The notes under the pieces are model-generated. The model worked only from the letters and a program-made list of their open reading frames with translations, did no database searches and had not been told where the DNA came from. The translations under genes were made by a program, and so were the position numbers. A stretch of 64,000 bases of DNA from Crocinitomicaceae bacterium (GTDB lineage Bacteria; Bacteroidota; Bacteroidia; Flavobacteriales_D; Parvicellaceae), in NCBI GenBank assembly GCA_002723085.1, contig PBNK01000020.1, positions 1 to 64,000 on the forward strand. The letters are read 5' to 3'. The stretch's first letter is position 1; each line of letters begins with the position of its first letter. Positions 1 to 64,000 of this stretch are shown here, piece by piece.

Positions 1-1
1 A

Positions 2-1435
2 AAAGGTAAAGTCACTTTTAATGATGTTGCTGGAGTTGAGGAAGCAAAGGAAGAAGTTGAAGAGATTGTAGAATTTTTAAAAGACCCCAAAAAATTTAGT
101 AGGCTCGGTGGAAAAATCCCAAGAGGTGCACTTCTTGTAGGTCCACCTGGCACAGGTAAAACTTTGTTAGCTAGAGCTATAGCTGGAGAAGCAAATGTTC
201 CTTTTTTCTCTTTATCAGGATCAGATTTTGTTGAAATGTTTGTAGGAGTTGGAGCTTCTAGGGTTAGAGATCTATTTAAACAAGCAAAAGAAAAATCTCC
301 ATGTATCATTTTTATTGATGAAATTGATGCTATTGGAAGAGCAAGAGGTAAAAACCCTAATATGGGTTCCAATGATGAAAGAGAAAACACTTTAAATCAA
401 CTTTTAACTGAAATGGATGGATTTGGGACCAATTCGGGTGTTATAATTTTAGCTGCAACAAACAGAGCAGATATTTTAGATAGAGCACTAATGAGAGCTG
501 GAAGGTTTGACAGACAAATATATGTTGACATGCCAGATTTAAATGAACGTAAAGAAATCTTTGAAGTTCATTTAAAACCATTGAAATTAGATAAAAAAAT
601 TGACCGTGACTTTCTTGCAAGACAAACACCTGGATTTAGCGGTGCTGATATAGCAAATATTTGTAATGAAGCTGCCCTTATAGCTGCAAGAAAAAAGAAG
701 AAAAGTGTTCAAAAACAGGACTTTTTAGATGCTGTTGACAGAATAATTGGTGGACTAGAAAAAAAGAATAAAATAATAACCGCTGAAGAAAAGAAAACCA
801 TTGCTTATCATGAAGCTGGGCATGCTACTGTTAGCTGGATGTTGGAACACGCCAACCCATTAGTAAAAGTCACTATTGTTCCTAGAGGAAGGAGTTTAGG
901 TGCAGCCTGGTATTTACCCGAAGAAAGATCTATAAACACCACAGATCAAATATTAGATGAAATGTGTGCAGCTCTTGGCGGAAGAGCAGCAGAATCCATA
1001 ATTTTTAATAAAATATCTACTGGCGCTTTAAGCGATTTAGAAAAGGTTACTAAACAGGCAATGGCCATGGTTACAATTTATGGATTAGATGAGAAAATTG
1101 GCAACATTTCTTATTATGACTCAGGAAATCAAGGTTACGGATTTACAAAACCATATTCTGAAGAAACAGCTAAAATTATCGATCAGGAAATTAAAATCAT
1201 TACCGACAATCAATACAATAGAGCAAAAGCTATTCTTAAAAAACATGAAGATAAACTACACAAGTTAGCTAATAAACTATTAGAAACCGAAGTGATTTTT
1301 AAAGAAGATTTAGAAGAACTTTTTGGTAAAAGGCCATTTGATAAAGAAGTAAATGAAGAAAAAAAGGATGCGTCAAAAAAATCCAAATCAACTCAGAAAC
1401 CTAAAACTGATGATTCTTCAAAAAAAACGGCATAA
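2..1435 (+). CDS. ftsH: ATP-dependent zinc metalloprotease FtsH (5' end outside window)
   Basis: Membrane-bound AAA+ protease that degrades misfolded and short-lived membrane and cytosolic proteins. The reading frame is open from base 2, so the true start and the two N-terminal membrane segments lie upstream. Seen: Walker A GPPGTGKT at codons 47-54 of the fragment, Walker B ([11 protein letters not shown]), the second region of homology with paired arginines (RAGRFDR), and the zinc site HEAGH at codons 270-274, followed by the protease helix bundle. The C-terminal tail is rich in Lys and Ser and is typical of a disordered end. It is followed after 46 bases by cdsA and psd, a common Bacteroidota order, so co-transcription with lipid genes is likely (inference). 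Confidence 0.97.
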
Positions 1436-1481
1436 TTATAATTTAACTAATATATAATTTCAATTTTACATCACAACATAA

Positions 1482-2132
1482 ATGAACGAAACAATAAAAA
1501 GAGCGATTTTCGGTTCAATTTATGTTATAGTATTATGGACATGCACTAGCTTTTCAGCCACTTCTTTTACAATTTTATTTTCTATTCTTGGAATTTTATC
1601 ATTTTATGAAATGTGGAAACTAAGAAAAGGAAAAAGTAAGACCATAGCTTTTTTATTTGTAATTCTTCCTTTTTGTTTGATTCAGCTGATTCCATATTCT
1701 GAAACCTGCTTTTCTTTTAAGCAATTTGATTCTAAAATAATATTGTTACTTTTTATACTTACTTGGACATTTGACACATTCGCTTACCTTTTCGGTGTTA
1801 AATTTGGGAAAAACAAAATCTTCCCTTTAATATCGCCAAAAAAATCCTGGGAAGGCTTTATTGGGGGGTTAGTTTTTTGTTTTATTGTAGGTTTATTATC
1901 AAATTACTTTTTTAACGAATTCTTTCAAATAGAAATTGAAAGCATAATTATATTTAGTTTAGCCCTACCCTTTACCGCAACCTTGGGAGATTTTATAGAA
2001 TCATACTATAAAAGACAAGCGGAGGTAAAAGATTCAGGAAATTTAATCCCTGGTCATGGAGGTATTTTAGACAGAATGGATGCTTTTATGATTAGCATTC
2101 CCGTTCTTTATATAATAATTAATATTGTTTAA
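1482..2132 (+). CDS. cdsA: Phosphatidate cytidylyltransferase
   Basis: Makes CDP-diacylglycerol from phosphatidic acid and CTP, the entry point to phospholipid head-group synthesis, in the cytoplasmic membrane. The 216-residue protein is mostly hydrophobic helices. The family signature is present near the C-terminus: a KR pair, then KDSGNLIPGHGGILDRMD, with the Asp residues that bind metal. At 216 residues it is shorter than the roughly 270-285 of the E. coli enzyme, which is usual for Bacteroidota. The stop is directly followed by the ATG of psd, so the two are translationally coupled. Function is secure from the signature. Confidence 0.95.
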   Translation: MNETIKRAIFGSIYVIVLWTCTSFSATSFTILFSILGILSFYEMWKLRKGKSKTIAFLFVILPFCLIQLIPYSETCFSFKQFDSKIILLLFILTWTFDTFAYLFGVKFGKNKIFPLISPKKSWEGFIGGLVFCFIVGLLSNYFFNEFFQIEIESIIIFSLALPFTATLGDFIESYYKRQAEVKDSGNLIPGHGGILDRMDAFMISIPVLYIIINIV

Positions 2133-2789
2133 ATGAAAATCCATAGAGAAGGATATGCTTCACTTGTACTAGTACTGATATTTCTACTTTTAGTTAATAT
2201 AGGTTTATACTACATAAATACAAATAAATACCTTCACCTATTTTTAGGTTTAGCTTCATTTGGGTTTTTTCTTTTTATTTTAAACTTCTTTAGAAACCCT
2301 ATTAGAAATGCAAGTATAAATGACAACCATGTAATTGCCCCTAGTGATGGTAAATTAGTTGTAATCGAAGAAGTGTACGAAAGTGAAATACTTAAAACCA
2401 ATTGCATTCAACTAAGCATCTTTATGTCTCCACTAAACGTTCACAAGCAATGGTATCCAATAAATGGAACTGTATCGTATTCTAAATATCACCCAGGAAA
2501 ATATTTAGTCGCATGGCACCCAAAATCAAGTACTGAAAATGAACGAACTACAATTGTAATAGATGGTAAAAATAACACTAGAATTCTCTATCGACAAATT
2601 GCTGGAGCTGTTGCAAGAAGAATTTGTAATTACGCCAAAGAAAACACAGAAGTTAACCAAAGTAAAGAAGCTGGCTTTATCAAGTTTGGGTCAAGGGTAG
2701 ATGTGTTTGTGCCTAAAGATTCCAAAATAAATGTAAAAATTGGAGATACTATTATAGGTTGCAAAACCATTTTAGCGCATTTAAACTAA
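2133..2789 (+). CDS. psd: Phosphatidylserine decarboxylase, short (Psd-like) form
   Basis: Converts phosphatidylserine to phosphatidylethanolamine. Two N-terminal membrane helices (about residues 10-28 and 33-52) precede the catalytic domain. The self-cleavage site is FGSRVDVF, with cleavage expected between Gly186 and Ser187 to give the pyruvoyl group; the GSR form is that of the short bacterial and archaeal Psd class rather than the LGST of the E. coli type. The upstream conserved APSDGK and MSPLNVHKQ segments are also present. It starts on the base after the cdsA stop. No phosphatidylserine synthase gene is visible in the window. Confidence 0.95.
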   Translation: MKIHREGYASLVLVLIFLLLVNIGLYYINTNKYLHLFLGLASFGFFLFILNFFRNPIRNASINDNHVIAPSDGKLVVIEEVYESEILKTNCIQLSIFMSPLNVHKQWYPINGTVSYSKYHPGKYLVAWHPKSSTENERTTIVIDGKNNTRILYRQIAGAVARRICNYAKENTEVNQSKEAGFIKFGSRVDVFVPKDSKINVKIGDTIIGCKTILAHLN

Positions 2790-2889
2790 ATTTCATTGTA
2801 AACTGAAACTATTTTATTTTAGAATCGTATTTTATCTGTTATAAAAACATAGTTACCGAATAAAATTCGTATTATTTAAAAAATTGAAT

Positions 2890-2897
2890 TAATTTTG
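2890..2897 (+). promoter_or_regulatory. Candidate -7 element TAATTTTG for the small gene at 2920
   Basis: The octamer matches the Bacteroidota -7 consensus TAnnTTTG and lies 22 bases before the ATG. No clear upstream TTG is seen at the usual distance. A weak hairpin CGAAT-AAA-ATTCG sits at 2857-2869, in the position where a -33 region would be. Confidence 0.5.
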
Positions 2898-2919
2898 TAG
2901 TACAAGCTATTTATAAATT

Positions 2920-3171
2920 ATGAAAAAATTATTACTAGCCTTTTCTTTAATTGCTGCCTTTGGTCTCGGCATAACTGCTACTAGCATAACTATTCCACCT
3001 AACGATTCAGTTGAATATCAAGATGGGGATGAAAAAAAAGAAAAAAAGAAAAAAAAGAAAAAAAAGAAGAAAAACAGTGAATGCTCTGAAAAACCTTCTA
3101 CTGATGCTACATCTGTAAAATCTTCTTGCTGTAGTAAAGCTAAGAGTTCTTGTTATACGAAAAAGAACTAA
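2920..3171 (+). CDS. Small secreted Lys-rich, Cys-rich protein, unknown function
   Basis: I do not recognise a family. The 83-residue protein has a classical signal peptide (about residues 1-20, MKKLLLAFSLIAAFGLG), a short acidic stretch, a block of 13 residues that is all Lys except one Glu, and a tail with four Cys (SEC, SSCC, SSCY). The Lys block is encoded by an uninterrupted 44-base purine run (3031-3074) containing several A6-A8 tracts, which are prone to slippage. It has its own TAnnTTTG promoter. Its stop shares a CTAA tetranucleotide with the stop of the convergent gene. The real coding nature is supported by the signal peptide, promoter and compact fit between neighbours. Confidence 0.7.
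   Translation: MKKLLLAFSLIAAFGLGITATSITIPPNDSVEYQDGDEKKEKKKKKKKKKKNSECSEKPSTDATSVKSSCCSKAKSSCYTKKN
3031..3074 (+). repeat. 44-base A-rich purine tract inside a coding gene
   Basis: Only A and G occur from 3031 to 3074, made of A6-A8 runs separated by single Gs. It encodes the poly-Lys block of the small secreted protein. Such tracts are prone to polymerase and ribosome slippage; whether that happens here is not shown by the sequence. Confidence 0.8.
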
Positions 3172-4337
3172 AAGAATCTACTTTTTGATTTAGCCATTTT
3201 TCTTAACAATACTGAAGCTCTATATCTATCTTCATGATACAAATCATAAAGTTTATCCAATTCTGCAACACAATTTTCTATTCCAAATTTATCTGCCCAA
3301 GCCAAAAGACCCTTAGGGTAATTCACTCCTTTCTTCATAGCTAACTCAATATCATCTTTTGAAGCTATATTCAAATAAAGTGCATCAGCAGCTTCATTGA
3401 TTAACATCACTAAAATTCTTGTGAAAATTTTATTTAAATGGGGTTCATCTAAATTTGAAGGTGAACTAGCTATCTTTCCATCATTATAATTATAATATCC
3501 TTTGCCAGATTTTTTTCCTAACCAACCAGCCTCTGCATGTTGTTTTTGAGTAAAAGAAGGTTTGTACCTTGGATCGTAAAAAAAAGATTTAAAAACTGTT
3601 TCTGTTACAGCATAATTTACATCATTCCCAATAAAATCCATCAACTCAAATGGTCCCATTCTAAAGCCACCTATTTCTTTCATAGCAACATCAATATCAT
3701 TAAAATTTGCCAGTCCTTCATCATAGATTCTTAAAGCTTCTCCATAATAAGGACGCGCTATTCTATTTACAATAAATCCTGGTGTATCTTTTGTCAAAAC
3801 AGTTGTTTTGCCCCAATCTTTAATCAATAATTGTACTTCCTGAATAATTTTTTTTTCAGTCTGTAAAGCTGGAATAATCTCAACCAATGGCATTAGTGGA
3901 GCTGGATTGAAAAAATGAATTCCTATAAACCTATTTGGACTCTTGCAAGAAGATGCTAAATTGGTGACAGACAATGAAGAGGTATTTGTTGCAATTACAC
4001 AATCTTTAGGAACAACCTTTTCAATATGACTAAAAACCTCTTTCTTAATTTCTAAATTTTCAACAATAGCCTCAATAACTAGATTAGCATCTTTAAATTT
4101 TTCAATTTCATTAATCAAACTAATATTTGAAATTATAGTATTTGATTTCTCGCGATTTATTCTTCCTTTTTCGACAAGCCTATCTAAAATTTTATTTAAT
4201 CTTATTAGAGCTTTTTCAGTAACATCAATCGACATATCATACAAAAGCACTTCACATCCAGCAGTTGCTGCAACTTGAGCAATTCCTGCTCCCATTGAAC
4301 CAGCTCCAACAACACCAACAACCATCTTACCTTTCAT
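3168..4337 (-). CDS. 3-hydroxyacyl-CoA dehydrogenase (3-hydroxybutyryl-CoA dehydrogenase type)
   Basis: NAD-dependent oxidation of 3-hydroxyacyl-CoA, used in beta-oxidation or in short-chain acyl-CoA metabolism. The Rossmann motif GVVGAGSMGAGI is at residues 8-19, followed by the family's NTSSLSVT and HFFNPAPLMPLVEI segments, the latter containing the catalytic His. At 389 residues it is about 100 longer than the single-unit enzyme (about 280): after the first C-terminal helical domain there is a second, shorter 3HCDH-like C-terminal unit. That layout resembles PaaH/PaaC-type and monofunctional FadB-like proteins. Genes for a thiolase or hydratase are not nearby, so the exact pathway is open. 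Confidence 0.9.
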   Translation of the reverse strand: MKGKMVVGVVGAGSMGAGIAQVAATAGCEVLLYDMSIDVTEKALIRLNKILDRLVEKGRINREKSNTIISNISLINEIEKFKDANLVIEAIVENLEIKKEVFSHIEKVVPKDCVIATNTSSLSVTNLASSCKSPNRFIGIHFFNPAPLMPLVEIIPALQTEKKIIQEVQLLIKDWGKTTVLTKDTPGFIVNRIARPYYGEALRIYDEGLANFNDIDVAMKEIGGFRMGPFELMDFIGNDVNYAVTETVFKSFFYDPRYKPSFTQKQHAEAGWLGKKSGKGYYNYNDGKIASSPSNLDEPHLNKIFTRILVMLINEAADALYLNIASKDDIELAMKKGVNYPKGLLAWADKFGIENCVAELDKLYDLYHEDRYRASVLLRKMAKSKSRFF

Positions 4338-4360
4338 AGTATTAATTTAATTATTATTCA

Positions 4361-5593
4361 TTATTTAAAATCTTTATATAGAAGATATTTATTTCTTATT
4401 TCATAAAATTCTTCTAACTCATCTCTATAAGATAACCTTAATTCATTTTCTGATCTTCCCTGCTCAATCATTTTTCTTATAGTAAAAGTTCCTGTTAATA
4501 AATTAAAAAATCCATTTTTTAAGAAAAAATAAGGTTCATTTTTTGATGATGAGAAAGCAGATATTAACCAATCGAAATTTAACATTGGATCATTAAAAAA
4601 AAATGTTGTGTCAAACATTCTTAAATCTTCACCAAAACATTTAACACCATTTTGTTTTGGATTTTTAGCGCCAAAAGATGGCTTAGGTGTAAAGTCAAAA
4701 GTCGTGGTTTTTATATATGGAGCCCCATAAACTTGAAAAGGAAAAGGTGTTCCTCTACCAATACTAACTGTTGTCCCTTCAAAAAAACATAAAGATGGGT
4801 AAAGGTATACACTCATCATATTAGGAAGGTTTGGAGATGGAGGAATAGGAAGTTTGTATTTCATTGAATGATCATAGTTTACACATTCTATAACTTTTAA
4901 ATTACACTGTACAGAATCTTTTAACCATTTCTCTCCATTTATCATTTGAGCATATTCTCCAACAGTCATCCCATGAACTATTGGCACTGGATGCATACCA
5001 ATAAACGATTTATATTTTTTTCTAAGAATTGGACCATCTACATAAAAACCATTGGGATTTGGCCTATCTAAAACTATTAAAGGAATATTATTTTCAGCAC
5101 ATGCCTCCATAACATAGTGCATGGTACTTATATAAGTATAAAACCTAACTCCAACATCTTGCAGATCGAAAATCATTACATCAATTTCTGCTAAAATTTG
5201 AGAAGAAGGTTTTCTTCTGCTTTTCCCATGTAAGGAAACGATTGAAAGTCCTGTTGATTCATCAATTTCATCATTAATTTTCTCTCCTGCATCTGCTTTT
5301 CCTCTAAAACCATGTTCAGGTGAAAAAACCAATTCAACTTCTATTCCAATTGACAATAAAGAATCCACCAAGTGAGTTCGATTAACCACAGTGGTTTGAT
5401 TTGCAACAATTCCAACTTTCTTATCTTTTATTAATGGTAAATATTTTTGAAACTGTGATGCCCCGACAAGAATTTTATGATCAGAAAATTGAGCAGGGAT
5501 AATATTGTTGCAAAAAAACATCATCATAAAAAAGCAAAAGGTTACTTTTAATAAACCATTGCATAATAAAAAGGATTGTATTTTTGATTTCAT
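4361..5593 (-). CDS. NamZ-type exo-beta-N-acetylmuramidase (DUF1343, GH171)
   Basis: The family removes terminal MurNAc from peptidoglycan fragments during wall recycling. A hydrophobic N-terminal segment (about residues 14-34) serves as signal peptide or anchor. The core holds the family's characteristic stretches: GIVANQTTVVNRTHLVDSL, VFSPEHGFRG (with the conserved Glu-His pair), MIFDLQDVGVRFYTY, and the DRPNPNG segment. Length of 410 is normal. It is 23 bases upstream of the acyl-CoA dehydrogenase gene on the same strand and divergent from the permease at 5618. A host that lacks MurNAc uptake might use this to scavenge MurNAc (inference). The family is clear; activity is inferred from characterised relatives. 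Confidence 0.88.
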   Translation of the reverse strand: MKSKIQSFLLCNGLLKVTFCFFMMMFFCNNIIPAQFSDHKILVGASQFQKYLPLIKDKKVGIVANQTTVVNRTHLVDSLLSIGIEVELVFSPEHGFRGKADAGEKINDEIDESTGLSIVSLHGKSRRKPSSQILAEIDVMIFDLQDVGVRFYTYISTMHYVMEACAENNIPLIVLDRPNPNGFYVDGPILRKKYKSFIGMHPVPIVHGMTVGEYAQMINGEKWLKDSVQCNLKVIECVNYDHSMKYKLPIPPSPNLPNMMSVYLYPSLCFFEGTTVSIGRGTPFPFQVYGAPYIKTTTFDFTPKPSFGAKNPKQNGVKCFGEDLRMFDTTFFFNDPMLNFDWLISAFSSSKNEPYFFLKNGFFNLLTGTFTIRKMIEQGRSENELRLSYRDELEEFYEIRNKYLLYKDFK

Positions 5594-5617
5594 ATAACTT
5601 ACAAATTAACTTAAATA

Positions 5618-6907
5618 TTGAATACTGAATTATTTATAGCAAAAAGAATGCTAAAAAAAGAAAAGCATTCAAAAAAAATTTCAAAACCAATTGTATGGAT
5701 ATCAATTGCTGGAATTTCTTTAGGGTTAGCTGTAATGATCATTACCATTTCAATTGCTACAGGTTTTCAATCAGAAATTAAACAAAAACTATTAAGTTTT
5801 GGAAATCATATTCAAATTGAAAGATTGTATAAAAACAGCAATTATGAAAGTTCACCAATATCAACAATTGATTTTCCAATCGATTCTATTATTAAAAATA
5901 ACAAAATTCGTTCCATTCATAAATTTGCATATAAACCAGCAATTATTCAAACAAAAAACAATTCACTAAAAAACAAAGATGGCATTACCATTAGAGAGGT
6001 AGAGGGAATTGTATTTAAAGGTTTAGAAGAAAACTACAATAAAAATTTCTTAAAAAAATATTTAATTCATGGGAAGATGCCCAAATTTAAAAGTATCGAT
6101 AACGACACTGTGATTTTATCAAACATTACTGCTAAAAAATTAAGAACAAATATAAATGAAAAAATAAGTGCTTTTTTTATAATTGATAACAAGCCTAAAC
6201 AAAGGAATTTCATTTTAGGAGGCATCTATGAAACTGGACTTCAAAATATTGATGAGAAATTTGGCTTTATTGGATTAAATAAATTATCAGCTTTAAATAA
6301 ATGGCCATTTTCAAAAAAAGAAAGCAATCTAAATTATACTGGAGGATATGAGATAGTACTAAAAAATTTTAAGGATTGTAACAGTACATTTATAAAAGAA
6401 AACATAAAACCTTTTTTTAATGCTGAATTTAGTATAACTACTATAAAAGAAAGGCATAATGAAATATTTAAATGGTTAGAATTAATCTATCAAAATGTAT
6501 ATATCATCATAGTTTTAATGATTGTAGTATCAATAATAAACATGACCGCAGCTTTACTTGTCCTCATTATTGAAAGAACCAAAATGATAGGAATTTTAAA
6601 ATCTATAGGAATGAAAAACTGGGGAATTAGAAAAATATTTATTTTTCATGGAGGATTTTTAATTGGAACAGGTTTCTTTTTTGGCAATTTACTTGCCTTT
6701 ATTATTATTTTTCTTCAAAACCATTTTGAAATACTTACTCTTCCTCAAGAAAATTATTTCTTAAATGTTGTTCCTATGCATTTTCCTATTAAAAACATAG
6801 TATATATTAACCTGATATCATTTGCAGTTTGTTTTTTTGCCCTTGTTTTACCAAGCTTTTTAACTACAAAAATTTCGCCAGTAAAGGCAATTCAAACCGA
6901 AATATAA
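5618..6907 (+). CDS. ABC transporter permease, LolC/LolE-MacB-FtsX family
   Basis: The 429-residue protein has the layout of lipoprotein-releasing permeases: an N-terminal membrane helix (about residues 25-48), a long periplasmic MacB-like domain, and three C-terminal helices with a conserved cytoplasmic segment (IIERTKMIGILKSIGM) that couples to the ATPase. The likely role is extraction of outer-membrane lipoproteins from the inner membrane, as in LolCDE. The start is TTG at 5618, 24 bases from the divergent DUF1343 gene. No ATPase (LolD) is next to it, so it must pair with one encoded elsewhere. The stop TAA abuts the stop of the convergent aminotransferase with no spacer. Confidence 0.88.
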   Translation: MNTELFIAKRMLKKEKHSKKISKPIVWISIAGISLGLAVMIITISIATGFQSEIKQKLLSFGNHIQIERLYKNSNYESSPISTIDFPIDSIIKNNKIRSIHKFAYKPAIIQTKNNSLKNKDGITIREVEGIVFKGLEENYNKNFLKKYLIHGKMPKFKSIDNDTVILSNITAKKLRTNINEKISAFFIIDNKPKQRNFILGGIYETGLQNIDEKFGFIGLNKLSALNKWPFSKKESNLNYTGGYEIVLKNFKDCNSTFIKENIKPFFNAEFSITTIKERHNEIFKWLELIYQNVYIIIVLMIVVSIINMTAALLVLIIERTKMIGILKSIGMKNWGIRKIFIFHGGFLIGTGFFFGNLLAFIIIFLQNHFEILTLPQENYFLNVVPMHFPIKNIVYINLISFAVCFFALVLPSFLTTKISPVKAIQTEI

Positions 6908-8116
6908 TTATGATAATTTAGATAATGCCTCTTTAATACGATCCATAGCTAAAGTTAATTCTTCCATAGAAGCTGCATATGAAATTCGAACACATTCAGG
7001 TGAGCCAAAAGCATTTCCAGTAACTAATGCCACTTTTGCTTCATCTAAAAGAAACAAACATAAATCATCTGCATTTTGAATCAATCTATCTCCAAAAGAA
7101 GTATTAAAAAATTTACTTACATCTGGAAAAACATAGAATGCTCCTTCAGGCTTGTTAAGCTCTAATCCATCAATTGAAGAAAGTCTTCCTAATATAAAAT
7201 CTCTTCTATTTAAAAAAGCATCTCTCATTTCATGAATCACACTTGGATTAGCCTCAACAGCAGCTTTAGCAGCTCGTTGAGCGATACTAGATGCTCCTGA
7301 TGTAAATTGACCTTGAATTTTCGTACATGCATCAGCAATCCATTGTGGGGCACCAATATACCCCAATCTCCAACCAGTCATAGCAAAAGCTTTAGAAACA
7401 CCATTAACAGTAACCACTTGGTCATATATATTATCAAATGAGGCTAAAGAAGAATGAGAACCAATGAAATTAATGTGTTCATAAATTTCATCACTAATAA
7501 CAACAATTTGAGGATGCTTTGCAATAACATCTGCTAAAGCTTTCAACTCCTCATTTAAATAAACACTACCCGAAGGATTACACGGAGAACTATAAATAAT
7601 CATTTTAGTTCTTTCAGTAATAGCATTGTCTAGTTGTTTCGGAGTTATTTTAAAATCATTTTCAAGTTTAGCATCAATAACCACTGACTTTCCTTCACCA
7701 AGCTTCACCATTTCTTCATAACTCACCCAATATGGTGCAGGAATAATTACTTCATCTCCAGGATTTACCACACTCATTATTACATTGGCAATAGATTGTT
7801 TAGCTCCAGTAGAAACAACAATTTGATTTGCAGAATAATTAATGTTATTATCTCTTTTAAATTTAGCTGAAATGGATTCTCTTAAATCTTGATAACCATT
7901 TACAGGCATGTATTTAGAATAGTTTTGATTAATTCCTTCAATAGCAGCCTTTTTAATAAAATCTGGTGTATTAAAATCTGGTTCACCAAGACTTAAACTA
8001 ATTACATCTATACCTTGAGATTTTAATTCTCTACTTTTTCTTGCCATGGCTATTGAGGCAGATTCTGAAAGTGAATTTATCCTATCAGAAACTTTTTGAG
8101 TGTCTAAAATTTTCAT
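6908..8116 (-). CDS. aspC: Pyridoxal-phosphate aminotransferase, class I (aspartate aminotransferase)
   Basis: Fold type I aminotransferase subfamily I-gamma, which transfers the amino group between aspartate and 2-oxoglutarate. Seen: the N-terminal SLGEPDFNTPDFI substrate loop, SSPCNPSGSVY, the VISDEIYEH aspartate that contacts the pyridine ring, and the Schiff-base lysine in VNGVSKAFAMTGWRLGY. The C-terminal RISYAAS arginine binds the substrate carboxylate. Length of 402 is normal. It is monocistronic, with a TAnnTTTG element only four bases before the ATG. Substrate preference between aspartate, prephenate and aromatic acids cannot be settled from sequence alone. Confidence 0.92.
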   Translation of the reverse strand: MKILDTQKVSDRINSLSESASIAMARKSRELKSQGIDVISLSLGEPDFNTPDFIKKAAIEGINQNYSKYMPVNGYQDLRESISAKFKRDNNINYSANQIVVSTGAKQSIANVIMSVVNPGDEVIIPAPYWVSYEEMVKLGEGKSVVIDAKLENDFKITPKQLDNAITERTKMIIYSSPCNPSGSVYLNEELKALADVIAKHPQIVVISDEIYEHINFIGSHSSLASFDNIYDQVVTVNGVSKAFAMTGWRLGYIGAPQWIADACTKIQGQFTSGASSIAQRAAKAAVEANPSVIHEMRDAFLNRRDFILGRLSSIDGLELNKPEGAFYVFPDVSKFFNTSFGDRLIQNADDLCLFLLDEAKVALVTGNAFGSPECVRISYAASMEELTLAMDRIKEALSKLS

Positions 8117-8120
8117 GTCG

Positions 8121-8128
8121 CAAAAGTA
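8121..8128 (-). promoter_or_regulatory. Candidate -7 element TACTTTTG immediately before aspC
   Basis: On the minus strand TACTTTTG ends four bases before the start codon at 8116. If used, transcription would begin at or next to the ATG, giving a leaderless message. No TTG is seen at the -33 distance, so this is a moderate call. Confidence 0.45.
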
Positions 8129-8240
8129 ATTATTTGTATGTTTTATTATTTAATTTTTTTTAAATTAATGTACACTTTATTCACTTTTGTAACAAGTATT
8201 CCTTTTATTCGTAATAAATACCAATTTTCAATAAAATAAG

Positions 8241-8756
8241 ATGAAAGATATTTTGATTGTAGCGATTCCAATAATTGGAATGTTAGTTATTTGTTACCTA
8301 ATATTAAAACATTATTTGGATAAAGAAATTGCTGAAAAAAATAAAAGCATAGTAACTTTAAAAAACAAAGAGTATCTACCTTTAAAAATGCAAGCTTATG
8401 AAAGAGCCATTTTGTTTTTGGAAAGAATAGACCCAAACAATTTAGTTATAAGAGTTCATAAAAACGGAATGACATCAAAAACACTTCATGGCGAATTAAT
8501 AAAAACTATAAGAGATGAATACACACATAACATGTCTCAACAGATATATATATCTCTTAAAAGTTGGGATGAGTTAAAAAAAGCTAAAGAAGAAACAGTT
8601 CAATGTATAAATATGGCGATGAACTCAATAGCTGAAGACGGAACAACCGTTGACTTAAGCTCTAAAATTTTTGAATTAATGGCAAAAAAGGATAAAACAC
8701 CAACAGAAAAAGCGTTAAGAAAAATCAAAATAGATTTTCAAAGAAGCTTTGAATAA
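8241..8756 (+). CDS. Membrane-anchored protein of unknown function
   Basis: The 171-residue protein has one N-terminal membrane helix (about residues 4-24) followed by a charged, helical cytoplasmic domain. Segments such as EYLPLKMQAYERAILFLERI and ISLKSWDELKKAKEETV look like a conserved domain, and I believe similar proteins occur widely in Bacteroidota, but I cannot give a function. The gene stands alone, with aspC divergent upstream and the S46 peptidase convergent downstream. No catalytic motif, Cys pair or metal site is evident. Confidence 0.75.
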   Translation: MKDILIVAIPIIGMLVICYLILKHYLDKEIAEKNKSIVTLKNKEYLPLKMQAYERAILFLERIDPNNLVIRVHKNGMTSKTLHGELIKTIRDEYTHNMSQQIYISLKSWDELKKAKEETVQCINMAMNSIAEDGTTVDLSSKIFELMAKKDKTPTEKALRKIKIDFQRSFE

Positions 8757-8797
8757 TTTATTTTAATTCCTCTCTACTGGAACAAGTTTTTGGTGCT

Positions 8798-11068
8798 TTA
8801 CTTTTGTTCATCATTATTTGAATTCTTTTCTTTACCAATAGCTGGAGGAATGGCACGCATAAGATTTGGAGAAGATTTATCATCATGTCTTTCTGTAACA
8901 AGATTCATTTCATCAATCAAATGCTTTGCTCCAGCATATTTATCAATAATAAAAAGCGTATATCTTATATCAACTGATATTGTTCGTTGAATATTTGGTT
9001 CAAAATAAATATCGCCACTCATAGCTTCCCAGTTACCATCAAAAGCAGTTCCGATTAATTCACCATGAGCATTAATCACAGGACTTCCTGAATTTCCACC
9101 TGTAATGTCATTATTTGACAAAAACCCAACAGGTAGCTGCCCATCTGATTTTCTAGCATATGGACCAAAGTCTTCAGCTTCATACAAGTCTTTTAAACGT
9201 TGCGGAACATAAAATTCATGATTTTTATCTTCTGTATTTACTTCTTTTTCCATTACCCCTTTTAAAGTTGTTATGTAATCGTAATGTATTGCATTAGCAG
9301 GTGAATAAGACAATATATTTCCATAGGTAAATCTCATTGTTGAATTGGCATCAGATGCTTTGTTCATTCCCATTTTCTGCAACCCATCAACAAATAACCT
9401 CATCCCCCTATTAAAATCGGATTCCATTGCTGATTGTGGCATCATTATTTTATTTCTATAAAGAGTAATAAAATCTTTTTGCAATTGAAAAACTGGATCT
9501 TTATCAAGGTATTTTTTAGAAATTCCTTTTTCTACCCAAGCCTCAAAAGACTCATAAGAACTAAAAGGTGTTTTACTAAAATACTTTGTTGAAAATGCTT
9601 TAAAATCTCCTTTGTACTTACCTCCTAAATTACTTAATGCTTCAGGATGAAATTCTTTTGGAACATCATTATAATACAAATCAAGTACTGCAGCAAGAGT
9701 ATTTTCATCAACAACAGCGTTATAATCTTTATAATAGTCTTTAGCAGAAGCTAATAAAGATGCTTTTGCTTGTTTTATATCATCTTCTGATCCTGACGAT
9801 AATGCTTGATAAATTTTTGAACGTTCACTTAAATTTCTTACAACAAAAGCCAGCACTTCAGATCCAAAAATTGCTTCTTGAAAATAAACACCCGGAAGTG
9901 TATACTTTTCAGTATTCTTTTCTGATTCTTTTACTAATTCAAGGGCCTGACCGTAAGTGCTTTCTAGTTTATTAGACTTATACCAATTAGAAAAATCATT
10001 TTCTATTTTTTGCTTTTTCTGCACAACATTATTTTTAACCAATTGTTGACTTTGACCTAAAAAGTATTTCCAGTAATTACTTACACTAGCATGTTTAGAA
10101 GCATATTGAATACGAACTTTTTGGCTCTTTTCCATTTCAGCCTCCATTATATCCAACTTAATCCTTCGAATTTTAACACGTGCTGGTTGTTCAATATCAA
10201 CAGCTTTTTGAACACCCCATGATGTAAGATAACGATCTGTACTACCTGGATAACCCATAATCATAGCATAATCGCCTTCTTCAATCCCCGCAATAGAGAC
10301 AGGCAAAGAGTGTTTTGGAGAATAAGGAATATTATCTTCAGCATATTCAGCTGGCTTATTATCCTTATTAGCATAAATTCTAAACATGGTGAAATCACCA
10401 GTGTGACGAGGCCACATCCAATTGTCCGTATCTCCACCAAATTTACCTATAGAACTGGGCGGTGCTCCAACCAATCTAACATCGTTGAACACATTATATG
10501 TAAATAAATAATATAAATTTCCATAATAAAAAGACTTAACCTGAACTTTAAAATCGTCTCCAGCCCCTTCAGAATATTTCTTTTTTATAAATGCCATGTT
10601 TTTCCCAATAAGTTTATTTCTTTCATCTTCACTCATACCATCAGTTACCCCATCTAATACTTTATCAGTTACATCAACAATTTTATCTAAAAACCAAACT
10701 CCAAAATCTGCTGGAATTTCTTCAGATTTATTCATAGCCCAAAAACCATCGGTCAAATAATCGTGATCTGTATTGCTATTAGCTTGAATAGTTCCAAACC
10801 CACAATGATGATTCGTAAGCATTAAACCTTGATCAGAAATTATTTCTCCAGTGCAAAAACCTCCACCTAGAGCAACAATAGCATCCTTTAAACTGGAATT
10901 ATTAGCACTGTAAATCTGCTCAGGTGTTAATCTAACGCCGCATTGAACCATATTTTTGTAAGTAGCATCACCTAATAGCATAGGCAACCACATGCCCTCG
11001 TTGGCTTTAGAAATAATTACATTTAACAGTAAAAACAGCGACAGGAATAATTTTGAGATAATTTTCAT
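8798..11068 (-). CDS. S46 family dipeptidyl peptidase, DPP7-like
   Basis: Periplasmic serine exopeptidase that removes dipeptides from oligopeptides, supporting growth on protein. A signal peptide covers about residues 1-22. Catalytic elements are visible: the HH pair in TNHHCGFG (87-88), the Asp in RHTGDFTMF, and the Ser in GGNSGSPV. Counting 25 residues from the catalytic Ser (Ser648 in the Porphyromonas enzymes) lands on the Gly of AMSGDI. That corresponds to Gly673 of DPP7 rather than Arg673 of the acid-specific DPP11, so a preference for hydrophobic P1 residues is inferred. At 756 residues it is slightly longer than the 712-720 typical of the family. The C-terminus carries no sorting domain. 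Confidence 0.92.
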   Translation of the reverse strand: MKIISKLFLSLFLLLNVIISKANEGMWLPMLLGDATYKNMVQCGVRLTPEQIYSANNSSLKDAIVALGGGFCTGEIISDQGLMLTNHHCGFGTIQANSNTDHDYLTDGFWAMNKSEEIPADFGVWFLDKIVDVTDKVLDGVTDGMSEDERNKLIGKNMAFIKKKYSEGAGDDFKVQVKSFYYGNLYYLFTYNVFNDVRLVGAPPSSIGKFGGDTDNWMWPRHTGDFTMFRIYANKDNKPAEYAEDNIPYSPKHSLPVSIAGIEEGDYAMIMGYPGSTDRYLTSWGVQKAVDIEQPARVKIRRIKLDIMEAEMEKSQKVRIQYASKHASVSNYWKYFLGQSQQLVKNNVVQKKQKIENDFSNWYKSNKLESTYGQALELVKESEKNTEKYTLPGVYFQEAIFGSEVLAFVVRNLSERSKIYQALSSGSEDDIKQAKASLLASAKDYYKDYNAVVDENTLAAVLDLYYNDVPKEFHPEALSNLGGKYKGDFKAFSTKYFSKTPFSSYESFEAWVEKGISKKYLDKDPVFQLQKDFITLYRNKIMMPQSAMESDFNRGMRLFVDGLQKMGMNKASDANSTMRFTYGNILSYSPANAIHYDYITTLKGVMEKEVNTEDKNHEFYVPQRLKDLYEAEDFGPYARKSDGQLPVGFLSNNDITGGNSGSPVINAHGELIGTAFDGNWEAMSGDIYFEPNIQRTISVDIRYTLFIIDKYAGAKHLIDEMNLVTERHDDKSSPNLMRAIPPAIGKEKNSNNDEQK

Positions 11069-11093
11069 TTTATATTTTTTAGTTATTTGATTA

Positions 11094-11106
11094 TGCTAAA
11101 AGCATG
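11094..11106. other. Short perfect inverted repeat in the dpp7 upstream region
   Basis: ATGCT-AAA-AGCAT lies between the candidate -7 element (11108-11115) and the start codon at 11068. It would form a 5-bp stem with a 3-base loop in the leader of the message. It is too short to claim a function. Confidence 0.3.
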
Positions 11107-11107
11107 C

Positions 11108-11115
11108 CAAAAATA
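11108..11115 (-). promoter_or_regulatory. Candidate -7 element TATTTTTG for the S46 peptidase
   Basis: Minus-strand TATTTTTG matches TAnnTTTG and lies 39 bases before the ATG at 11068. No well-spaced -33 TTG was found. Confidence 0.5.
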
Positions 11116-11155
11116 AAATAAAATAGATAACAAAATACAGCTAGAAAAAGATTTC

Positions 11156-11797
11156 CTAGTTTTTGATAAGAATCATTAAACCATCACGTATTGGAAGCAA
11201 CAAATTAGTGACCCTATTATCTTCATGAACTTTAGCATTAAATAATTTAAGTGATTCGGTTTCTAAATCATTGGACTTTACTTCACTTAATACCTTTCCG
11301 CTCCATAACACATTATCTGCAATTATCCAGCCACCCTGGCGAACATTATCAACTACAAGATCAAAATAATTAGAATAATTTTCTTTATCAGCATCTATAA
11401 ATACCAAATCCCATTTTTCATGTAAAGTGGGGATTATGTCTAATGCATTACCAACATGCATTTTGATTTGTGATTTAAAAGTTGATTTTTCAAAATAAGT
11501 TTTAGCAAAAGCTTCTAACTCTTCATTTTTATCAATAGTAGTTAAACACCCTTTTGAAGAAAGACCCTCAGCTAAACATAGAGCACTATAACCAGTGTAT
11601 GTGCCAATTTCTAAAATTGAAACTGGTGCCAAAGCCTTTGAAATCATACTCAAAAACCTTCCTTGTAAGTGTCCAGAAAGCATTCTTGGTTGTAAAATTT
11701 TTATGTGAGTTTGTCGATTTAACTCGTACAACAAATCGCTTTCTTTTGACGAATAAGAAAGAGCATATTTTTCTATTTCACTGTCTATAAAATCCAT
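11156..11797 (-). CDS. SAM-dependent O-methyltransferase, family 3 (COMT/TrmR-like)
   Basis: The 213-residue protein has the class I methyltransferase core: motif I ILEIGTYTGYSALCLAEGL, the acidic end of strand 2 (TIDKNEE), WDLVFIDADKENY (metal-binding Asp), and WIIADNVLWSGKV. These are the conserved elements of the bacterial family that includes TrmR, which methylates 5-hydroxyuridine in tRNA, and catechol-type enzymes. Substrate cannot be assigned. It sits three bases downstream of yqeY at the end of the long minus-strand division cluster and may be read from it. Confidence 0.88.
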   Translation of the reverse strand: MDFIDSEIEKYALSYSSKESDLLYELNRQTHIKILQPRMLSGHLQGRFLSMISKALAPVSILEIGTYTGYSALCLAEGLSSKGCLTTIDKNEELEAFAKTYFEKSTFKSQIKMHVGNALDIIPTLHEKWDLVFIDADKENYSNYFDLVVDNVRQGGWIIADNVLWSGKVLSEVKSNDLETESLKLFNAKVHEDNRVTNLLLPIRDGLMILIKN

Positions 11798-11800
11798 TGT

Positions 11801-12247
11801 TTAGTTGAGAAGCTTCTTAACCATGGAAGAAATTAATTGTCCATCGGCTTTCCCCTTCAATTGCCCCATTGCTGGACCCATAACTTTTCCCATATCTGAA
11901 GGGCCAGTTGCTCCAATTTTTTCTATGATTGATTTCAAAATATTTTGGACTTCAGATTCGGAAAGTCTAGTAGGAAGATAATCTTCTAGCACCTTTGCTT
12001 GGGCAAATTCTTCTTTAGCCAAGTCTTCTCGTTTTTGTTCCAAATAAATTTTATGAGCCTCCATTCGTTGTTTATGTAATTTAACAACAATATTTTGGGC
12101 AATTTCATCAGAAATGTCTTTGGAAGAACCTTTTGATGATTCAATTAAAAAAGCAGATTTAATTGCTCTTAAGGCTGATAAACGCAATTTATTTTTTGCC
12201 AACATTGAGGCTTTGATGTCAGCATTTAATTTGTCAGAAACACTCAT
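11801..12247 (-). CDS. yqeY: GatB/YqeY domain protein
   Basis: A 148-residue stand-alone YqeY protein. The family resembles the tail domain of the GatB subunit of Glu-tRNA(Gln) amidotransferase and probably binds tRNA; a stand-alone function is not settled. Seen: the N-terminal ASMLAKNKLRLSALRAIKSA helix, the E-x-L-P-T-R-L-S-E-S-E segment, and the GPSDMGKVMGPAMGQLKGKADG motif that defines the tail domain. Its ATG is on the base after the ftsZ stop, so it is translationally coupled to ftsZ. The ftsZ-yqeY neighbourhood is common in Bacteroidota. Confidence 0.93.
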   Translation of the reverse strand: MSVSDKLNADIKASMLAKNKLRLSALRAIKSAFLIESSKGSSKDISDEIAQNIVVKLHKQRMEAHKIYLEQKREDLAKEEFAQAKVLEDYLPTRLSESEVQNILKSIIEKIGATGPSDMGKVMGPAMGQLKGKADGQLISSMVKKLLN

Positions 12248-13849
12248 TTAATCTACATTGTCATGAAGAAAACTATTTGAATCACTTAACCCAGTATTTT
12301 TATCACCATTTTCATCTTCATTTTCCCACAATGTAAATCTAGATATATTTGAATCAGTTGATTTTTTAACATCATCTAACTCAATATTTCTTCTTTTAAA
12401 TGCTGGTTCATTTTCCATTTCATTTAAACCTAAAGGAGATCTTAATTTTTGAGTAGCCAATTTTATTCTATTAATTCTTTCTTCTGTCATTTCCTTTGAC
12501 TCAACTGATCTTTCTTCTTCAGAAACTTCTTCATTCATTGATTCAGTTACAATATCTGATTTAATTTCTGGTTGAGGCTCATTAAAAAAGTTTTGTTCTT
12601 CATCATCTTCTTCAAGCATGAATCTTATTTTACCATCATTTAATTCTTTTTCTGTTTTTTCAGCTACAACCTCAACTTCAGAACTTAAATCCTTAACCTG
12701 ATCAACAGGCTCTTCCTCTAAAATATATCTTTTAACCTCACTTGCTAAAGGAGATTCTTCTTCAACTTGTGGTTTTACAATATTTTCCTGTACAGGATTT
12801 TCAATTTCTTGTGTAATAATAGTTGGCCTTTCATCTTCTAAAGATATTTTAATTTTTTCTGGCTGTTTCATTGGAATACCAGTGTATGGCGATGTGTTAA
12901 AACCAGTAGCAATTATAGTTACACATAATTTATCGCCTAAGGATTCATCATAACCATGTCCCCAAATTACATCAGCTGTACTTCCTGCTTCGTCTTGAAT
13001 ATGATCAGTTATTTCTGAAATTTCATCCATTAAAACTTCTTTACTTCCATAGGTAATATTAAGCAATACATATGTTGCTCCTTCAATATTATTGTCATTT
13101 AAGAGTGGTGATAATAAAGCATTCTCAACACATTTTTGAGCTCTATCTTCTCCTTCGGCTTCAGCTGATCCCATAATAGCTACTCCACTATCCTTCATAA
13201 CTGTATTAACATCATTAAAATCAACATTAATTTGTCCAGTAACTGAAATCACTTCTGCAATTCCTTTAGCTGCTATTGCTAATACATCATCTGCTTGTTC
13301 AAAAGCATTTACTAAAGATAAATTACCAAACATTTCTCTTAGTTTGTCATTATTAATCACTAACAAAGTATCTACCGCCTCTCTCATTTTCTCGATACCA
13401 TCCTCAGCTTGGGTTCGTCTTTTTTTACCTTCAAACTTGAAAGGAACAGTAATAATACCTACTGTTAAAATCCCTAATTCTTTTGCTGCGCTTGCTATTA
13501 CTGGAGCAGCACCAGTACCAGTTCCTCCTCCCATTCCTGCAGTAACAAAAATCATTTTAGTATTTTTTTCTAAAATAGCTTTTATCTCATCTAAATTTTC
13601 AATAGCTGCATTCATACCTACATCCGGTATTGAACCCGCACCTCTTCCTTTAGTTAAACTTTGACCCAGTGGTATTTTAATTGGCACAGGGCTAATATCA
13701 AGAGCTTGATGATCTGTATTACAAACAATAAAATCTACTCCCTTTATTCCTTGTCGGTACATATGGTTAACCGCGTTGCTTCCTCCTCCTCCAACACCAA
13801 TTACTTTAATAATTGAAGATTGTTCTTTAGGCATATCAAATTTCATCAT
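12248..13849 (-). CDS. ftsZ: Cell division protein FtsZ
   Basis: Tubulin-like GTPase that forms the division ring. Seen: N-terminal VIGVGGGGSNAVNHM, the tubulin signature GGGTGTGAAPV, and the T7 loop NVDFNDVNTVM with the catalytic Asp. The conserved core ends near residue 320. A long acidic, poorly conserved linker of roughly 190 residues follows, rich in Glu, then the conserved end SFLHDNVD seen in Bacteroidota FtsZ in place of the enterobacterial C-terminal peptide. Total 533 residues, against about 383 in E. coli. It follows ftsA after 17 bases. Confidence 0.98.
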   Translation of the reverse strand: MMKFDMPKEQSSIIKVIGVGGGGSNAVNHMYRQGIKGVDFIVCNTDHQALDISPVPIKIPLGQSLTKGRGAGSIPDVGMNAAIENLDEIKAILEKNTKMIFVTAGMGGGTGTGAAPVIASAAKELGILTVGIITVPFKFEGKKRRTQAEDGIEKMREAVDTLLVINNDKLREMFGNLSLVNAFEQADDVLAIAAKGIAEVISVTGQINVDFNDVNTVMKDSGVAIMGSAEAEGEDRAQKCVENALLSPLLNDNNIEGATYVLLNITYGSKEVLMDEISEITDHIQDEAGSTADVIWGHGYDESLGDKLCVTIIATGFNTSPYTGIPMKQPEKIKISLEDERPTIITQEIENPVQENIVKPQVEEESPLASEVKRYILEEEPVDQVKDLSSEVEVVAEKTEKELNDGKIRFMLEEDDEEQNFFNEPQPEIKSDIVTESMNEEVSEEERSVESKEMTEERINRIKLATQKLRSPLGLNEMENEPAFKRRNIELDDVKKSTDSNISRFTLWENEDENGDKNTGLSDSNSFLHDNVD

Positions 13850-13866
13850 AACTTATTGTTTAATTG

Positions 13867-15129
13867 TTAATCTACTTTTTCATCAAAAAATGTCTTAATC
13901 TTATCAAAAAAACTTTCTCTGTTTTTATCAGAATGAGTTCTTGTGCTAATCGTTTCATTTCTTGCTTTTAATAATTCAAATTGTTCAAATCCTTTTGCAA
14001 CCAAACCTACTCCAGTTGCAAATAAGGGAGAAGTAATATTAATGTTAGTGTTAGAACTTAAATGCTCATTTGGATAACCTATTCTTGAGTCCATCCCAGT
14101 TGTATATTCAAATAACTGATTGATATGTTTCAATTGAGAGCCTCCACCTGTTACAACTATGCCACCTATTAATTTTTTTTCAAATCCCGAATTTTTAATC
14201 TCATAATATATATGTTCAATAATTTCAGCCATTCTAGCGCTAATAATGTTAGATAGATTTTTTACAGAAATTTCCTTAGGATCTCTTCCTCTCAAACCCG
14301 GAATACAAACAATTTCATTTTCTTGACTAGACTGTGTTAAAGCAGCACCAAACTTAGTTTTTAACAATTCTGCTTGTCTTTGCATTATAGTACAACCTTC
14401 TTTAATGTCTTCTGTAATTACATTCCCCCCAAAAGGAATAACAGCAGTATGGCGAATAATTCCGTCCTGAAATATTGCTATATCTGTTGTGCCACCACCA
14501 ATATCAACTAAAGCTACTCCAGCTTCTTTTTCTTCATCACTAATTACTGCAGATGAAGAAGCTAAAGGCTCTAATATTAATTCAGCCACTTCTAAACCTG
14601 CTTTTTTTACACATTTGAAAATGTTTTTTGCTGCTGCTATTTGACCTGTAATTATATGAAAATTTGCTTCTAATTGAACTCCAGACATTCCTATGGGATC
14701 TTTCACTCCTGGCTGCCTATCAACAATATATTCCTGAGGAAGAACATGAATAATTTCTTCTCCAGGCATCATTACAAGCTTATACATATCTTCAATCAAC
14801 TCATCAATGTCTTTTTGAGATATTTCTTCTTCAATACTATTTCGAGTAATCATTCCTCGATGTTGTAAGCTCTTAATGTGCTGACCCGCTATTCCAACAT
14901 TTACAACTTTTATTTCAACTCCCGATTTAGCCTCAGCTTCTTCAACAGCAGTTCTTATTGATTGAACTGTTTTTTCAATATTTGACACAACACCTCTAGA
15001 TACTCCTAAACTTGGAGCTTTTCCAACGCCCAAAATTTCTATTTTACCATGCTCAGTTTTTCGTCCAACTAAACAAGCGATTTTTGTTGTTCCTATATCT
15101 AATCCAACTACAATTTCTGGTGCATCCAT
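13867..15129 (-). CDS. ftsA: Cell division protein FtsA
   Basis: Actin-like ATPase that ties FtsZ to the membrane. Seen: phosphate-1 motif VVGLDIGTTKIACLVG, the SHS2-type 1C domain region (EYIVDRQPGVKDPIGMSG), phosphate-2 motif ALVDIGGGTTDIAIF, and the adenosine motif GGIVVTGGGSQL. The C-terminus (SFFDKIKTFFDEKVD) forms an amphipathic helix that fits the membrane-targeting peptide of the family. Length of 420 matches E. coli. It sits between ftsQ and ftsZ as in most bacteria with both genes. Confidence 0.98.
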   Translation of the reverse strand: MDAPEIVVGLDIGTTKIACLVGRKTEHGKIEILGVGKAPSLGVSRGVVSNIEKTVQSIRTAVEEAEAKSGVEIKVVNVGIAGQHIKSLQHRGMITRNSIEEEISQKDIDELIEDMYKLVMMPGEEIIHVLPQEYIVDRQPGVKDPIGMSGVQLEANFHIITGQIAAAKNIFKCVKKAGLEVAELILEPLASSSAVISDEEKEAGVALVDIGGGTTDIAIFQDGIIRHTAVIPFGGNVITEDIKEGCTIMQRQAELLKTKFGAALTQSSQENEIVCIPGLRGRDPKEISVKNLSNIISARMAEIIEHIYYEIKNSGFEKKLIGGIVVTGGGSQLKHINQLFEYTTGMDSRIGYPNEHLSSNTNINITSPLFATGVGLVAKGFEQFELLKARNETISTRTHSDKNRESFFDKIKTFFDEKVD

Positions 15130-15130
15130 A

Positions 15131-15916
15131 TTAATTATTTCTTTTTGAACAAATTATTTGATTTGAGTACATCACATTTAAAGTATCATACATATTCAAC
15201 TCTTTAGGATGTGGCCCTTTAGTATAAAAAAGTCGTATTTTATTTAATTTTTCTTCCATATTTTCAGCATTCCCAAACAAGATTCTATGGTTTCCAATTC
15301 TGGGAATGAGTTCAAAGTAGCCATTATTATTAATGTGAATTTGTAAGATTTGAGATTTTAAGAACGAGTCATTGTTAATTAACTTGCTTATTGAGCATAA
15401 AACATCACTTGATTGTCCACAAAAAACAGTATCAATTTCATTGTTTTTTAAAAAAGAATCATGTTTTATTGCTCCAGTAAATAAAGGCAACTTTGCTACA
15501 AAAGTGCTGCACAATTGCATTTTTTCTCCGTTTTCATCAAAGTAATAGTTCTCTTCTATTTTTGAACTAACAACCCTACCAATAGGAATTCTTTTTTCAA
15601 TTTCAATTTTTAAATGCCCATTATTACTAAAATATACTTCTGCACTCTTAACACCTGAAAATTGAAACATTAAATCTTCAATTCTAGCTAAATCAATTTC
15701 TTTTTTTCTGGATATGGAAATTTTCAAACCAATATCAGATAAGCGTTCTAAAACTTCTTTTTTTGTGATAAACTTATAAGGATGTTCATTTTTAAAATCT
15801 ACACTAATTTTTTTAAGTACAATTAAGTTATGATTTTTACTTACGAAGCTTAATAAAAAAAGAGAACCACTAAATGATAAAACCCAAACTAATATTTTTA
15901 AAATTTTTTTAATCAA
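15131..15916 (-). CDS. ftsQ: Cell division protein FtsQ/DivIB
   Basis: Bitopic membrane protein that links early and late division proteins. One membrane helix spans about residues 7-25. A POTRA-like domain follows (KEVLERLSDIGLKISISRKKEIDLARIE, then a beta strand with the VYFSNNGHLKIEIEKRIPIG segment). The rest is the beta domain, which in other bacteria binds FtsB and FtsL. Sequence conservation in FtsQ is low, so the call rests on topology, POTRA pattern and its place between murC and ftsA. Length of 261 is typical. Confidence 0.9.
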   Translation of the reverse strand: MIKKILKILVWVLSFSGSLFLLSFVSKNHNLIVLKKISVDFKNEHPYKFITKKEVLERLSDIGLKISISRKKEIDLARIEDLMFQFSGVKSAEVYFSNNGHLKIEIEKRIPIGRVVSSKIEENYYFDENGEKMQLCSTFVAKLPLFTGAIKHDSFLKNNEIDTVFCGQSSDVLCSISKLINNDSFLKSQILQIHINNNGYFELIPRIGNHRILFGNAENMEEKLNKIRLFYTKGPHPKELNMYDTLNVMYSNQIICSKRNN

Positions 15917-15918
15917 GA

Positions 15919-17271
15919 TTAATTATTTATCAAATGTTGGTTTATGTTTTTTACTTCTAAATCAATATCACCAGCTCCTATTGTTAAAATTACTTGTGCT
16001 TTTTTTAAATCGATTTGGTCTGTCAAACTGAAGCCTCTTTTTAAATGTTTTTTTGTTTTACAATTAATTTTGTCCAACATAACTCTTGAGTTAATTCCAG
16101 ATATTGGACTTTCTCTGGCGGGATAAATATCCATTAATATTAAATGATCAAGCCTTGATAAACTTTCACAAAACTCATCCAAAAAATCTCTTGTTCGTGT
16201 AAATAAATGAGGCTGAAACACACCTGTAATTTCTTTATCAGGGAACAATTCTCTTACTGAAGAAATTAGAGAATCGATTTCTTTTGGATGATGTGCATAA
16301 TCGTCAATATAGATATGATTTGAATTGTTGACATGTATTTCAAACCTTCTCTTTACCCCTTTAAATGAAGCAATAGCTTTTTTTATTAACGGAACTGGAA
16401 CATCCATTTTTAAAGCAACAAAAACAGCTGCAGATGCATTTAATAAATTGTGTTTACCAGGATAATTCAGAATAAACCCAGTAAGTAATTCCCCATTATA
16501 TTTAACATCAAAATGATAAGAACCGTTAATAATCTTAATGTTTTTTAAACTTAAATTATTATTTCTTAATCCATAAACACCTGCATCTTTAAAATAATTA
16601 GAAATTTCTTCATGAACAATTAATGACTTTTCATTTTTTAAGATTTTCGTGAACGAAATAAAATTTTCTTTTAAAACCTCTTTATTTCCATAAATATCCA
16701 AATGATCAGCATCCATTGATGTTAATACAATAATATCTGGAGAAAGATGCATGAATGATCTGTCGAATTCATCTGCCTCAACAACTGCAACATTATTATT
16801 TGAATTAAGTATTACATTTGAAGAATAATTAGTAGCAATTCCACCCAAAAAGGCTATACCTCCATAATTTGATTCCTGCAACACATGAGCAATTATTGAA
16901 CTTGTAGTTGTTTTGCCGTGAGTTCCAGCAATAGCAATTGTAAAATATGATTTTGTTATTTCTCCCAAAAGTTCGGCTCTTTTATAAATTGGGAATTTAT
17001 TCGTGTTAAAAAAATTCAATTGTTCAGAGTCTGATGGAATAGCTGGTGTGTAAACTACCAAATCAATGTTTTCTATTTCTTTTATAACCTCTACTTTATC
17101 TTTATAATGAATATTTGCTCCTTCTTCCTCAAGTTCTTTTGTCAAAACTGTTGAAACTCTATCATAACCAGAAACATTTTTTTTATGGAATAGAAAAAAC
17201 CTAGCCAAGGCACTCATTCCTATTCCGCCAATACCAATAAAATGAGCTCTATTTATTTCAGAAAGTTTCAT
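15919..17271 (-). CDS. murC: UDP-N-acetylmuramate--L-alanine ligase
   Basis: Adds L-Ala to UDP-MurNAc in the cytoplasm, the first step of the peptide stem. Seen: N-terminal GIGGIGMSALARF for the UDP-sugar, P-loop GTHGKTTTSSIIAH, VVEADEFDRSF, the central DADHLD, and IDDYAHHPKEIDSLI in the C-terminal domain. Length of 450 is normal. Its first four bases overlap the end of murG (ATGA-type overlap at 17268-17271). All three Mur ligase domains are intact. Confidence 0.98.
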   Translation of the reverse strand: MKLSEINRAHFIGIGGIGMSALARFFLFHKKNVSGYDRVSTVLTKELEEEGANIHYKDKVEVIKEIENIDLVVYTPAIPSDSEQLNFFNTNKFPIYKRAELLGEITKSYFTIAIAGTHGKTTTSSIIAHVLQESNYGGIAFLGGIATNYSSNVILNSNNNVAVVEADEFDRSFMHLSPDIIVLTSMDADHLDIYGNKEVLKENFISFTKILKNEKSLIVHEEISNYFKDAGVYGLRNNNLSLKNIKIINGSYHFDVKYNGELLTGFILNYPGKHNLLNASAAVFVALKMDVPVPLIKKAIASFKGVKRRFEIHVNNSNHIYIDDYAHHPKEIDSLISSVRELFPDKEITGVFQPHLFTRTRDFLDEFCESLSRLDHLILMDIYPARESPISGINSRVMLDKINCKTKKHLKRGFSLTDQIDLKKAQVILTIGAGDIDLEVKNINQHLINN

Positions 17272-18374
17272 GATAATTTTCCAATTTCGACTACCTCGTC
17301 TACAATATGTTCTGAAGCATTAGGTTTTGACATTTTTAATAAATTAAACTTTAACTCATTACAATAATCTGTATCGTCTAATAATTTTAATATCATAGTA
17401 ATAAGCTTACTATTTGCATCTTCATCTTTAACCATTACTGCTGAATTATTATTAACCAAGGACATGGCATTTTTTGTTTGGTGGTCTTCAGCAACATTTG
17501 GTGATGGAATTAAAATAGCTGGTTTACCAACAATAGCTATTTCACTTATTGATAAAGCCCCAGCTCTTGAAACAATTAAATCTGCTGCAGCATAAGCTAA
17601 ATCCATTCTTTTAATAAATGCTAATGGAAAAATATTTGGGTATTTATCTTTATTTAATTTATTTATAACATCATCAATATACCTAGAACCTGCTTGCCAA
17701 AGTATTATTAAATTTTCATTATGAATTTTATCAATGTTATTTAACAAACCATCATTAATAGTTTTGGCTCCAAGACTTCCACCTAAAAGCAACACTACCT
17801 TTTTATTGCCCTCAATCTTAAAATGAATTAAAGCCTCTTCTTTTTTATTATTAAGATTTATAATGTCATTTCGAACAGGGTTTCCAGTTAACCTTATTTT
17901 TTCGGCTGGGAAGAATTTAGACATGTTTTCATAAGCAACACAAATAGATATTGCCTTTTTACTTAAAAGCTTATTTGTTAATCCTGCATAAGAATTTTGC
18001 TCTTGAATTAAAGTTGGGTAACCAAGTTTAGAAGCCATTTTTAAAGTTGGGCCACTTGCATATCCGCCAACACCAATCACCACATTTGGATTGAATGATT
18101 TTACAATAGACTTTGCTTTTCTTAAACTTTTGAAAAGTTTAAATGGGAAAAATAAATTTTTATATGTTATTCTTCTTTGTAAACCAACTATATCTAACCC
18201 AACTATATTAAAACCTGCTTCAGGAATCTTTTTCATTTCCATACGACCATTGGCACCAACAAATAAAATGTCAACATTAGAAAACCTGTTTTTTAATTCA
18301 TTAGCAATAGCTAATGCTGGGAAAATATGCCCACCTGTTCCTCCTCCACTAATTATAACTTTTGGGTTTTTCAT
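17268..18374 (-). CDS. murG: UDP-N-acetylglucosamine--MurNAc-pentapeptide transferase MurG
   Basis: GT-B glycosyltransferase that converts lipid I to lipid II on the cytoplasmic face. Seen: the N-terminal glycine loop ISGGGTGGHIFPALAIA, the second glycine loop VIGVGGYASGPTLKMA, LLLGGSLGAKTIND, and the donor-site SRAGALSISEIAIVGKPAILIPSPN. Length of 368 is typical. It lies between ftsW and murC, two bases after ftsW and overlapping murC by four. Confidence 0.98.
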   Translation of the reverse strand: MKNPKVIISGGGTGGHIFPALAIANELKNRFSNVDILFVGANGRMEMKKIPEAGFNIVGLDIVGLQRRITYKNLFFPFKLFKSLRKAKSIVKSFNPNVVIGVGGYASGPTLKMASKLGYPTLIQEQNSYAGLTNKLLSKKAISICVAYENMSKFFPAEKIRLTGNPVRNDIINLNNKKEEALIHFKIEGNKKVVLLLGGSLGAKTINDGLLNNIDKIHNENLIILWQAGSRYIDDVINKLNKDKYPNIFPLAFIKRMDLAYAAADLIVSRAGALSISEIAIVGKPAILIPSPNVAEDHQTKNAMSLVNNNSAVMVKDEDANSKLITMILKLLDDTDYCNELKFNLLKMSKPNASEHIVDEVVEIGKLS

Positions 18375-18376
18375 TT

Positions 18377-19495
18377 TTAATCGTCTTTATAAACAGTTCT
18401 ACTAATGTTTAAAATAATACCTAAAGAAATACAAGTAAATAGTACGGATGTCCCCCCCATACTTATTAAAGGCAATGGTTGTCCTGTTACAGGAAATAAA
18501 TTAACTCCTACACCCATATTTATAATAGCTTGAAAAACCAATAGAAAACTTAAGCCAAAAACTGTATATGCTCCGAATTTACTATCTGTGTTATTCATAA
18601 TCTTGATAGCTCTAAAAAATAAAATTAAGTATAGAACTACTAAACCTATGCCACCAAAAATAGAACCAAATTCTTCAATTGAAGAAGCGAAAATAAAGTC
18701 AGATTGCGCTGAATACAAATCATTTTTCACATTGCCATTTCCAGGGCCTTTTCCAAATAAAAAACCTGTAGCTACAGCTCTTTTCGCCATTTCAGCTTGA
18801 TAATTTTCTGTTTTTGTACCTGACTCAAAACTAGTTAATCTTTTTTGCCAAGTATCAACTCTAGGTAAAAAACCAGGAAATGCAAGATTTATTAAAATCA
18901 AAAATAAAAACAAACATAAAGCACACCCAACAATAGAAATTAAATGTTTTATACGAGCTCTTCCAACATACATCATTAAAAAACAAACCACAAACAATAT
19001 TGCAGCTGTTGAAAAGTCTGCAGGTAAAATTAATGCACAAACTATAGCAATTGGCCATAACACAGGAATTAACCCTTGTTTAAAATCTTTAATAACAACT
19101 TGTTTAAATACCAACATTCTAGAAACATATAGTATCAAAATAATTTTAGCCAAATCTGAAGGCTGAAAACCCATTATCCACCTAGATGCATTCCCTTTAT
19201 TAACTCCAAAAATTAATGTTACTAACAATAAAACAATGGAGACATATAAACCAATTTGAGAAAGTTTTGAAAAATAACGAAAATTGAAAAATTGTAAATA
19301 AATAATTAACAAAATACCAAGAACCATAATTAATACATGCTTCATTAAATATGGAGTTACATTTCCCCCTGCAATTCTATAAGCTAAATTTGAACTTGAG
19401 CTATAAGCCATAATTATAGAATACAATGACAAAATGATAATAATGGTCCAAATTATTTTATCACCTTTAATGTATTTGTCAACAAAATTTTGCAC
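18377..19495 (-). CDS. ftsW: Lipid II polymerase FtsW
   Basis: SEDS-family integral membrane glycan polymerase of the divisome, working with FtsI. About ten hydrophobic segments are visible. Conserved SEDS stretches include RWIMGFQPSDLAKI, LILPADFSTAAI (the family's conserved D-x-S region), SQSDFIFASSIEEFGSIFGG and FPVTGQPLPLISMGGTS near the C-terminus. Length of 372 is typical. It starts only three bases after the MurD C-domain paralogue and precedes murG. Confidence 0.96.
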   Translation of the reverse strand: MQNFVDKYIKGDKIIWTIIIILSLYSIIMAYSSSSNLAYRIAGGNVTPYLMKHVLIMVLGILLIIYLQFFNFRYFSKLSQIGLYVSIVLLLVTLIFGVNKGNASRWIMGFQPSDLAKIILILYVSRMLVFKQVVIKDFKQGLIPVLWPIAIVCALILPADFSTAAILFVVCFLMMYVGRARIKHLISIVGCALCLFLFLILINLAFPGFLPRVDTWQKRLTSFESGTKTENYQAEMAKRAVATGFLFGKGPGNGNVKNDLYSAQSDFIFASSIEEFGSIFGGIGLVVLYLILFFRAIKIMNNTDSKFGAYTVFGLSFLLVFQAIINMGVGVNLFPVTGQPLPLISMGGTSVLFTCISLGIILNISRTVYKDD

Positions 19496-19498
19496 TCT

Positions 19499-19993
19499 TT
19501 ATAATGCTTTTACTAATGAAATAAAATGATTTCCTCTATCTCTAAAATCCTTATAATTATTAAAACTTGAACAAGCTGGCGAAAACAAAACATTAGCATT
19601 ATCAATTGCACAATCATAAGCAAGTTGAACAGCATCAATTAAATTGTTTTTTAAAGCATATTTTATTTTCCCACCAAATGCATATTTCAAATCAGTTTCA
19701 AAGTCTCCAAAACAAATTATTTTTTTAACCTTTTTCAAAACAACATCTTTAACTAAATCCAAATCTCTATGACTTCCATCAGAACCAACTAACCAAATGA
19801 TGGGCCCATCTAATTTTTCAATAGAAAAACTAGCTGCCCCTAAATCTGTTGATTTAGAATCATTTATCCAGTTTTTCTTATTTATTGAACAAACAAATTC
19901 CAGTCTATGAGCAATTGAATTAAATTCACTTAATGCCTTTTGCCGATTTTTAAGTATTGGATTGACCTCTACTTTTTTAATTGTTTTATTCAT
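19499..19993 (-). CDS. Stand-alone MurD C-terminal-domain paralogue
   Basis: This 164-residue gene matches only the C-terminal domain of the full murD next to it. Aligned by eye, it shares HRLE, INDSKST, IIWLVG, IICFG, and SPACSSF..YKDF.DRG with MurD. Residues known in E. coli MurD to contact D-Glu or the phosphate are kept: Lys and Thr of DSKxT (K319, T321), the Ser after the Cys (S415) and the Phe of KDF (F422). It has no N-terminal UDP-MurNAc domain and no P-loop, so it cannot be a full ligase. The frame is intact, starts with ATG 12 bases after murD and ends three bases before ftsW. It may be a decayed tandem copy or a functional accessory that binds D-Glu or MurD; neither is proven. Confidence 0.88.
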   Translation of the reverse strand: MNKTIKKVEVNPILKNRQKALSEFNSIAHRLEFVCSINKKNWINDSKSTDLGAASFSIEKLDGPIIWLVGSDGSHRDLDLVKDVVLKKVKKIICFGDFETDLKYAFGGKIKYALKNNLIDAVQLAYDCAIDNANVLFSPACSSFNNYKDFRDRGNHFISLVKAL

Positions 19994-20005
19994 CTTAAAT
20001 AATTT

Positions 20006-21346
20006 TTATAGTGATCTAACTGCTTTTTTAAACTTATGACCTCGATCTTCAAAATCTTCAAACAAATCAAAACTAGCGCATGCTGGAGACAACAATACAT
20101 TATAGCCTTTTTTAGCTATCCTATAGCTTAACCTTACAGCTTCAGAAGCTGATTTTGCTTCATAAATAGGGTCAACAATATTTTTAAACGACTTTATTAT
20201 TTTATTATTTTTAGTTCCTAAACATATAATTCCAAGAACTTTTTGCTTAACTAAACCTTCTAACATAGAATAGTCATTTCCTTTGTCAACTCCTCCAACA
20301 ATCCAAATGGTTGGCTTTTGCATGCTTTCTAATGCATACCATGTTGAATTAACGTTTGTTGCTTTTGAATCATTAATAAAGTCAATTCCATGTATTTTTG
20401 CTACATGTTCTAGACGGTGTTCAACATTTTGAAAGTCAGACAAACTTTCTCGAATTATTTCTTTTCTAATATCTAAAACTCTAGCTGCTATTCCAGACGC
20501 CATTGAGTTAAACATATTGTGTTTGCCCTGCTGGGCCAATTGATGTATTGACATAATTGATTGTTTTTGTTGGTTTATATTGATTTGAATATTGTCGTTT
20601 TCTACCCAAGCCCCTTTTTTAAGTGTTTTTAAAATAGAAACTGGGTGCTTTTTACAAGTTGAATTTGTATTTATTAAATGTTTAGTAATCACTTCATCAT
20701 CCCGGTTGTAAATGAAGTGATCAGATTGAGTTAAATTCTGAAGGATTCTGAATTTACTTTGAGTATATTTATTAAAATCGTTGTCGTATCGATCTAAATG
20801 ATCAGGTGTAATGTTTAGCAGCAAGCTAACATCTGCTTTAAATTCATACATCCTATCTAATTGAAAGCTACTTAACTCTATTACATAATAATCTTTAGGA
20901 TTTTCTGCTACTGCTTGTGCATAGCTATAGCCAACATTTCCTACTGCAGTTACTTTCAAACCAGCCTTAGATAATATATGTTGAATCATTAGTGTTGTTG
21001 TAGTTTTCCCATTACTTCCAGTAACACAAATTTTAGTTCCTTTACAATACCTACCTGCAAATTCTATTTCACTTATAACAGGTATATTTTTATTATCTAA
21101 TAATTTTATCAATGGCAAATCATCAGAAATTCCGGGACTTTTAACCACTAAATCACATGAAGAAATTCTTTCTTTATTATGTCCATTTTCTTCCCATTCA
21201 ACTCCTATTTTATCAAGTGCTTCTTTATTTCTTTTACCTATACTTTTATTATCAGAAACCAACACGTCATACCCCTCTTTTTTACCTAAAAGAGCAGCTC
21301 CGAATCCACTTTTACCAGCACCCATTATAACAAGTTGTTCTTTCAC
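20006..21346 (-). CDS. murD: UDP-N-acetylmuramoylalanine--D-glutamate ligase
   Basis: Adds D-Glu to UDP-MurNAc-L-Ala. All three domains are present in 446 residues: N-terminal IMGAGKSGFGAALLGKK, P-loop VTGSNGKTTTTLMIQH, central NITPDHLDRYD (with the carbamylated-Lys region just after), and C-terminal HRLEHVAKI, INDSKATN and SPACASFDLFEDFEDRG. It is three bases after mraY. Its own C-terminal domain is duplicated as the following gene, which makes this the catalytically complete copy. Confidence 0.98.
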   Translation of the reverse strand: MKEQLVIMGAGKSGFGAALLGKKEGYDVLVSDNKSIGKRNKEALDKIGVEWEENGHNKERISSCDLVVKSPGISDDLPLIKLLDNKNIPVISEIEFAGRYCKGTKICVTGSNGKTTTTLMIQHILSKAGLKVTAVGNVGYSYAQAVAENPKDYYVIELSSFQLDRMYEFKADVSLLLNITPDHLDRYDNDFNKYTQSKFRILQNLTQSDHFIYNRDDEVITKHLINTNSTCKKHPVSILKTLKKGAWVENDNIQININQQKQSIMSIHQLAQQGKHNMFNSMASGIAARVLDIRKEIIRESLSDFQNVEHRLEHVAKIHGIDFINDSKATNVNSTWYALESMQKPTIWIVGGVDKGNDYSMLEGLVKQKVLGIICLGTKNNKIIKSFKNIVDPIYEAKSASEAVRLSYRIAKKGYNVLLSPACASFDLFEDFEDRGHKFKKAVRSL

Positions 21347-21349
21347 TAT

Positions 21350-22624
21350 TTATCTTAGTTTTAGCGTGATAATTGATAATACTGCGAGCAGGATTCCTAC
21401 AATCCACATTCTTGAAACTATTTTTGCTTCATGAATTCCCTTTTTTTGATAATGATGATGTAAAGGAGACATTAAAAATACTCTTCTGCCTTCTCCATAT
21501 TTTTTCTTGGTATACTTGAACCAAGAGACTTGAATCATAACAGATAAGTTTTCTATTAAAAAGACTCCACAAATGATAGGAATTAAAAGCTCTTTTTTAA
21601 TGGCAATTGCAAAGACTGCAATTATCCCTCCAATAGCAAGACTCCCCGTATCTCCCATAAAAACCTGAGCGGGATAAGAATTATACCACAAGAATCCAAT
21701 ACATGCACCTACAAATGCACTCATAAAAACAACCAACTCAGCTGTATTTGGCAAATACATTATGTTTAAATAATCTGAAAAGAAAATATTGCCTGACACA
21801 TAAGCAAAAACCAATAAGGTAAAACCAATAATTGCAGAAGTCCCAGTGGCCAAACCATCAATTCCATCTGTTAAATTGGCACCATTTGATACTGCAGTAA
21901 CTATTAAGATTATAATGGGAATAAAAACTATCCACGCCCATTTTGAAGCCTCATTTCCTAAAAAACCTAATAACCATTTGTAATCAAATTCATTATTTTT
22001 TATTAAAGGCAAAGTAGTTTTAGTGGAATAATGTTCAACCCAATAATATTCAACAGTTCCATTATTTTCTTCAATTGGTTTTTGACTAACAAAGTTTTCT
22101 CCAATTTTTTCTTTAAAACCCTTTAAATTCTCGGCTTCTACTTTTTCTTTAACTGTGACATTATCGTTGAAAAACAATAAACATGCGACTATAACCCCAA
22201 TGCCTATTTGACCAATTATTTTGAATTTACCAGCAAGACCCTTTTTATTTTTTTTAAATACTTTTATATAATCATCCAAAAACCCTATTACTCCCAACCA
22301 AACAGTAGTTATAAGCATAATAATGGTATATATATTATCTAATTTTGCAAAAAGTAATGTTGGAATTAAAATGGCTGATAAAATGATTAAACCACCCATA
22401 GTTGGTGTTCCTTTTTTCTCCATCTGGCCCTCTAAACCAAGATCTCTTATACTTTCTCCTACTTGTTTTTTTTGTAATAATTGAATAAGTTTTTTTCCGA
22501 AAAGTAAAGAAATGACAAGGGAGAAAATAATCGCAAGACCAGCTCTAAAAGAAATAAATGAAAACAAACCTGATCCAGGGAAATCATAATTAGTATTTAA
22601 ATATTCGAATAAGTGATATAACAT
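21350..22624 (-). CDS. mraY: Phospho-MurNAc-pentapeptide-transferase MraY, long form
   Basis: Membrane enzyme that makes lipid I from UDP-MurNAc-pentapeptide and undecaprenyl phosphate. Seen: [26 protein letters not shown] with the Asp pair, the [12 protein letters not shown] catalytic motif, and the [12 protein letters not shown] His cluster. At 424 residues it is about 60 longer than the E. coli enzyme. The extra length is a charged insert at about residues 160-215 between two membrane helices, which I recall as common in Bacteroidota MraY. It overlaps the last base of murE. Confidence 0.97.
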
Positions 22625-24087
22625 TATTTTTTCATTTGGGTTAATATTTCTATTGTAGTTTCCATATCATCGAAGTGACTAGTATTATCACCTATGATTT
22701 GATATTTTTCATGGCCTTTTCCTGCTATAAGAACTATATCCCCACTTCTTGCCATGCTGCATGCGGTTTTAATAGCTTCCTTTCTGTTTGAAATAGACAA
22801 AGCATTAGATTGTTTTTCAAAATCAATACCATTATTGATATCCTCAAGAATTATTTCCGGATTTTCTGATCTAGGATTATCTGAAGTTATAATAACTCTA
22901 TTACTATAATCAGATGCTATTTTACCCATTAACGGTCTTTTTCCTTTGTCCCTATCTCCCCCACATCCAAAAACGGAAATAATTGATTCTCCACCTTTTT
23001 TAATTGCATGGATTGTTTTTAAAACATTTTCAAGCGCATCAGGCGTATGAGCATAATCAACAACTATAATTATATTTGATTCTGAAGTAAAATATTCGAA
23101 CCTTCCCTCTGGGGCCTTTAAACTGCTTAAAGTAGTTAATACAGACATTTCATCTTCTCCTAAACAAGATGCGACTCCAAAAGCAACCAATAAATTATAA
23201 GCATTAAAGTTTCCTATTAATCTTGAAACCATTTCTTTTCCGTTAATAATTAGAGATAATCCACTAAAATGGTTTTCTAAAACTTTTCCTTTAAAATCTA
23301 ATTCTCCATGTAAACCATAAGATTTGATTTTTGCATGACTATGCATTCCCATAGTTTCTCCTTGATTATCATCATAATTCAACAATGCAAAAGCTTCATC
23401 TGAAAGGCCATCAAAAAACTTTTTCTTTGCTTGTATGTAATTATCAAAAGTGGAATGGTAATCTAAATGATCTCTTGATATGTTTGTAAACACACCTACT
23501 TTAAAGTCTAAACCTGATATACGTTGTTGATCTACAGCATGAGAACTAACTTCCATAAAAACGTGTGTACAACCTTTTTGAACCATTTTATTAAGGGTCC
23601 TATTAATTGCTATAGCATCTGGAGTAGTATGGGTTGCTTCAAATGTATGATGAAGAATTTTTATTGAAACGGTGGATATTAAACCTGTTTTATAACCTAA
23701 TAATCTAAATAAATCATATAGTAAAGTTGCTGATGTCGTTTTACCATTAGTTCCTGTGATTCCAACAAGCTTCAATTTTTCTGATGGATTATCAAAAAAA
23801 TTAGAGGCGATTAACCCCAAAGCGTTTGAACTATCAGAAACCTTAACGTAAGTTACATTTGGATTAAAATGATCAGGAAATTTTTCACAAACAATACAAC
23901 ATGCTCCATTTTCAATTGCTTGTTGAATATAATTATGCCCATCTGACTGGGTTCCTCTTGTTGCAACAAATGCAGTCAGTTTAATGACTTTTCTTGAATC
24001 AAAAGTTATATGCTCAACAGCAACATTAGTTAAGCCTTTAATCTCTTGAATGCCGACTCCATATATTATTTCTTTTAATAATTTCAT
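22624..24087 (-). CDS. murE: UDP-MurNAc-tripeptide synthetase, meso-DAP type
   Basis: Adds the third stem residue. Seen: P-loop [15 protein letters not shown], the HTTPDA region, and [10 protein letters not shown]. The C-terminal motif DNPRSENP is the diaminopimelate-selective form; Lys-adding MurE proteins have a different motif. Meso-DAP peptidoglycan is therefore inferred. Length of 487 is normal. It overlaps ftsI by four bases at its start and mraY by one at its end. Confidence 0.98.
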
Positions 24088-26174
24088 CCAAGTTTCAACT
24101 TTATAATAGTTTGATCTGGAGTGTATTTACTTCCAGCTTTTAAGGATTGACTTATCACAGAACCACTGCCTTCAAACTTAACTACCATATGCATATCTTC
24201 AAGTAAATACAATGCATCATTAAGCCCCATACCATAAACATTAGGCACTAAATTCTTCTCATAATTTATAGCGCTAATTTTAACAGACTTTTGACCAGAT
24301 TTTATTTTAATACAATCGCCTAAATTTTCAGAATCACGTTCAATTTGAGTAATCCCCATTTCTTTTGAAACAATCAAAAAATCTTCTTTACTTCCATCTT
24401 TTGATGGTGGATAATTGAATTGATCAACTTCAATTTCATTTTGTTTTTTCTCAAACTCTTGTGCATAAACCTTATCAGCTATTTCTTTAAAAACAGTACC
24501 TGAAACTTTTGCTCCATATATATCTTTTGTCGGCCCTTGAATAACAACTATACAGCTATATAATGGATCATCTGCTGGGAAAAACCCACAAAAAGAGGCT
24601 TGATATTTATCTCCATATCCTTTTGAACCTTGTGCTATTTTTGAAGTACCTGTTTTGCCTGCAATCTCAAATCCTCTGGCACGAATATTTTTAGCCGTTC
24701 CATGGTGAACAACACCTTTTAACATTATTGTTAAATCATCAAGCGTTTCTTTTGAACAAATACTAGGATTTAACACATAACTATCAAATACTTTTAAAGT
24801 TTTTTCACCTCTTCTTATAGACTTAACAAACTGAGGCCTAACCAAAACCCCATCATTTGCAACAGCATTATAAAAGGCTAATGTTTGTAGTGGAGTTATT
24901 TCCACTTCATAACCAATAGACATCCATGGCAAGGATACTCCAGAAAACAAAGGATCATTAGCATCCCTAATTAATGGAGAACCTTCTCCATTGATTTTTA
25001 AACCTAGCTTATTCTGTATCCCTATTTTCTTTAAACCATCAACAAATTGTTGTGGATTATCTTTATAGTTATCATATATTAACTTGCTTATCACATTTGA
25101 CGATTTTTCAAACGCGTACTGTACCGTATTCTTACCAAATATTTTACCCCCATCAGTTAATGTTTGATCATAAAAACGATACCTACCTGTCATATTTATA
25201 GAGTCAGAAATTTTCAGTTTATCATCTTCCAAGGCAACAAGCAGAGAAGCAAGTTTAAATGTTGACCCAGGTTCAGAAGCTAACCCAACTGCATGATTTA
25301 ATTGTTCTGAATAAGTTTCATTAGCCGTATCTATAGTTAGATTCACAATCGCCTTAACAAAACCAGTTTTCACATCCATTAAAACCACACAACCTTTTTG
25401 AGCTTTTTGCTCTTTCAATTGATGAAGCAAAGCAGCATTTGCAACATCTTGAATATTAATATCTATTGAAGTATATATATCACTACCAGGTATGGGCTCA
25501 ACACTAAGTTCATTTTGTATTGGCTTCCAGTTTCCTCCACGGATTTTTTCCATGAGCATACGACCATCTTGACCTTTTAAATCTTGATTAAAAGCTCCTT
25601 CTAGACCTACAATAGGAACTTTTCCTTCTCTAACATAACCTATAGTTCTTTTAGCCAGTGACCCGTAAGGCCTAACTCTTTCATGATTTCTTTCAATTAT
25701 ACACCCTCCCTTATATTGTCCTAATTTAAAAATTGGAAATTTTTTCAATCGAGAAATTTGATGACTTTTTAATCGATCAGCTATAAAAAAATATTGGTTT
25801 CCACGATTCTTTTGATAAACCAATAATTCTTTCCACTCTTTTCTAGATTTATGAGAAAGCAAAGAACTTAATGAATCAGAAAGTGCATCTATATTTTTAT
25901 AAAACAAGACTGAATCAATTACTTTAAAATCAACATGAACTTTATATCTTGGAACAGACAAAGAAAGAGATGTCTTTTGTTCATTTTCAGCAAAAATATT
26001 TCCTCTTGGAGCTTTGATTTCCCGTAGTTCAAAAACTTGCTTTTCAGCTTGAAAAACTAATTCTGACCCTTTATAAAATTGTAGATAAAAGATTTGTACA
26101 ATAACAAACACACTAACAACCAACACTAAAAAATAGACTATATAAACTCTTGTTATTGATTCTTTACTATCCAT
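24084..26174 (-). CDS. ftsI: Septal peptidoglycan transpeptidase FtsI (PBP3) with C-terminal PASTA domain
   Basis: Class B penicillin-binding protein of the divisome. One membrane helix spans about residues 8-28. A dimerisation domain follows, then the transpeptidase with all three motifs: SxxK in EPGSTFKLAS, SxN in KSSNVISKL, and KTG in AGKTGTSK. After the catalytic domain about 65 residues form a PASTA-like domain (LVPNVYGMGLNDALYLLEDM...). At 696 residues it is longer than E. coli FtsI (588), because of that domain. It overlaps ftsL by one base and murE by four. Confidence 0.96.
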   Translation of the reverse strand: MDSKESITRVYIVYFLVLVVSVFVIVQIFYLQFYKGSELVFQAEKQVFELREIKAPRGNIFAENEQKTSLSLSVPRYKVHVDFKVIDSVLFYKNIDALSDSLSSLLSHKSRKEWKELLVYQKNRGNQYFFIADRLKSHQISRLKKFPIFKLGQYKGGCIIERNHERVRPYGSLAKRTIGYVREGKVPIVGLEGAFNQDLKGQDGRMLMEKIRGGNWKPIQNELSVEPIPGSDIYTSIDINIQDVANAALLHQLKEQKAQKGCVVLMDVKTGFVKAIVNLTIDTANETYSEQLNHAVGLASEPGSTFKLASLLVALEDDKLKISDSINMTGRYRFYDQTLTDGGKIFGKNTVQYAFEKSSNVISKLIYDNYKDNPQQFVDGLKKIGIQNKLGLKINGEGSPLIRDANDPLFSGVSLPWMSIGYEVEITPLQTLAFYNAVANDGVLVRPQFVKSIRRGEKTLKVFDSYVLNPSICSKETLDDLTIMLKGVVHHGTAKNIRARGFEIAGKTGTSKIAQGSKGYGDKYQASFCGFFPADDPLYSCIVVIQGPTKDIYGAKVSGTVFKEIADKVYAQEFEKKQNEIEVDQFNYPPSKDGSKEDFLIVSKEMGITQIERDSENLGDCIKIKSGQKSVKISAINYEKNLVPNVYGMGLNDALYLLEDMHMVVKFEGSGSVISQSLKAGSKYTPDQTIIKLKLG

Positions 26175-26491
26175 TAATTATCAATTTTATTTTCCTTAAT
26201 TATTAATGGAGGATCTATAGATTCATACAAACCCCAATGAGCTACTTCATTTGCTATTTTACTTTGTAAACTTTTAGTATCATACATTTCAAGAGCAGAC
26301 TGTAATTCTGAATAAAGCTGGTCTCCTTTTTTAGTTTCATTTGAAATTTCACGAACAGTATTATCAATATGATATCCATAAGCCACATACAAAAGCATTA
26401 AAAAAGTGATAAACACCAAAAAAGGAATATTGTTCAACACAATACCTTTTTTAAACATTTCACCAGAAAATATGGTTTTAATAATTGTCAT
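26174..26491 (-). CDS. ftsL: FtsL-like cell division protein
   Basis: A 105-residue bitopic protein with a membrane helix at about residues 20-40 and a short heptad-rich periplasmic part (VREISNETKKGDQLYSEL), as expected for FtsL. Sequence is weakly conserved in this family; the call relies on size, topology and position between rsmH and ftsI. It is three bases after rsmH. Confidence 0.82.
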   Translation of the reverse strand: MTIIKTIFSGEMFKKGIVLNNIPFLVFITFLMLLYVAYGYHIDNTVREISNETKKGDQLYSELQSALEMYDTKSLQSKIANEVAHWGLYESIDPPLIIKENKIDN

Positions 26492-26494
26492 TTA

Positions 26495-27409
26495 TTAATC
26501 TTTTTTACTTGCAATTCTCAGTTTTGCGCTACGTGCTCTTGAATTAACCTTGATTTCCTCTTCATCTGGGACTATAGGTTTTCTAACGACCTCTTCCAAA
26601 GTTCGATTTACATTCCCATAAAAGTCCTTATCTAAAACTCCCTTAACATTTCCAGATCTAATGAAATTTTTAACCATTCTATCTTCTAATGAATGATAAG
26701 TAATAACCACCAAACGACCTTTTGGGTTTAAACAATTAGGAATTTGTTCCAACATCTCAGAAAGCGATTGCATCTCTTGATTAACTTCAATTCTTATCGC
26801 TTGGAAGACCCTTGCTAAAAACTTATTTCTTGTCTTAAATGACGTTAACCCTCCAACAGCATAGGCTAATTTTTGAGTACTGTTAATTAACTCTTCATTT
26901 CTTAGGGAAATAATTTTATTTACAATCTTTGAAGCCAAACCCTTGTTAAATTCTCCAAATTGAATAAAAAGGTCAATCATATCAGCCTCATCATAATTAT
27001 TAACCACATGGAAAGCATTTAACTCTCCAGCCTGGTTCATTCTCATATCCAACAAGCCATCGTGGTTAAATGAAAATCCTCTTTCGCCCACATTAAACTG
27101 ATGAGAAGAAACTCCTAAGTCAGCCAAAACACCATCGACACAATCAAAACCATTAACATTCAACACATTCTGGAAATGCCTAAAGTTTTGTTGTACCAAC
27201 GTAAACCTTGAATCATCAATAACATTTTTTGAAGCATCAGCATCTTGATCAAACGCAATTAATCTTCCTTTATCAAGTTTATCTAAAATTTGTTTAGAAT
27301 GACCTCCACCACCAAATGTCACATCAACATAAAAACCATTAGGATTTAAAACCAATGCATCTGTAGCAGCATGTAAAAGAACTGGTATATGATATTCGTT
27401 ATTCTTCAT
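26495..27409 (-). CDS. rsmH: 16S rRNA (cytosine-1402-N4)-methyltransferase
   Basis: Methylates C1402 of 16S rRNA. Seen: N-terminal YHIPVLLHAATDAL, VDVTFGGGGHSKQIL (SAM motif I), VLADLGVSSHQF, GFSFNHDGLLDMRMN, and VITYHSLEDRMVKNF near the end. I place the start at 27409, which gives 304 residues and the family's usual N-terminus (MKNNEYHIPVL). A second ATG seven codons upstream at 27430 is possible but adds residues without family support. The chosen start overlaps the end of mraZ by 11 bases. Confidence 0.96.
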   Translation of the reverse strand: MKNNEYHIPVLLHAATDALVLNPNGFYVDVTFGGGGHSKQILDKLDKGRLIAFDQDADASKNVIDDSRFTLVQQNFRHFQNVLNVNGFDCVDGVLADLGVSSHQFNVGERGFSFNHDGLLDMRMNQAGELNAFHVVNNYDEADMIDLFIQFGEFNKGLASKIVNKIISLRNEELINSTQKLAYAVGGLTSFKTRNKFLARVFQAIRIEVNQEMQSLSEMLEQIPNCLNPKGRLVVITYHSLEDRMVKNFIRSGNVKGVLDKDFYGNVNRTLEEVVRKPIVPDEEEIKVNSRARSAKLRIASKKD

Positions 27410-27857
27410 CCGAAGAATCTCCCATAACATCTGCAGCTAGGGCATCAAACTCATTCCAGTCATTATTCATGATTTTTTCATAACAATCCTTATCCCAAAT
27501 CTCCCACAAATCAACATTAGCAACAACGACTACGTCTTTTTTGATACCAGCCCAACCAAGCAAACCTTTTGGAAGAAGAACTCTACCACTACCATCAGCC
27601 ATAACTTTAGTAGCTCCTTTCTGAAACATTCTAGCAAATTTCCTATCCTTAGCTTTGAAACGATTGAGCTTCCTTAGCTTACTCATAACAACCCCCCACT
27701 CTGAAGATGTATACATTGACAAACAATCATCAACACCCCTAGAAATAACGAATTGCCCCTGATCCTGTGGAGATAACTGCTTTCTCATATCAGAAGGGAT
27801 TAACATCCTACCTTTGACATCTAGCTTACAGTGATATTCTCCAATAAATCCAGTCAT
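27399..27857 (-). CDS. mraZ: Transcriptional regulator MraZ
   Basis: DNA-binding regulator of the division and cell wall cluster and its first gene. The 152-residue protein has two SpoVT-AbrB-like repeats: GEYHCKLDVKGRMLIPSDMR near the start and GSGRVLLPKGLLGWAG in the second half. The C-terminus is Asp/Glu-rich. In E. coli MraZ binds direct GTGGG-type repeats upstream of its own gene; such repeats are present here 39-53 bases before the ATG (27896-27910). Autoregulation is inferred. Confidence 0.96.
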   Translation of the reverse strand: MTGFIGEYHCKLDVKGRMLIPSDMRKQLSPQDQGQFVISRGVDDCLSMYTSSEWGVVMSKLRKLNRFKAKDRKFARMFQKGATKVMADGSGRVLLPKGLLGWAGIKKDVVVVANVDLWEIWDKDCYEKIMNNDWNEFDALAADVMGDSSDEE

Positions 27858-27895
27858 GAGCTTTAAACTTTAATCGTAAAACTAATAAATATTTA

Positions 27896-27910
27896 CCCAC
27901 ATTTTCCCAC
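27896..27910 (-). promoter_or_regulatory. MraZ operator: two direct GTGGG repeats upstream of mraZ
   Basis: On the minus strand GTGGGAAAATGTGGG carries two GTGGG blocks exactly 10 bases apart (one helical turn). MraZ is known to bind TGGGN repeats spaced this way upstream of mraZ. The last base of the pair is 39 bases before the mraZ start. An almost exact mirror copy lies at 28016-28030. Confidence 0.8.
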
Positions 27911-27921
27911 ATTTAACAAAT

Positions 27922-27930
27922 TGTGAATAA
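27922..27930 (-). promoter_or_regulatory. Single DnaA-box-like 9-mer upstream of mraZ
   Basis: Minus-strand TTATTCACA fits the consensus TTATNCACA exactly. It lies 11 bases upstream of the MraZ operator. A single 9-mer in AT-rich DNA can occur by chance, so I give this low weight. Confidence 0.25.
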
Positions 27931-28015
27931 CTTTTTACGCTTTAGGTTAATTTTTGTTTCAAATAAATATAAAAAAAGATGGATTTTACAGATATAAAAT
28001 AACATTACTATATTA

Positions 28016-28030
28016 GTGGGAAAATGTGGG
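28016..28030 (+). promoter_or_regulatory. Second MraZ-type operator, facing the acyltransferase operon
   Basis: Plus-strand GTGGGAAAATGTGGG is identical, base for base, to the mraZ operator at 27896-27910 read on the other strand; identity continues for three more bases (TAA). It ends 75 bases before the ATG at 28106. The two operators form an inverted repeat separated by 105 bases. The remaining part of the 248-base divergent gap holds AT-rich sequence with no gene that I can support. Confidence 0.7.
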
Positions 28031-28105
28031 TAATACGTGAAAATTATTTAGAACAAACCACATCCATCAATATTAATTTTTAAATTGAGGTTCGAATCAA
28101 AAAAA

Positions 28106-28948
28106 ATGAGTCAAATACAGCAAATAAATGTTGAGAATATTTTACTAGAAAAAAGCCCTAAACTACACAGGTTTCTACCTAAGTTTTTTATTAACTGGCT
28201 TAAAAAAATACTTCATGAAAAAGAAATCAATCAAATTCTTAGAGAATTAGAAAACGATTTTGAAATAGATTTCATAAATAAGGGGTTGAAAAAATTGAAC
28301 GTTAAATCTCAAGCCATTAGCATTGAAAACATACCTAAAAAAAGTGGTGTAATCCTTGTTGCAAACCACCCATTAGGTGGACTAGACGGCATTGCTATGA
28401 TACAACAAATAAGCAAAGTAAGAAATGATGTTAATTTTTTAGTTAATGATATTCTGACTCAAATAAATAAATTAAAACCTTATTTTATACCTATAAACAA
28501 ACATGGGAAAAACTCTAGAAAAAATCTCCTAAAAATAGATGAGCTATATAAATCTGAGTCTTGTATTGTTTTATTCCCAGCTGGTCTTGTTTCAAGAAGG
28601 CAAGAAAATAAAAAAATAAAAGATTTAGAATGGAAAAAAAGTTTTATTACAAAAGCAAAAAAACACAACAAAACTATTATCCCAGTACATGTTAATGGAA
28701 TAAACTCAATAAAATTTTATAATCTTTCATATTGGAGAAAAAAATTCGGAATAAAACTAAATATAGAAATGTTATTTTTAGTTGATGAAATGTTTAAAAA
28801 AAATGGATCTACCATTACATTTTCATTTGGAAAACCAATCTCCCCAGAAATTTTTCACAATAAAATATCTGATTTAGAATGGGCACAAAAGATTAAAAAT
28901 CATGTATATGAGTTAGAAAACAATCCTAACTTTGATTTTAGAATATAG
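28106..28948 (+). CDS. PlsC-type O-acyltransferase, GlsA/OlsA-like
   Basis: A 280-residue 1-acylglycerol-phosphate-acyltransferase-fold enzyme. The catalytic block VANHPLGGLDGIAM has the NHPxGGxD form (in place of NHxxxxD of PlsC) known from hemolysin-like and ornithine/glycine-lipid O-acyltransferases. FPAGLVSRR is the matching glycerophosphate-binding block. It lies five bases before a PF13444-type N-acyltransferase, giving the same order as the two halves of the fused enzyme OlsF. Together they probably make a diacylated amino-acid lipid (inference). I chose ATG 28106; an in-frame TTG at 28085 would add seven residues. The upstream region has a mirror MraZ operator. Confidence 0.85.
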   Translation: MSQIQQINVENILLEKSPKLHRFLPKFFINWLKKILHEKEINQILRELENDFEIDFINKGLKKLNVKSQAISIENIPKKSGVILVANHPLGGLDGIAMIQQISKVRNDVNFLVNDILTQINKLKPYFIPINKHGKNSRKNLLKIDELYKSESCIVLFPAGLVSRRQENKKIKDLEWKKSFITKAKKHNKTIIPVHVNGINSIKFYNLSYWRKKFGIKLNIEMLFLVDEMFKKNGSTITFSFGKPISPEIFHNKISDLEWAQKIKNHVYELENNPNFDFRI

Positions 28949-28953
28949 TAACT

Positions 28954-29895
28954 ATGGAACCAATAATATCACCAATATCAAAATCTATTATAAAAAAAGA
29001 ACTTAATAACAATAGATTTATAAGGTCAACCAATTACGCTAATCATGAAATTTACATTCTAAATCACCTTAACAGTCCAAATACTGTAAAAGAGATTGGA
29101 AGATTGAGAGAAATCACCTTTAGAGAATCTGGCGGTGGCACTGGCAAACCTTTAGATCTAGACAACTTTGACACAAGAGACGAAGCATACTATGAGCAAC
29201 TTATAGTTTGGGACCCTGAAAAAGAAGAAATAATTGGAGGTTATAGATTTATTAAAGGAAATGAAATTTTAAAATCGCCTAAACACAATGATTTAGCTAC
29301 TAATGGACTTTTTAATTTTAATCAAAAGTTCATAGATGAATACCTTCCATATACTATAGAACTAGGCAGATCTTTCGTACAGCCTAATTACCAACCTTCA
29401 TCAGGAAATAAAAAAGCTATTTTTTCTTTAGACAACTTATGGGATGGATTAGGCGCCCTTGTTGTAGACAACCCAGAAGTGAAACATTTCTTTGGAAAGG
29501 TAACCATGTACTTAGATTTTCACAAATTAGGTAGAGACTACATTCTTGGGTTTTTTAAACATTTTTTTTCAGATAAAGAAAAACTTGTCACACCTATAAA
29601 AGCTTTAGATTTACACTATAATATTAATGAATTTATTAACGAAATATCAGATCTTGAATTTAAAGACGCTTACAGACTTTTATCCCAAAAAAATAAAGAA
29701 TTGGGAGCAAATGTCCCACCTTTGATTGGAGCCTATATGAATCTTTCAGCATCAATGAAGTCTTTTGGCACAGCTTTAAATCAAAAGTTTGGAGATGTTG
29801 AAGAAACAGGAATATTAATTTCTATTGAAGACATATACCCAAACAAAAAAGAAAGACACATCACAACCTATAAAAAAGTGGGAAATGGAAATTAA
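28954..29895 (+). CDS. N-acyltransferase of the OlsB/GlsB type (GNAT fold)
   Basis: A 313-residue protein whose first 200 residues match the N-acyl amino acid synthase family (PF13444 type): IGRLREITFRESGGGTGKPLDLDNFD, then IIGGYRFIKG, and YTIELGRSFVQPNYQ, which fits the acyl-carrier binding region. Members add a 3-hydroxy fatty acid to the amino group of glycine or ornithine, giving the lyso-lipid that the O-acyltransferase then completes. Bacteroides GlsB with GlsA makes glycine lipids this way. Which amino acid is used here cannot be read from sequence. The last 11 bases overlap engB. Confidence 0.85.
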   Translation: MEPIISPISKSIIKKELNNNRFIRSTNYANHEIYILNHLNSPNTVKEIGRLREITFRESGGGTGKPLDLDNFDTRDEAYYEQLIVWDPEKEEIIGGYRFIKGNEILKSPKHNDLATNGLFNFNQKFIDEYLPYTIELGRSFVQPNYQPSSGNKKAIFSLDNLWDGLGALVVDNPEVKHFFGKVTMYLDFHKLGRDYILGFFKHFFSDKEKLVTPIKALDLHYNINEFINEISDLEFKDAYRLLSQKNKELGANVPPLIGAYMNLSASMKSFGTALNQKFGDVEETGILISIEDIYPNKKERHITTYKKVGNGN

Positions 29896-30481
29896 AAATG
29901 CAGAATTCATTTGCAGCAATACTGAATGGGAAAAATGTCCAAAACCAGATAAACCAGAATATGCTTTTATAGGACGATCTAATGTTGGGAAATCATCATT
30001 AATCAACTCTATAACCAACCATAAATCTCTTGCTAAAACATCAGGAAAACCGGGAAAAACACAGTTAATTAATCATTTTTTAATTAACCACGATTTTTTT
30101 TTCGCAGACTTACCTGGTTATGGTTATGCAAAAGTATCTAAAAAAGATAGAGAAAAATTTAAAGATTTTTCAATGAAATACCTACAATTAAGACCGAACT
30201 TAATGTGTCTCTTTTTATTAATTGACAGCAGACATTCTCCTCAAAAAATAGACCTTGACTTTATGGAATATTGCAGCACTAAGGAAATACCCTTTGTTGT
30301 CTGCTTTACAAAAACTGACAAACTCAAACCTAAAGAATTAGAGAAAAACATAAGAATATATGAAGAAACTCTTTTAAAAAACTGGGAAGAAACACCAATG
30401 CATTTTATTACCTCTTCAATTGAAAAAACCGGCACCAAAGAACTTCTTTCCTTTATTGATCAAACAAACCAACTTTTTTAG
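29885..30481 (+). CDS. engB: Ribosome biogenesis GTP-binding protein EngB/YsxC
   Basis: Small GTPase needed for large-subunit ribosome assembly. G1 is GRSNVGKSSLI, G3 is DLPGYGYAKVS, G4 is FTKTDK, and G5 is SSIEKTG. I place the start at ATG 29885 (198 residues, MEIKNAEFI...), which matches the family N-terminus. A start at 29825 would add 20 residues lying inside the upstream gene with no family counterpart. It overlaps the N-acyltransferase by 11 bases. Confidence 0.96.
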   Translation: MEIKNAEFICSNTEWEKCPKPDKPEYAFIGRSNVGKSSLINSITNHKSLAKTSGKPGKTQLINHFLINHDFFFADLPGYGYAKVSKKDREKFKDFSMKYLQLRPNLMCLFLLIDSRHSPQKIDLDFMEYCSTKEIPFVVCFTKTDKLKPKELEKNIRIYEETLLKNWEETPMHFITSSIEKTGTKELLSFIDQTNQLF

Positions 30482-30483
30482 CC

Positions 30484-31530
30484 CTGAATTCAAAAAAAAC
30501 AATATTAATCGCACCAATGGATTGGGGACTAGGACATGTATCTAGAACCATTCCCATAATAAAAAACTTAATTAATCGCGGACACAAAGTAATAACTTGC
30601 GGAAATACTGATGCTAAAACTATATATGAAGAAGAATTTAAAAACTTAGAACATTTAGAATTTAAAGGCTACAACCCCAAATACAGTAAAGGCAACAACC
30701 AAGGTGTTGCCATGATTAAACAATCACCTAAGTTTTTTAAATTAATTAAACAAGAAGAAGAATTTGCTAATAAAATAGCAAAAAAGTTAAAATTAGATTA
30801 TATCATTTCAGACAACAGATTTGGTTTTAGATCAAAACTCACAACTAATATTTTTATTTCTCATCAAATCAACATTCAAGCCCCCCCATTAATAAAACAA
30901 ATTATGCATGCCATAAATTATGGATATATTAAAAAATTCAATCACTGCTGGATCCCGGATGTAGAAAACAAAGAAAAACTTGCTGGAAAACTATCCACTA
31001 CCAAATTAAAAAACTGTCAATATATTGGAACACTATCTAGATTTGAAAGACCATGCAAAGAAAAATCAAACTGGACCTATAAATATCTTGGAATACTTTC
31101 AGGACCAGAACCTCAAAGAAGTATTCTTGAGAAAAAAATCATTAAAGAGTTTAATAGGCTTGACACAAAATGCGCCATTATTCAAGGCACTCCTAATAAA
31201 AAAAATAAACAACTAAATAAAATTGATATTTTTCCTCATTTAAAAACTTCTGACTTTTTAAAAACAATTGAAAAATCTGAAACCATTATTTGTCGCTCTG
31301 GATACAGCAGCATTATGGATTTAAGCATATTACAAAAACAAGCCATATTGGTACCTACACCTGGACAAACAGAACAAGAATACTTAGGGAAATACCATAA
31401 CAAAATTTCAAAAATAGAAACCTTAAGTCAAAATAAATTTTCTCTTAAAGAAGAAAAAAATCACTTTCCAATTATAAAAATAAACAACAAGAAACTAATG
31501 ATTGAATCATTAAATAAATGTGGATTATGA
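30484..31530 (+). CDS. GT-B glycosyltransferase-like protein with an unusual start
   Basis: The protein resembles the MurG/GT28-like family: an N-terminal Rossmann strand and loop (ILIAPMDWGLGHVSRTIPII) and a donor-site segment (IICRSGYSSIMDLSILQKQAILVPTPGQTEQE). No substrate can be given. The first ATG is at 30517, but it falls inside the first beta strand and would delete most of it. Coding similarity continues upstream through KKTILIAP to a CTG at 30484, three bases after the engB stop, and no ATG, GTG or TTG lies between. I therefore give 30484 as the likely start (348 residues) with translational coupling to engB; this start is an inference. Confidence 0.8.
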   Translation: MNSKKTILIAPMDWGLGHVSRTIPIIKNLINRGHKVITCGNTDAKTIYEEEFKNLEHLEFKGYNPKYSKGNNQGVAMIKQSPKFFKLIKQEEEFANKIAKKLKLDYIISDNRFGFRSKLTTNIFISHQINIQAPPLIKQIMHAINYGYIKKFNHCWIPDVENKEKLAGKLSTTKLKNCQYIGTLSRFERPCKEKSNWTYKYLGILSGPEPQRSILEKKIIKEFNRLDTKCAIIQGTPNKKNKQLNKIDIFPHLKTSDFLKTIEKSETIICRSGYSSIMDLSILQKQAILVPTPGQTEQEYLGKYHNKISKIETLSQNKFSLKEEKNHFPIIKINNKKLMIESLNKCGL

Positions 31531-31531
31531 A

Positions 31532-32335
31532 TTATTTAGCAAAGTTTAAAACTTCATAATCAGATCCATTTTGTTGCCACATCACAGCTAAAGCGTAACA
31601 ATTATCATGATTCCACAAAATTGACGGTGCTAAAGTAGCATTAACTTCTGTTAAATTTTTACCATCCTCAAATGTAATTGCTTGACCAAAAGTTTGTCCA
31701 GTAGCTTCAGTTCTTAAAATATGATTATGTACAAAGTTAGGATTTGATGGAGAACCAGCAATTTGCTGTTCAGCTACTTGACCATCTTCCATAACATATA
31801 TTGCTAAATAGCAATTTTCTCCTGAAAAAGAATTTTCAACTTGAGTCTGTACTTTAACATTCATAGATCCATCCGACACGCTATAACTTAAAGCCATTGA
31901 AACTTCTGTTGCAGAGACAATTTCTGATTGTACTGCACTTGATAAAGAGCTATAACTATTAGGAATATCGGTAGCTCCTACAAAGAAATGTGGGTAACCA
32001 CTAGGGTCCAAGTAATCTAACAAGTTATTATTAATATCAGCCGAGAATTCATCACCTGCATGAAGAGCAACAACCTCAGCATAACCTGGAAAATCTGTTG
32101 CTAAATCATCTGAAAACTCTTGCCCCCAACTTCCACAGTAAGGACACCATGTTCCTGTAGCTTTAAAAACCAATGCTTTTTGTTCATTGACAGGGTATGT
32201 ACAAGTACCATCATCTTTTTTTGCTTCAGCATCATATGCTAAACTCATAGGGTCTGTACACCCTTTTTTACTACAATTAGTAAGGAATAACATCAAACAT
32301 GAAATGGTAAATAAAGTGGAAATTGATTTTTTCAT
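31532..32335 (-). CDS. Omp28-like lipoprotein with thioredoxin-type CxxC
   Basis: A 267-residue exported protein. The lipobox ends at Cys21 (FLTNC). Next comes a Cys-rich segment (GCTDPMSLAYDAEAKKDDGTCTY, residues 25-47) of the calcium-binding-like type often found in Bacteroidota surface proteins. Then follows an Omp28-type thioredoxin-fold domain with TWCPYC at 62-67. The rest has beta-rich character. The role is unknown; a thiol-linked surface role is possible because of the CxxC. It is convergent with the glycosyltransferase, their stops separated by one base. Confidence 0.82.
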   Translation of the reverse strand: MKKSISTLFTISCLMLFLTNCSKKGCTDPMSLAYDAEAKKDDGTCTYPVNEQKALVFKATGTWCPYCGSWGQEFSDDLATDFPGYAEVVALHAGDEFSADINNNLLDYLDPSGYPHFFVGATDIPNSYSSLSSAVQSEIVSATEVSMALSYSVSDGSMNVKVQTQVENSFSGENCYLAIYVMEDGQVAEQQIAGSPSNPNFVHNHILRTEATGQTFGQAITFEDGKNLTEVNATLAPSILWNHDNCYALAVMWQQNGSDYEVLNFAK

Positions 32336-32368
32336 AGTATAAAGTTTTTATGTAAAGTTAAAATAAAA

Positions 32369-33412
32369 TTAGACTTTTGACAAAGTAAAGAAAAATGTTG
32401 AGCCACGACCAATAGTACTTCTTATGCTAATTGTATGACCATGCGCATCTACAATATGCTTAGCAATAGCTAATCCTAAACCAGTTCCTCCTTCATGTCT
32501 AGACCTGCTTTTGTCGACCCTGTAAAACCGTTCAAAAAGTCTTGGAAAATGTTCTTCATTGATGCCAATTCCATTGTCTTCTACTTCAATCATTATAGAT
32601 TCATCTGTTGATAAAAACCTAATAATAATTTCACCATCTTGATTGCTGTATTGAATGGCATTGCTAATCAAATTTTGAAGTACCTGACCAATTTTTCCAG
32701 AGTCGCAAGAAACCATTATTTGATCATCATAATCATTTGCAAACTTTAATTTAATTGACTTCTCATTGGCTTTTAACTCTAAACTATCCATAACATCTCT
32801 TGAAATTTGAACGATATCAGAAGGCTTAAAAACCATTTCAGTTCTTTGAGACTCGAATTTTGCAATCATATCTAAATCTCCAACAATCAAGTTCATGCGA
32901 TCCACCCCTTTTAGAGCTCTTTTTAAAAACTTTTCATTAATCGACTTATCTTCAAGACCACCCTCTAATAAAGTTAGAATATAACCTTGAATACTAAAAA
33001 TAGGTGTTTTTAATTCATGAGCTAGATTCCCAATAAACTCTCTTCTAAACTCTTCCTGCTCCTTTAATTTAACTAGTTCTTCACGACTTTTATTTGCCCA
33101 ATCTATAACATCTGTTTCGCTTGCAGATAATACATCTTCATTCATATCAATTTCGTAATCAGCCTTGGAAGTTTGAAACTCATGAATCATTCTATATAAC
33201 AACCTTATTTTTCGGTTTATAAAAATTTCTAAAAGAAAATAAACTAAACCGTAAGATGCAACTAAAAGAAATAACCCTATTAAAGAAAGATACTTTATAG
33301 ATAATTCTATATCAAGAAAACTTAAAACTATTTTCAAGACCAAAATCACAATTAACGTAGAGATAATTGAGAATATTAAAGCAAATTGATTTGGTGTTTT
33401 TACCTTGAACAT
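32369..33412 (-). CDS. Sensor histidine kinase (PhoR-like), orphan
   Basis: A 347-residue membrane kinase. Two membrane helices (about residues 11-33 and 42-63) enclose only a few periplasmic residues, so the stimulus is likely sensed in or near the membrane. A linker of about 60 residues follows with no clear HAMP or PAS domain. The DHp motif is NLAHELKTPIF with phospho-acceptor His132. The catalytic domain has the N box (NLISNAIQYS), G1 box (VEDNGIGI) and G2 box (GGTGLGLAIAKHI). No response regulator is encoded next to it or elsewhere in the window. A TAnnTTTG element lies 12 bases before the start. Confidence 0.93.
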   Translation of the reverse strand: MFKVKTPNQFALIFSIISTLIVILVLKIVLSFLDIELSIKYLSLIGLFLLVASYGLVYFLLEIFINRKIRLLYRMIHEFQTSKADYEIDMNEDVLSASETDVIDWANKSREELVKLKEQEEFRREFIGNLAHELKTPIFSIQGYILTLLEGGLEDKSINEKFLKRALKGVDRMNLIVGDLDMIAKFESQRTEMVFKPSDIVQISRDVMDSLELKANEKSIKLKFANDYDDQIMVSCDSGKIGQVLQNLISNAIQYSNQDGEIIIRFLSTDESIMIEVEDNGIGINEEHFPRLFERFYRVDKSRSRHEGGTGLGLAIAKHIVDAHGHTISIRSTIGRGSTFFFTLSKV

Positions 33413-33424
33413 CTTTTAATATTG

Positions 33425-33432
33425 CAAAAATA
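33425..33432 (-). promoter_or_regulatory. Candidate -7 element TATTTTTG for the histidine kinase
   Basis: Minus-strand TATTTTTG lies 12 bases before the ATG at 33412, in the 78-base gap shared with the divergent arsenate reductase gene. No matching -7 element was found for the plus-strand gene in this gap. Confidence 0.5.
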
Positions 33433-33490
33433 ACAAGAAATAACATACCACATGTCAAAGTAAATTTTAAACTTAGCAAAATTAATAAAG

Positions 33491-33922
33491 ATGAAAAATT
33501 TTAAAATAATAGTTATATGTACTGGAAATAGCTGCAGAAGCCAAATGGCAGAAGGCTATTTGAAGTATTTTTCTAATAAAATGCAGCTTAACATTGAAGT
33601 GTATAGCGCAGGAATAGAAGCTCATGGAATTAACCCTAATGCTCGTGATATAATGCTTGAAGATGGAATAAATATTTCAGCCCACACTTCTAATCTTATT
33701 GAAGAATTTATTGGGGAAAACATCACCCATGTACTAACGGTATGTGATCACGCCAATCAAAATTGTCCAATTTTCCCAGAAAAAACTTCAATTACTCATT
33801 TTAACTTTAGTGACCCATCAAAACTAAAAGGAAGTGAAAAGGAAATTGAAAATGCTTTTAGAAAAACAAGAAATGAAATAAAAATTTATTGTGAAAAATA
33901 TCTAATTAACAACTTTTCATAA
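33491..33922 (+). CDS. arsC: Arsenate reductase, low-molecular-weight phosphatase family
   Basis: Reduces arsenate to arsenite using a Cys relay; the fold is that of low-molecular-weight Tyr phosphatases. The P-loop CTGNSCRSQ (Cys10, Cys15, Arg16) is intact. Further Cys residues in VCDHANQNCP (the 80s) are at the place of the redox Cys pair of the thioredoxin-coupled class, and the general acid Asp is in NFSDPS. Length of 143 is normal. Its stop overlaps the start of the channel gene (TAATG), which strengthens the arsenic assignment over a protein phosphatase role. Confidence 0.92.
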   Translation: MKNFKIIVICTGNSCRSQMAEGYLKYFSNKMQLNIEVYSAGIEAHGINPNARDIMLEDGINISAHTSNLIEEFIGENITHVLTVCDHANQNCPIFPEKTSITHFNFSDPSKLKGSEKEIENAFRKTRNEIKIYCEKYLINNFS

Positions 33923-34659
33923 TGACCAATACTCAAATTTTAATTGGCGAAATCATTGGGACCTTCATATTAATCATGTTCGGTTGTGGATCAATTTCAC
34001 TGGCTATAAACTTTGAAATTCTTGACAGTCTTTATCAAGTTGCTTTATTCTGGACTGCAGGTGTAACCATTGGAATTTATGCTTCAAAAAAACTTTCTGG
34101 CGCTCATATTAATCCTTGTTTTTCAATAGCAACACTAATAAATAAAGAAATTAATTTCATTCAGTTTTTGACCTACATTTCTGCCCAATTAATTGGCGCT
34201 ATTTGCGCGGCAATATCATTGTATTTGATAACAAGGCATAAAATAAGCTCCTACAGTTTAGAAACAGCTAGTGTTTTTGGAGAATATTTCCCAAACCCAT
34301 CAAACCCAGAAATTATTACAAGTACTAAACAAGCTTTTTTTGCTGAATTATCTGCTACCTTTCTATTGATTTTTATAATTCTAATAATTATCAACATCAA
34401 GAAACTCAAAAATTACTCAGCCATATTGATTGGCATTCTAGTAGGTGTTTTAATTTGTTTTTACGCCCCTATTACCCAATGTTGTATGAACCCAGCTAGA
34501 GATATTGGACCTAGAATAGTTAGTTATTTTACAGGTTGGGAAGAATTTGCTTTTAAACAAAATGGGCTTGGGTGGTTAACAGTTTACATCATTGCACCGC
34601 TTTTAGGCGCATCTTTAGCAACCGTTTTATTCAGACGCATTAAAAGATTTCAATCTTAA
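33922..34659 (+). CDS. MIP-family aquaglyceroporin, probable arsenite channel
   Basis: A 245-residue channel with six membrane helices and two half-helix loops. The first loop reads GAHINPCFS, so the usual NPA is NPC. The second reads CMNPARDIGPR, with the Asp after NPAR that marks glycerol-facilitator rather than water channels. Coupling to arsC by one-base overlap parallels the AqpS-ArsC arrangement of Sinorhizobium, in which arsenite made by ArsC leaves through the channel. No arsB, acr3 or arsR was seen next to it. Its last 33 bases overlap the 3' end of the lycopene cyclase gene on the other strand. Confidence 0.9.
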   Translation: MTNTQILIGEIIGTFILIMFGCGSISLAINFEILDSLYQVALFWTAGVTIGIYASKKLSGAHINPCFSIATLINKEINFIQFLTYISAQLIGAICAAISLYLITRHKISSYSLETASVFGEYFPNPSNPEIITSTKQAFFAELSATFLLIFIILIIINIKKLKNYSAILIGILVGVLICFYAPITQCCMNPARDIGPRIVSYFTGWEEFAFKQNGLGWLTVYIIAPLLGASLATVLFRRIKRFQS

Positions 34660-35316
34660 ATTAGATTGGTAAAATAGAGAAACCAACAACAACATTTCCA
34701 TTCCATAAAAAACGTCTTCAATTGGAATAGTTCCTAACCTAATTCCTAAATTATAATCATCATTATACCATACTACCTGCTCTTCAATAAAAGAACCTGT
34801 CAATAATCCGTTTACAACAATAAAAGGAATTAAAATAAATAGGAAGGTTTTAAAAAACAAGTTCATATTAACAAATCTTTTACTAATAACTAACAAAAAT
34901 GACAATGAAATAAATGTTATTGACGTGTAACTCTTTTCTAAATACAAAACCCCTATTACTAAAAGCAAACCACTCAAAACGTAAACAATGATATTAGAAT
35001 TAAAAGATGTTGGTTTTGAAAGGGTATAAACTACGTGATATGTGAAAATACATGCATATGGGATTATAAAAAAGAACATGTATTCTTCAATTGGTAATCC
35101 GAAAAGAAATAAGCCTGATAAGTACCTTTCGTTGAATCCCCAAATGCCAATATCTGTAAACCAAATGTCCCACGGAATAAAAACAAAAAACATTAATAGA
35201 AACCCTAGTAAAAAGGATGGGAAATTTTTATGAAAGTTTAATCTTGAATGAAAAGTATAAATCAATGGAATAATAATAGAAAAAAATTCAATTATAAGAT
35301 ATAAATACTTTTCCAT
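34627..35316 (-). CDS. Lycopene beta-cyclase, CrtYcd/CarR-type fused form
   Basis: Cyclises lycopene ends to beta-rings; an integral membrane protein unrelated to plant CrtY. The 229 residues contain two copies of the lycopene cyclase domain, with the first centred on FIPWDIWFTDIGIWGF and GLPIEEYMFFFIIPYAC, and the second on LGTIPIEDVFYGMEM. The PIEE and PIED motifs carry the conserved acids. This is the fused form of the heterodimeric CrtYc-CrtYd. It is last in the crtI-crtB-cyclase operon, two bases after crtB. The likely product is beta-carotene or a relative; no crtZ hydroxylase is seen here. Confidence 0.9.
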   Translation of the reverse strand: MEKYLYLIIEFFSIIIPLIYTFHSRLNFHKNFPSFLLGFLLMFFVFIPWDIWFTDIGIWGFNERYLSGLFLFGLPIEEYMFFFIIPYACIFTYHVVYTLSKPTSFNSNIIVYVLSGLLLVIGVLYLEKSYTSITFISLSFLLVISKRFVNMNLFFKTFLFILIPFIVVNGLLTGSFIEEQVVWYNDDYNLGIRLGTIPIEDVFYGMEMLLLVSLFYQSNLRLKSFNASE

Positions 35317-35318
35317 TA

Positions 35319-36155
35319 TTATATCATATTAAGCTGATTCTTAAGAGCTGATTTAAAGGTTAAATACACTTTTTTTGAATTTGGAATTCTGACCCTAGTT
35401 TTCATTATTTCTTGAGGGGGAATTGACTTTATTTTATTGAATAACGAAACGTAATATCTATAAGCTACATAAACCCCTAACCTAGATGATTTGGGCAACT
35501 TTTGAATCCCTTTTAATGCAGCTGCAAAATCACAGTTAATATCTTTTTCAATATTTATTTTATCAGTCTCTGTAAACTTATGCAAATCAACATCTGGAAA
35601 ATAAGTTCTACCTAAATTTTCAAAGTCCGATTTTACATCTCTCAAAAAATTTACTTTTTGAAAAGCAGCACCAAGTCGTCTTGCAGGACTTTCTAATTCT
35701 TCATACATCTGTTGGTCTCCATTTACAAAAACTTTTAAACACATCAAACCAACTACTTCTGCTGAACCAACAATATATTCATTATAAGAATCGTCAGAAT
35801 ACACTACATCATGTAAATCTTGCTCCATGCTTTTAAGAAACAAATCAATCATTTCTTTATCAATATTATACTGCTTAACAGTTAAAACAAAAGAATTAAT
35901 AATAGGGTTAGAGCTTATTCCTCTTTTAAGCGAAAGATAAGTTTCAGAAATAAAATCATCAAGAATTTCTTTTTTTGGATAATCATGAAAAGTATCAACA
36001 ATTTCATCGGCAACTCTAACAAAACCATAGATTGAATAAATTGCTTCATGAATCGATTTATCTAATAAATAAATCCCAAGAGAAAAACTAGTGCTGTATT
36101 TCTTTGTTATTATTTTACTTGATTTATAAGAAATAGAATCATATAAGCTTTTCAT
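35319..36155 (-). CDS. crtB: Phytoene synthase
   Basis: Condenses two geranylgeranyl diphosphates to phytoene. Both Asp-rich motifs of the squalene/phytoene synthase family are visible: ADEIVD (the DxxxD at about residues 49-53) and LRDVKSDFENLGRTYFP. Length of 278 matches bacterial CrtB. It lies four bases downstream of crtI. Phytoene rather than squalene synthesis is inferred from the crt context. Confidence 0.95.
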   Translation of the reverse strand: MKSLYDSISYKSSKIITKKYSTSFSLGIYLLDKSIHEAIYSIYGFVRVADEIVDTFHDYPKKEILDDFISETYLSLKRGISSNPIINSFVLTVKQYNIDKEMIDLFLKSMEQDLHDVVYSDDSYNEYIVGSAEVVGLMCLKVFVNGDQQMYEELESPARRLGAAFQKVNFLRDVKSDFENLGRTYFPDVDLHKFTETDKINIEKDINCDFAAALKGIQKLPKSSRLGVYVAYRYYVSLFNKIKSIPPQEIMKTRVRIPNSKKVYLTFKSALKNQLNMI

Positions 36156-36159
36156 AATG

Positions 36160-37629
36160 CTAATATAATTTTTTATCTAATTCTTCAGCAACAATTTGAC
36201 CTGATATTATTGAAGGTGGCACACCTGGACCAGGAACAGTCAACTGACCCGTATAAAAAAGATTTTTTATTTTCTTATTTCTCATCCTTGGTTTTAATAT
36301 TGCCGTTTGACGTAAGGTATTTGCCAATCCATAAGCATTTCCTTTAAAAGCATTATAATCTTGTTCAAAGTCTTTTACACAATATGATTCCTTAACGACA
36401 ATATCTTCAGCAATATCATTTCCAGTTAATTGATTTAATCTTTTTAAAATCATTTCAAAGTATTTCTCTCTCATTTCCTCTGAGTCATGTAAACCAGGTG
36501 CAAGAGGAATTAAAAAAACTAAATTCTCCATACCTTCCGGTGAAACGTTTTTATCTGTTAATGAGGCACAGCTCATATAAAACAAAGGTTTTTTTGGCCA
36601 AGCTGGCTCATCATAAATTTCTTTAGCATGATTATCAAAGTCTTCATCAAAAAAAAGTGTGTGATGTTTTAAATTGGAAAGCTTTTTGTTTACTCCTACA
36701 TAAAAAAGTAAACTTGAAGGGGCTAATTCTCTTTTATCCCAATAAGATTCTGAATAATTTCGATACTTTTTATCTAAAAGTTTTTGTTCAACATGGTGGT
36801 AATCCGCTCCAGCAATGACTGCATCAAAATTGATAATTTCTTTATTAACTGTTAAAGATTTTACCCTTGCATTTTCGATATTTATTCTACTTACTTCAGC
36901 ATTACACTCTATTTTTACATTTTTTTCCAGAGCTAAATCTACAAGTGATTTAACTACAGAGTAAAACCCACCTTCAGGATAATAAGTCCCCACCTTAAGA
37001 CCAGTATAATTCATTAATGAATAAAGTGCGGGAGTATTTTCTGGAGTTGCTCCAAGAAAGAGAACAGGAAACTCCATAAGTTTGATTAACCTAGAATCCT
37101 TAAAATACCTTCTAACATATTTTCTAAAAGATGTGAAAATACTCAAATGAAAAAGACCTTTTAAAACCGAAATATTAATAAACTCAAAAATAGAATTTGA
37201 TGGTTTATAAACCAATTCAGACATGCCTATTTGATACTTCTTCTCAGCCTTTTCCATGAACTTAATCAGTTTTTTACCACTTCCTTTTTCAATTTTTTCA
37301 AAAGTAGCTACTAAGCTATCAAAGGAAGATGGAACAACTAACTCATCATTTTTATCAAAAACTATTGAAAAGCCAGGATCAAGTTTGTTTAAAACAAAAT
37401 AATCTGATGTTTTTTTTCCATGTCTTTCAAAAAAGCGATCAAACACATCAGGCATCCAATACCAACTTGGGCCCATATCAAAAGTAAACCCATCTTTTTT
37501 TAATTGTCTTGCTCTACCACCAAGGGAGCTATTTTTTTCAAAAACAGTAACATCATATCCTTTAGATGCTAATTCTATTGCAGAAGTTAATCCTGCAAAA
37601 CCTGAACCAATAACAGCAACTTTTTTCAA
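36160..37629 (-). CDS. crtI: Phytoene desaturase (CrtI family)
   Basis: FAD-dependent enzyme that desaturates phytoene to lycopene. The N-terminal dinucleotide motif is VAVIGSGFAGLTSAIELASKGYDVTVFEKN-like (glycines at 8, 10 and 13). The family's C-terminal signature YTGQLTVPGPGVPPSIISG is intact. Length of 489 is typical. It is the first enzyme gene of the operon and starts 13 bases after the MerR-type regulator. Desaturation number (three or four steps) cannot be read from sequence. Confidence 0.95.
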   Translation of the reverse strand: MKKVAVIGSGFAGLTSAIELASKGYDVTVFEKNSSLGGRARQLKKDGFTFDMGPSWYWMPDVFDRFFERHGKKTSDYFVLNKLDPGFSIVFDKNDELVVPSSFDSLVATFEKIEKGSGKKLIKFMEKAEKKYQIGMSELVYKPSNSIFEFINISVLKGLFHLSIFTSFRKYVRRYFKDSRLIKLMEFPVLFLGATPENTPALYSLMNYTGLKVGTYYPEGGFYSVVKSLVDLALEKNVKIECNAEVSRINIENARVKSLTVNKEIINFDAVIAGADYHHVEQKLLDKKYRNYSESYWDKRELAPSSLLFYVGVNKKLSNLKHHTLFFDEDFDNHAKEIYDEPAWPKKPLFYMSCASLTDKNVSPEGMENLVFLIPLAPGLHDSEEMREKYFEMILKRLNQLTGNDIAEDIVVKESYCVKDFEQDYNAFKGNAYGLANTLRQTAILKPRMRNKKIKNLFYTGQLTVPGPGVPPSIISGQIVAEELDKKLY

Positions 37630-37642
37630 ATTTCTAAAGATT

Positions 37643-38524
37643 TTAAATCCCTAAAGATAATTTTCTAAAATAAGAATCAAATTCATTAAGAGAATAAAAA
37701 ACTTTACCTTGTGTTCTAACTAATCTTAATAGATCAGGGTTCCCTGCGTAAAATAGTTTGCAATTAGAATTCGCTTTTACATCATCGCAAAATTTTTGAA
37801 TTGCAGTTATTTTTTGCCCCACAATAAAAGTTGAAAACAAAATATCCGGATTAATTTTCTTAATGCTCATAACTATACTTTCATAAGAAATAGTTTTACC
37901 TATGTTAACCACATCAAAACCAAACTTTTTTAAAACAAGATTGGCATACAATAATGCAAAGTCATGATCTTCCCATGGTGGCAAAAACAAAAAAGCTTTT
38001 TTATTTATTCTAGATGCCTTAGGAACAGACTCTATAGCATAATGAAATTTTTGCTTAATTAAATTTGACAAAAAATGTTCTTGGGCTGGAAAAAGTTCAC
38101 CTGAAGACCATAGTGTACCTATCCTTCTCAAGGTGGGAATAAAAACATTTTCATAAATAAAACATAAATCATGTTTTTCCTTCAATTCATTATAAGTTTT
38201 ATCAAATAAAGGCTCATCAAATTGAACAGAACTTATTATTAACGAATTTATATACGGGTCGAAACCATCATACGACTTTGTTAACTTTGAAACAGAATCA
38301 CTTATTTCATCAGGAGATAATGAAGCAACCTTACTGATTTTGTGGCCATTTTTAATCAACAATGAGACATTTAATATTTTTTTAAGTTGATCATCATTGT
38401 AAGATCTGATATTAGTGTCAGTACGATTAGGGTTAACCAAACTGTATCTTTTTTCCCATATACGAATAGTGTGCGATTTAATACCTGAGAGCTTTTCTAA
38501 ATCTGCTATTGAATAATTATGCAT
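37643..38524 (-). CDS. MerR-family regulator with B12-binding domain (CarH/LitR-like)
   Basis: Likely light-responsive transcriptional repressor of the carotenoid genes. An N-terminal MerR HTH (about residues 1-70; SHTIRIWEKRYSLVNPNRT) is followed by a helical B12-cap domain and a Rossmann-like B12-binding domain, 293 residues in all. The cap has Trp139-x9-Glu149-His150, the Wx9EH motif that contacts the adenosyl group in CarH. The lower domain has PPWEDHDFA, with His187 in place of the cobalt-binding His of the ExHxxG motif (last Gly replaced by Ala). Whether this protein needs adenosylcobalamin and responds to light is inferred. It is first in the crt operon and divergent from the TonB receptor. 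Confidence 0.92.
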   Translation of the reverse strand: MHNYSIADLEKLSGIKSHTIRIWEKRYSLVNPNRTDTNIRSYNDDQLKKILNVSLLIKNGHKISKVASLSPDEISDSVSKLTKSYDGFDPYINSLIISSVQFDEPLFDKTYNELKEKHDLCFIYENVFIPTLRRIGTLWSSGELFPAQEHFLSNLIKQKFHYAIESVPKASRINKKAFLFLPPWEDHDFALLYANLVLKKFGFDVVNIGKTISYESIVMSIKKINPDILFSTFIVGQKITAIQKFCDDVKANSNCKLFYAGNPDLLRLVRTQGKVFYSLNEFDSYFRKLSLGI

Positions 38525-38623
38525 TTTGTTTAATTTTAAGCTAAATTACTTAAACAATTTGTCAAAAACAATGTTTTTAGCAACTTTTGTTTAAATTTGA
38601 AATTAAATTGTTAAACAAAATAA
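38525..38623. promoter_or_regulatory. Operator region with four TTGTTTAA-like motifs between merR and TonB receptor
   Basis: In this 99-base gap TTGTTTAA or its complement TTAAACAA occurs at 38526-38533, 38550-38557 and 38587-38594, and 38608-38618 is a near-palindrome TTGTT-A-AACAA. Their density and their placement on both sides of the two start sites suggest binding sites for the MerR-type regulator. A TTTGTCAA is at 38558-38565, next to the second site. Which protein binds is unknown. Confidence 0.55.
38592..38599 (+). promoter_or_regulatory. Candidate -7 element TAAATTTG for the TonB receptor
   Basis: TAAATTTG matches TAnnTTTG and lies 24 bases before the ATG at 38624. It overlaps the third TTGTTTAA motif, so a protein bound there would block it. 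Confidence 0.5.
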
Positions 38624-41074
38624 ATGAAAAGAAATTTGATAATAAATAAACTAATTAAGAATCTTCTTATGCATAACTTTAATTTTTTATTGATCGGATT
38701 TTTATTAATTAGCAATTGCTATTTATCTCAAAGCGGAGTTATTAAAGGAACAGTTGTTGACGAAACAAGCAATGAAACCATACCATTTGCAAATATTTTT
38801 ATTGAGAACACAAAATCTGGTGTAACAAGTGATTTGGATGGTAATTACATAATAGAAAACTTAAAACCAGGACTATACAACATAACTTGTAGTTATATTG
38901 GATACAAACCAAAAAGTTTTTCAGAAGTTATAGTATCATCCAACAAACCAACCAATTTAACGATTAAACTTATTGAATCCTCAACCAATCTTGAAGAGGT
39001 TGAAATTACAGCTTCCCCATTTCAAAAGTCTGAAGAAAGTCCTGTAAGCAAAAGAAACATCAACGCAACTGAAATTTACAGAAATCCTGGAGGGAATAGA
39101 GATATATCAAAAGTAATTCAATCATTACCAGGTGTTGCATCAACAGTTTCTTTCAGAAATGATATTATTATAAGAGGTGGCGCACCTAACGAAAATAGAT
39201 TTTATTTAGACGGAATTGAAGTGCCCAATATTAATCATTTTGCCACTCAAGGTTCATCTGGCGGACCTGTTGGAATGATTAACGTAAATTTCATAAGGGA
39301 AGTAGATTTATATTCTGGTGCTTTTCCAGCAAATAGAGGAAATACATTAAGTTCTGTATTAGAATTTAAACAGGTAGATGGAAACCCCGATCGTTTAGCC
39401 ACTACTTTCACTATAGGGTCAAGTGATATTGGAATGACATTTGATGGTCCAATTGGGGAAAAAACAACATTTGTTTTATCTGCCAGAAGATCATACCTCC
39501 AGTTTTTATTTAAATTAATAGGACTGCCTTTTTTACCCACTTACAACGACTTTCAATTCAAAACTAAAACTAAAATTGATGACAAAAATCAAATAACAGT
39601 TGTTGGTTTAGGCGCAATTGATGACTTTGTACTTAACACGACCATCAATAACAACATTACTGATCAAGAAACAATTGAAAGGAATAACTATATTTTAGGA
39701 TATATTCCTGTAACTACTCAGTGGAACTATACCATTGGAACAAACTGGACTCACTTTAAAGAAAATAGTTTTCAAAATATTGTCTTTTCAAGAAATCATT
39801 TAAACAATAGATCCATCAAGTATAAAGACAACATAGAAACTCCTTCAAATTTACTGCAAGATTATTTATCTCAAGAAATTGAAAATAAATTTAGATTTGA
39901 AAACACCTTTCGAAAAAACGGTTGGAAGATGAATTTTGGGGTAGGAATTCAACATGTAACATATACTAATTCAACTTATCAAAAAATAGAATTTCAAGGA
40001 GACTCTTCAACAATTGATTTTGAATCAGAACTTAATCTTTTAAAATCAAGCTTATTTGGACAAATAAGTAAGAAGTTTTTTAATGATAAATTAATTGGAT
40101 CATTTGGATTAAGGACAGATCAAAATTCATATTCAGATGAAATGAAAAACCATATTGATCAATTATCTCCAAGATTCAGCTTAGCTTATGCAATAAATGA
40201 TAAAATCAGCTTTAATTTTAATGTTGGAAAATATTTTCAATTGCCCGCTTACACAGTAATGGGTTACAAAAATGAAAATGGAGTTCTTGAAAACAAAGAA
40301 AATAATCTTAGCTACATAAACAACAAGCATCTAGTAGCAGGAATTGAGTTTAATCCTGAAAAATACACTAAAATTACAATTGAAGGTTTTTATAAGAAAT
40401 ATGATAATTATCCTTTTTTGATTAGAGACAGCATTTCATTAGCAAATCTCGGTGGTGATTTTGGGGTAATTGGCAATGAACCTGTTACCAGCACTTCTTC
40501 AGGCAGATCTTACGGAATTGAGTTTTTAGCTCAAAGAAAACTAAGTAAATCTTTTTATGGAATTTTAGCTTATACATGGGTAAGAAGCGAATTCATTGAC
40601 ATGAATAATAATTACATTCCCTCAGCATGGGACAATGGACATATTGTAAGCCTAACTGGAGGTATAAAATTGAAAAACGACTGGGAAATAGGAATGAAAT
40701 TTAGGTTTTCAGGTGGATCCCCTTATACTCCTTATGATTACAATACTTCTTCAATAAGGCAAGTTTGGGACGTGAATTCTTTTGGAGTATTTGATTACAG
40801 CAATTTAAATAGTGAAAGACTCAAATCTAATCATGGTTTAGATTTAAGAATAGATAAAAAATGGTACTGGAAAAAAGTAGCTTTGAACTTGTATTTTGAT
40901 ATACAAAACCTTTATAATTTTCAAGCTGAAACTCCCAGAAGCTTAATTGCTGTTACAGATAATCAAGGAAATATTTTAATTGACTCCAACGATCCATCTA
41001 GATATCAGTTAAAATACATTAACAATGTTGCTGGAACAGTTCTACCATCAATTGGACTTCAATTTGAATTTTGA
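38624..41074 (+). CDS. TonB-dependent outer-membrane receptor with CarboxypepD-reg-like N-domain
   Basis: An 816-residue outer-membrane import protein. A hydrophobic signal segment lies at about residues 15-36. The carboxypeptidase-regulatory-like domain follows (GVIKGTVVDETSNETIPFANIFIENTKSGVTSDLDGNY region), then the plug domain (NRDISKVIQSLPGVAS... RGGAPNENRFYLDGIEV), then a 22-strand barrel ending in the aromatic LQFEF. The ligand is unknown; no SusD-like partner follows, so a polysaccharide utilisation locus is unlikely. It shares its upstream region with the B12-binding MerR gene, so a shared regulator is possible. Confidence 0.93.
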   Translation: MKRNLIINKLIKNLLMHNFNFLLIGFLLISNCYLSQSGVIKGTVVDETSNETIPFANIFIENTKSGVTSDLDGNYIIENLKPGLYNITCSYIGYKPKSFSEVIVSSNKPTNLTIKLIESSTNLEEVEITASPFQKSEESPVSKRNINATEIYRNPGGNRDISKVIQSLPGVASTVSFRNDIIIRGGAPNENRFYLDGIEVPNINHFATQGSSGGPVGMINVNFIREVDLYSGAFPANRGNTLSSVLEFKQVDGNPDRLATTFTIGSSDIGMTFDGPIGEKTTFVLSARRSYLQFLFKLIGLPFLPTYNDFQFKTKTKIDDKNQITVVGLGAIDDFVLNTTINNNITDQETIERNNYILGYIPVTTQWNYTIGTNWTHFKENSFQNIVFSRNHLNNRSIKYKDNIETPSNLLQDYLSQEIENKFRFENTFRKNGWKMNFGVGIQHVTYTNSTYQKIEFQGDSSTIDFESELNLLKSSLFGQISKKFFNDKLIGSFGLRTDQNSYSDEMKNHIDQLSPRFSLAYAINDKISFNFNVGKYFQLPAYTVMGYKNENGVLENKENNLSYINNKHLVAGIEFNPEKYTKITIEGFYKKYDNYPFLIRDSISLANLGGDFGVIGNEPVTSTSSGRSYGIEFLAQRKLSKSFYGILAYTWVRSEFIDMNNNYIPSAWDNGHIVSLTGGIKLKNDWEIGMKFRFSGGSPYTPYDYNTSSIRQVWDVNSFGVFDYSNLNSERLKSNHGLDLRIDKKWYWKKVALNLYFDIQNLYNFQAETPRSLIAVTDNQGNILIDSNDPSRYQLKYINNVAGTVLPSIGLQFEF

Positions 41075-41079
41075 AAAAT

Positions 41080-41316
41080 TTATTCATTAACTGATTCCAC
41101 TCCTTTGATTTCAGGCAATTGAGTTTTTATAGATTCTTCTAAACCAGCTTTTATAGTCATTTTACTTGCTGTGCATGTTTTACACGCCCCCAACAATCTT
41201 ACAATAACCTTTTTATCATTAGTTATTTCAACAAACTCCATATCTCCACCATCATTTTTAAGATAGGGTCTTAAATCATCAATAGCTTTTAGTACAATAT
41301 TTTTCATTTTATCCAT
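41080..41316 (-). CDS. NifU C-terminal-domain Fe-S scaffold protein
   Basis: A small scaffold or carrier (about 78 residues) for Fe-S clusters. The family core LRPYLKNDGGDMEFVEI is followed by LLGACKTCTAS, with the CxxC that holds a bridging cluster. I chose ATG 41316, two bases after the mrp stop; an upstream ATG at 41331 overlaps mrp by 13 and adds five hydrophobic residues without family support. Together with Mrp it forms a cluster-delivery pair common in Bacteroidota. Confidence 0.92.
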   Translation of the reverse strand: MDKMKNIVLKAIDDLRPYLKNDGGDMEFVEITNDKKVIVRLLGACKTCTASKMTIKAGLEESIKTQLPEIKGVESVNE

Positions 41317-41318
41317 AA

Positions 41319-42437
41319 CTATGAAGAGCATTTAGGAGATCCATAATCAACTTCAACTACTTTAGTATCAGACAATTCATCATTCCTCCAATCGACTCTT
41401 TTTATTATCTTATCGCATAAATCTAAGTAATATTTTTGAACTACAGTTTCATGTTGCATTATTGCTGGTCTTCCAGCATCCCCACTTTCTCTAACGCTCT
41501 GAACTAAAGGAATTTGTCCCAATAAAGGAATATTTAAAGAATCAGATAAATTTTTACCTCCACTATCTCCAAAAATATAATACTTATTATCTGGCAACTC
41601 TTTTGGAGTAAACCATGACATGTTTTCAACTATTCCTAAAACAGGAACTTTTATAGTTTCTATGTTGAACATGCTAATTGATTTTTTAGCATCAGCTATA
41701 GCTACATTTTGAGGAGTTGTTACCACAACCACACCTGTTAATGGAAGTGTTTGAACTATTGACAAATGAACATCTCCAGTTCCTGGTGGCGTATCAATGA
41801 TTAAATAATCAAGCTCTCCCCAGTCTGCATCAAAAAAAAGCTGATGCAAAGCCTTAGCAGCCATTGGACCTCTCCAAACTACTGCTTCATCTAATTCTGC
41901 AAAGAATCCTATTGAAAGCAACTTAATTCCATAATTTTCAGCAGGAACAATATATTGTTTGTTGTCAATTTGCTTTGACATTGGTCGATAATGTTGACAA
42001 TCAAACATAATGGGCATTGAAGGACCGTATATATCAGCATCAACTACACCTACTTTTAATCCTTTTTTATTAAGTCCTATAGCTATATTGGAAGCTACTG
42101 TAGATTTACCTACCCCACCTTTACCAGAAACAACAGCAATGATATTTTTAATATTGGGCAGAACTTTTTGAGCAGATTGAGCTTTTTTCAACCCCTTCAC
42201 TTCAACTTCTGTATTAAAATCGGACCCAAGATTTCGCTCAATTGCGAATTGACAAGCTTCTTGCATTCTTTTTCTGGAATGCATAGCAGCATTTTTTGTT
42301 GAAACTACAAATGAAATAATTTTATCATTGATAATTATATCACTTACAAGGTCTAAAGAAACAATATCTTTGCCCATATCTGGCTCCATTACTGTGGACA
42401 AAGCTTTTAAAACATCTTCTTCTTTTAATTCTCCCAT
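41319..42437 (-). CDS. mrp: Mrp/ApbC/NBP35 family Fe-S cluster carrier ATPase
   Basis: P-loop ATPase that carries or inserts Fe-S clusters. The first 90 residues form a MIP18/DUF59 domain (VLKALSTVMEPDMGKDIVSLDLV). The deviant Walker A is VSGKGGVGKSTVASN, followed by DADIYGPSMPIMFD and DYLIIDTPPGTGDVHLS. The CxxC usual in many Mrp C-terminal parts is not evident; the fragment reads IVENMSWFT. Length of 372 is typical. A TATTTTTG promoter element lies eight bases before the ATG. Confidence 0.95.
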   Translation of the reverse strand: MGELKEEDVLKALSTVMEPDMGKDIVSLDLVSDIIINDKIISFVVSTKNAAMHSRKRMQEACQFAIERNLGSDFNTEVEVKGLKKAQSAQKVLPNIKNIIAVVSGKGGVGKSTVASNIAIGLNKKGLKVGVVDADIYGPSMPIMFDCQHYRPMSKQIDNKQYIVPAENYGIKLLSIGFFAELDEAVVWRGPMAAKALHQLFFDADWGELDYLIIDTPPGTGDVHLSIVQTLPLTGVVVVTTPQNVAIADAKKSISMFNIETIKVPVLGIVENMSWFTPKELPDNKYYIFGDSGGKNLSDSLNIPLLGQIPLVQSVRESGDAGRPAIMQHETVVQKYYLDLCDKIIKRVDWRNDELSDTKVVEVDYGSPKCSS

Positions 42438-42445
42438 AACTTTTG

Positions 42446-42453
42446 CAAAAATA
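42446..42453 (-). promoter_or_regulatory. Candidate -7 element TATTTTTG for mrp
   Basis: Minus-strand TATTTTTG ends eight bases before the ATG at 42437, leaving a very short leader. The short gap to the ATL gene's stop (42496) would hold the rest of the promoter. Confidence 0.5.
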
Positions 42454-42495
42454 GAAAGTTTAAACTATAAATTTTTATTGTTTTAGATAATAAAA

Positions 42496-42822
42496 TCACC
42501 AATTCAATTCTTTTGAAGGGTCCCAAAATAATTTATCAAAATTAATCACCTTGTCGTTTTGAACCAAAACCCCTTCATTAGCTAACTGATTCTGCATATG
42601 TTGTAAAGTTTGGAAATATTTTTTACCTGTTAAATAACCAAACCTATTCACCACTCTATGAGCAGGAATTTCAACATGATTTAAAGACTTATTGAGAACC
42701 CAACCCACCATCCTTGAGCTTTTAGAAGCACCTAAGAAACAAGCTATTGCTCCATAAGTACATACTCTTCCTTCTGGTATTAGCTTCACAACTTCCTTTA
42801 CACTATCATAAAAATCATTCAT
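42496..42822 (-). CDS. Alkyltransferase-like (ATL) DNA-binding protein
   Basis: A 108-residue member of the MGMT/Ogt DNA-binding family. The usual catalytic PCHRV of O6-alkylguanine-DNA alkyltransferase is PAHRV here (VEIPAHRVVNRFGYLTG), so the acceptor Cys is absent. That is the mark of ATL proteins, which bind alkylated guanine and recruit nucleotide excision repair instead of removing the group. The rest of the helix-turn-helix is present (GRVCTYGAIACFLGASKSSRMVGWVL). The size fits ATL. Repair function is inferred from the family. Confidence 0.93.
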   Translation of the reverse strand: MNDFYDSVKEVVKLIPEGRVCTYGAIACFLGASKSSRMVGWVLNKSLNHVEIPAHRVVNRFGYLTGKKYFQTLQHMQNQLANEGVLVQNDKVINFDKLFWDPSKELNW

Positions 42823-42843
42823 ATATTTTCATTAGTATAAAGT

Positions 42844-44196
42844 TTAATCAATAAAAAATTTCCCAGAAAGCATTTGACTATCAAAACCTGAAATATATTG
42901 ATAATAATACATGCCCGTATTATACCCTCTTAAATCAATTAAATAATAATCGTTATTTGAAACAAAGCTATCAACTAATTGGCCAAGTGAATTATAAATT
43001 AACAAGTCATAGTCAGCTTCTCCTGGGTGATTTCTGTAAAAATAAATAAAATCTGAAGCAGGGTTTGGAAAAATTGAAAATGGATTTTCACTTAATATTG
43101 GTGGAGGATTAAACCCAAGAAGAAATAGTCCACTTTTTCTATCAGATAACAAAACTTTTTCACCATTCCCAAATGGATAGACGCCCCATGCTCCTCTATA
43201 CTGTAAATCATTGCTTCCCGAGTAAGAATCATAAAACCCTAGCCTTTTAGGATTTGAAGTATTAGAGATATCAAAAATTTGTAGTCCATCATTATAATAA
43301 CTAACATAGGCGGTTTGATTTCTAACAATTACATTGTGAGGAAGGGTTTCGTCATAAAAATTTGAAGAGAATGTTGATTCAACATGTATATCATCAAGAT
43401 CAGAAACGTCCAAAACTTTAATATCCATAGATGGTGTCTCATCACACATTACATAACTCAAACCATCGCCAGATAACCAACCTGAATGGTTATAGCCTTT
43501 ATCAATATATATATCTAATTCGCCAAGCTGAACTGGGATTCCAATATCGTTAAACTTAACCACTTTTAACCCCTCATATCCACAATTTAAATAAGCCGTA
43601 TCATTGATAACATACGCATCATGAACAACATCAACCCCTTCATAAGTTCCTATTAATGATGGCGATATTGGATTCGACAAGTCATATACAGCAAGAGGAA
43701 AAGATCCATTTGGCGTTAATACAGAACAAGCATATAATCTTGCAGTTGAAGTATCAATAAAAATATTATGAGCCCTGATAATTAACTCTGAACTGTCGTA
43801 AACCACTGAGACACTATCTGGGAGAAAACGCATATCCATAATCTGCAAAGAACTAACATAACCAGGCTGATCACAAACCGCATATAAGTAGCCATTGTAA
43901 TCATGAAAATCTCTCCAAATAACATTACCAAAATGTTTCCCTTGAACAAAATCGACCTCACTCAAGGAGTTATCAGCAGCAATTTCAATAAAATGAGTTC
44001 CCATTGTTGAGCCTAAAACTGCAAAACGAAGATTATTAATTTCCACTCCCCAAACTTCATTGAAAACATTTTCACCATCACTTGAGCAGGAAGGCAACCC
44101 TGATTTAGTCCACTTATCCAATAAAAAAACGTTGTCATTTTGTGAATAAATAAAGGTATTTACTAAAAATAATGACAGAAAAAATAATGACTTCAT
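42844..44196 (-). CDS. Secreted LVIVD-repeat (choice-of-anchor B) protein with T9SS sorting domain
   Basis: A 450-residue exported protein. A signal peptide covers about residues 1-18. Repeated blades such as VYDLSNPISPSLIGTYEG, LKVLDVSDLDDIH and LQIFDISNTSNPKRLGFYDS mark the LVIVD beta-propeller family. The final 75 residues (FSIFPNPASDFIYF... then LIYNSLGQLVDS and SGKFFID) are a type A C-terminal sorting domain for the type IX secretion system. It is therefore probably surface-anchored or released. The function of the propeller is unknown. A TAnnTTTG element precedes it by eight bases. Confidence 0.9.
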   Translation of the reverse strand: MKSLFFLSLFLVNTFIYSQNDNVFLLDKWTKSGLPSCSSDGENVFNEVWGVEINNLRFAVLGSTMGTHFIEIAADNSLSEVDFVQGKHFGNVIWRDFHDYNGYLYAVCDQPGYVSSLQIMDMRFLPDSVSVVYDSSELIIRAHNIFIDTSTARLYACSVLTPNGSFPLAVYDLSNPISPSLIGTYEGVDVVHDAYVINDTAYLNCGYEGLKVVKFNDIGIPVQLGELDIYIDKGYNHSGWLSGDGLSYVMCDETPSMDIKVLDVSDLDDIHVESTFSSNFYDETLPHNVIVRNQTAYVSYYNDGLQIFDISNTSNPKRLGFYDSYSGSNDLQYRGAWGVYPFGNGEKVLLSDRKSGLFLLGFNPPPILSENPFSIFPNPASDFIYFYRNHPGEADYDLLIYNSLGQLVDSFVSNNDYYLIDLRGYNTGMYYYQYISGFDSQMLSGKFFID

Positions 44197-44204
44197 ATAT
44201 AAAA

Positions 44205-44212
44205 CAAAGTTA
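44205..44212 (-). promoter_or_regulatory. Candidate -7 element TAACTTTG for the LVIVD protein
   Basis: Minus-strand TAACTTTG lies eight bases before the ATG at 44196, in the 108-base gap shared with dpm1. A weaker plus-strand TATCTTCG (one mismatch) is at 44282-44289 before the dpm1 ATG at 44305. Confidence 0.5.
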
Positions 44213-44304
44213 ATTAAAGTTAAACTTTAAAATTCATATGTTTTATATCATTTTAATTTAAAATTTTATTAGGTAAACTATTATCTTCGTTTAATTGTTA
44301 GAAA

Positions 44305-45015
44305 ATGAAGAGCCTAGTTATAATCCCCACTTACAATGAAATTGAAAATATTGAAAATATTATCAAAACTGTACTTGCATTAAAAGATGGGTTTCACATA
44401 CTAATTGTTGACGATCAATCTCCGGATGGAACGGCTGACAAAGTGAAAGAATTAATAAACCATAATGAACGTCTTTTTATTGAAGAAAGAACTGAAAAAT
44501 CTGGCCTTGGCACAGCTTATATTCATGGCTTTAAGTGGGCAATAAATAAAAAATATGACTATATTTTTGAGATGGATGCAGACTTTTCTCATGACCCACA
44601 CGACCTTCCAAGATTATTAAAAAGATGTCAAGAAGAAGATTGTGATGTTTGTGTTGGATCAAGGTATATTAAAGGCGGAAAAGTTGAAAATTGGCCAAAA
44701 TCAAGATGGTTAATTTCATATTACGCTTCCATTTATGTTCGTTTAATACTAATGATTGGTATCAAAGACACAACAGCTGGTTTTAAATGCTACAAAAGAA
44801 AAGTTTTAGAAACCATCAACTTAGATAAAATATGGTTTATTGGCTACGCATTTCAAATTGAAATGAAATATTCAGCAATTAAATTAGGATTTAAAGTAAA
44901 AGAAATACCTATTACCTTTAAGGATAGAGTTCTTGGAGATTCAAAAATGAATATGGGAATTTTCAAAGAAGCTTTTTGGGGAGTTATAAAACTTAAGACA
45001 AAATCATTTAAATGA
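44305..45015 (+). CDS. Polyprenol monophosphomannose synthase (GT2)
   Basis: Transfers mannose (or another hexose) from a GDP-sugar to polyprenyl phosphate on the cytoplasmic membrane. Seen: N-terminal LVIIPTYNEIENIENII, LIVDDQSPDGTADKV, the metal-binding MDADFSHDPHDLP, the VGSRYIKGG loop, and FKDRVLGDSKM at the end. Length of 236 matches the soluble, single-domain class without membrane helices. Its stop overlaps the ATG of pyrC (ATGA), so the two genes are coupled. The acceptor use (glycoprotein or lipid) is not known. Confidence 0.94.
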   Translation: MKSLVIIPTYNEIENIENIIKTVLALKDGFHILIVDDQSPDGTADKVKELINHNERLFIEERTEKSGLGTAYIHGFKWAINKKYDYIFEMDADFSHDPHDLPRLLKRCQEEDCDVCVGSRYIKGGKVENWPKSRWLISYYASIYVRLILMIGIKDTTAGFKCYKRKVLETINLDKIWFIGYAFQIEMKYSAIKLGFKVKEIPITFKDRVLGDSKMNMGIFKEAFWGVIKLKTKSFK

Positions 45016-46352
45016 GTTATTCTACAGTTATAAGAAATGCAACTATTGTAAATGAAGGCCAAAAGTTTATTGGTGATTTATCTATTGAAAATAATTTCAT
45101 TTCAAATGTAAAACAAGGTTCAATCAATGGAACTTTTGACAAGGAAATTGATGCTACAGGACGTATACTAATTCCTGGAATGATTGATGACCAAGTACAT
45201 TTTAGAGAGCCAGGCTTAACTCAAAAAGCAACAATTTACACAGAATCTAGAGCTGCTATTTCAGGAGGAATCACCTCTTTTATGGAAATGCCAAATACCA
45301 TTCCAAATACAACAACTCAAAAAGAGTTAAAAAATAAATTTGATATTGCATCAAAAGATTCATTGGCAAATTACTCCTTCTACATGGGGGCAACTAATGA
45401 CAACCTGAAAGAGGTCTTAAAAACTGACCCTAAAAACACATGTGGAATAAAAATTTTCATGGGTTCTTCAACAGGAAATATGCTTGTTGACAATAGTGAC
45501 ACATTAAGTCAAATATTTAAGAATAGTCCTATTTTAATTGCTACCCATTGTGAAGATGAAGCTACAATTAGGATAAACACCGCTAAACATATTGAAAAAT
45601 ATGGAAATGATATTCCATTTGAATTGCACCCAATTATTAGAAGTGAAGAAGCTTGTTTTTTATCATCTTCTAAAGCAATTGATTTAGCAAAAAAATACGA
45701 TACTCGTCTTCATATCCTTCATATTTCAACAGAAAAAGAATTAGCATTATTTAAAAGTAATTTATCTCTAAAAGATAAACTTATAACAGCAGAATGCTGC
45801 ATTCACCATATGTGGTTTAATGATAGTCATTATGCTAAAAAAGGAAGTTTTATTAAATGGAATCCCGCAGTCAAAAAAGAAAGCGATAGGGTTGCTATTG
45901 TAAAGGCACTAAAAGACAACACTATTGATGTTATTGCTACCGACCATGCTCCACACACATTTGATGAAAAAAAACAAAATTATACCAAAGCCCCATCTGG
46001 AGGCCCATTAGTTCAACACGCTCTTTTGGCTTTAATGGAACTTGTTGCAAGAGGGGAAATTTCTATTGAAAAAATGGTTGAAAAAACCAGCCATGCAGTT
46101 TCAGACTGTTTTAATATAGAAAAAAGAGGATTTTTAAAAGAAGGGTATTTTGCTGATTTAGTTCTAATTGATCCAAATAAATCCCATACGGTTGACAAGA
46201 AAAATATAAATTATAAATGCGGTTGGTCTCCTTTTGAGGGTGATCGATTTAATTCAACTATACAAAGTACATTTGTAAATGGGAACATGGTTTATAACAA
46301 TAATCAATTTATTGAAAACCACATGGGTATGGCCCTAACATTTCAAAGATGA
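45012..46352 (+). CDS. pyrC: Dihydroorotase, Bacteroidota type
   Basis: Cyclises carbamoyl aspartate in pyrimidine synthesis. A 446-residue amidohydrolase of the class I/AllB-like group. The first metal motif reads DDQVHFREPG, so the first His of the usual HxH is Gln. I recall the same DDQVHFREPG in Porphyromonas and other Bacteroidota dihydroorotases, so this is a lineage trait rather than a defect. KIFMGSSTGN supplies the bridging-Lys region; ATHCEDE, LHILHIST and ATDHAPH carry the remaining metal ligands. It overlaps both neighbours by four bases. Confidence 0.95.
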   Translation: MSYSTVIRNATIVNEGQKFIGDLSIENNFISNVKQGSINGTFDKEIDATGRILIPGMIDDQVHFREPGLTQKATIYTESRAAISGGITSFMEMPNTIPNTTTQKELKNKFDIASKDSLANYSFYMGATNDNLKEVLKTDPKNTCGIKIFMGSSTGNMLVDNSDTLSQIFKNSPILIATHCEDEATIRINTAKHIEKYGNDIPFELHPIIRSEEACFLSSSKAIDLAKKYDTRLHILHISTEKELALFKSNLSLKDKLITAECCIHHMWFNDSHYAKKGSFIKWNPAVKKESDRVAIVKALKDNTIDVIATDHAPHTFDEKKQNYTKAPSGGPLVQHALLALMELVARGEISIEKMVEKTSHAVSDCFNIEKRGFLKEGYFADLVLIDPNKSHTVDKKNINYKCGWSPFEGDRFNSTIQSTFVNGNMVYNNNQFIENHMGMALTFQR

Positions 46353-46921
46353 AAAAACTTTTATTCTTTTTTTTATTTTTCTCAATTTTTAGTTGCATTA
46401 GTAATTTAGATGACGAAAACAATCCTGAAAATGTATTAAGTTTTGAGACTTCAAAAGAAATTCTAAAAGAGACTTGGTTAATTGATGCTCATAAAAGAAA
46501 CAACCAAAACTATTCTTTATTTCCTTACGATAGCATTAATGAAATTACACTTTCAATATTAAAAAAACACAATACATCTCAAGAAGAGTTATCAAACACT
46601 CTAGATTTTTTTTCAAGACATCCAAAACTTCTAGACAGCCTACTAAATGCTATAAAAAAAGACTTAGAAGAAACCTATAAAATGCTTCCTCATGAAGATG
46701 AAACTGACATAAAAACCTTAAATAATTCAGAAATAATTAATATATTAAAGCAATGTCCATTTTATGATTATAATCCAAATAACAAAATTATAATCAATAA
46801 AAGATTAAGAGATTCAATTTTTATTTATTTTAGAAATAATCCTGAAAAACTAGGTCATGCCACATTAAAATCTTTATCAAATAAGCTAAATGAATTAATT
46901 AAACCAGAAATAACAAGATGA
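46349..46921 (+). CDS. DUF4296 lipoprotein
   Basis: A 190-residue lipoprotein of unknown role. The lipobox ends at Cys16 (FSIFSC). The DUF4296 domain follows (about residues 30-110; ILKETWLIDAHKRN, YDSINEITLSILKKHNTSQEEL). DUF4296 genes are often next to the dihydroorotase gene in Bacteroidota. Its start overlaps pyrC by four bases and its stop overlaps the next small gene by four. Confidence 0.85.
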   Translation: MKKLLFFFLFFSIFSCISNLDDENNPENVLSFETSKEILKETWLIDAHKRNNQNYSLFPYDSINEITLSILKKHNTSQEELSNTLDFFSRHPKLLDSLLNAIKKDLEETYKMLPHEDETDIKTLNNSEIINILKQCPFYDYNPNNKIIINKRLRDSIFIYFRNNPEKLGHATLKSLSNKLNELIKPEITR

Positions 46922-47148
46922 AAAAACAATTTATTTTAATACATATCTTTTCGTTTCTTTTTCTAAGCTCTTGTTGTTCTTGGAATGAAAGCAGTAAAAA
47001 AAGTTATTTAACAGAATGTGAAGAATCTAAATTTGACAAAGAGTTTTGCGAATGTTCATTAGAGAAATTAATAACAAATTTTGAATGTTATGATGATGCC
47101 ATTAAACAAGAAGAAAAATTTGCTGAAATCTTTATAGAATGCAATTAA
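46918..47148 (+). CDS. Small Cys-rich lipoprotein, unknown
   Basis: A 76-residue protein with a signal peptide and lipobox LSSC ending at Cys19. The mature part is short, charged and contains Cys in CxC and other spacings (seven Cys in all, including the lipid-anchored one). I do not recognise a family. It is the last gene of the dpm1-pyrC-DUF4296 operon, starting with an ATGA overlap. The stop lies four bases from the stop of crcB on the other strand. Confidence 0.7.
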   Translation: MKKQFILIHIFSFLFLSSCCSWNESSKKSYLTECEESKFDKEFCECSLEKLITNFECYDDAIKQEEKFAEIFIECN

Positions 47149-47152
47149 TGCC

Positions 47153-47521
47153 CTAGTTAAGTTTTAATCTTGAGAAAAAATAAAGCACCAATAAACAAAT
47201 TAAGACGCTAAAAACTACATTAAAAACTGCCCACATAATATGACCAGATTTTATTAGTTCCAATGTTTCGAAACTAAATGTTGAAAAAGTACTTAATCCT
47301 CCACAAAACCCAATAATTAGTAGAGGTTTTAAATTGAAGCCCAACCACTTACCTTCGCCAATTCCACATATACAAATACCAACTATTATACAAGAAAATA
47401 AATTAGCAATGAATGTTCCAATAGGTAAATTATAATTGAAAATTAAAGTACTTGTCTTTCCAATTAAAAACCTTAATACAGCTCCTAAGCCACCTCCAAT
47501 AAAAACATAAAATGCAGTCAT
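47153..47521 (-). CDS. crcB: Fluoride ion channel CrcB/Fluc
   Basis: Small dimeric fluoride exporter, 122 residues with four membrane helices. Conserved: GGGLGAVLRFLIGK, GTFIANLFSCIIVG, and GFCGGLSTFSTFSFETL with the Thr-Phe track that lines the pore. It is the last gene of the hpt-adk-obg-pap2-crcB string, two bases after pap2. I did not see a fluoride riboswitch in its short upstream region. Confidence 0.95.
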   Translation of the reverse strand: MTAFYVFIGGGLGAVLRFLIGKTSTLIFNYNLPIGTFIANLFSCIIVGICICGIGEGKWLGFNLKPLLIIGFCGGLSTFSTFSFETLELIKSGHIMWAVFNVVFSVLICLLVLYFFSRLKLN

Positions 47522-47523
47522 AT

Positions 47524-48096
47524 TTACAGAATTTTAATTTTTACTATGAATTTATAAAGAGAAAATGAAATTAAAAAACCTAAAAGCATTCCACCGATTA
47601 CATCAGAAACATAATGCACTCCTAAATATACCCTACTATATGAAACAAGTAATACAAAAGGAACTAACAAATAACCTATTTTGACAAATCTATGTTTTAA
47701 AATAAAGTAAACCATAGATGATATCCCAGCCATGTTTGCAGCATGACTGGATACAAACCCATATACCCCACCAGTATAATTATTTACCAAATGCAATTTA
47801 TCTTTTAATAATAAGTTATGAGAGGGTCTATATCTTTCAAAAACTTCTTTAAAAAAATATTTAGCGCTCAAATCACATAATGAAACTACTACTAATAAAA
47901 CAATAATCATTAAAACTGCTTGTTTTAAATTATATGTCTTAGTCAACAACACTATAAACACAACATAAAAAGGTAAGCCAAACCAAACTGAACTTACTAT
48001 CCACATAATTTCATCAAGAAAAGGGCTATTTAAAGAGTTAATAAATAATAAAACTTTATGATCAAAAGACTCAATTATAGAAATAAAATCACTCAC
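47524..48096 (-). CDS. PAP2-family membrane phosphatase
   Basis: A 190-residue integral membrane phosphatase. The three PAP2 motifs are visible: [20 protein letters not shown], and [16 protein letters not shown]. Substrates of the family include undecaprenyl pyrophosphate and phosphatidic or phosphatidylglycerol phosphate; I cannot choose. Coupled to obg by a four-base overlap. Confidence 0.93.
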
Positions 48097-49085
48097 TCAT
48101 TTATTTTTTTCCAAAGCTCATCCTTAAGCTCAACAATGCCTTTTTGAGCCACAGATGAAATACAAACTATTTTAATATTTTTAGGGAATTCTTCCGATAA
48201 CTCTTTTAATAATTCATCATCAAGCATATCACACTTTGTTATAGCTAAAACCCTTTCTTTATCTAGAAGTTCTTGATTATATTGCTTAAGCTCATTAAGT
48301 AAAACATGATATTCTTTAGCAATGTGATCAGTATCAGCAGGGATCATAAATAACAAAACTGCATTTCTTTCTATATGCCTTAAAAAACGATGTCCTAATC
48401 CCTTACCTAAATGAGCTCCTTCAATAATCCCAGGAATATCTGCCATAACAAAAGATTTATGGTCTCTATATTCAACAATACCAAGATTTGGGACAAGAGT
48501 TGTAAATGGGTAATTAGCTATTTCAGGTTTTGCAGCACTAACTACAGAAAGTAAAGTTGATTTGCCAGCATTTGGAAACCCTACTAAACCAACATCAGCC
48601 AAAACTTTTAACTCTAAAATCTTCCATTCATCCTTTCCATCTTCACCCGGCTGAGCATATCTAGGAGATTGATTAGTAGAAGATTTAAAATGATCGTTAC
48701 CTAATCCACCTCTACCTCCTTCAACTAATATAAATTCTTCTCCATCTTCAGTAATTTCAAAAAGAACTTCCCCAGTTTCAGCATCCTTTGCAACAGTTCC
48801 TAAAGGAACTTCAATCAATTCATCTTTACCATCTTTACCATGTTTTAATGCAGAACCTCCAGATTCACCAGGCTTTGCTATTACATGCTTTCTATATTTT
48901 AAACTTAATAGAGTCCAAATTTGACTATTTCCTTTCAAAATAATATGCCCACCTCTGCCTCCATCACCACCATCAGGTCCACCTTTAGCTGTAGTTCTAT
49001 CACGGTGGAAATGTGTTGAACCTGAACCGCCTTTTCCAGAACGACAACAAATTTTCACATAATCTACAAAATTTGAAGAAGACAT
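48093..49085 (-). CDS. obg: GTPase Obg/CgtA
   Basis: Ribosome-associated GTPase. The glycine-rich Obg fold is at the N-terminus ([30 protein letters not shown] region). G1 is [12 protein letters not shown]3 is [18 protein letters not shown], and G4 is TKCDML. The protein ends after the G domain at 330 residues, without a C-terminal OCT domain, which is usual for Bacteroidota. It is part of the hpt-adk-obg operon. Confidence 0.97.
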
Positions 49086-49095
49086 TATAAATTAA

Positions 49096-49665
49096 TTACT
49101 TTTCTAATTCTTTAAAAACTCTTACAGTAATTTCATCAATCGACCCTAATCCATTTACTGAAAAATGTTTGCCTTGTTTGTTATAGTAATCAGCAAGAAT
49201 TGCTGTTTTTTGAAGATATACCTGAATTCGATTATCAATAATATCTTCATCTAAATCATCAGCTCTTCCACTGTATTTCCCTCTAGCTAGAAGTCGTTTT
49301 ATTAGTTCTTCTTTAGGAACATCAAGAGCAATCATTTTAGTTATTGAGGACCCTATTGATGACAAAAAACCATCTAAAGCCGAAGCTTGTTGAACAGTTC
49401 TAGGAAAACCATCAAATATAAAACCATCAGACTCTGGATGGCTTTTCACTTCAGATTCAAGCATTTTAATGGTTACCTCATCAGGAACTAATTCTCCTTT
49501 ATCGATATAAGTTTTAGCTGCTAAACCTAAAGTAGTTTCATTTTTAATATTTTGTCTAAATATATCACCTGTGGATAAATGAGTTAAATTAAATTGATTC
49601 ATTATCCTTTCTGCTTGTGTTCCTTTTCCAGCACCAGGAGGGCCGAATAAAACAATATTCATCAT
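49096..49665 (-). CDS. adk: Adenylate kinase, short form
   Basis: Interconverts ATP, AMP and ADP. Seen: P-loop GPPGAGKGTQAE, DGFPRTVQQA, and GRADDLDEDIIDNRI. At 189 residues it is the short type that lacks the LID insertion and its zinc Cys. There are two tandem ATG codons (49665 and 49662); the second gives the usual MNIVLFGPP start. It is ten bases before obg and seven after hpt. Confidence 0.97.
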   Translation of the reverse strand: MMNIVLFGPPGAGKGTQAERIMNQFNLTHLSTGDIFRQNIKNETTLGLAAKTYIDKGELVPDEVTIKMLESEVKSHPESDGFIFDGFPRTVQQASALDGFLSSIGSSITKMIALDVPKEELIKRLLARGKYSGRADDLDEDIIDNRIQVYLQKTAILADYYNKQGKHFSVNGLGSIDEITVRVFKELEK

Positions 49666-49672
49666 AGTTTAA

Positions 49673-50209
49673 TTATTCTTCAATTATATATATTTCATCA
49701 AGATTTCTTCCTAAACCATTATAATCTAAACCGAATCCTACTAGGAATTCATTCCCAACCTCTATGGCTGCATAATCAATCGGGAAAACTCCTTTATAGG
49801 CTAAAGGTTTGTAAAGCAAAGTTGAAACTTTAATTGATTTAGGATTATATGACTTAAGCTTATTTATTACCGCATCAATGGTAGCACCTGTGTCAACAAT
49901 ATCTTCAACAATAATAACATCTTTATTTGAAATGGATTCGTTAATACCAATAAGTTCTTTTATTTTTCCAGTAGATTGTGTTCCTTCATATGAAGCAACT
50001 TTTAAAAAAGTAACTTCACAATTATGATTAAACCTTTTCATTAAATCGGATGCAAACATAAAAGAACCATTTAAAATGCATATAAAAACAGGATTGCTTT
50101 TGGCATAGTCAGTATTTATTTTTACTGAAATTGCATCAATAGCCTCTCGAATTTTAGCAGATTCAATAAAAAGTTTAAAGTTTTTATCTTTTAAAGAAAC
50201 TTTTTTCAT
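49673..50209 (-). CDS. hpt: Hypoxanthine phosphoribosyltransferase
   Basis: Purine salvage: hypoxanthine or guanine plus PRPP to the nucleotide. The PRPP-binding motif VIIVEDIVDTGATIDAV is intact, as is the N-terminal CILNGSFMFASDLM pyrophosphate loop. Length of 178 is typical. It is first in the operon hpt-adk-obg-pap2-crcB and is divergent from purK, so purine salvage and synthesis genes share the 101-base gap. Confidence 0.95.
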   Translation of the reverse strand: MKKVSLKDKNFKLFIESAKIREAIDAISVKINTDYAKSNPVFICILNGSFMFASDLMKRFNHNCEVTFLKVASYEGTQSTGKIKELIGINESISNKDVIIVEDIVDTGATIDAVINKLKSYNPKSIKVSTLLYKPLAYKGVFPIDYAAIEVGNEFLVGFGLDYNGLGRNLDEIYIIEE

Positions 50210-50222
50210 CTTGTTTAATGGT

Positions 50223-50230
50223 CAAATGTA
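50223..50230 (-). promoter_or_regulatory. Candidate -7 element TACATTTG for the hpt operon
   Basis: Minus-strand TACATTTG lies 13 bases before the ATG at 50209. No -33 TTG was seen at the usual distance on this strand. Confidence 0.5.
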
Positions 50231-50255
50231 ATCAATTCATTTAACGGAAAAATAA

Positions 50256-50285
50256 TTGTTTCTTTAATTTCGTCAATTACCTTTG
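50256..50285 (+). promoter_or_regulatory. Promoter of purK: TTG-19-TACCTTTG
   Basis: TTG at 50256-50258 and TACCTTTG at 50278-50285 are 19 bases apart, matching the Bacteroidota -33/-7 consensus. The -7 element ends 25 bases before the ATG at 50311. This is the best-formed promoter in the window. Confidence 0.7.
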
Positions 50286-50310
50286 CATTTACATTTTTAA
50301 ATGAGTCTTT

Positions 50311-51462
50311 ATGCAATTTTTTAGCTCAAACTTTAAACTAGGAATATTAGGTGGAGGACAACTGGGTAAAATGCTTTTATACGACTGCAAAAGATATGAC
50401 GTTTTTACTAAAGTAATGGACCCTAATAAAAACGCTCCAGCTAGTAAACTTGCGGACGAATTTGTAATTGGCGATTTAACAAACTATGAAGATGTTATAA
50501 ATTTTGGAAAAAACGTTGATGTATTAACTATCGAAATAGAAAACATTAACACAGATGCTTTAGAGTTTTTAGAAAAAAAAGGCAAGAAAGTTTTTCCATC
50601 TTCATCCACATTAAAAATTATACAAAACAAATCAAAACAAAAATACTTTTACAAACAGCATAATTTACCAACATCTAACTATAAAAGCTATAATGGAATA
50701 AAGGATATAATTGATGATTATAATATTGGGAACATTCAACTCCCTTCTGTTTGGAAAAGTGCAAAGTTTGGATATGATGGGAAAGGTGTTAAAATCATCA
50801 AAAACTTTAATGACATTAAAAGTTTACCTAATGTTCAATGTCTTATTGAAGAAAAAGTTAACATAAAAAAAGAACTTTCTGTAATTGTAGTTAGAAATCC
50901 AAATAAAGAAGAAAGGTGTTTCCCTGTGGTAGAAATGGAGTTTAATCCAGATTCTAACTTAGTTGAATACATCATGTGTCCAGCAAAAATTTCCAATGAT
51001 TTGGAAGAAAAAGCATACGAAATTGCTTTAAAAACTGCTCAGAAATTTGACAGTATTGGACTTTTAGCTGTTGAATTATTTCTAACTAATGAGAATGAAA
51101 TTATCATCAATGAAGTTGCGCCAAGACCTCATAATTCAGGCCATCATACTATTGAATGCTGTATGACCTCTCAATTTGACCAACACATTAGAAGCGTCTT
51201 GAATTTGCCGCTTGGGAGTACTGAAATAAAAATTCCAGGGATAATGGTAAATTTGGTTGGAGAAAACAAAACTGAAGGTGATGTTAAGTATAACAATATT
51301 GAAAAAGTATTTAACACACCAGGGGTTTCTACTCATCTATATGGAAAGAAAAAGTCAAGACTAAATAGAAAAATGGGGCATATCACAATTGTAAATAATG
51401 AAATAGAAGAAGCCATAAAAATTGGAAAAAAAATTAAAAACTTAATTAAAGTAACAACATGA
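50311..51462 (+). CDS. purK: 5-(carboxyamino)imidazole ribonucleotide synthase
   Basis: ATP-grasp enzyme of purine synthesis: AIR plus bicarbonate and ATP to N5-CAIR. Seen: N-terminal [14 protein letters not shown], the ATP-grasp segment [34 protein letters not shown], and [15 protein letters not shown]. Length of 383 is normal. It overlaps purE by four bases. The pair is divergent from hpt. Confidence 0.97.
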
Positions 51463-51941
51463 AACAAGTTGGAATTATAATGGGAAGTAAAAGCGATTTG
51501 CCAATAATGCAAGAAGCTATTGATATATTAAAAGATTTTGGTATAGAAACCGAAGTTAAAATTGTTTCAGCTCATAGAACACCAAGCAGGATGTTTGAAT
51601 TTGCTGAAAATGCACAAAAAAGTGGGATTAAAGTTATTATTGCTGGTGCTGGAGGTGCTGCGCATCTTCCTGGTATGGTTGCCTCTATCACAAATCTTCC
51701 AGTAATTGGTGTCCCTATAAAGTCTAGAAACTCAATTGATGGTTGGGACTCTATATTATCTATACTACAAATGCCTAATGGTGTCCCTGTTGCTACAGTT
51801 GCTTTAAATGGCGCTCAAAATGCAGGAATTCTAGCGGCTCAAATTCTTGGTGCTAGTGAAATTTCTATTTCTGAAAAAATAGAGAAATACAAAGAAAATC
51901 TTAAAAAGAAAGTCATTCAATCTAATGAAGGATTAGACTAA
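51459..51941 (+). CDS. purE: N5-CAIR mutase (class I PurE)
   Basis: Converts N5-CAIR to CAIR. The core [28 protein letters not shown] and [15 protein letters not shown] motifs of class I PurE are present; a class I enzyme fits the presence of PurK. Length of 160 is typical. The ATG overlaps the purK stop (ATGA). Confidence 0.97.
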
Positions 51942-51972
51942 TTTATTATTCCAAAAAAGTATTTTATAAAAC

Positions 51973-52992
51973 ATGATTAAAACTGATATCATAATCATTG
52001 GAGCTGGTCCAGTAGGTTTATTTACTGTATTTGAAGCTGGATTACTTAAGTTAAAATGCCATCTAATTGATGCCCTTCCTGAACCGGGAGGTCAGTGTAT
52101 AGAAATTTATCCAAAAAAACCTATATACGATATTCCTGGATACCCAAGTATTCTGGGTTATGAATTAGTAGAAAACTTAATGGAACAAATAAGGCCCTTT
52201 AACCCTGGTTTCACACTAGGTGAACCTGCTGTTGACATTAAAAAAGATGTTGATGAGCAATTTATTGTCACTACAAAACAGGGTACACAACACAAAGCTC
52301 CTGTTGTTGCCATTGCTGGAGGGTTAGGAGTTTTCACGCCAAGAAGGCCTCCAATTTCGAATCTTAAAGAATTTGAAAACAAAGGTGTAAACTATATTAT
52401 CAAAGATCCTGAATTATTTAAAGAAAAAGACATTGTGATTTCAGGTGGAGGAGACAGTGCATTAGATTGGGCGCTTTATTTTGCGAATGATTTTTCAAAA
52501 AAGGTAACGTTAGTTCATCGAAGTCAGCAATTTAGAGCTCATAATGATTCTGTTCAAAAAGCAATGGATATGGCTAGCAATGGAAAAATTAACCTAATAT
52601 TAGACTCAGAGGTCTCAGCCATTGAAGGAAACGGTTCACTAGAGTCTGTAAAAATAAAATCAAAAGCTTCTAAAGAATTAACAAAAATTAATTGTGATTA
52701 TTGGCTACCTCTTTTTGGTTTAACTCCAAAATTAGGGCCAATAGCAAACTGGGGATTAGAAATTGAAAAGAATGCTATAAAAGTTAATAACTCAGATGAT
52801 TACTCAACTAATATACCTGGAATATACGCTGTTGGTGACGTAAATACATATAAAGGAAAGTTAAAATTAATTTTATGTGGATTTCATGAATCAGCAATCA
52901 TGGTTCAATCCGCCTTTAAACGAATTCATCCAAACAAAAAAAACATTTTAAAATATACTACTGTAACTGGTATTTCTGGGTTTGGAGAATGA
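51973..52992 (+). CDS. Ferredoxin-NADP reductase, thioredoxin-reductase-like type
   Basis: FAD flavoprotein that moves electrons between NADPH and ferredoxin. FAD motif IIIGAGPVGLFTVFEAGLL at the N-terminus, NADPH motif IVISGGGDSALDWALYFA in the middle, and the C-terminal YAVGDVNTYKGKLKLILCG. The CxxC of true thioredoxin reductases between these motifs is absent, as in the YumC/TrxR-like FNR class. Length of 339 is typical. A ferredoxin gene starts inside its last codons, so ferredoxin is the likely partner. Confidence 0.92.
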   Translation: MIKTDIIIIGAGPVGLFTVFEAGLLKLKCHLIDALPEPGGQCIEIYPKKPIYDIPGYPSILGYELVENLMEQIRPFNPGFTLGEPAVDIKKDVDEQFIVTTKQGTQHKAPVVAIAGGLGVFTPRRPPISNLKEFENKGVNYIIKDPELFKEKDIVISGGGDSALDWALYFANDFSKKVTLVHRSQQFRAHNDSVQKAMDMASNGKINLILDSEVSAIEGNGSLESVKIKSKASKELTKINCDYWLPLFGLTPKLGPIANWGLEIEKNAIKVNNSDDYSTNIPGIYAVGDVNTYKGKLKLILCGFHESAIMVQSAFKRIHPNKKNILKYTTVTGISGFGE

Positions 52993-53329
52993 AATTAATA
53001 TAGAATTAATTGACCGTGAAGGTGCTTTGCATAATCTTATCGGACCAACTGATGTTAATTTAAATTTAATGGAGTTAATTAAACTTCATGAACTTCCTGT
53101 TGATGGAACTTGCGGAGGTATGGCAATGTGTGCTTCTTGTCAAATTTATGTACTAAACGATGTAGTTTCTTTAGAAAAATCAGAAGATGAACAAGCGATG
53201 TTGGATGAAGCATGGCATGTTCAAGACAATAGTCGATTAGCTTGTCAAATCCCCATTTCTAAAGAGATTAATGGCCTTAAAATAGAATTAGCTCCATTTA
53301 ATGATGACAATCATGATGACGATTGGTAA
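52982..53329 (+). CDS. [2Fe-2S] ferredoxin, adrenodoxin type
   Basis: A 115-residue 2Fe-2S electron carrier. Ligand pattern CGGMAMCASC (C-x5-C-x2-C) with a distant Cys in LACQIPI is the ISC/adrenodoxin-type arrangement. The start is TTG at 52982, inside the last codons of the reductase gene (11 bases overlap), because no ATG lies at a suitable place. It probably takes electrons from the preceding reductase and may feed Fe-S assembly (inference). Confidence 0.9.
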   Translation: MENEINIELIDREGALHNLIGPTDVNLNLMELIKLHELPVDGTCGGMAMCASCQIYVLNDVVSLEKSEDEQAMLDEAWHVQDNSRLACQIPISKEINGLKIELAPFNDDNHDDDW

Positions 53330-53330
53330 T

Positions 53331-54101
53331 TTATTTTAAATCAATTGGAATTTTACAAACAGGAATAGAATTCATCTTATGAAGATTAGCTAAATGCATT
53401 TTATTATAAATTTTTATTACCTCCAATTGTCTTTTATTTAATTTTTCAGCAGATCCTGAAAACTCCATAGCCCATTCTAATTCATCATAAGTAGCTCCTA
53501 TTTGGTCTTCATCACTTCTGTCATCATCCCATAAACCGTCAGTTGGAGCAGCATTTAAAATAGAAGATATAATACCCATATGACTCGCCAAACCAAAAAC
53601 TTCTGATTTCATTAGATCAGCAATTGGTGAAAGATCAACACCTCCATCACCATACTTTGTATAAAAACCAACTCCAAAATCTTCTACCTTATTTCCTGTA
53701 CCTGCAACCAAGAATTTATTATGGCTAGCAAAAGCATAAAGAGTTGTCATTCTCATCCTAGATCTTAAATTAGCCATAGTTAAGTGGTCCTGAATATTGT
53801 CAGGTAAAATATCCTCAAAAGAGTTAAATGTATTTGTTAAATCCACTTCATTACACTTAATATTTTCAAAATTATTGCCTAACCAAGAAATATGATCTTT
53901 GCTTCTATAAAATTGATTAGATTGCTGTAAAATTGGCATGTTTAAAACTAAAGTTGGCAAACCTGTCAAAGCACATAAAGTAGAAGTTACTGCAGAGTCA
54001 ACACCACCAGAAACTCCAACAACAAACCCATTTTGAGAAGCTGATTCACAATACTCTTTTAGCCAATTAACTATATAATTTTGAATTCGATTGTAATTCA
54101 C
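53331..54101 (-). CDS. nadE: NH3-dependent NAD synthetase
   Basis: Amidates NaAD to NAD. The P-loop is VGVSGGVDSAVTS, followed by AGTGNKVEDFGVGFYTKYGDGGVDLSPIADL-type segments near residues 130-165 with the conserved KVE.GF and GDGG. No glutaminase domain: 256 residues, so ammonia is used. The start is GTG at 54101. In Flavobacterium the gldBC genes lie near nadE, and the same neighbourhood holds here. Its stop is one base from the ferredoxin stop. Confidence 0.94.
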   Translation of the reverse strand: MNYNRIQNYIVNWLKEYCESASQNGFVVGVSGGVDSAVTSTLCALTGLPTLVLNMPILQQSNQFYRSKDHISWLGNNFENIKCNEVDLTNTFNSFEDILPDNIQDHLTMANLRSRMRMTTLYAFASHNKFLVAGTGNKVEDFGVGFYTKYGDGGVDLSPIADLMKSEVFGLASHMGIISSILNAAPTDGLWDDDRSDEDQIGATYDELEWAMEFSGSAEKLNKRQLEVIKIYNKMHLANLHKMNSIPVCKIPIDLK

Positions 54102-54128
54102 AAAATAAAGTTAGAAATGAAAGTATTA

Positions 54129-55001
54129 TTAAAAAATAATCCCAACCGTTAGTCTAATATTTCTAAAAGTAGATTTTGCACCTACATTTTCAAAATTATC
54201 AGAGTAAATATTTCTAGTTCTTAAAAAATCCTCTCTTTTTTCAGTAGTAATAGCATTTGAAATATCATAATTAAAATGACCAGCAAAAAATAAAGAAGTT
54301 GAACCTGAAAAATTAAATTCTCCTCCAATACCAATAAGTATTCCCGTTTTAACTGGTTGTGTTCCTCTATCAAGATTTAAATTTTCCTTTGTAACATCTG
54401 AAGACAAACCTCCAGGTGCAGAAGTTAAAGAAAACTCACTTGTAACAGGATCATAATCAACATAATCACAAATGTCGTTTGTTCTTGTTTTTGTGTTAAA
54501 ACCAAAGTTAGCTCCAAATTCAGCAAACCATGTTAAATAACCTATTTCATTTGTTTTCATTTTTAGTGCTAAAGGAATATTTACATAGCTCATTTTCATT
54601 GACCGGCTCTTTAATAAATACATTTGATTTCCAGCTGACAAATCATTATTCTGATCAAAAGCATCATCCCATTCAACAAACTCTTCATCAACATTTAAGA
54701 CGTAACATGCCGAATCAAAAGAGATATTATTGTCAGCATAATTTAAAGACCCTGATGAAGTCATCATAGAAATTCCAGTTCTTAATGAAGTTTTAGCATT
54801 TAATTTAAATTCTGTTTGAAGCCCCCAGCCATAACCTAAACCAACACCACCAGAAGTAAACTTTTTATCATTATCGGGAACTAACCAATCAACAGACCCT
54901 AATCCTAAAATTCCAAATCTAAAATTTGAGGTTTCGTCATCTTGAGCTGAAACATTTAGGGTTAACAAAATTGAAAACAAACCAACTATATAATTTTTCA
55001 T
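54129..55001 (-). CDS. Outer-membrane beta-barrel protein (PorT-like family), unknown role
   Basis: A 290-residue protein with a signal peptide (MKNYIVGLFSILLTLNVSAQ) and alternating-hydrophobicity strands that end in RLTVGIIF, an aromatic terminus typical of Bacteroidota outer-membrane barrels. The nearest general family is the outer membrane protein beta-barrel domain of the OmpW/PorT kind; a function cannot be given. I chose the ATG at 55001 because an upstream ATG at 55028 overlaps the TATGTTTG promoter element and would precede the signal peptide. Confidence 0.82.
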   Translation of the reverse strand: MKNYIVGLFSILLTLNVSAQDDETSNFRFGILGLGSVDWLVPDNDKKFTSGGVGLGYGWGLQTEFKLNAKTSLRTGISMMTSSGSLNYADNNISFDSACYVLNVDEEFVEWDDAFDQNNDLSAGNQMYLLKSRSMKMSYVNIPLALKMKTNEIGYLTWFAEFGANFGFNTKTRTNDICDYVDYDPVTSEFSLTSAPGGLSSDVTKENLNLDRGTQPVKTGILIGIGGEFNFSGSTSLFFAGHFNYDISNAITTEKREDFLRTRNIYSDNFENVGAKSTFRNIRLTVGIIF

Positions 55002-55021
55002 AATATTTTTTATTAGATATA

Positions 55022-55029
55022 CAAACATA
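55022..55029 (-). promoter_or_regulatory. Candidate -7 element TATGTTTG, supports the start at 55001
   Basis: Minus-strand TATGTTTG matches TAnnTTTG and ends 20 bases before the ATG at 55001. It overlaps the alternative start at 55028, which makes that start unlikely. Confidence 0.55.
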
Positions 55030-55101
55030 AAATTTTTTTCAGGAACAAATTTTAGTTTTTAAAAAAAGCTTCAACAATGTTTTTTAATAAAACACATTAT
55101 C

Positions 55102-55133
55102 TTGATACTGTTAAACAACAAATTTTATTTTTG
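55102..55133 (+). promoter_or_regulatory. Promoter of gldB: TTG-21-TATTTTTG
   Basis: TTG at 55102-55104 and TATTTTTG at 55126-55133 are 21 bases apart; the -7 element lies 20 bases before the ATG at 55154. Confidence 0.6.
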
Positions 55134-55153
55134 TCATAATTTTAAACACCAAA

Positions 55154-56182
55154 ATGAAAAAAAATATGCTTCATAAGATTTATATATTTTTTATAATACT
55201 CTTTACTTTAAATTGCTGTTATAATGAAAAAAATAAGTTTAAGATTCCTGAAGAAGAATTAAATAATTACAATGTTGATATTAATTTAGAAAGAATGGAG
55301 CAAGATGTTTTTGATCGTTCAAAAGAAGCAACTAAAAAACATCAATTTCTATTAAATAAATATGGTGATTTTTATAAATATTATTTTGCATACATAATTG
55401 GTGCAGGTGACCCTGATGGACCAACATCTTCAAAAAGATTAGATGACTTTATTAAAGATTCAACAGTAAATTTATTTTATAATGAACTAAAAAAAGAATT
55501 CAATAATTTTCATCCTTTTGAAAATGAATTAACGAAAGCATTTAAACATTATAAATATTATTTTCCAGATTCTGCTGTCCCAAAAGTAACCACTTTTTAT
55601 TCCAATTTTGAATATCAAGTTTTAGACACTAAATATGGATTAGCTATTGGAATTGAATTGTTTTTAGGAAAAGAAAACCCATTAATTAAACGTTTACCAA
55701 AAAACATATTTCATCAATATTTAATTGATAAAATGGAAAAGAAATTCCTAAGTTCAAGAACGTTATATGGATTTCTTTACAATAGATTTTACACACCATT
55801 AGGTGACGACCTTATTAGCAGTATTATCGCTGAAGGTAAAATATATTATCTTTTAAAATTAATATTGCCCGAATTGCCTGAAAACATAATAATGTTATAT
55901 GATAAAGACGAACTAAATTGGTGTATTAACAATCAAAATAATGTCTGGAAATTAATGATTAACAAACAATTGATTTATTCAAAAGATAAAAGAATGATAA
56001 ACGATTTTATTTTATTGGGACCATCAACAAAACAACTTGGGCCTGATTCTCCTGCATATGTTGGAAAATGGATAGGGTTTCAAATAATAAAAGATTATGC
56101 AAACTCTACAAATAAAAGCATTAATGAAATTTTAGAAGAAAAAAACGTACAAACACTATTATCGACTTATGACCCAAAATAA
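55154..56182 (+). CDS. gldB: Gliding motility lipoprotein GldB
   Basis: A 342-residue lipoprotein with lipobox ending at Cys21 (FTLNC), and the conserved family segments ERMEQDVFDRSKE, YYFAYIIGAGDPDGP and YVGKWIGFQIIKDY near the end. GldB is required for gliding in Flavobacterium johnsoniae. Its stop overlaps the gldC start by 14 bases, and nadE is close by, matching the Flavobacterium arrangement. Whether the cell glides, or uses Gld only for type IX secretion, is not shown. Confidence 0.92.
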   Translation: MKKNMLHKIYIFFIILFTLNCCYNEKNKFKIPEEELNNYNVDINLERMEQDVFDRSKEATKKHQFLLNKYGDFYKYYFAYIIGAGDPDGPTSSKRLDDFIKDSTVNLFYNELKKEFNNFHPFENELTKAFKHYKYYFPDSAVPKVTTFYSNFEYQVLDTKYGLAIGIELFLGKENPLIKRLPKNIFHQYLIDKMEKKFLSSRTLYGFLYNRFYTPLGDDLISSIIAEGKIYYLLKLILPELPENIIMLYDKDELNWCINNQNNVWKLMINKQLIYSKDKRMINDFILLGPSTKQLGPDSPAYVGKWIGFQIIKDYANSTNKSINEILEEKNVQTLLSTYDPK

Positions 56183-56549
56183 AGAAAAACTAAAACATAG
56201 ACTTATTGTTGATGTATCTATGGATGAAAACATGATTCCTGAAGAAATAAATTGGAAATCAAGTGATGAACAAAACAGTTCTGAAGAAAGCGCAGCTGCT
56301 GCATTAATTTATTTTTGGAATAAAACACAAAATGAAACATTTAACCTTGATTTATGGACTAAAGAAATGTCTGTTGAAGAAATGAATAAAATGATGTTTC
56401 AAATGATAATGACAATAGCAAACACCTATGAACGAGCTACAAGTGAAGATCAAATTGCATTAGCTATGAGAGATTTTGCTGAATTTTTTGGGGAAAAAAC
56501 TGGTGTTATTCCTAAAACTGGAAAATTTGACCCTGATGGGAAAGGATAA
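56169..56549 (+). CDS. gldC: Gliding motility protein GldC
   Basis: A 126-residue soluble protein matching GldC: MIPEEINWKSSDEQNSS, AALIYFWNKTQNETFNLDLWTKEM and IALAMRDFAEFFGEKTGV. It overlaps gldB by 14 bases. GldC enhances gliding but is less essential in Flavobacterium. The biochemical function is unknown. Confidence 0.92.
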   Translation: MTQNKEKLKHRLIVDVSMDENMIPEEINWKSSDEQNSSEESAAAALIYFWNKTQNETFNLDLWTKEMSVEEMNKMMFQMIMTIANTYERATSEDQIALAMRDFAEFFGEKTGVIPKTGKFDPDGKG

Positions 56550-57219
56550 ATTAAAACGTTTTGCTGAAGTTGAAACATTTAATAATGTTATTCAACCAGA
56601 CATTAAAAACTTAGATTCTAATCATGAAACAAAGGGATTTTGGCATATAAAATTTGGAAATTCAAACCCAATCATATTAGAACTTGGGTGTGGTAAAGGG
56701 GAATATACCGTTGGGCTTGCAAAAAAGTTTCCAAATATTAATTTTATAGGAATTGATATTAAAGGGTCAAGAATATGGAGAGGTGCTAAAACTTGTATAG
56801 AAGAAAACATTCAGAATGTTTTCTTTTTAAGATCAAAGGTGGATTTTATAAATCATTTTTTTGACAAAAATGAAGTAAGTGAAATTTGGTTAACATTCTC
56901 TGATCCTCAACCTAAAAAACCTAGAAAAAGATTAACCTCTCCACTTTTTATCGATAGATATAAAAAAATTCTAAAAAAAGAGGGAGTTATACATTTAAAA
57001 ACCGACAGTGATTTACTTTATGAATATACTTTAGATGAAATTTCATCTAAAAATTACGAAATAATAAATCATTGTAATGATGTTCATGGGTTTATAAAAA
57101 ACAATTTATCTCAAAAAACTCAAGATATATTAAGTATAAAAACTTTCTATGAATCTATTTGGATAAATGATGGAAAAAAAATAAAATACGTTTGTTTTTC
57201 AGGCATTCATAACGTTTAA
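56536..57219 (+). CDS. trmB: tRNA (guanine-N7-)-methyltransferase
   Basis: Makes m7G46 in tRNA. The SAM motif is ILELGCGKGEYTVGLAK; the conserved IGIDIKGSRIWRGAK and TFSDPQPKKPRKRLTSPLFIDRY stretches define TrmB. I chose ATG 56536 (227 residues, MGKDKLKRF...), which fits the family N-terminus; an in-frame ATG at 56476 would lie deep inside gldC. It overlaps gldC by 14 bases and completes the gldBC-trmB unit. Confidence 0.95.
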   Translation: MGKDKLKRFAEVETFNNVIQPDIKNLDSNHETKGFWHIKFGNSNPIILELGCGKGEYTVGLAKKFPNINFIGIDIKGSRIWRGAKTCIEENIQNVFFLRSKVDFINHFFDKNEVSEIWLTFSDPQPKKPRKRLTSPLFIDRYKKILKKEGVIHLKTDSDLLYEYTLDEISSKNYEIINHCNDVHGFIKNNLSQKTQDILSIKTFYESIWINDGKKIKYVCFSGIHNV

Positions 57220-57266
57220 AGTCCTTGTCATTTTAACCTTATACATATTTTGATTAAATTCAAAAT

Positions 57267-58082
57267 ATGAAAAATATTATCATCACTTTTTTATTTTTTA
57301 TAATTAGTCCTTTAGTTTTAAAATCTCAAATGATTTTTAACCATGGAGCGGTTAGCACATCAATGGCAGGGTTAAACGCAACAACTGCTAATGTCTGGAG
57401 TGTAAATAATAACATTGGACAATTAGTAAATTTAGAGTACACCACAATAAGTGGAAGTATTTTTCAACCCTTTCTAATTTCGGATTTTAACACCTCTAAC
57501 CTTGCTGTTGGAATTCTTTCAAAAAATGGAAGCTTTGGAATAAGTTATTCAAATTATGGAAATGAATTTTTACAATTTCATTCTGCAGGGCTTGGTTACT
57601 CCATGTCTCTAAATGAGCAATTTTCTGGTGGAATCAAAATTAATTACCATTATATAAATGCTGGTAATACATATTTTCAAAAATCTGCCGTGTCTGCAGA
57701 TTTTGGAATTTCTGCACAATTAAATGAAGAACTTCAAATAGGCGTTCAAGTCATTAATCCCACTTTATCTAAGCTTGATAATTTTGATGATGAACGAATT
57801 CCAACTGTTATGCAAATAGCTATAGGGTATAATCTTTCTAAGGAAGTTTCTGCTCATTTTGCAGTAAACAAAGACATAATTTATTCTCCATCATTTCTTG
57901 CTGCTATTGAATACAAACCAAACAATGCAATTGTTTTTAGAGGAGGAGTTGGAACTAATCCATCTCTAGCAACTTTTGGAATAGGAACTAGTTTCAAAAA
58001 AATTGATATAGATATAGCTGCTCAATATCATCAAATTTTAGGATTCAGTCCAGAGATATCTTTAACATATTCATTTAAGTAA
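57267..58082 (+). CDS. Outer-membrane barrel of the PorV/PorQ-like family
   Basis: A 271-residue protein with a signal peptide (about residues 1-20, then SQMIFNHGAVS). The N-terminal pattern GAVSTSMAGLNATTANVWSVNNNIGQL recalls the PorQ/PorV group of Bacteroidota outer-membrane proteins, in which a short Gly/Asn-rich repeat precedes barrel strands. The strands end in ISLTYSF. PorQ and PorV assist type IX secretion, but this one is not diagnostic enough to name. Its stop is directly followed by the TTG start of the HhH protein, so both are made together. Confidence 0.75.
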   Translation: MKNIIITFLFFIISPLVLKSQMIFNHGAVSTSMAGLNATTANVWSVNNNIGQLVNLEYTTISGSIFQPFLISDFNTSNLAVGILSKNGSFGISYSNYGNEFLQFHSAGLGYSMSLNEQFSGGIKINYHYINAGNTYFQKSAVSADFGISAQLNEELQIGVQVINPTLSKLDNFDDERIPTVMQIAIGYNLSKEVSAHFAVNKDIIYSPSFLAAIEYKPNNAIVFRGGVGTNPSLATFGIGTSFKKIDIDIAAQYHQILGFSPEISLTYSFK

Positions 58083-62500
<4,418 letters not shown>

Positions 62501-62525
62501 TTATTGTCTTTCCTAAAATGGATAA

Positions 62526-62533
62526 CAAATATA
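62526..62533 (-). promoter_or_regulatory. Candidate -7 element TATATTTG for the isocitrate dehydrogenase
   Basis: Minus-strand TATATTTG lies 37 bases before the ATG at 62488. A TTG is at 62557-62559 on the same strand, 23 bases upstream, a longer spacer than usual. Confidence 0.5.
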
Positions 62534-62564
62534 AAAATTTGAGGTTACTGTGATAACAATTAAG

Positions 62565-63341
62565 CTATTTGAGTAAGTATAAATTTAAATCTTTTTTATT
62601 CCCTCTAAACAAATCCTGATCTACAGGCCCTTCAATTCCTTCAACTAATCCATTATCTGAAAACTGCCACATTATCCATTTTTTTTCAGGTAACGGATCT
62701 AATACACTATTATAGTTGGCTACCCATATTTTATAATCCTTAAAGTCACTAAGATAATCACGATAAAAATATGTTCCTGAATAAAGAATAGGTTTAATTC
62801 CGTAATGGGCTTCAATAAGATTTAACCAATTTTTAATGCCTTCTTTTAAACTTTCCACACTTTGTATTTTACTCAATTGTTCAATATCTAAGATTGGAGG
62901 AAAATCCTTAGGTTCTAATTTAACATTTGCAATGAAATTTTCAGCCTGTTCAGTAGAATTTTCATTAGGCCTATAGTAATGGTAAGCACCTCTAATAATA
63001 TCATTTTTTTTTGACTCCTTCCAGTTATATGTATAATATATATCTCTATGATTTTTACCTGCCGTAGCTCGTATTAAGGCAAAATCAACTAGATAATTAT
63101 TTTTTTTTGAACTTAATTTATTCCAATCAATAATGCCCTGATATTGTGAAACATCAATTCCATATATATAATCTCCTTCTGGAATTGATGAACGAATAAA
63201 AGTTTGATGAAATTTATTTTCTAAATATGAAAACCACTCCGTTTTTTGAAAAATAAAATATCCAATAAATAATAAATTAATAAATATTAAGCAGAAAAAA
63301 AGTCTTTTATAAATGTTACTTTTTTGCGATTTTCTCGCCAT
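62565..63341 (-). CDS. Glycoside hydrolase family 25 (lysozyme-like) protein, membrane-anchored
   Basis: A 258-residue GH25 protein. A membrane helix lies at about residues 12-30. The catalytic domain begins YGIDVSQYQGIIDWNKL; the second motif ILDIEQL supplies the conserved acids of the family, and IWVANYN and MWQFSDNGLVEGIEGPVDQDLF end it. GH25 enzymes cut the MurNAc-GlcNAc bond of peptidoglycan. It begins six bases after the enolase stop, so it is probably read from the eno operon. A housekeeping role in wall remodelling is more likely than a phage origin, since no phage genes are near. Confidence 0.9.
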   Translation of the reverse strand: MARKSQKSNIYKRLFFCLIFINLLFIGYFIFQKTEWFSYLENKFHQTFIRSSIPEGDYIYGIDVSQYQGIIDWNKLSSKKNNYLVDFALIRATAGKNHRDIYYTYNWKESKKNDIIRGAYHYYRPNENSTEQAENFIANVKLEPKDFPPILDIEQLSKIQSVESLKEGIKNWLNLIEAHYGIKPILYSGTYFYRDYLSDFKDYKIWVANYNSVLDPLPEKKWIMWQFSDNGLVEGIEGPVDQDLFRGNKKDLNLYLLK

Positions 63342-63347
63342 CTAATT

Positions 63348-64000
63348 TTATTTTAAAAACTTAAAATCTTTTCCAGGGAATAAAGCAGCTGAACCCAATT
63401 GCTCTTCAATTCTTAACAGTTGATTGTATTTAGACATTCTATCAGATCTTGAAGCAGAACCCGTTTTAATTTGACCTGTTGAAAGTGCAACAGCTAAATC
63501 AGCGATGGTATAATCTTCAGTTTCTCCACTTCTATGGCTCATCACAGATGAATAAGAATTTTTAGTGGCTAATGAAACAGCTTCAATAGTTTCTGTTAAG
63601 GTCCCTATTTGATTAACCTTGATTAATATTGAATTTGCAATGTTTTCATTAATCCCTTTTGATAGACGCTTGGTATTGGTTACAAATAAATCATCGCCAA
63701 CCAATTGACATTTATCTCCAACAGCTTGAGTCAATTCTTCCCAACCAGCCCAATCGTCTTCAGCAAGTCCATCTTCAATAGAAACAATAGGATACTTATT
63801 CACCCATTCTTTCCAAAATTCCACAAATTGACTTGATGACATTTCTTGACCTGTTGACTCAAAAACATAAGCTTTCTTTTCTTCATTATAAAACTCTGAA
63901 GCAGCCGCATCAAGTGCAATCCAAATGTCTTTTCCAGGCTTATAACCTGCAGCTTCAATAGCTTGTAAAACAACCTGAATAGCTTCTTCATTTGATCCAA
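63348..64000 (-). CDS. eno: Enolase (5' half outside window)
   Basis: Converts 2-phosphoglycerate to PEP. The open frame starts at 63998 (bases 64000-63999 belong to a split codon) and runs without interruption to 63348. The fragment begins [19 protein letters not shown], then shows [47 protein letters not shown] (catalytic Lys), and [10 protein letters not shown]. That is about the C-terminal half of a roughly 430-residue enzyme. An internal ATG at 63842 is not the start. Confidence 0.97.

Follow-up and report, generated by a model that had tools for sequence, protein, structure and literature searches.

A conserved mirror-image pair of GTGGG boxes upstream of mraZ in Flavobacteriales: a putative bipartite operator of the division cluster

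Among the most conserved gene clusters of bacteria is the one that begins with mraZ. MraZ operators have been described in E. coli, Burkholderia and Mollicutes, and in all of them GTGG(G/T) boxes repeat head to tail every 10 bp just upstream of mraZ and overlap its promoter; the array facing mraZ in the locus described here appears to do the same. For example, in Burkholderia the repeat array overlaps the mraZ start site (PMC7761207), and in Mollicutes the MraZ motif takes the form (AAAGTGKN3)3 (PMC5282649). The rings formed by MraZ have been described as octamers (PMC5282649, PMC7761207), and a ring suits contact with several sites. Operators that act in pairs are represented by the lac system, where O3 and O1 are 92 bp apart and a helical repeat of 11.1-11.6 bp has been fitted to loops in vivo (PMC1762422).

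The window analysed here is a stretch of 64,000 nucleotides from a Crocinitomicaceae bacterium (contig PBNK01000020.1 of assembly GCA_002723085.1). In it, mraZ and glsA are transcribed divergently, and the gap between them holds two copies of the 15-mer GTGGGAAAATGTGGG in opposite orientation (Table 1). The stretch common to the two sites extends to 18 bases, GTGGGAAAATGTGGGTAA. An initial annotation had reported these mirror-image GTGGG pairs, and their positions, their strands and the extra three shared bases were all confirmed. In the whole genome of 2,431,853 bases the pattern GTGGGN5GTGGG has two matches, which are these two sites. The genome that carries them also carries a gene for MraZ, as judged by curated models. 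The MraZ of the window has two DxxxR-type half-motifs, LDVKGR and ADGSGR, and the solved MraZ structures related to it are PDB 1n0e, 9qlg and 9qlr. Curated models, with scores above their cut-offs, showed the divergent acyltransferase genes, which had been called glsAB-like, to be true glsA and glsB.

Table 1. Candidate operators, predicted promoter element and neighbouring genes in the window
Feature	Positions	Strand	Remarks
rsmH, next after mraZ in the division cluster	26495..27406	minus	start codon approximate
mraZ	27399..27857	minus	152 aa; PF02381 and TIGR00242 above cut-off
Predicted mraZ -7 box, TAGTTTTA	27877..27884	minus	12 nt past the operator core
mraZ-facing (inward, primary) candidate MraZ operator	27896..27910	minus	pair of GTGGG boxes spaced by one helical turn
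DnaA-box-like element, AAGTTATTCACA	27922..27933	minus	11-12 bp upstream of the primary operator
Mirror-image (outward, auxiliary) candidate MraZ operator	28016..28030	plus	120 bp from the primary operator, start to start
glsA, lyso-glycine-lipid O-acyltransferase	28106..28948	plus	NF053697, 333.6 bits (cut-off 260); start ATG 28106
glsB, glycine N-acyltransferase	28954..29895	plus	NF053696, 447.4 bits (cut-off 300)
engB (ysxC)	29882..30481	plus	TIGR03598

The inward site closely follows the described MraZ operators. In E. coli K-12 the mraZ array reads GTGGGAAATTGTGGGGCAAAGTGGG; the inward site shares its boxes and 10-bp period, departing from it in the third box and in the spacer letters, and also agrees with the Mollicutes motif. 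The site was found in 37 of 37 regions of the window's family, and almost every genome searched has an inward array ahead of mraZ. A search of the open-access literature gave no paper on flavobacterial mraZ promoters. The flavobacterial -7 box has the consensus TAnnTTTG (PMC9723704), and a TAnnTTTR element follows the inward site after 11-12 nt in 37 of 37 regions of the window's family and in 27 of 30 of family f8. With the predicted -7 box at that distance, the inward site would span about -38 to -24 of the predicted promoter. It thus appears to overlap the predicted mraZ core promoter, where a bound protein would be expected to block polymerase.

The outward site has no such partner. A -7 box at the corresponding fixed distance was seen in 0 of 35 regions of the window's family (f1) and 1 of 30 of family f8. 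In relatives, divergent promoter boxes, where recognisable, are found some 34-80 bp farther out than the site. The outward site was at one stage considered as a core-promoter operator, with TATATTAG as an overlapping -7 box; this was dropped because relatives have no fixed box there. By resemblance and position, both sites nevertheless look like MraZ operators. The earlier assignment of both to MraZ thus stands in so far as motif and position resemble the MraZ sites of E. coli and Mollicutes; judged from sequence, the operators are putative.

Conservation of the second site was followed in the mraZ upstream regions of 118 genomes of the order, from 13 families. The genomes surveyed include metagenome-assembled ones, the named relatives are marine Flavobacteriales, and start codons were set by homology. 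An outward GTGG-N6-GTGG, 110-300 bp upstream of mraZ, occurs in 88 of the 118 regions (counts within a family are not independent observations), and the wrong orientation occurs in one. Box spacings other than N6 were met in 0-2 of the 118 regions, and shuffled sequence gave the site at a rate of 0.2%. The second GTGGG pair is therefore kept in relatives, and in the same places, which the initial annotation had proposed as a check. A stricter pattern that takes in both sites was found in 51 of 399 genomes of the order, and the reversed-pattern control gave 0. A chance inverted repeat is ruled out by the absence of control matches in the 399 genomes together with the single wrong-way site among the 118 regions. 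At the level of the class, the outward site was detected in 9 of 40 further regions and the wrong-way site in none. The flanks of the outward site are not conserved. The second site is missing in about a quarter of the order-level regions and in most class-level families tested, and hence mraZ control does not in general depend on it. In families f3, f4 and f6, in part of f9 and in most class-level families, mraZ is faced by three to five head-to-tail GTGG boxes, usually without a mirror pair, against two boxes plus a mirror pair in the other families.

The outward site is locked in position to mraZ, not to the neighbouring gene. The inter-site distance, measured from innermost box to innermost box, is 95-98, 107-109 or 118-119 bp in the window's family and 106-114 bp in the 30 genomes of family f8. 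The gap between the outward site and the nearest neighbour gene, in comparison, ranges from tens of bp up to about 1000 bp. Even within one genus, g8, the distances fall one turn apart, at 97-98 and 107-108 bp. Over all families they cluster near 74, 86, 97, 109 and 120 bp. The best period in a scan from 9.5 to 12.6 bp was 11.3 bp (P=0.009), on 17 family-by-cluster events that are few and partly dependent. A test on ten events gave P=0.014 at a period of 10.5 bp; with all outliers kept, significance at 10.5 bp was lost, and P for the period scan was still about 0.01.

Whether a genome has the mirror pair also varies with the number of inward boxes. Among genera with exactly two inward boxes the pair is present in 31 of 35, and among those with three or more in 10 of 47 (Fisher P=1e-9, on raw counts). 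In phylogenetically separate pairs the trade-off runs at about 4 to 1 (P=0.38) or 3.7 to 0 (P=0.13), neither of which is significant, and it is therefore offered as a reading and not as a result. The trade-off would fit a requirement for some four boxes in all. It is conceivable, if somewhat doubtful, that in Bacteroidia with two inward boxes a mirror pair one loop away replaces the longer array, the MraZ ring engaging some four boxes in either case. If this is true, the division cluster of such lineages has an operator that works by looping where others have the longer array.

The initial annotation had gone further, taking the outward site as an operator of glsAB by which MraZ would couple aminolipid synthesis to division. 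In the window genome glsA is indeed divergent, with its start 75 bp beyond the site, and in the window's family the site is kept in 24 of the 26 members that have glsA there. However, it is also present in 11 of 11 members without adjacent glsA, and no MraZ-type site was found upstream of nine glsAB loci away from mraZ. For example, in genus g8 of this family (L101, L114, L125) engB is directly divergent from mraZ and glsAB is elsewhere, and both operators are kept. Having glsAB beside mraZ is peculiar to part of the window's family; elsewhere the two are apart. The usual divergent neighbours of mraZ in the order are engB and an alpha/beta hydrolase gene, and those of site-bearing mraZ include the alpha/beta hydrolase (the commonest), engB, an EamA-type transporter and many singletons. 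Twelve genomes keep the outward site next to a neighbour co-directional with mraZ, and so have no adjacent divergent gene; in four of them the stop codon of that neighbour is only 49-134 bp from the site. These co-directional ORFs are mostly real by Pfam (Cys/Met metabolism enzyme, pseudouridine synthase, YitT, class-III aminotransferase, DUF4249), with Pfam matches lacking for two. Nor is there a promoter box at operator distance, the likely divergent promoters of relatives lying farther out. The site is equally well kept without glsAB and beside other neighbours, and unlinked glsAB loci are bare; therefore it was not put there for glsAB. Control of the aminolipid pathway by MraZ through the second site is accordingly not supported, and an operator role for glsAB is quite improbable. 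The gene glsA is probably a bystander, and the distribution fits a history in which glsAB settled beside an older two-site mraZ region.

More generally, MraZ might repress both mraZ and any divergent gene, with one site for each, and most site-bearing genomes do have a divergent gene. The geometry is unequal, though, since the -7 box is fixed at 11-12 bp for mraZ and none is fixed at the outward site, and the site remains where a divergent gene does not adjoin it; bidirectional control of this kind is unlikely. A conserved, unannotated divergent transcript, either a small or an antisense RNA, would account for the site where the neighbour is co-directional. It is a very improbable explanation given the near absence of a fixed-distance -7 box in families f8 and f1, the lack of tRNA in the co-directional loci and of any Rfam match in the window gap, and the unconserved flanks of the site. 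To our knowledge there is no binding assay in this phylum, which gives some room to the idea that a regulator other than MraZ occupies the boxes. HsdC-like proteins also read GTG-type repeats in Mollicutes (PMC5282649). This is the least probable of the alternatives, as the inward array is built like that of E. coli mraZ, in boxes and in period, matches the MraZ motif of Mollicutes, and stands upstream of mraZ itself almost wherever it was sought.

Other elements have been observed around the two operators. The E. coli DnaA box has the consensus TTWTNCACA. A match to it upstream of the primary operator is present in 37 of 37 regions of the window's family, 6 of 6 of family f13 and 17 of 24 of family f9, and shuffled sequence gave a rate of 0.3%. 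Family f8 has TTATNAACA-type versions in its place. This DnaA-box-like element could couple transcription of the division cluster to the initiation of replication. An TTGATTTTATTGGATT-like element, possibly the site of a bending protein, lies at the centre of the presumed loop between the operators in family f8 and is reversed in family f10. A Flavo-1 RNA (RF01705) was detected at L118:2246-2334, upstream of a class-III aminotransferase gene. As for glsAB itself, glsB is in two pieces in two genomes (G021, at L113, and G036, at L127). In G036 there is a stop within one piece and glsA is only partly matched; these cases reflect either decay of the operon or assembly errors.

The reading preferred here is that the two sites are parts of one bipartite operator of mraZ and the division cluster; this is probable, if by no means certain, with the auxiliary array bridged to the primary one by MraZ, perhaps most readily by looping. 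A ring-shaped MraZ oligomer bound to the primary GTGGG pair would cover the mraZ promoter around -33 and block it. The second pair, in mirror image and 120 bp away in the window (in most genomes some 85-130 bp upstream), would raise occupancy of the primary site, most likely by the bridging of both arrays in a short DNA loop. What is observed directly is the two sites with their conservation, orientation and spacing, and their indifference to the neighbouring gene; binding of MraZ at both sites, looping and repression are inferred. As the second site is kept whatever the neighbour, its likeliest role is to tighten control over the division genes, and it does not speak for a link to lipid genes. 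The loop may also damp a divergent promoter where one exists, so that in the window genome an effect on glsAB is possible, secondary if it occurs. A conserved and apparently helically phased second operator offers a direct test of DNA looping by MraZ. It is also a caution that shared divergent operators need not mean a functional link with the neighbouring gene.

Among known systems, the glsAB glycine-lipid operon of Bacteroidota is matched here in its genes, both of which exceed the curated GlsA and GlsB cut-offs; elsewhere, in contrast, the operon is found away from mraZ, and MraZ boxes are missing from its upstream DNA. The arrangement of the sites resembles that of lac-type loops, in which a main operator at the promoter is joined by an auxiliary one about 92 bp upstream (PMC1762422), and the inter-site distances surveyed here appear to step by about 11.3 bp, close to the helical repeat fitted to lac loops in vivo. 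The lac comparison is limited to this arrangement, in that MraZ is an unrelated protein with an AbrB-fold ring, each of the operators described here is a directional repeat array, and the loop is a proposed one. In the MraZ operators described elsewhere, three or four boxes follow one another head to tail in one array, and within 350 bp of E. coli mraZ there is no outward pair. Here two inward boxes are accompanied by a mirror-image pair 95-130 bp upstream, and that second pair is new relative to the known single-array MraZ operator.
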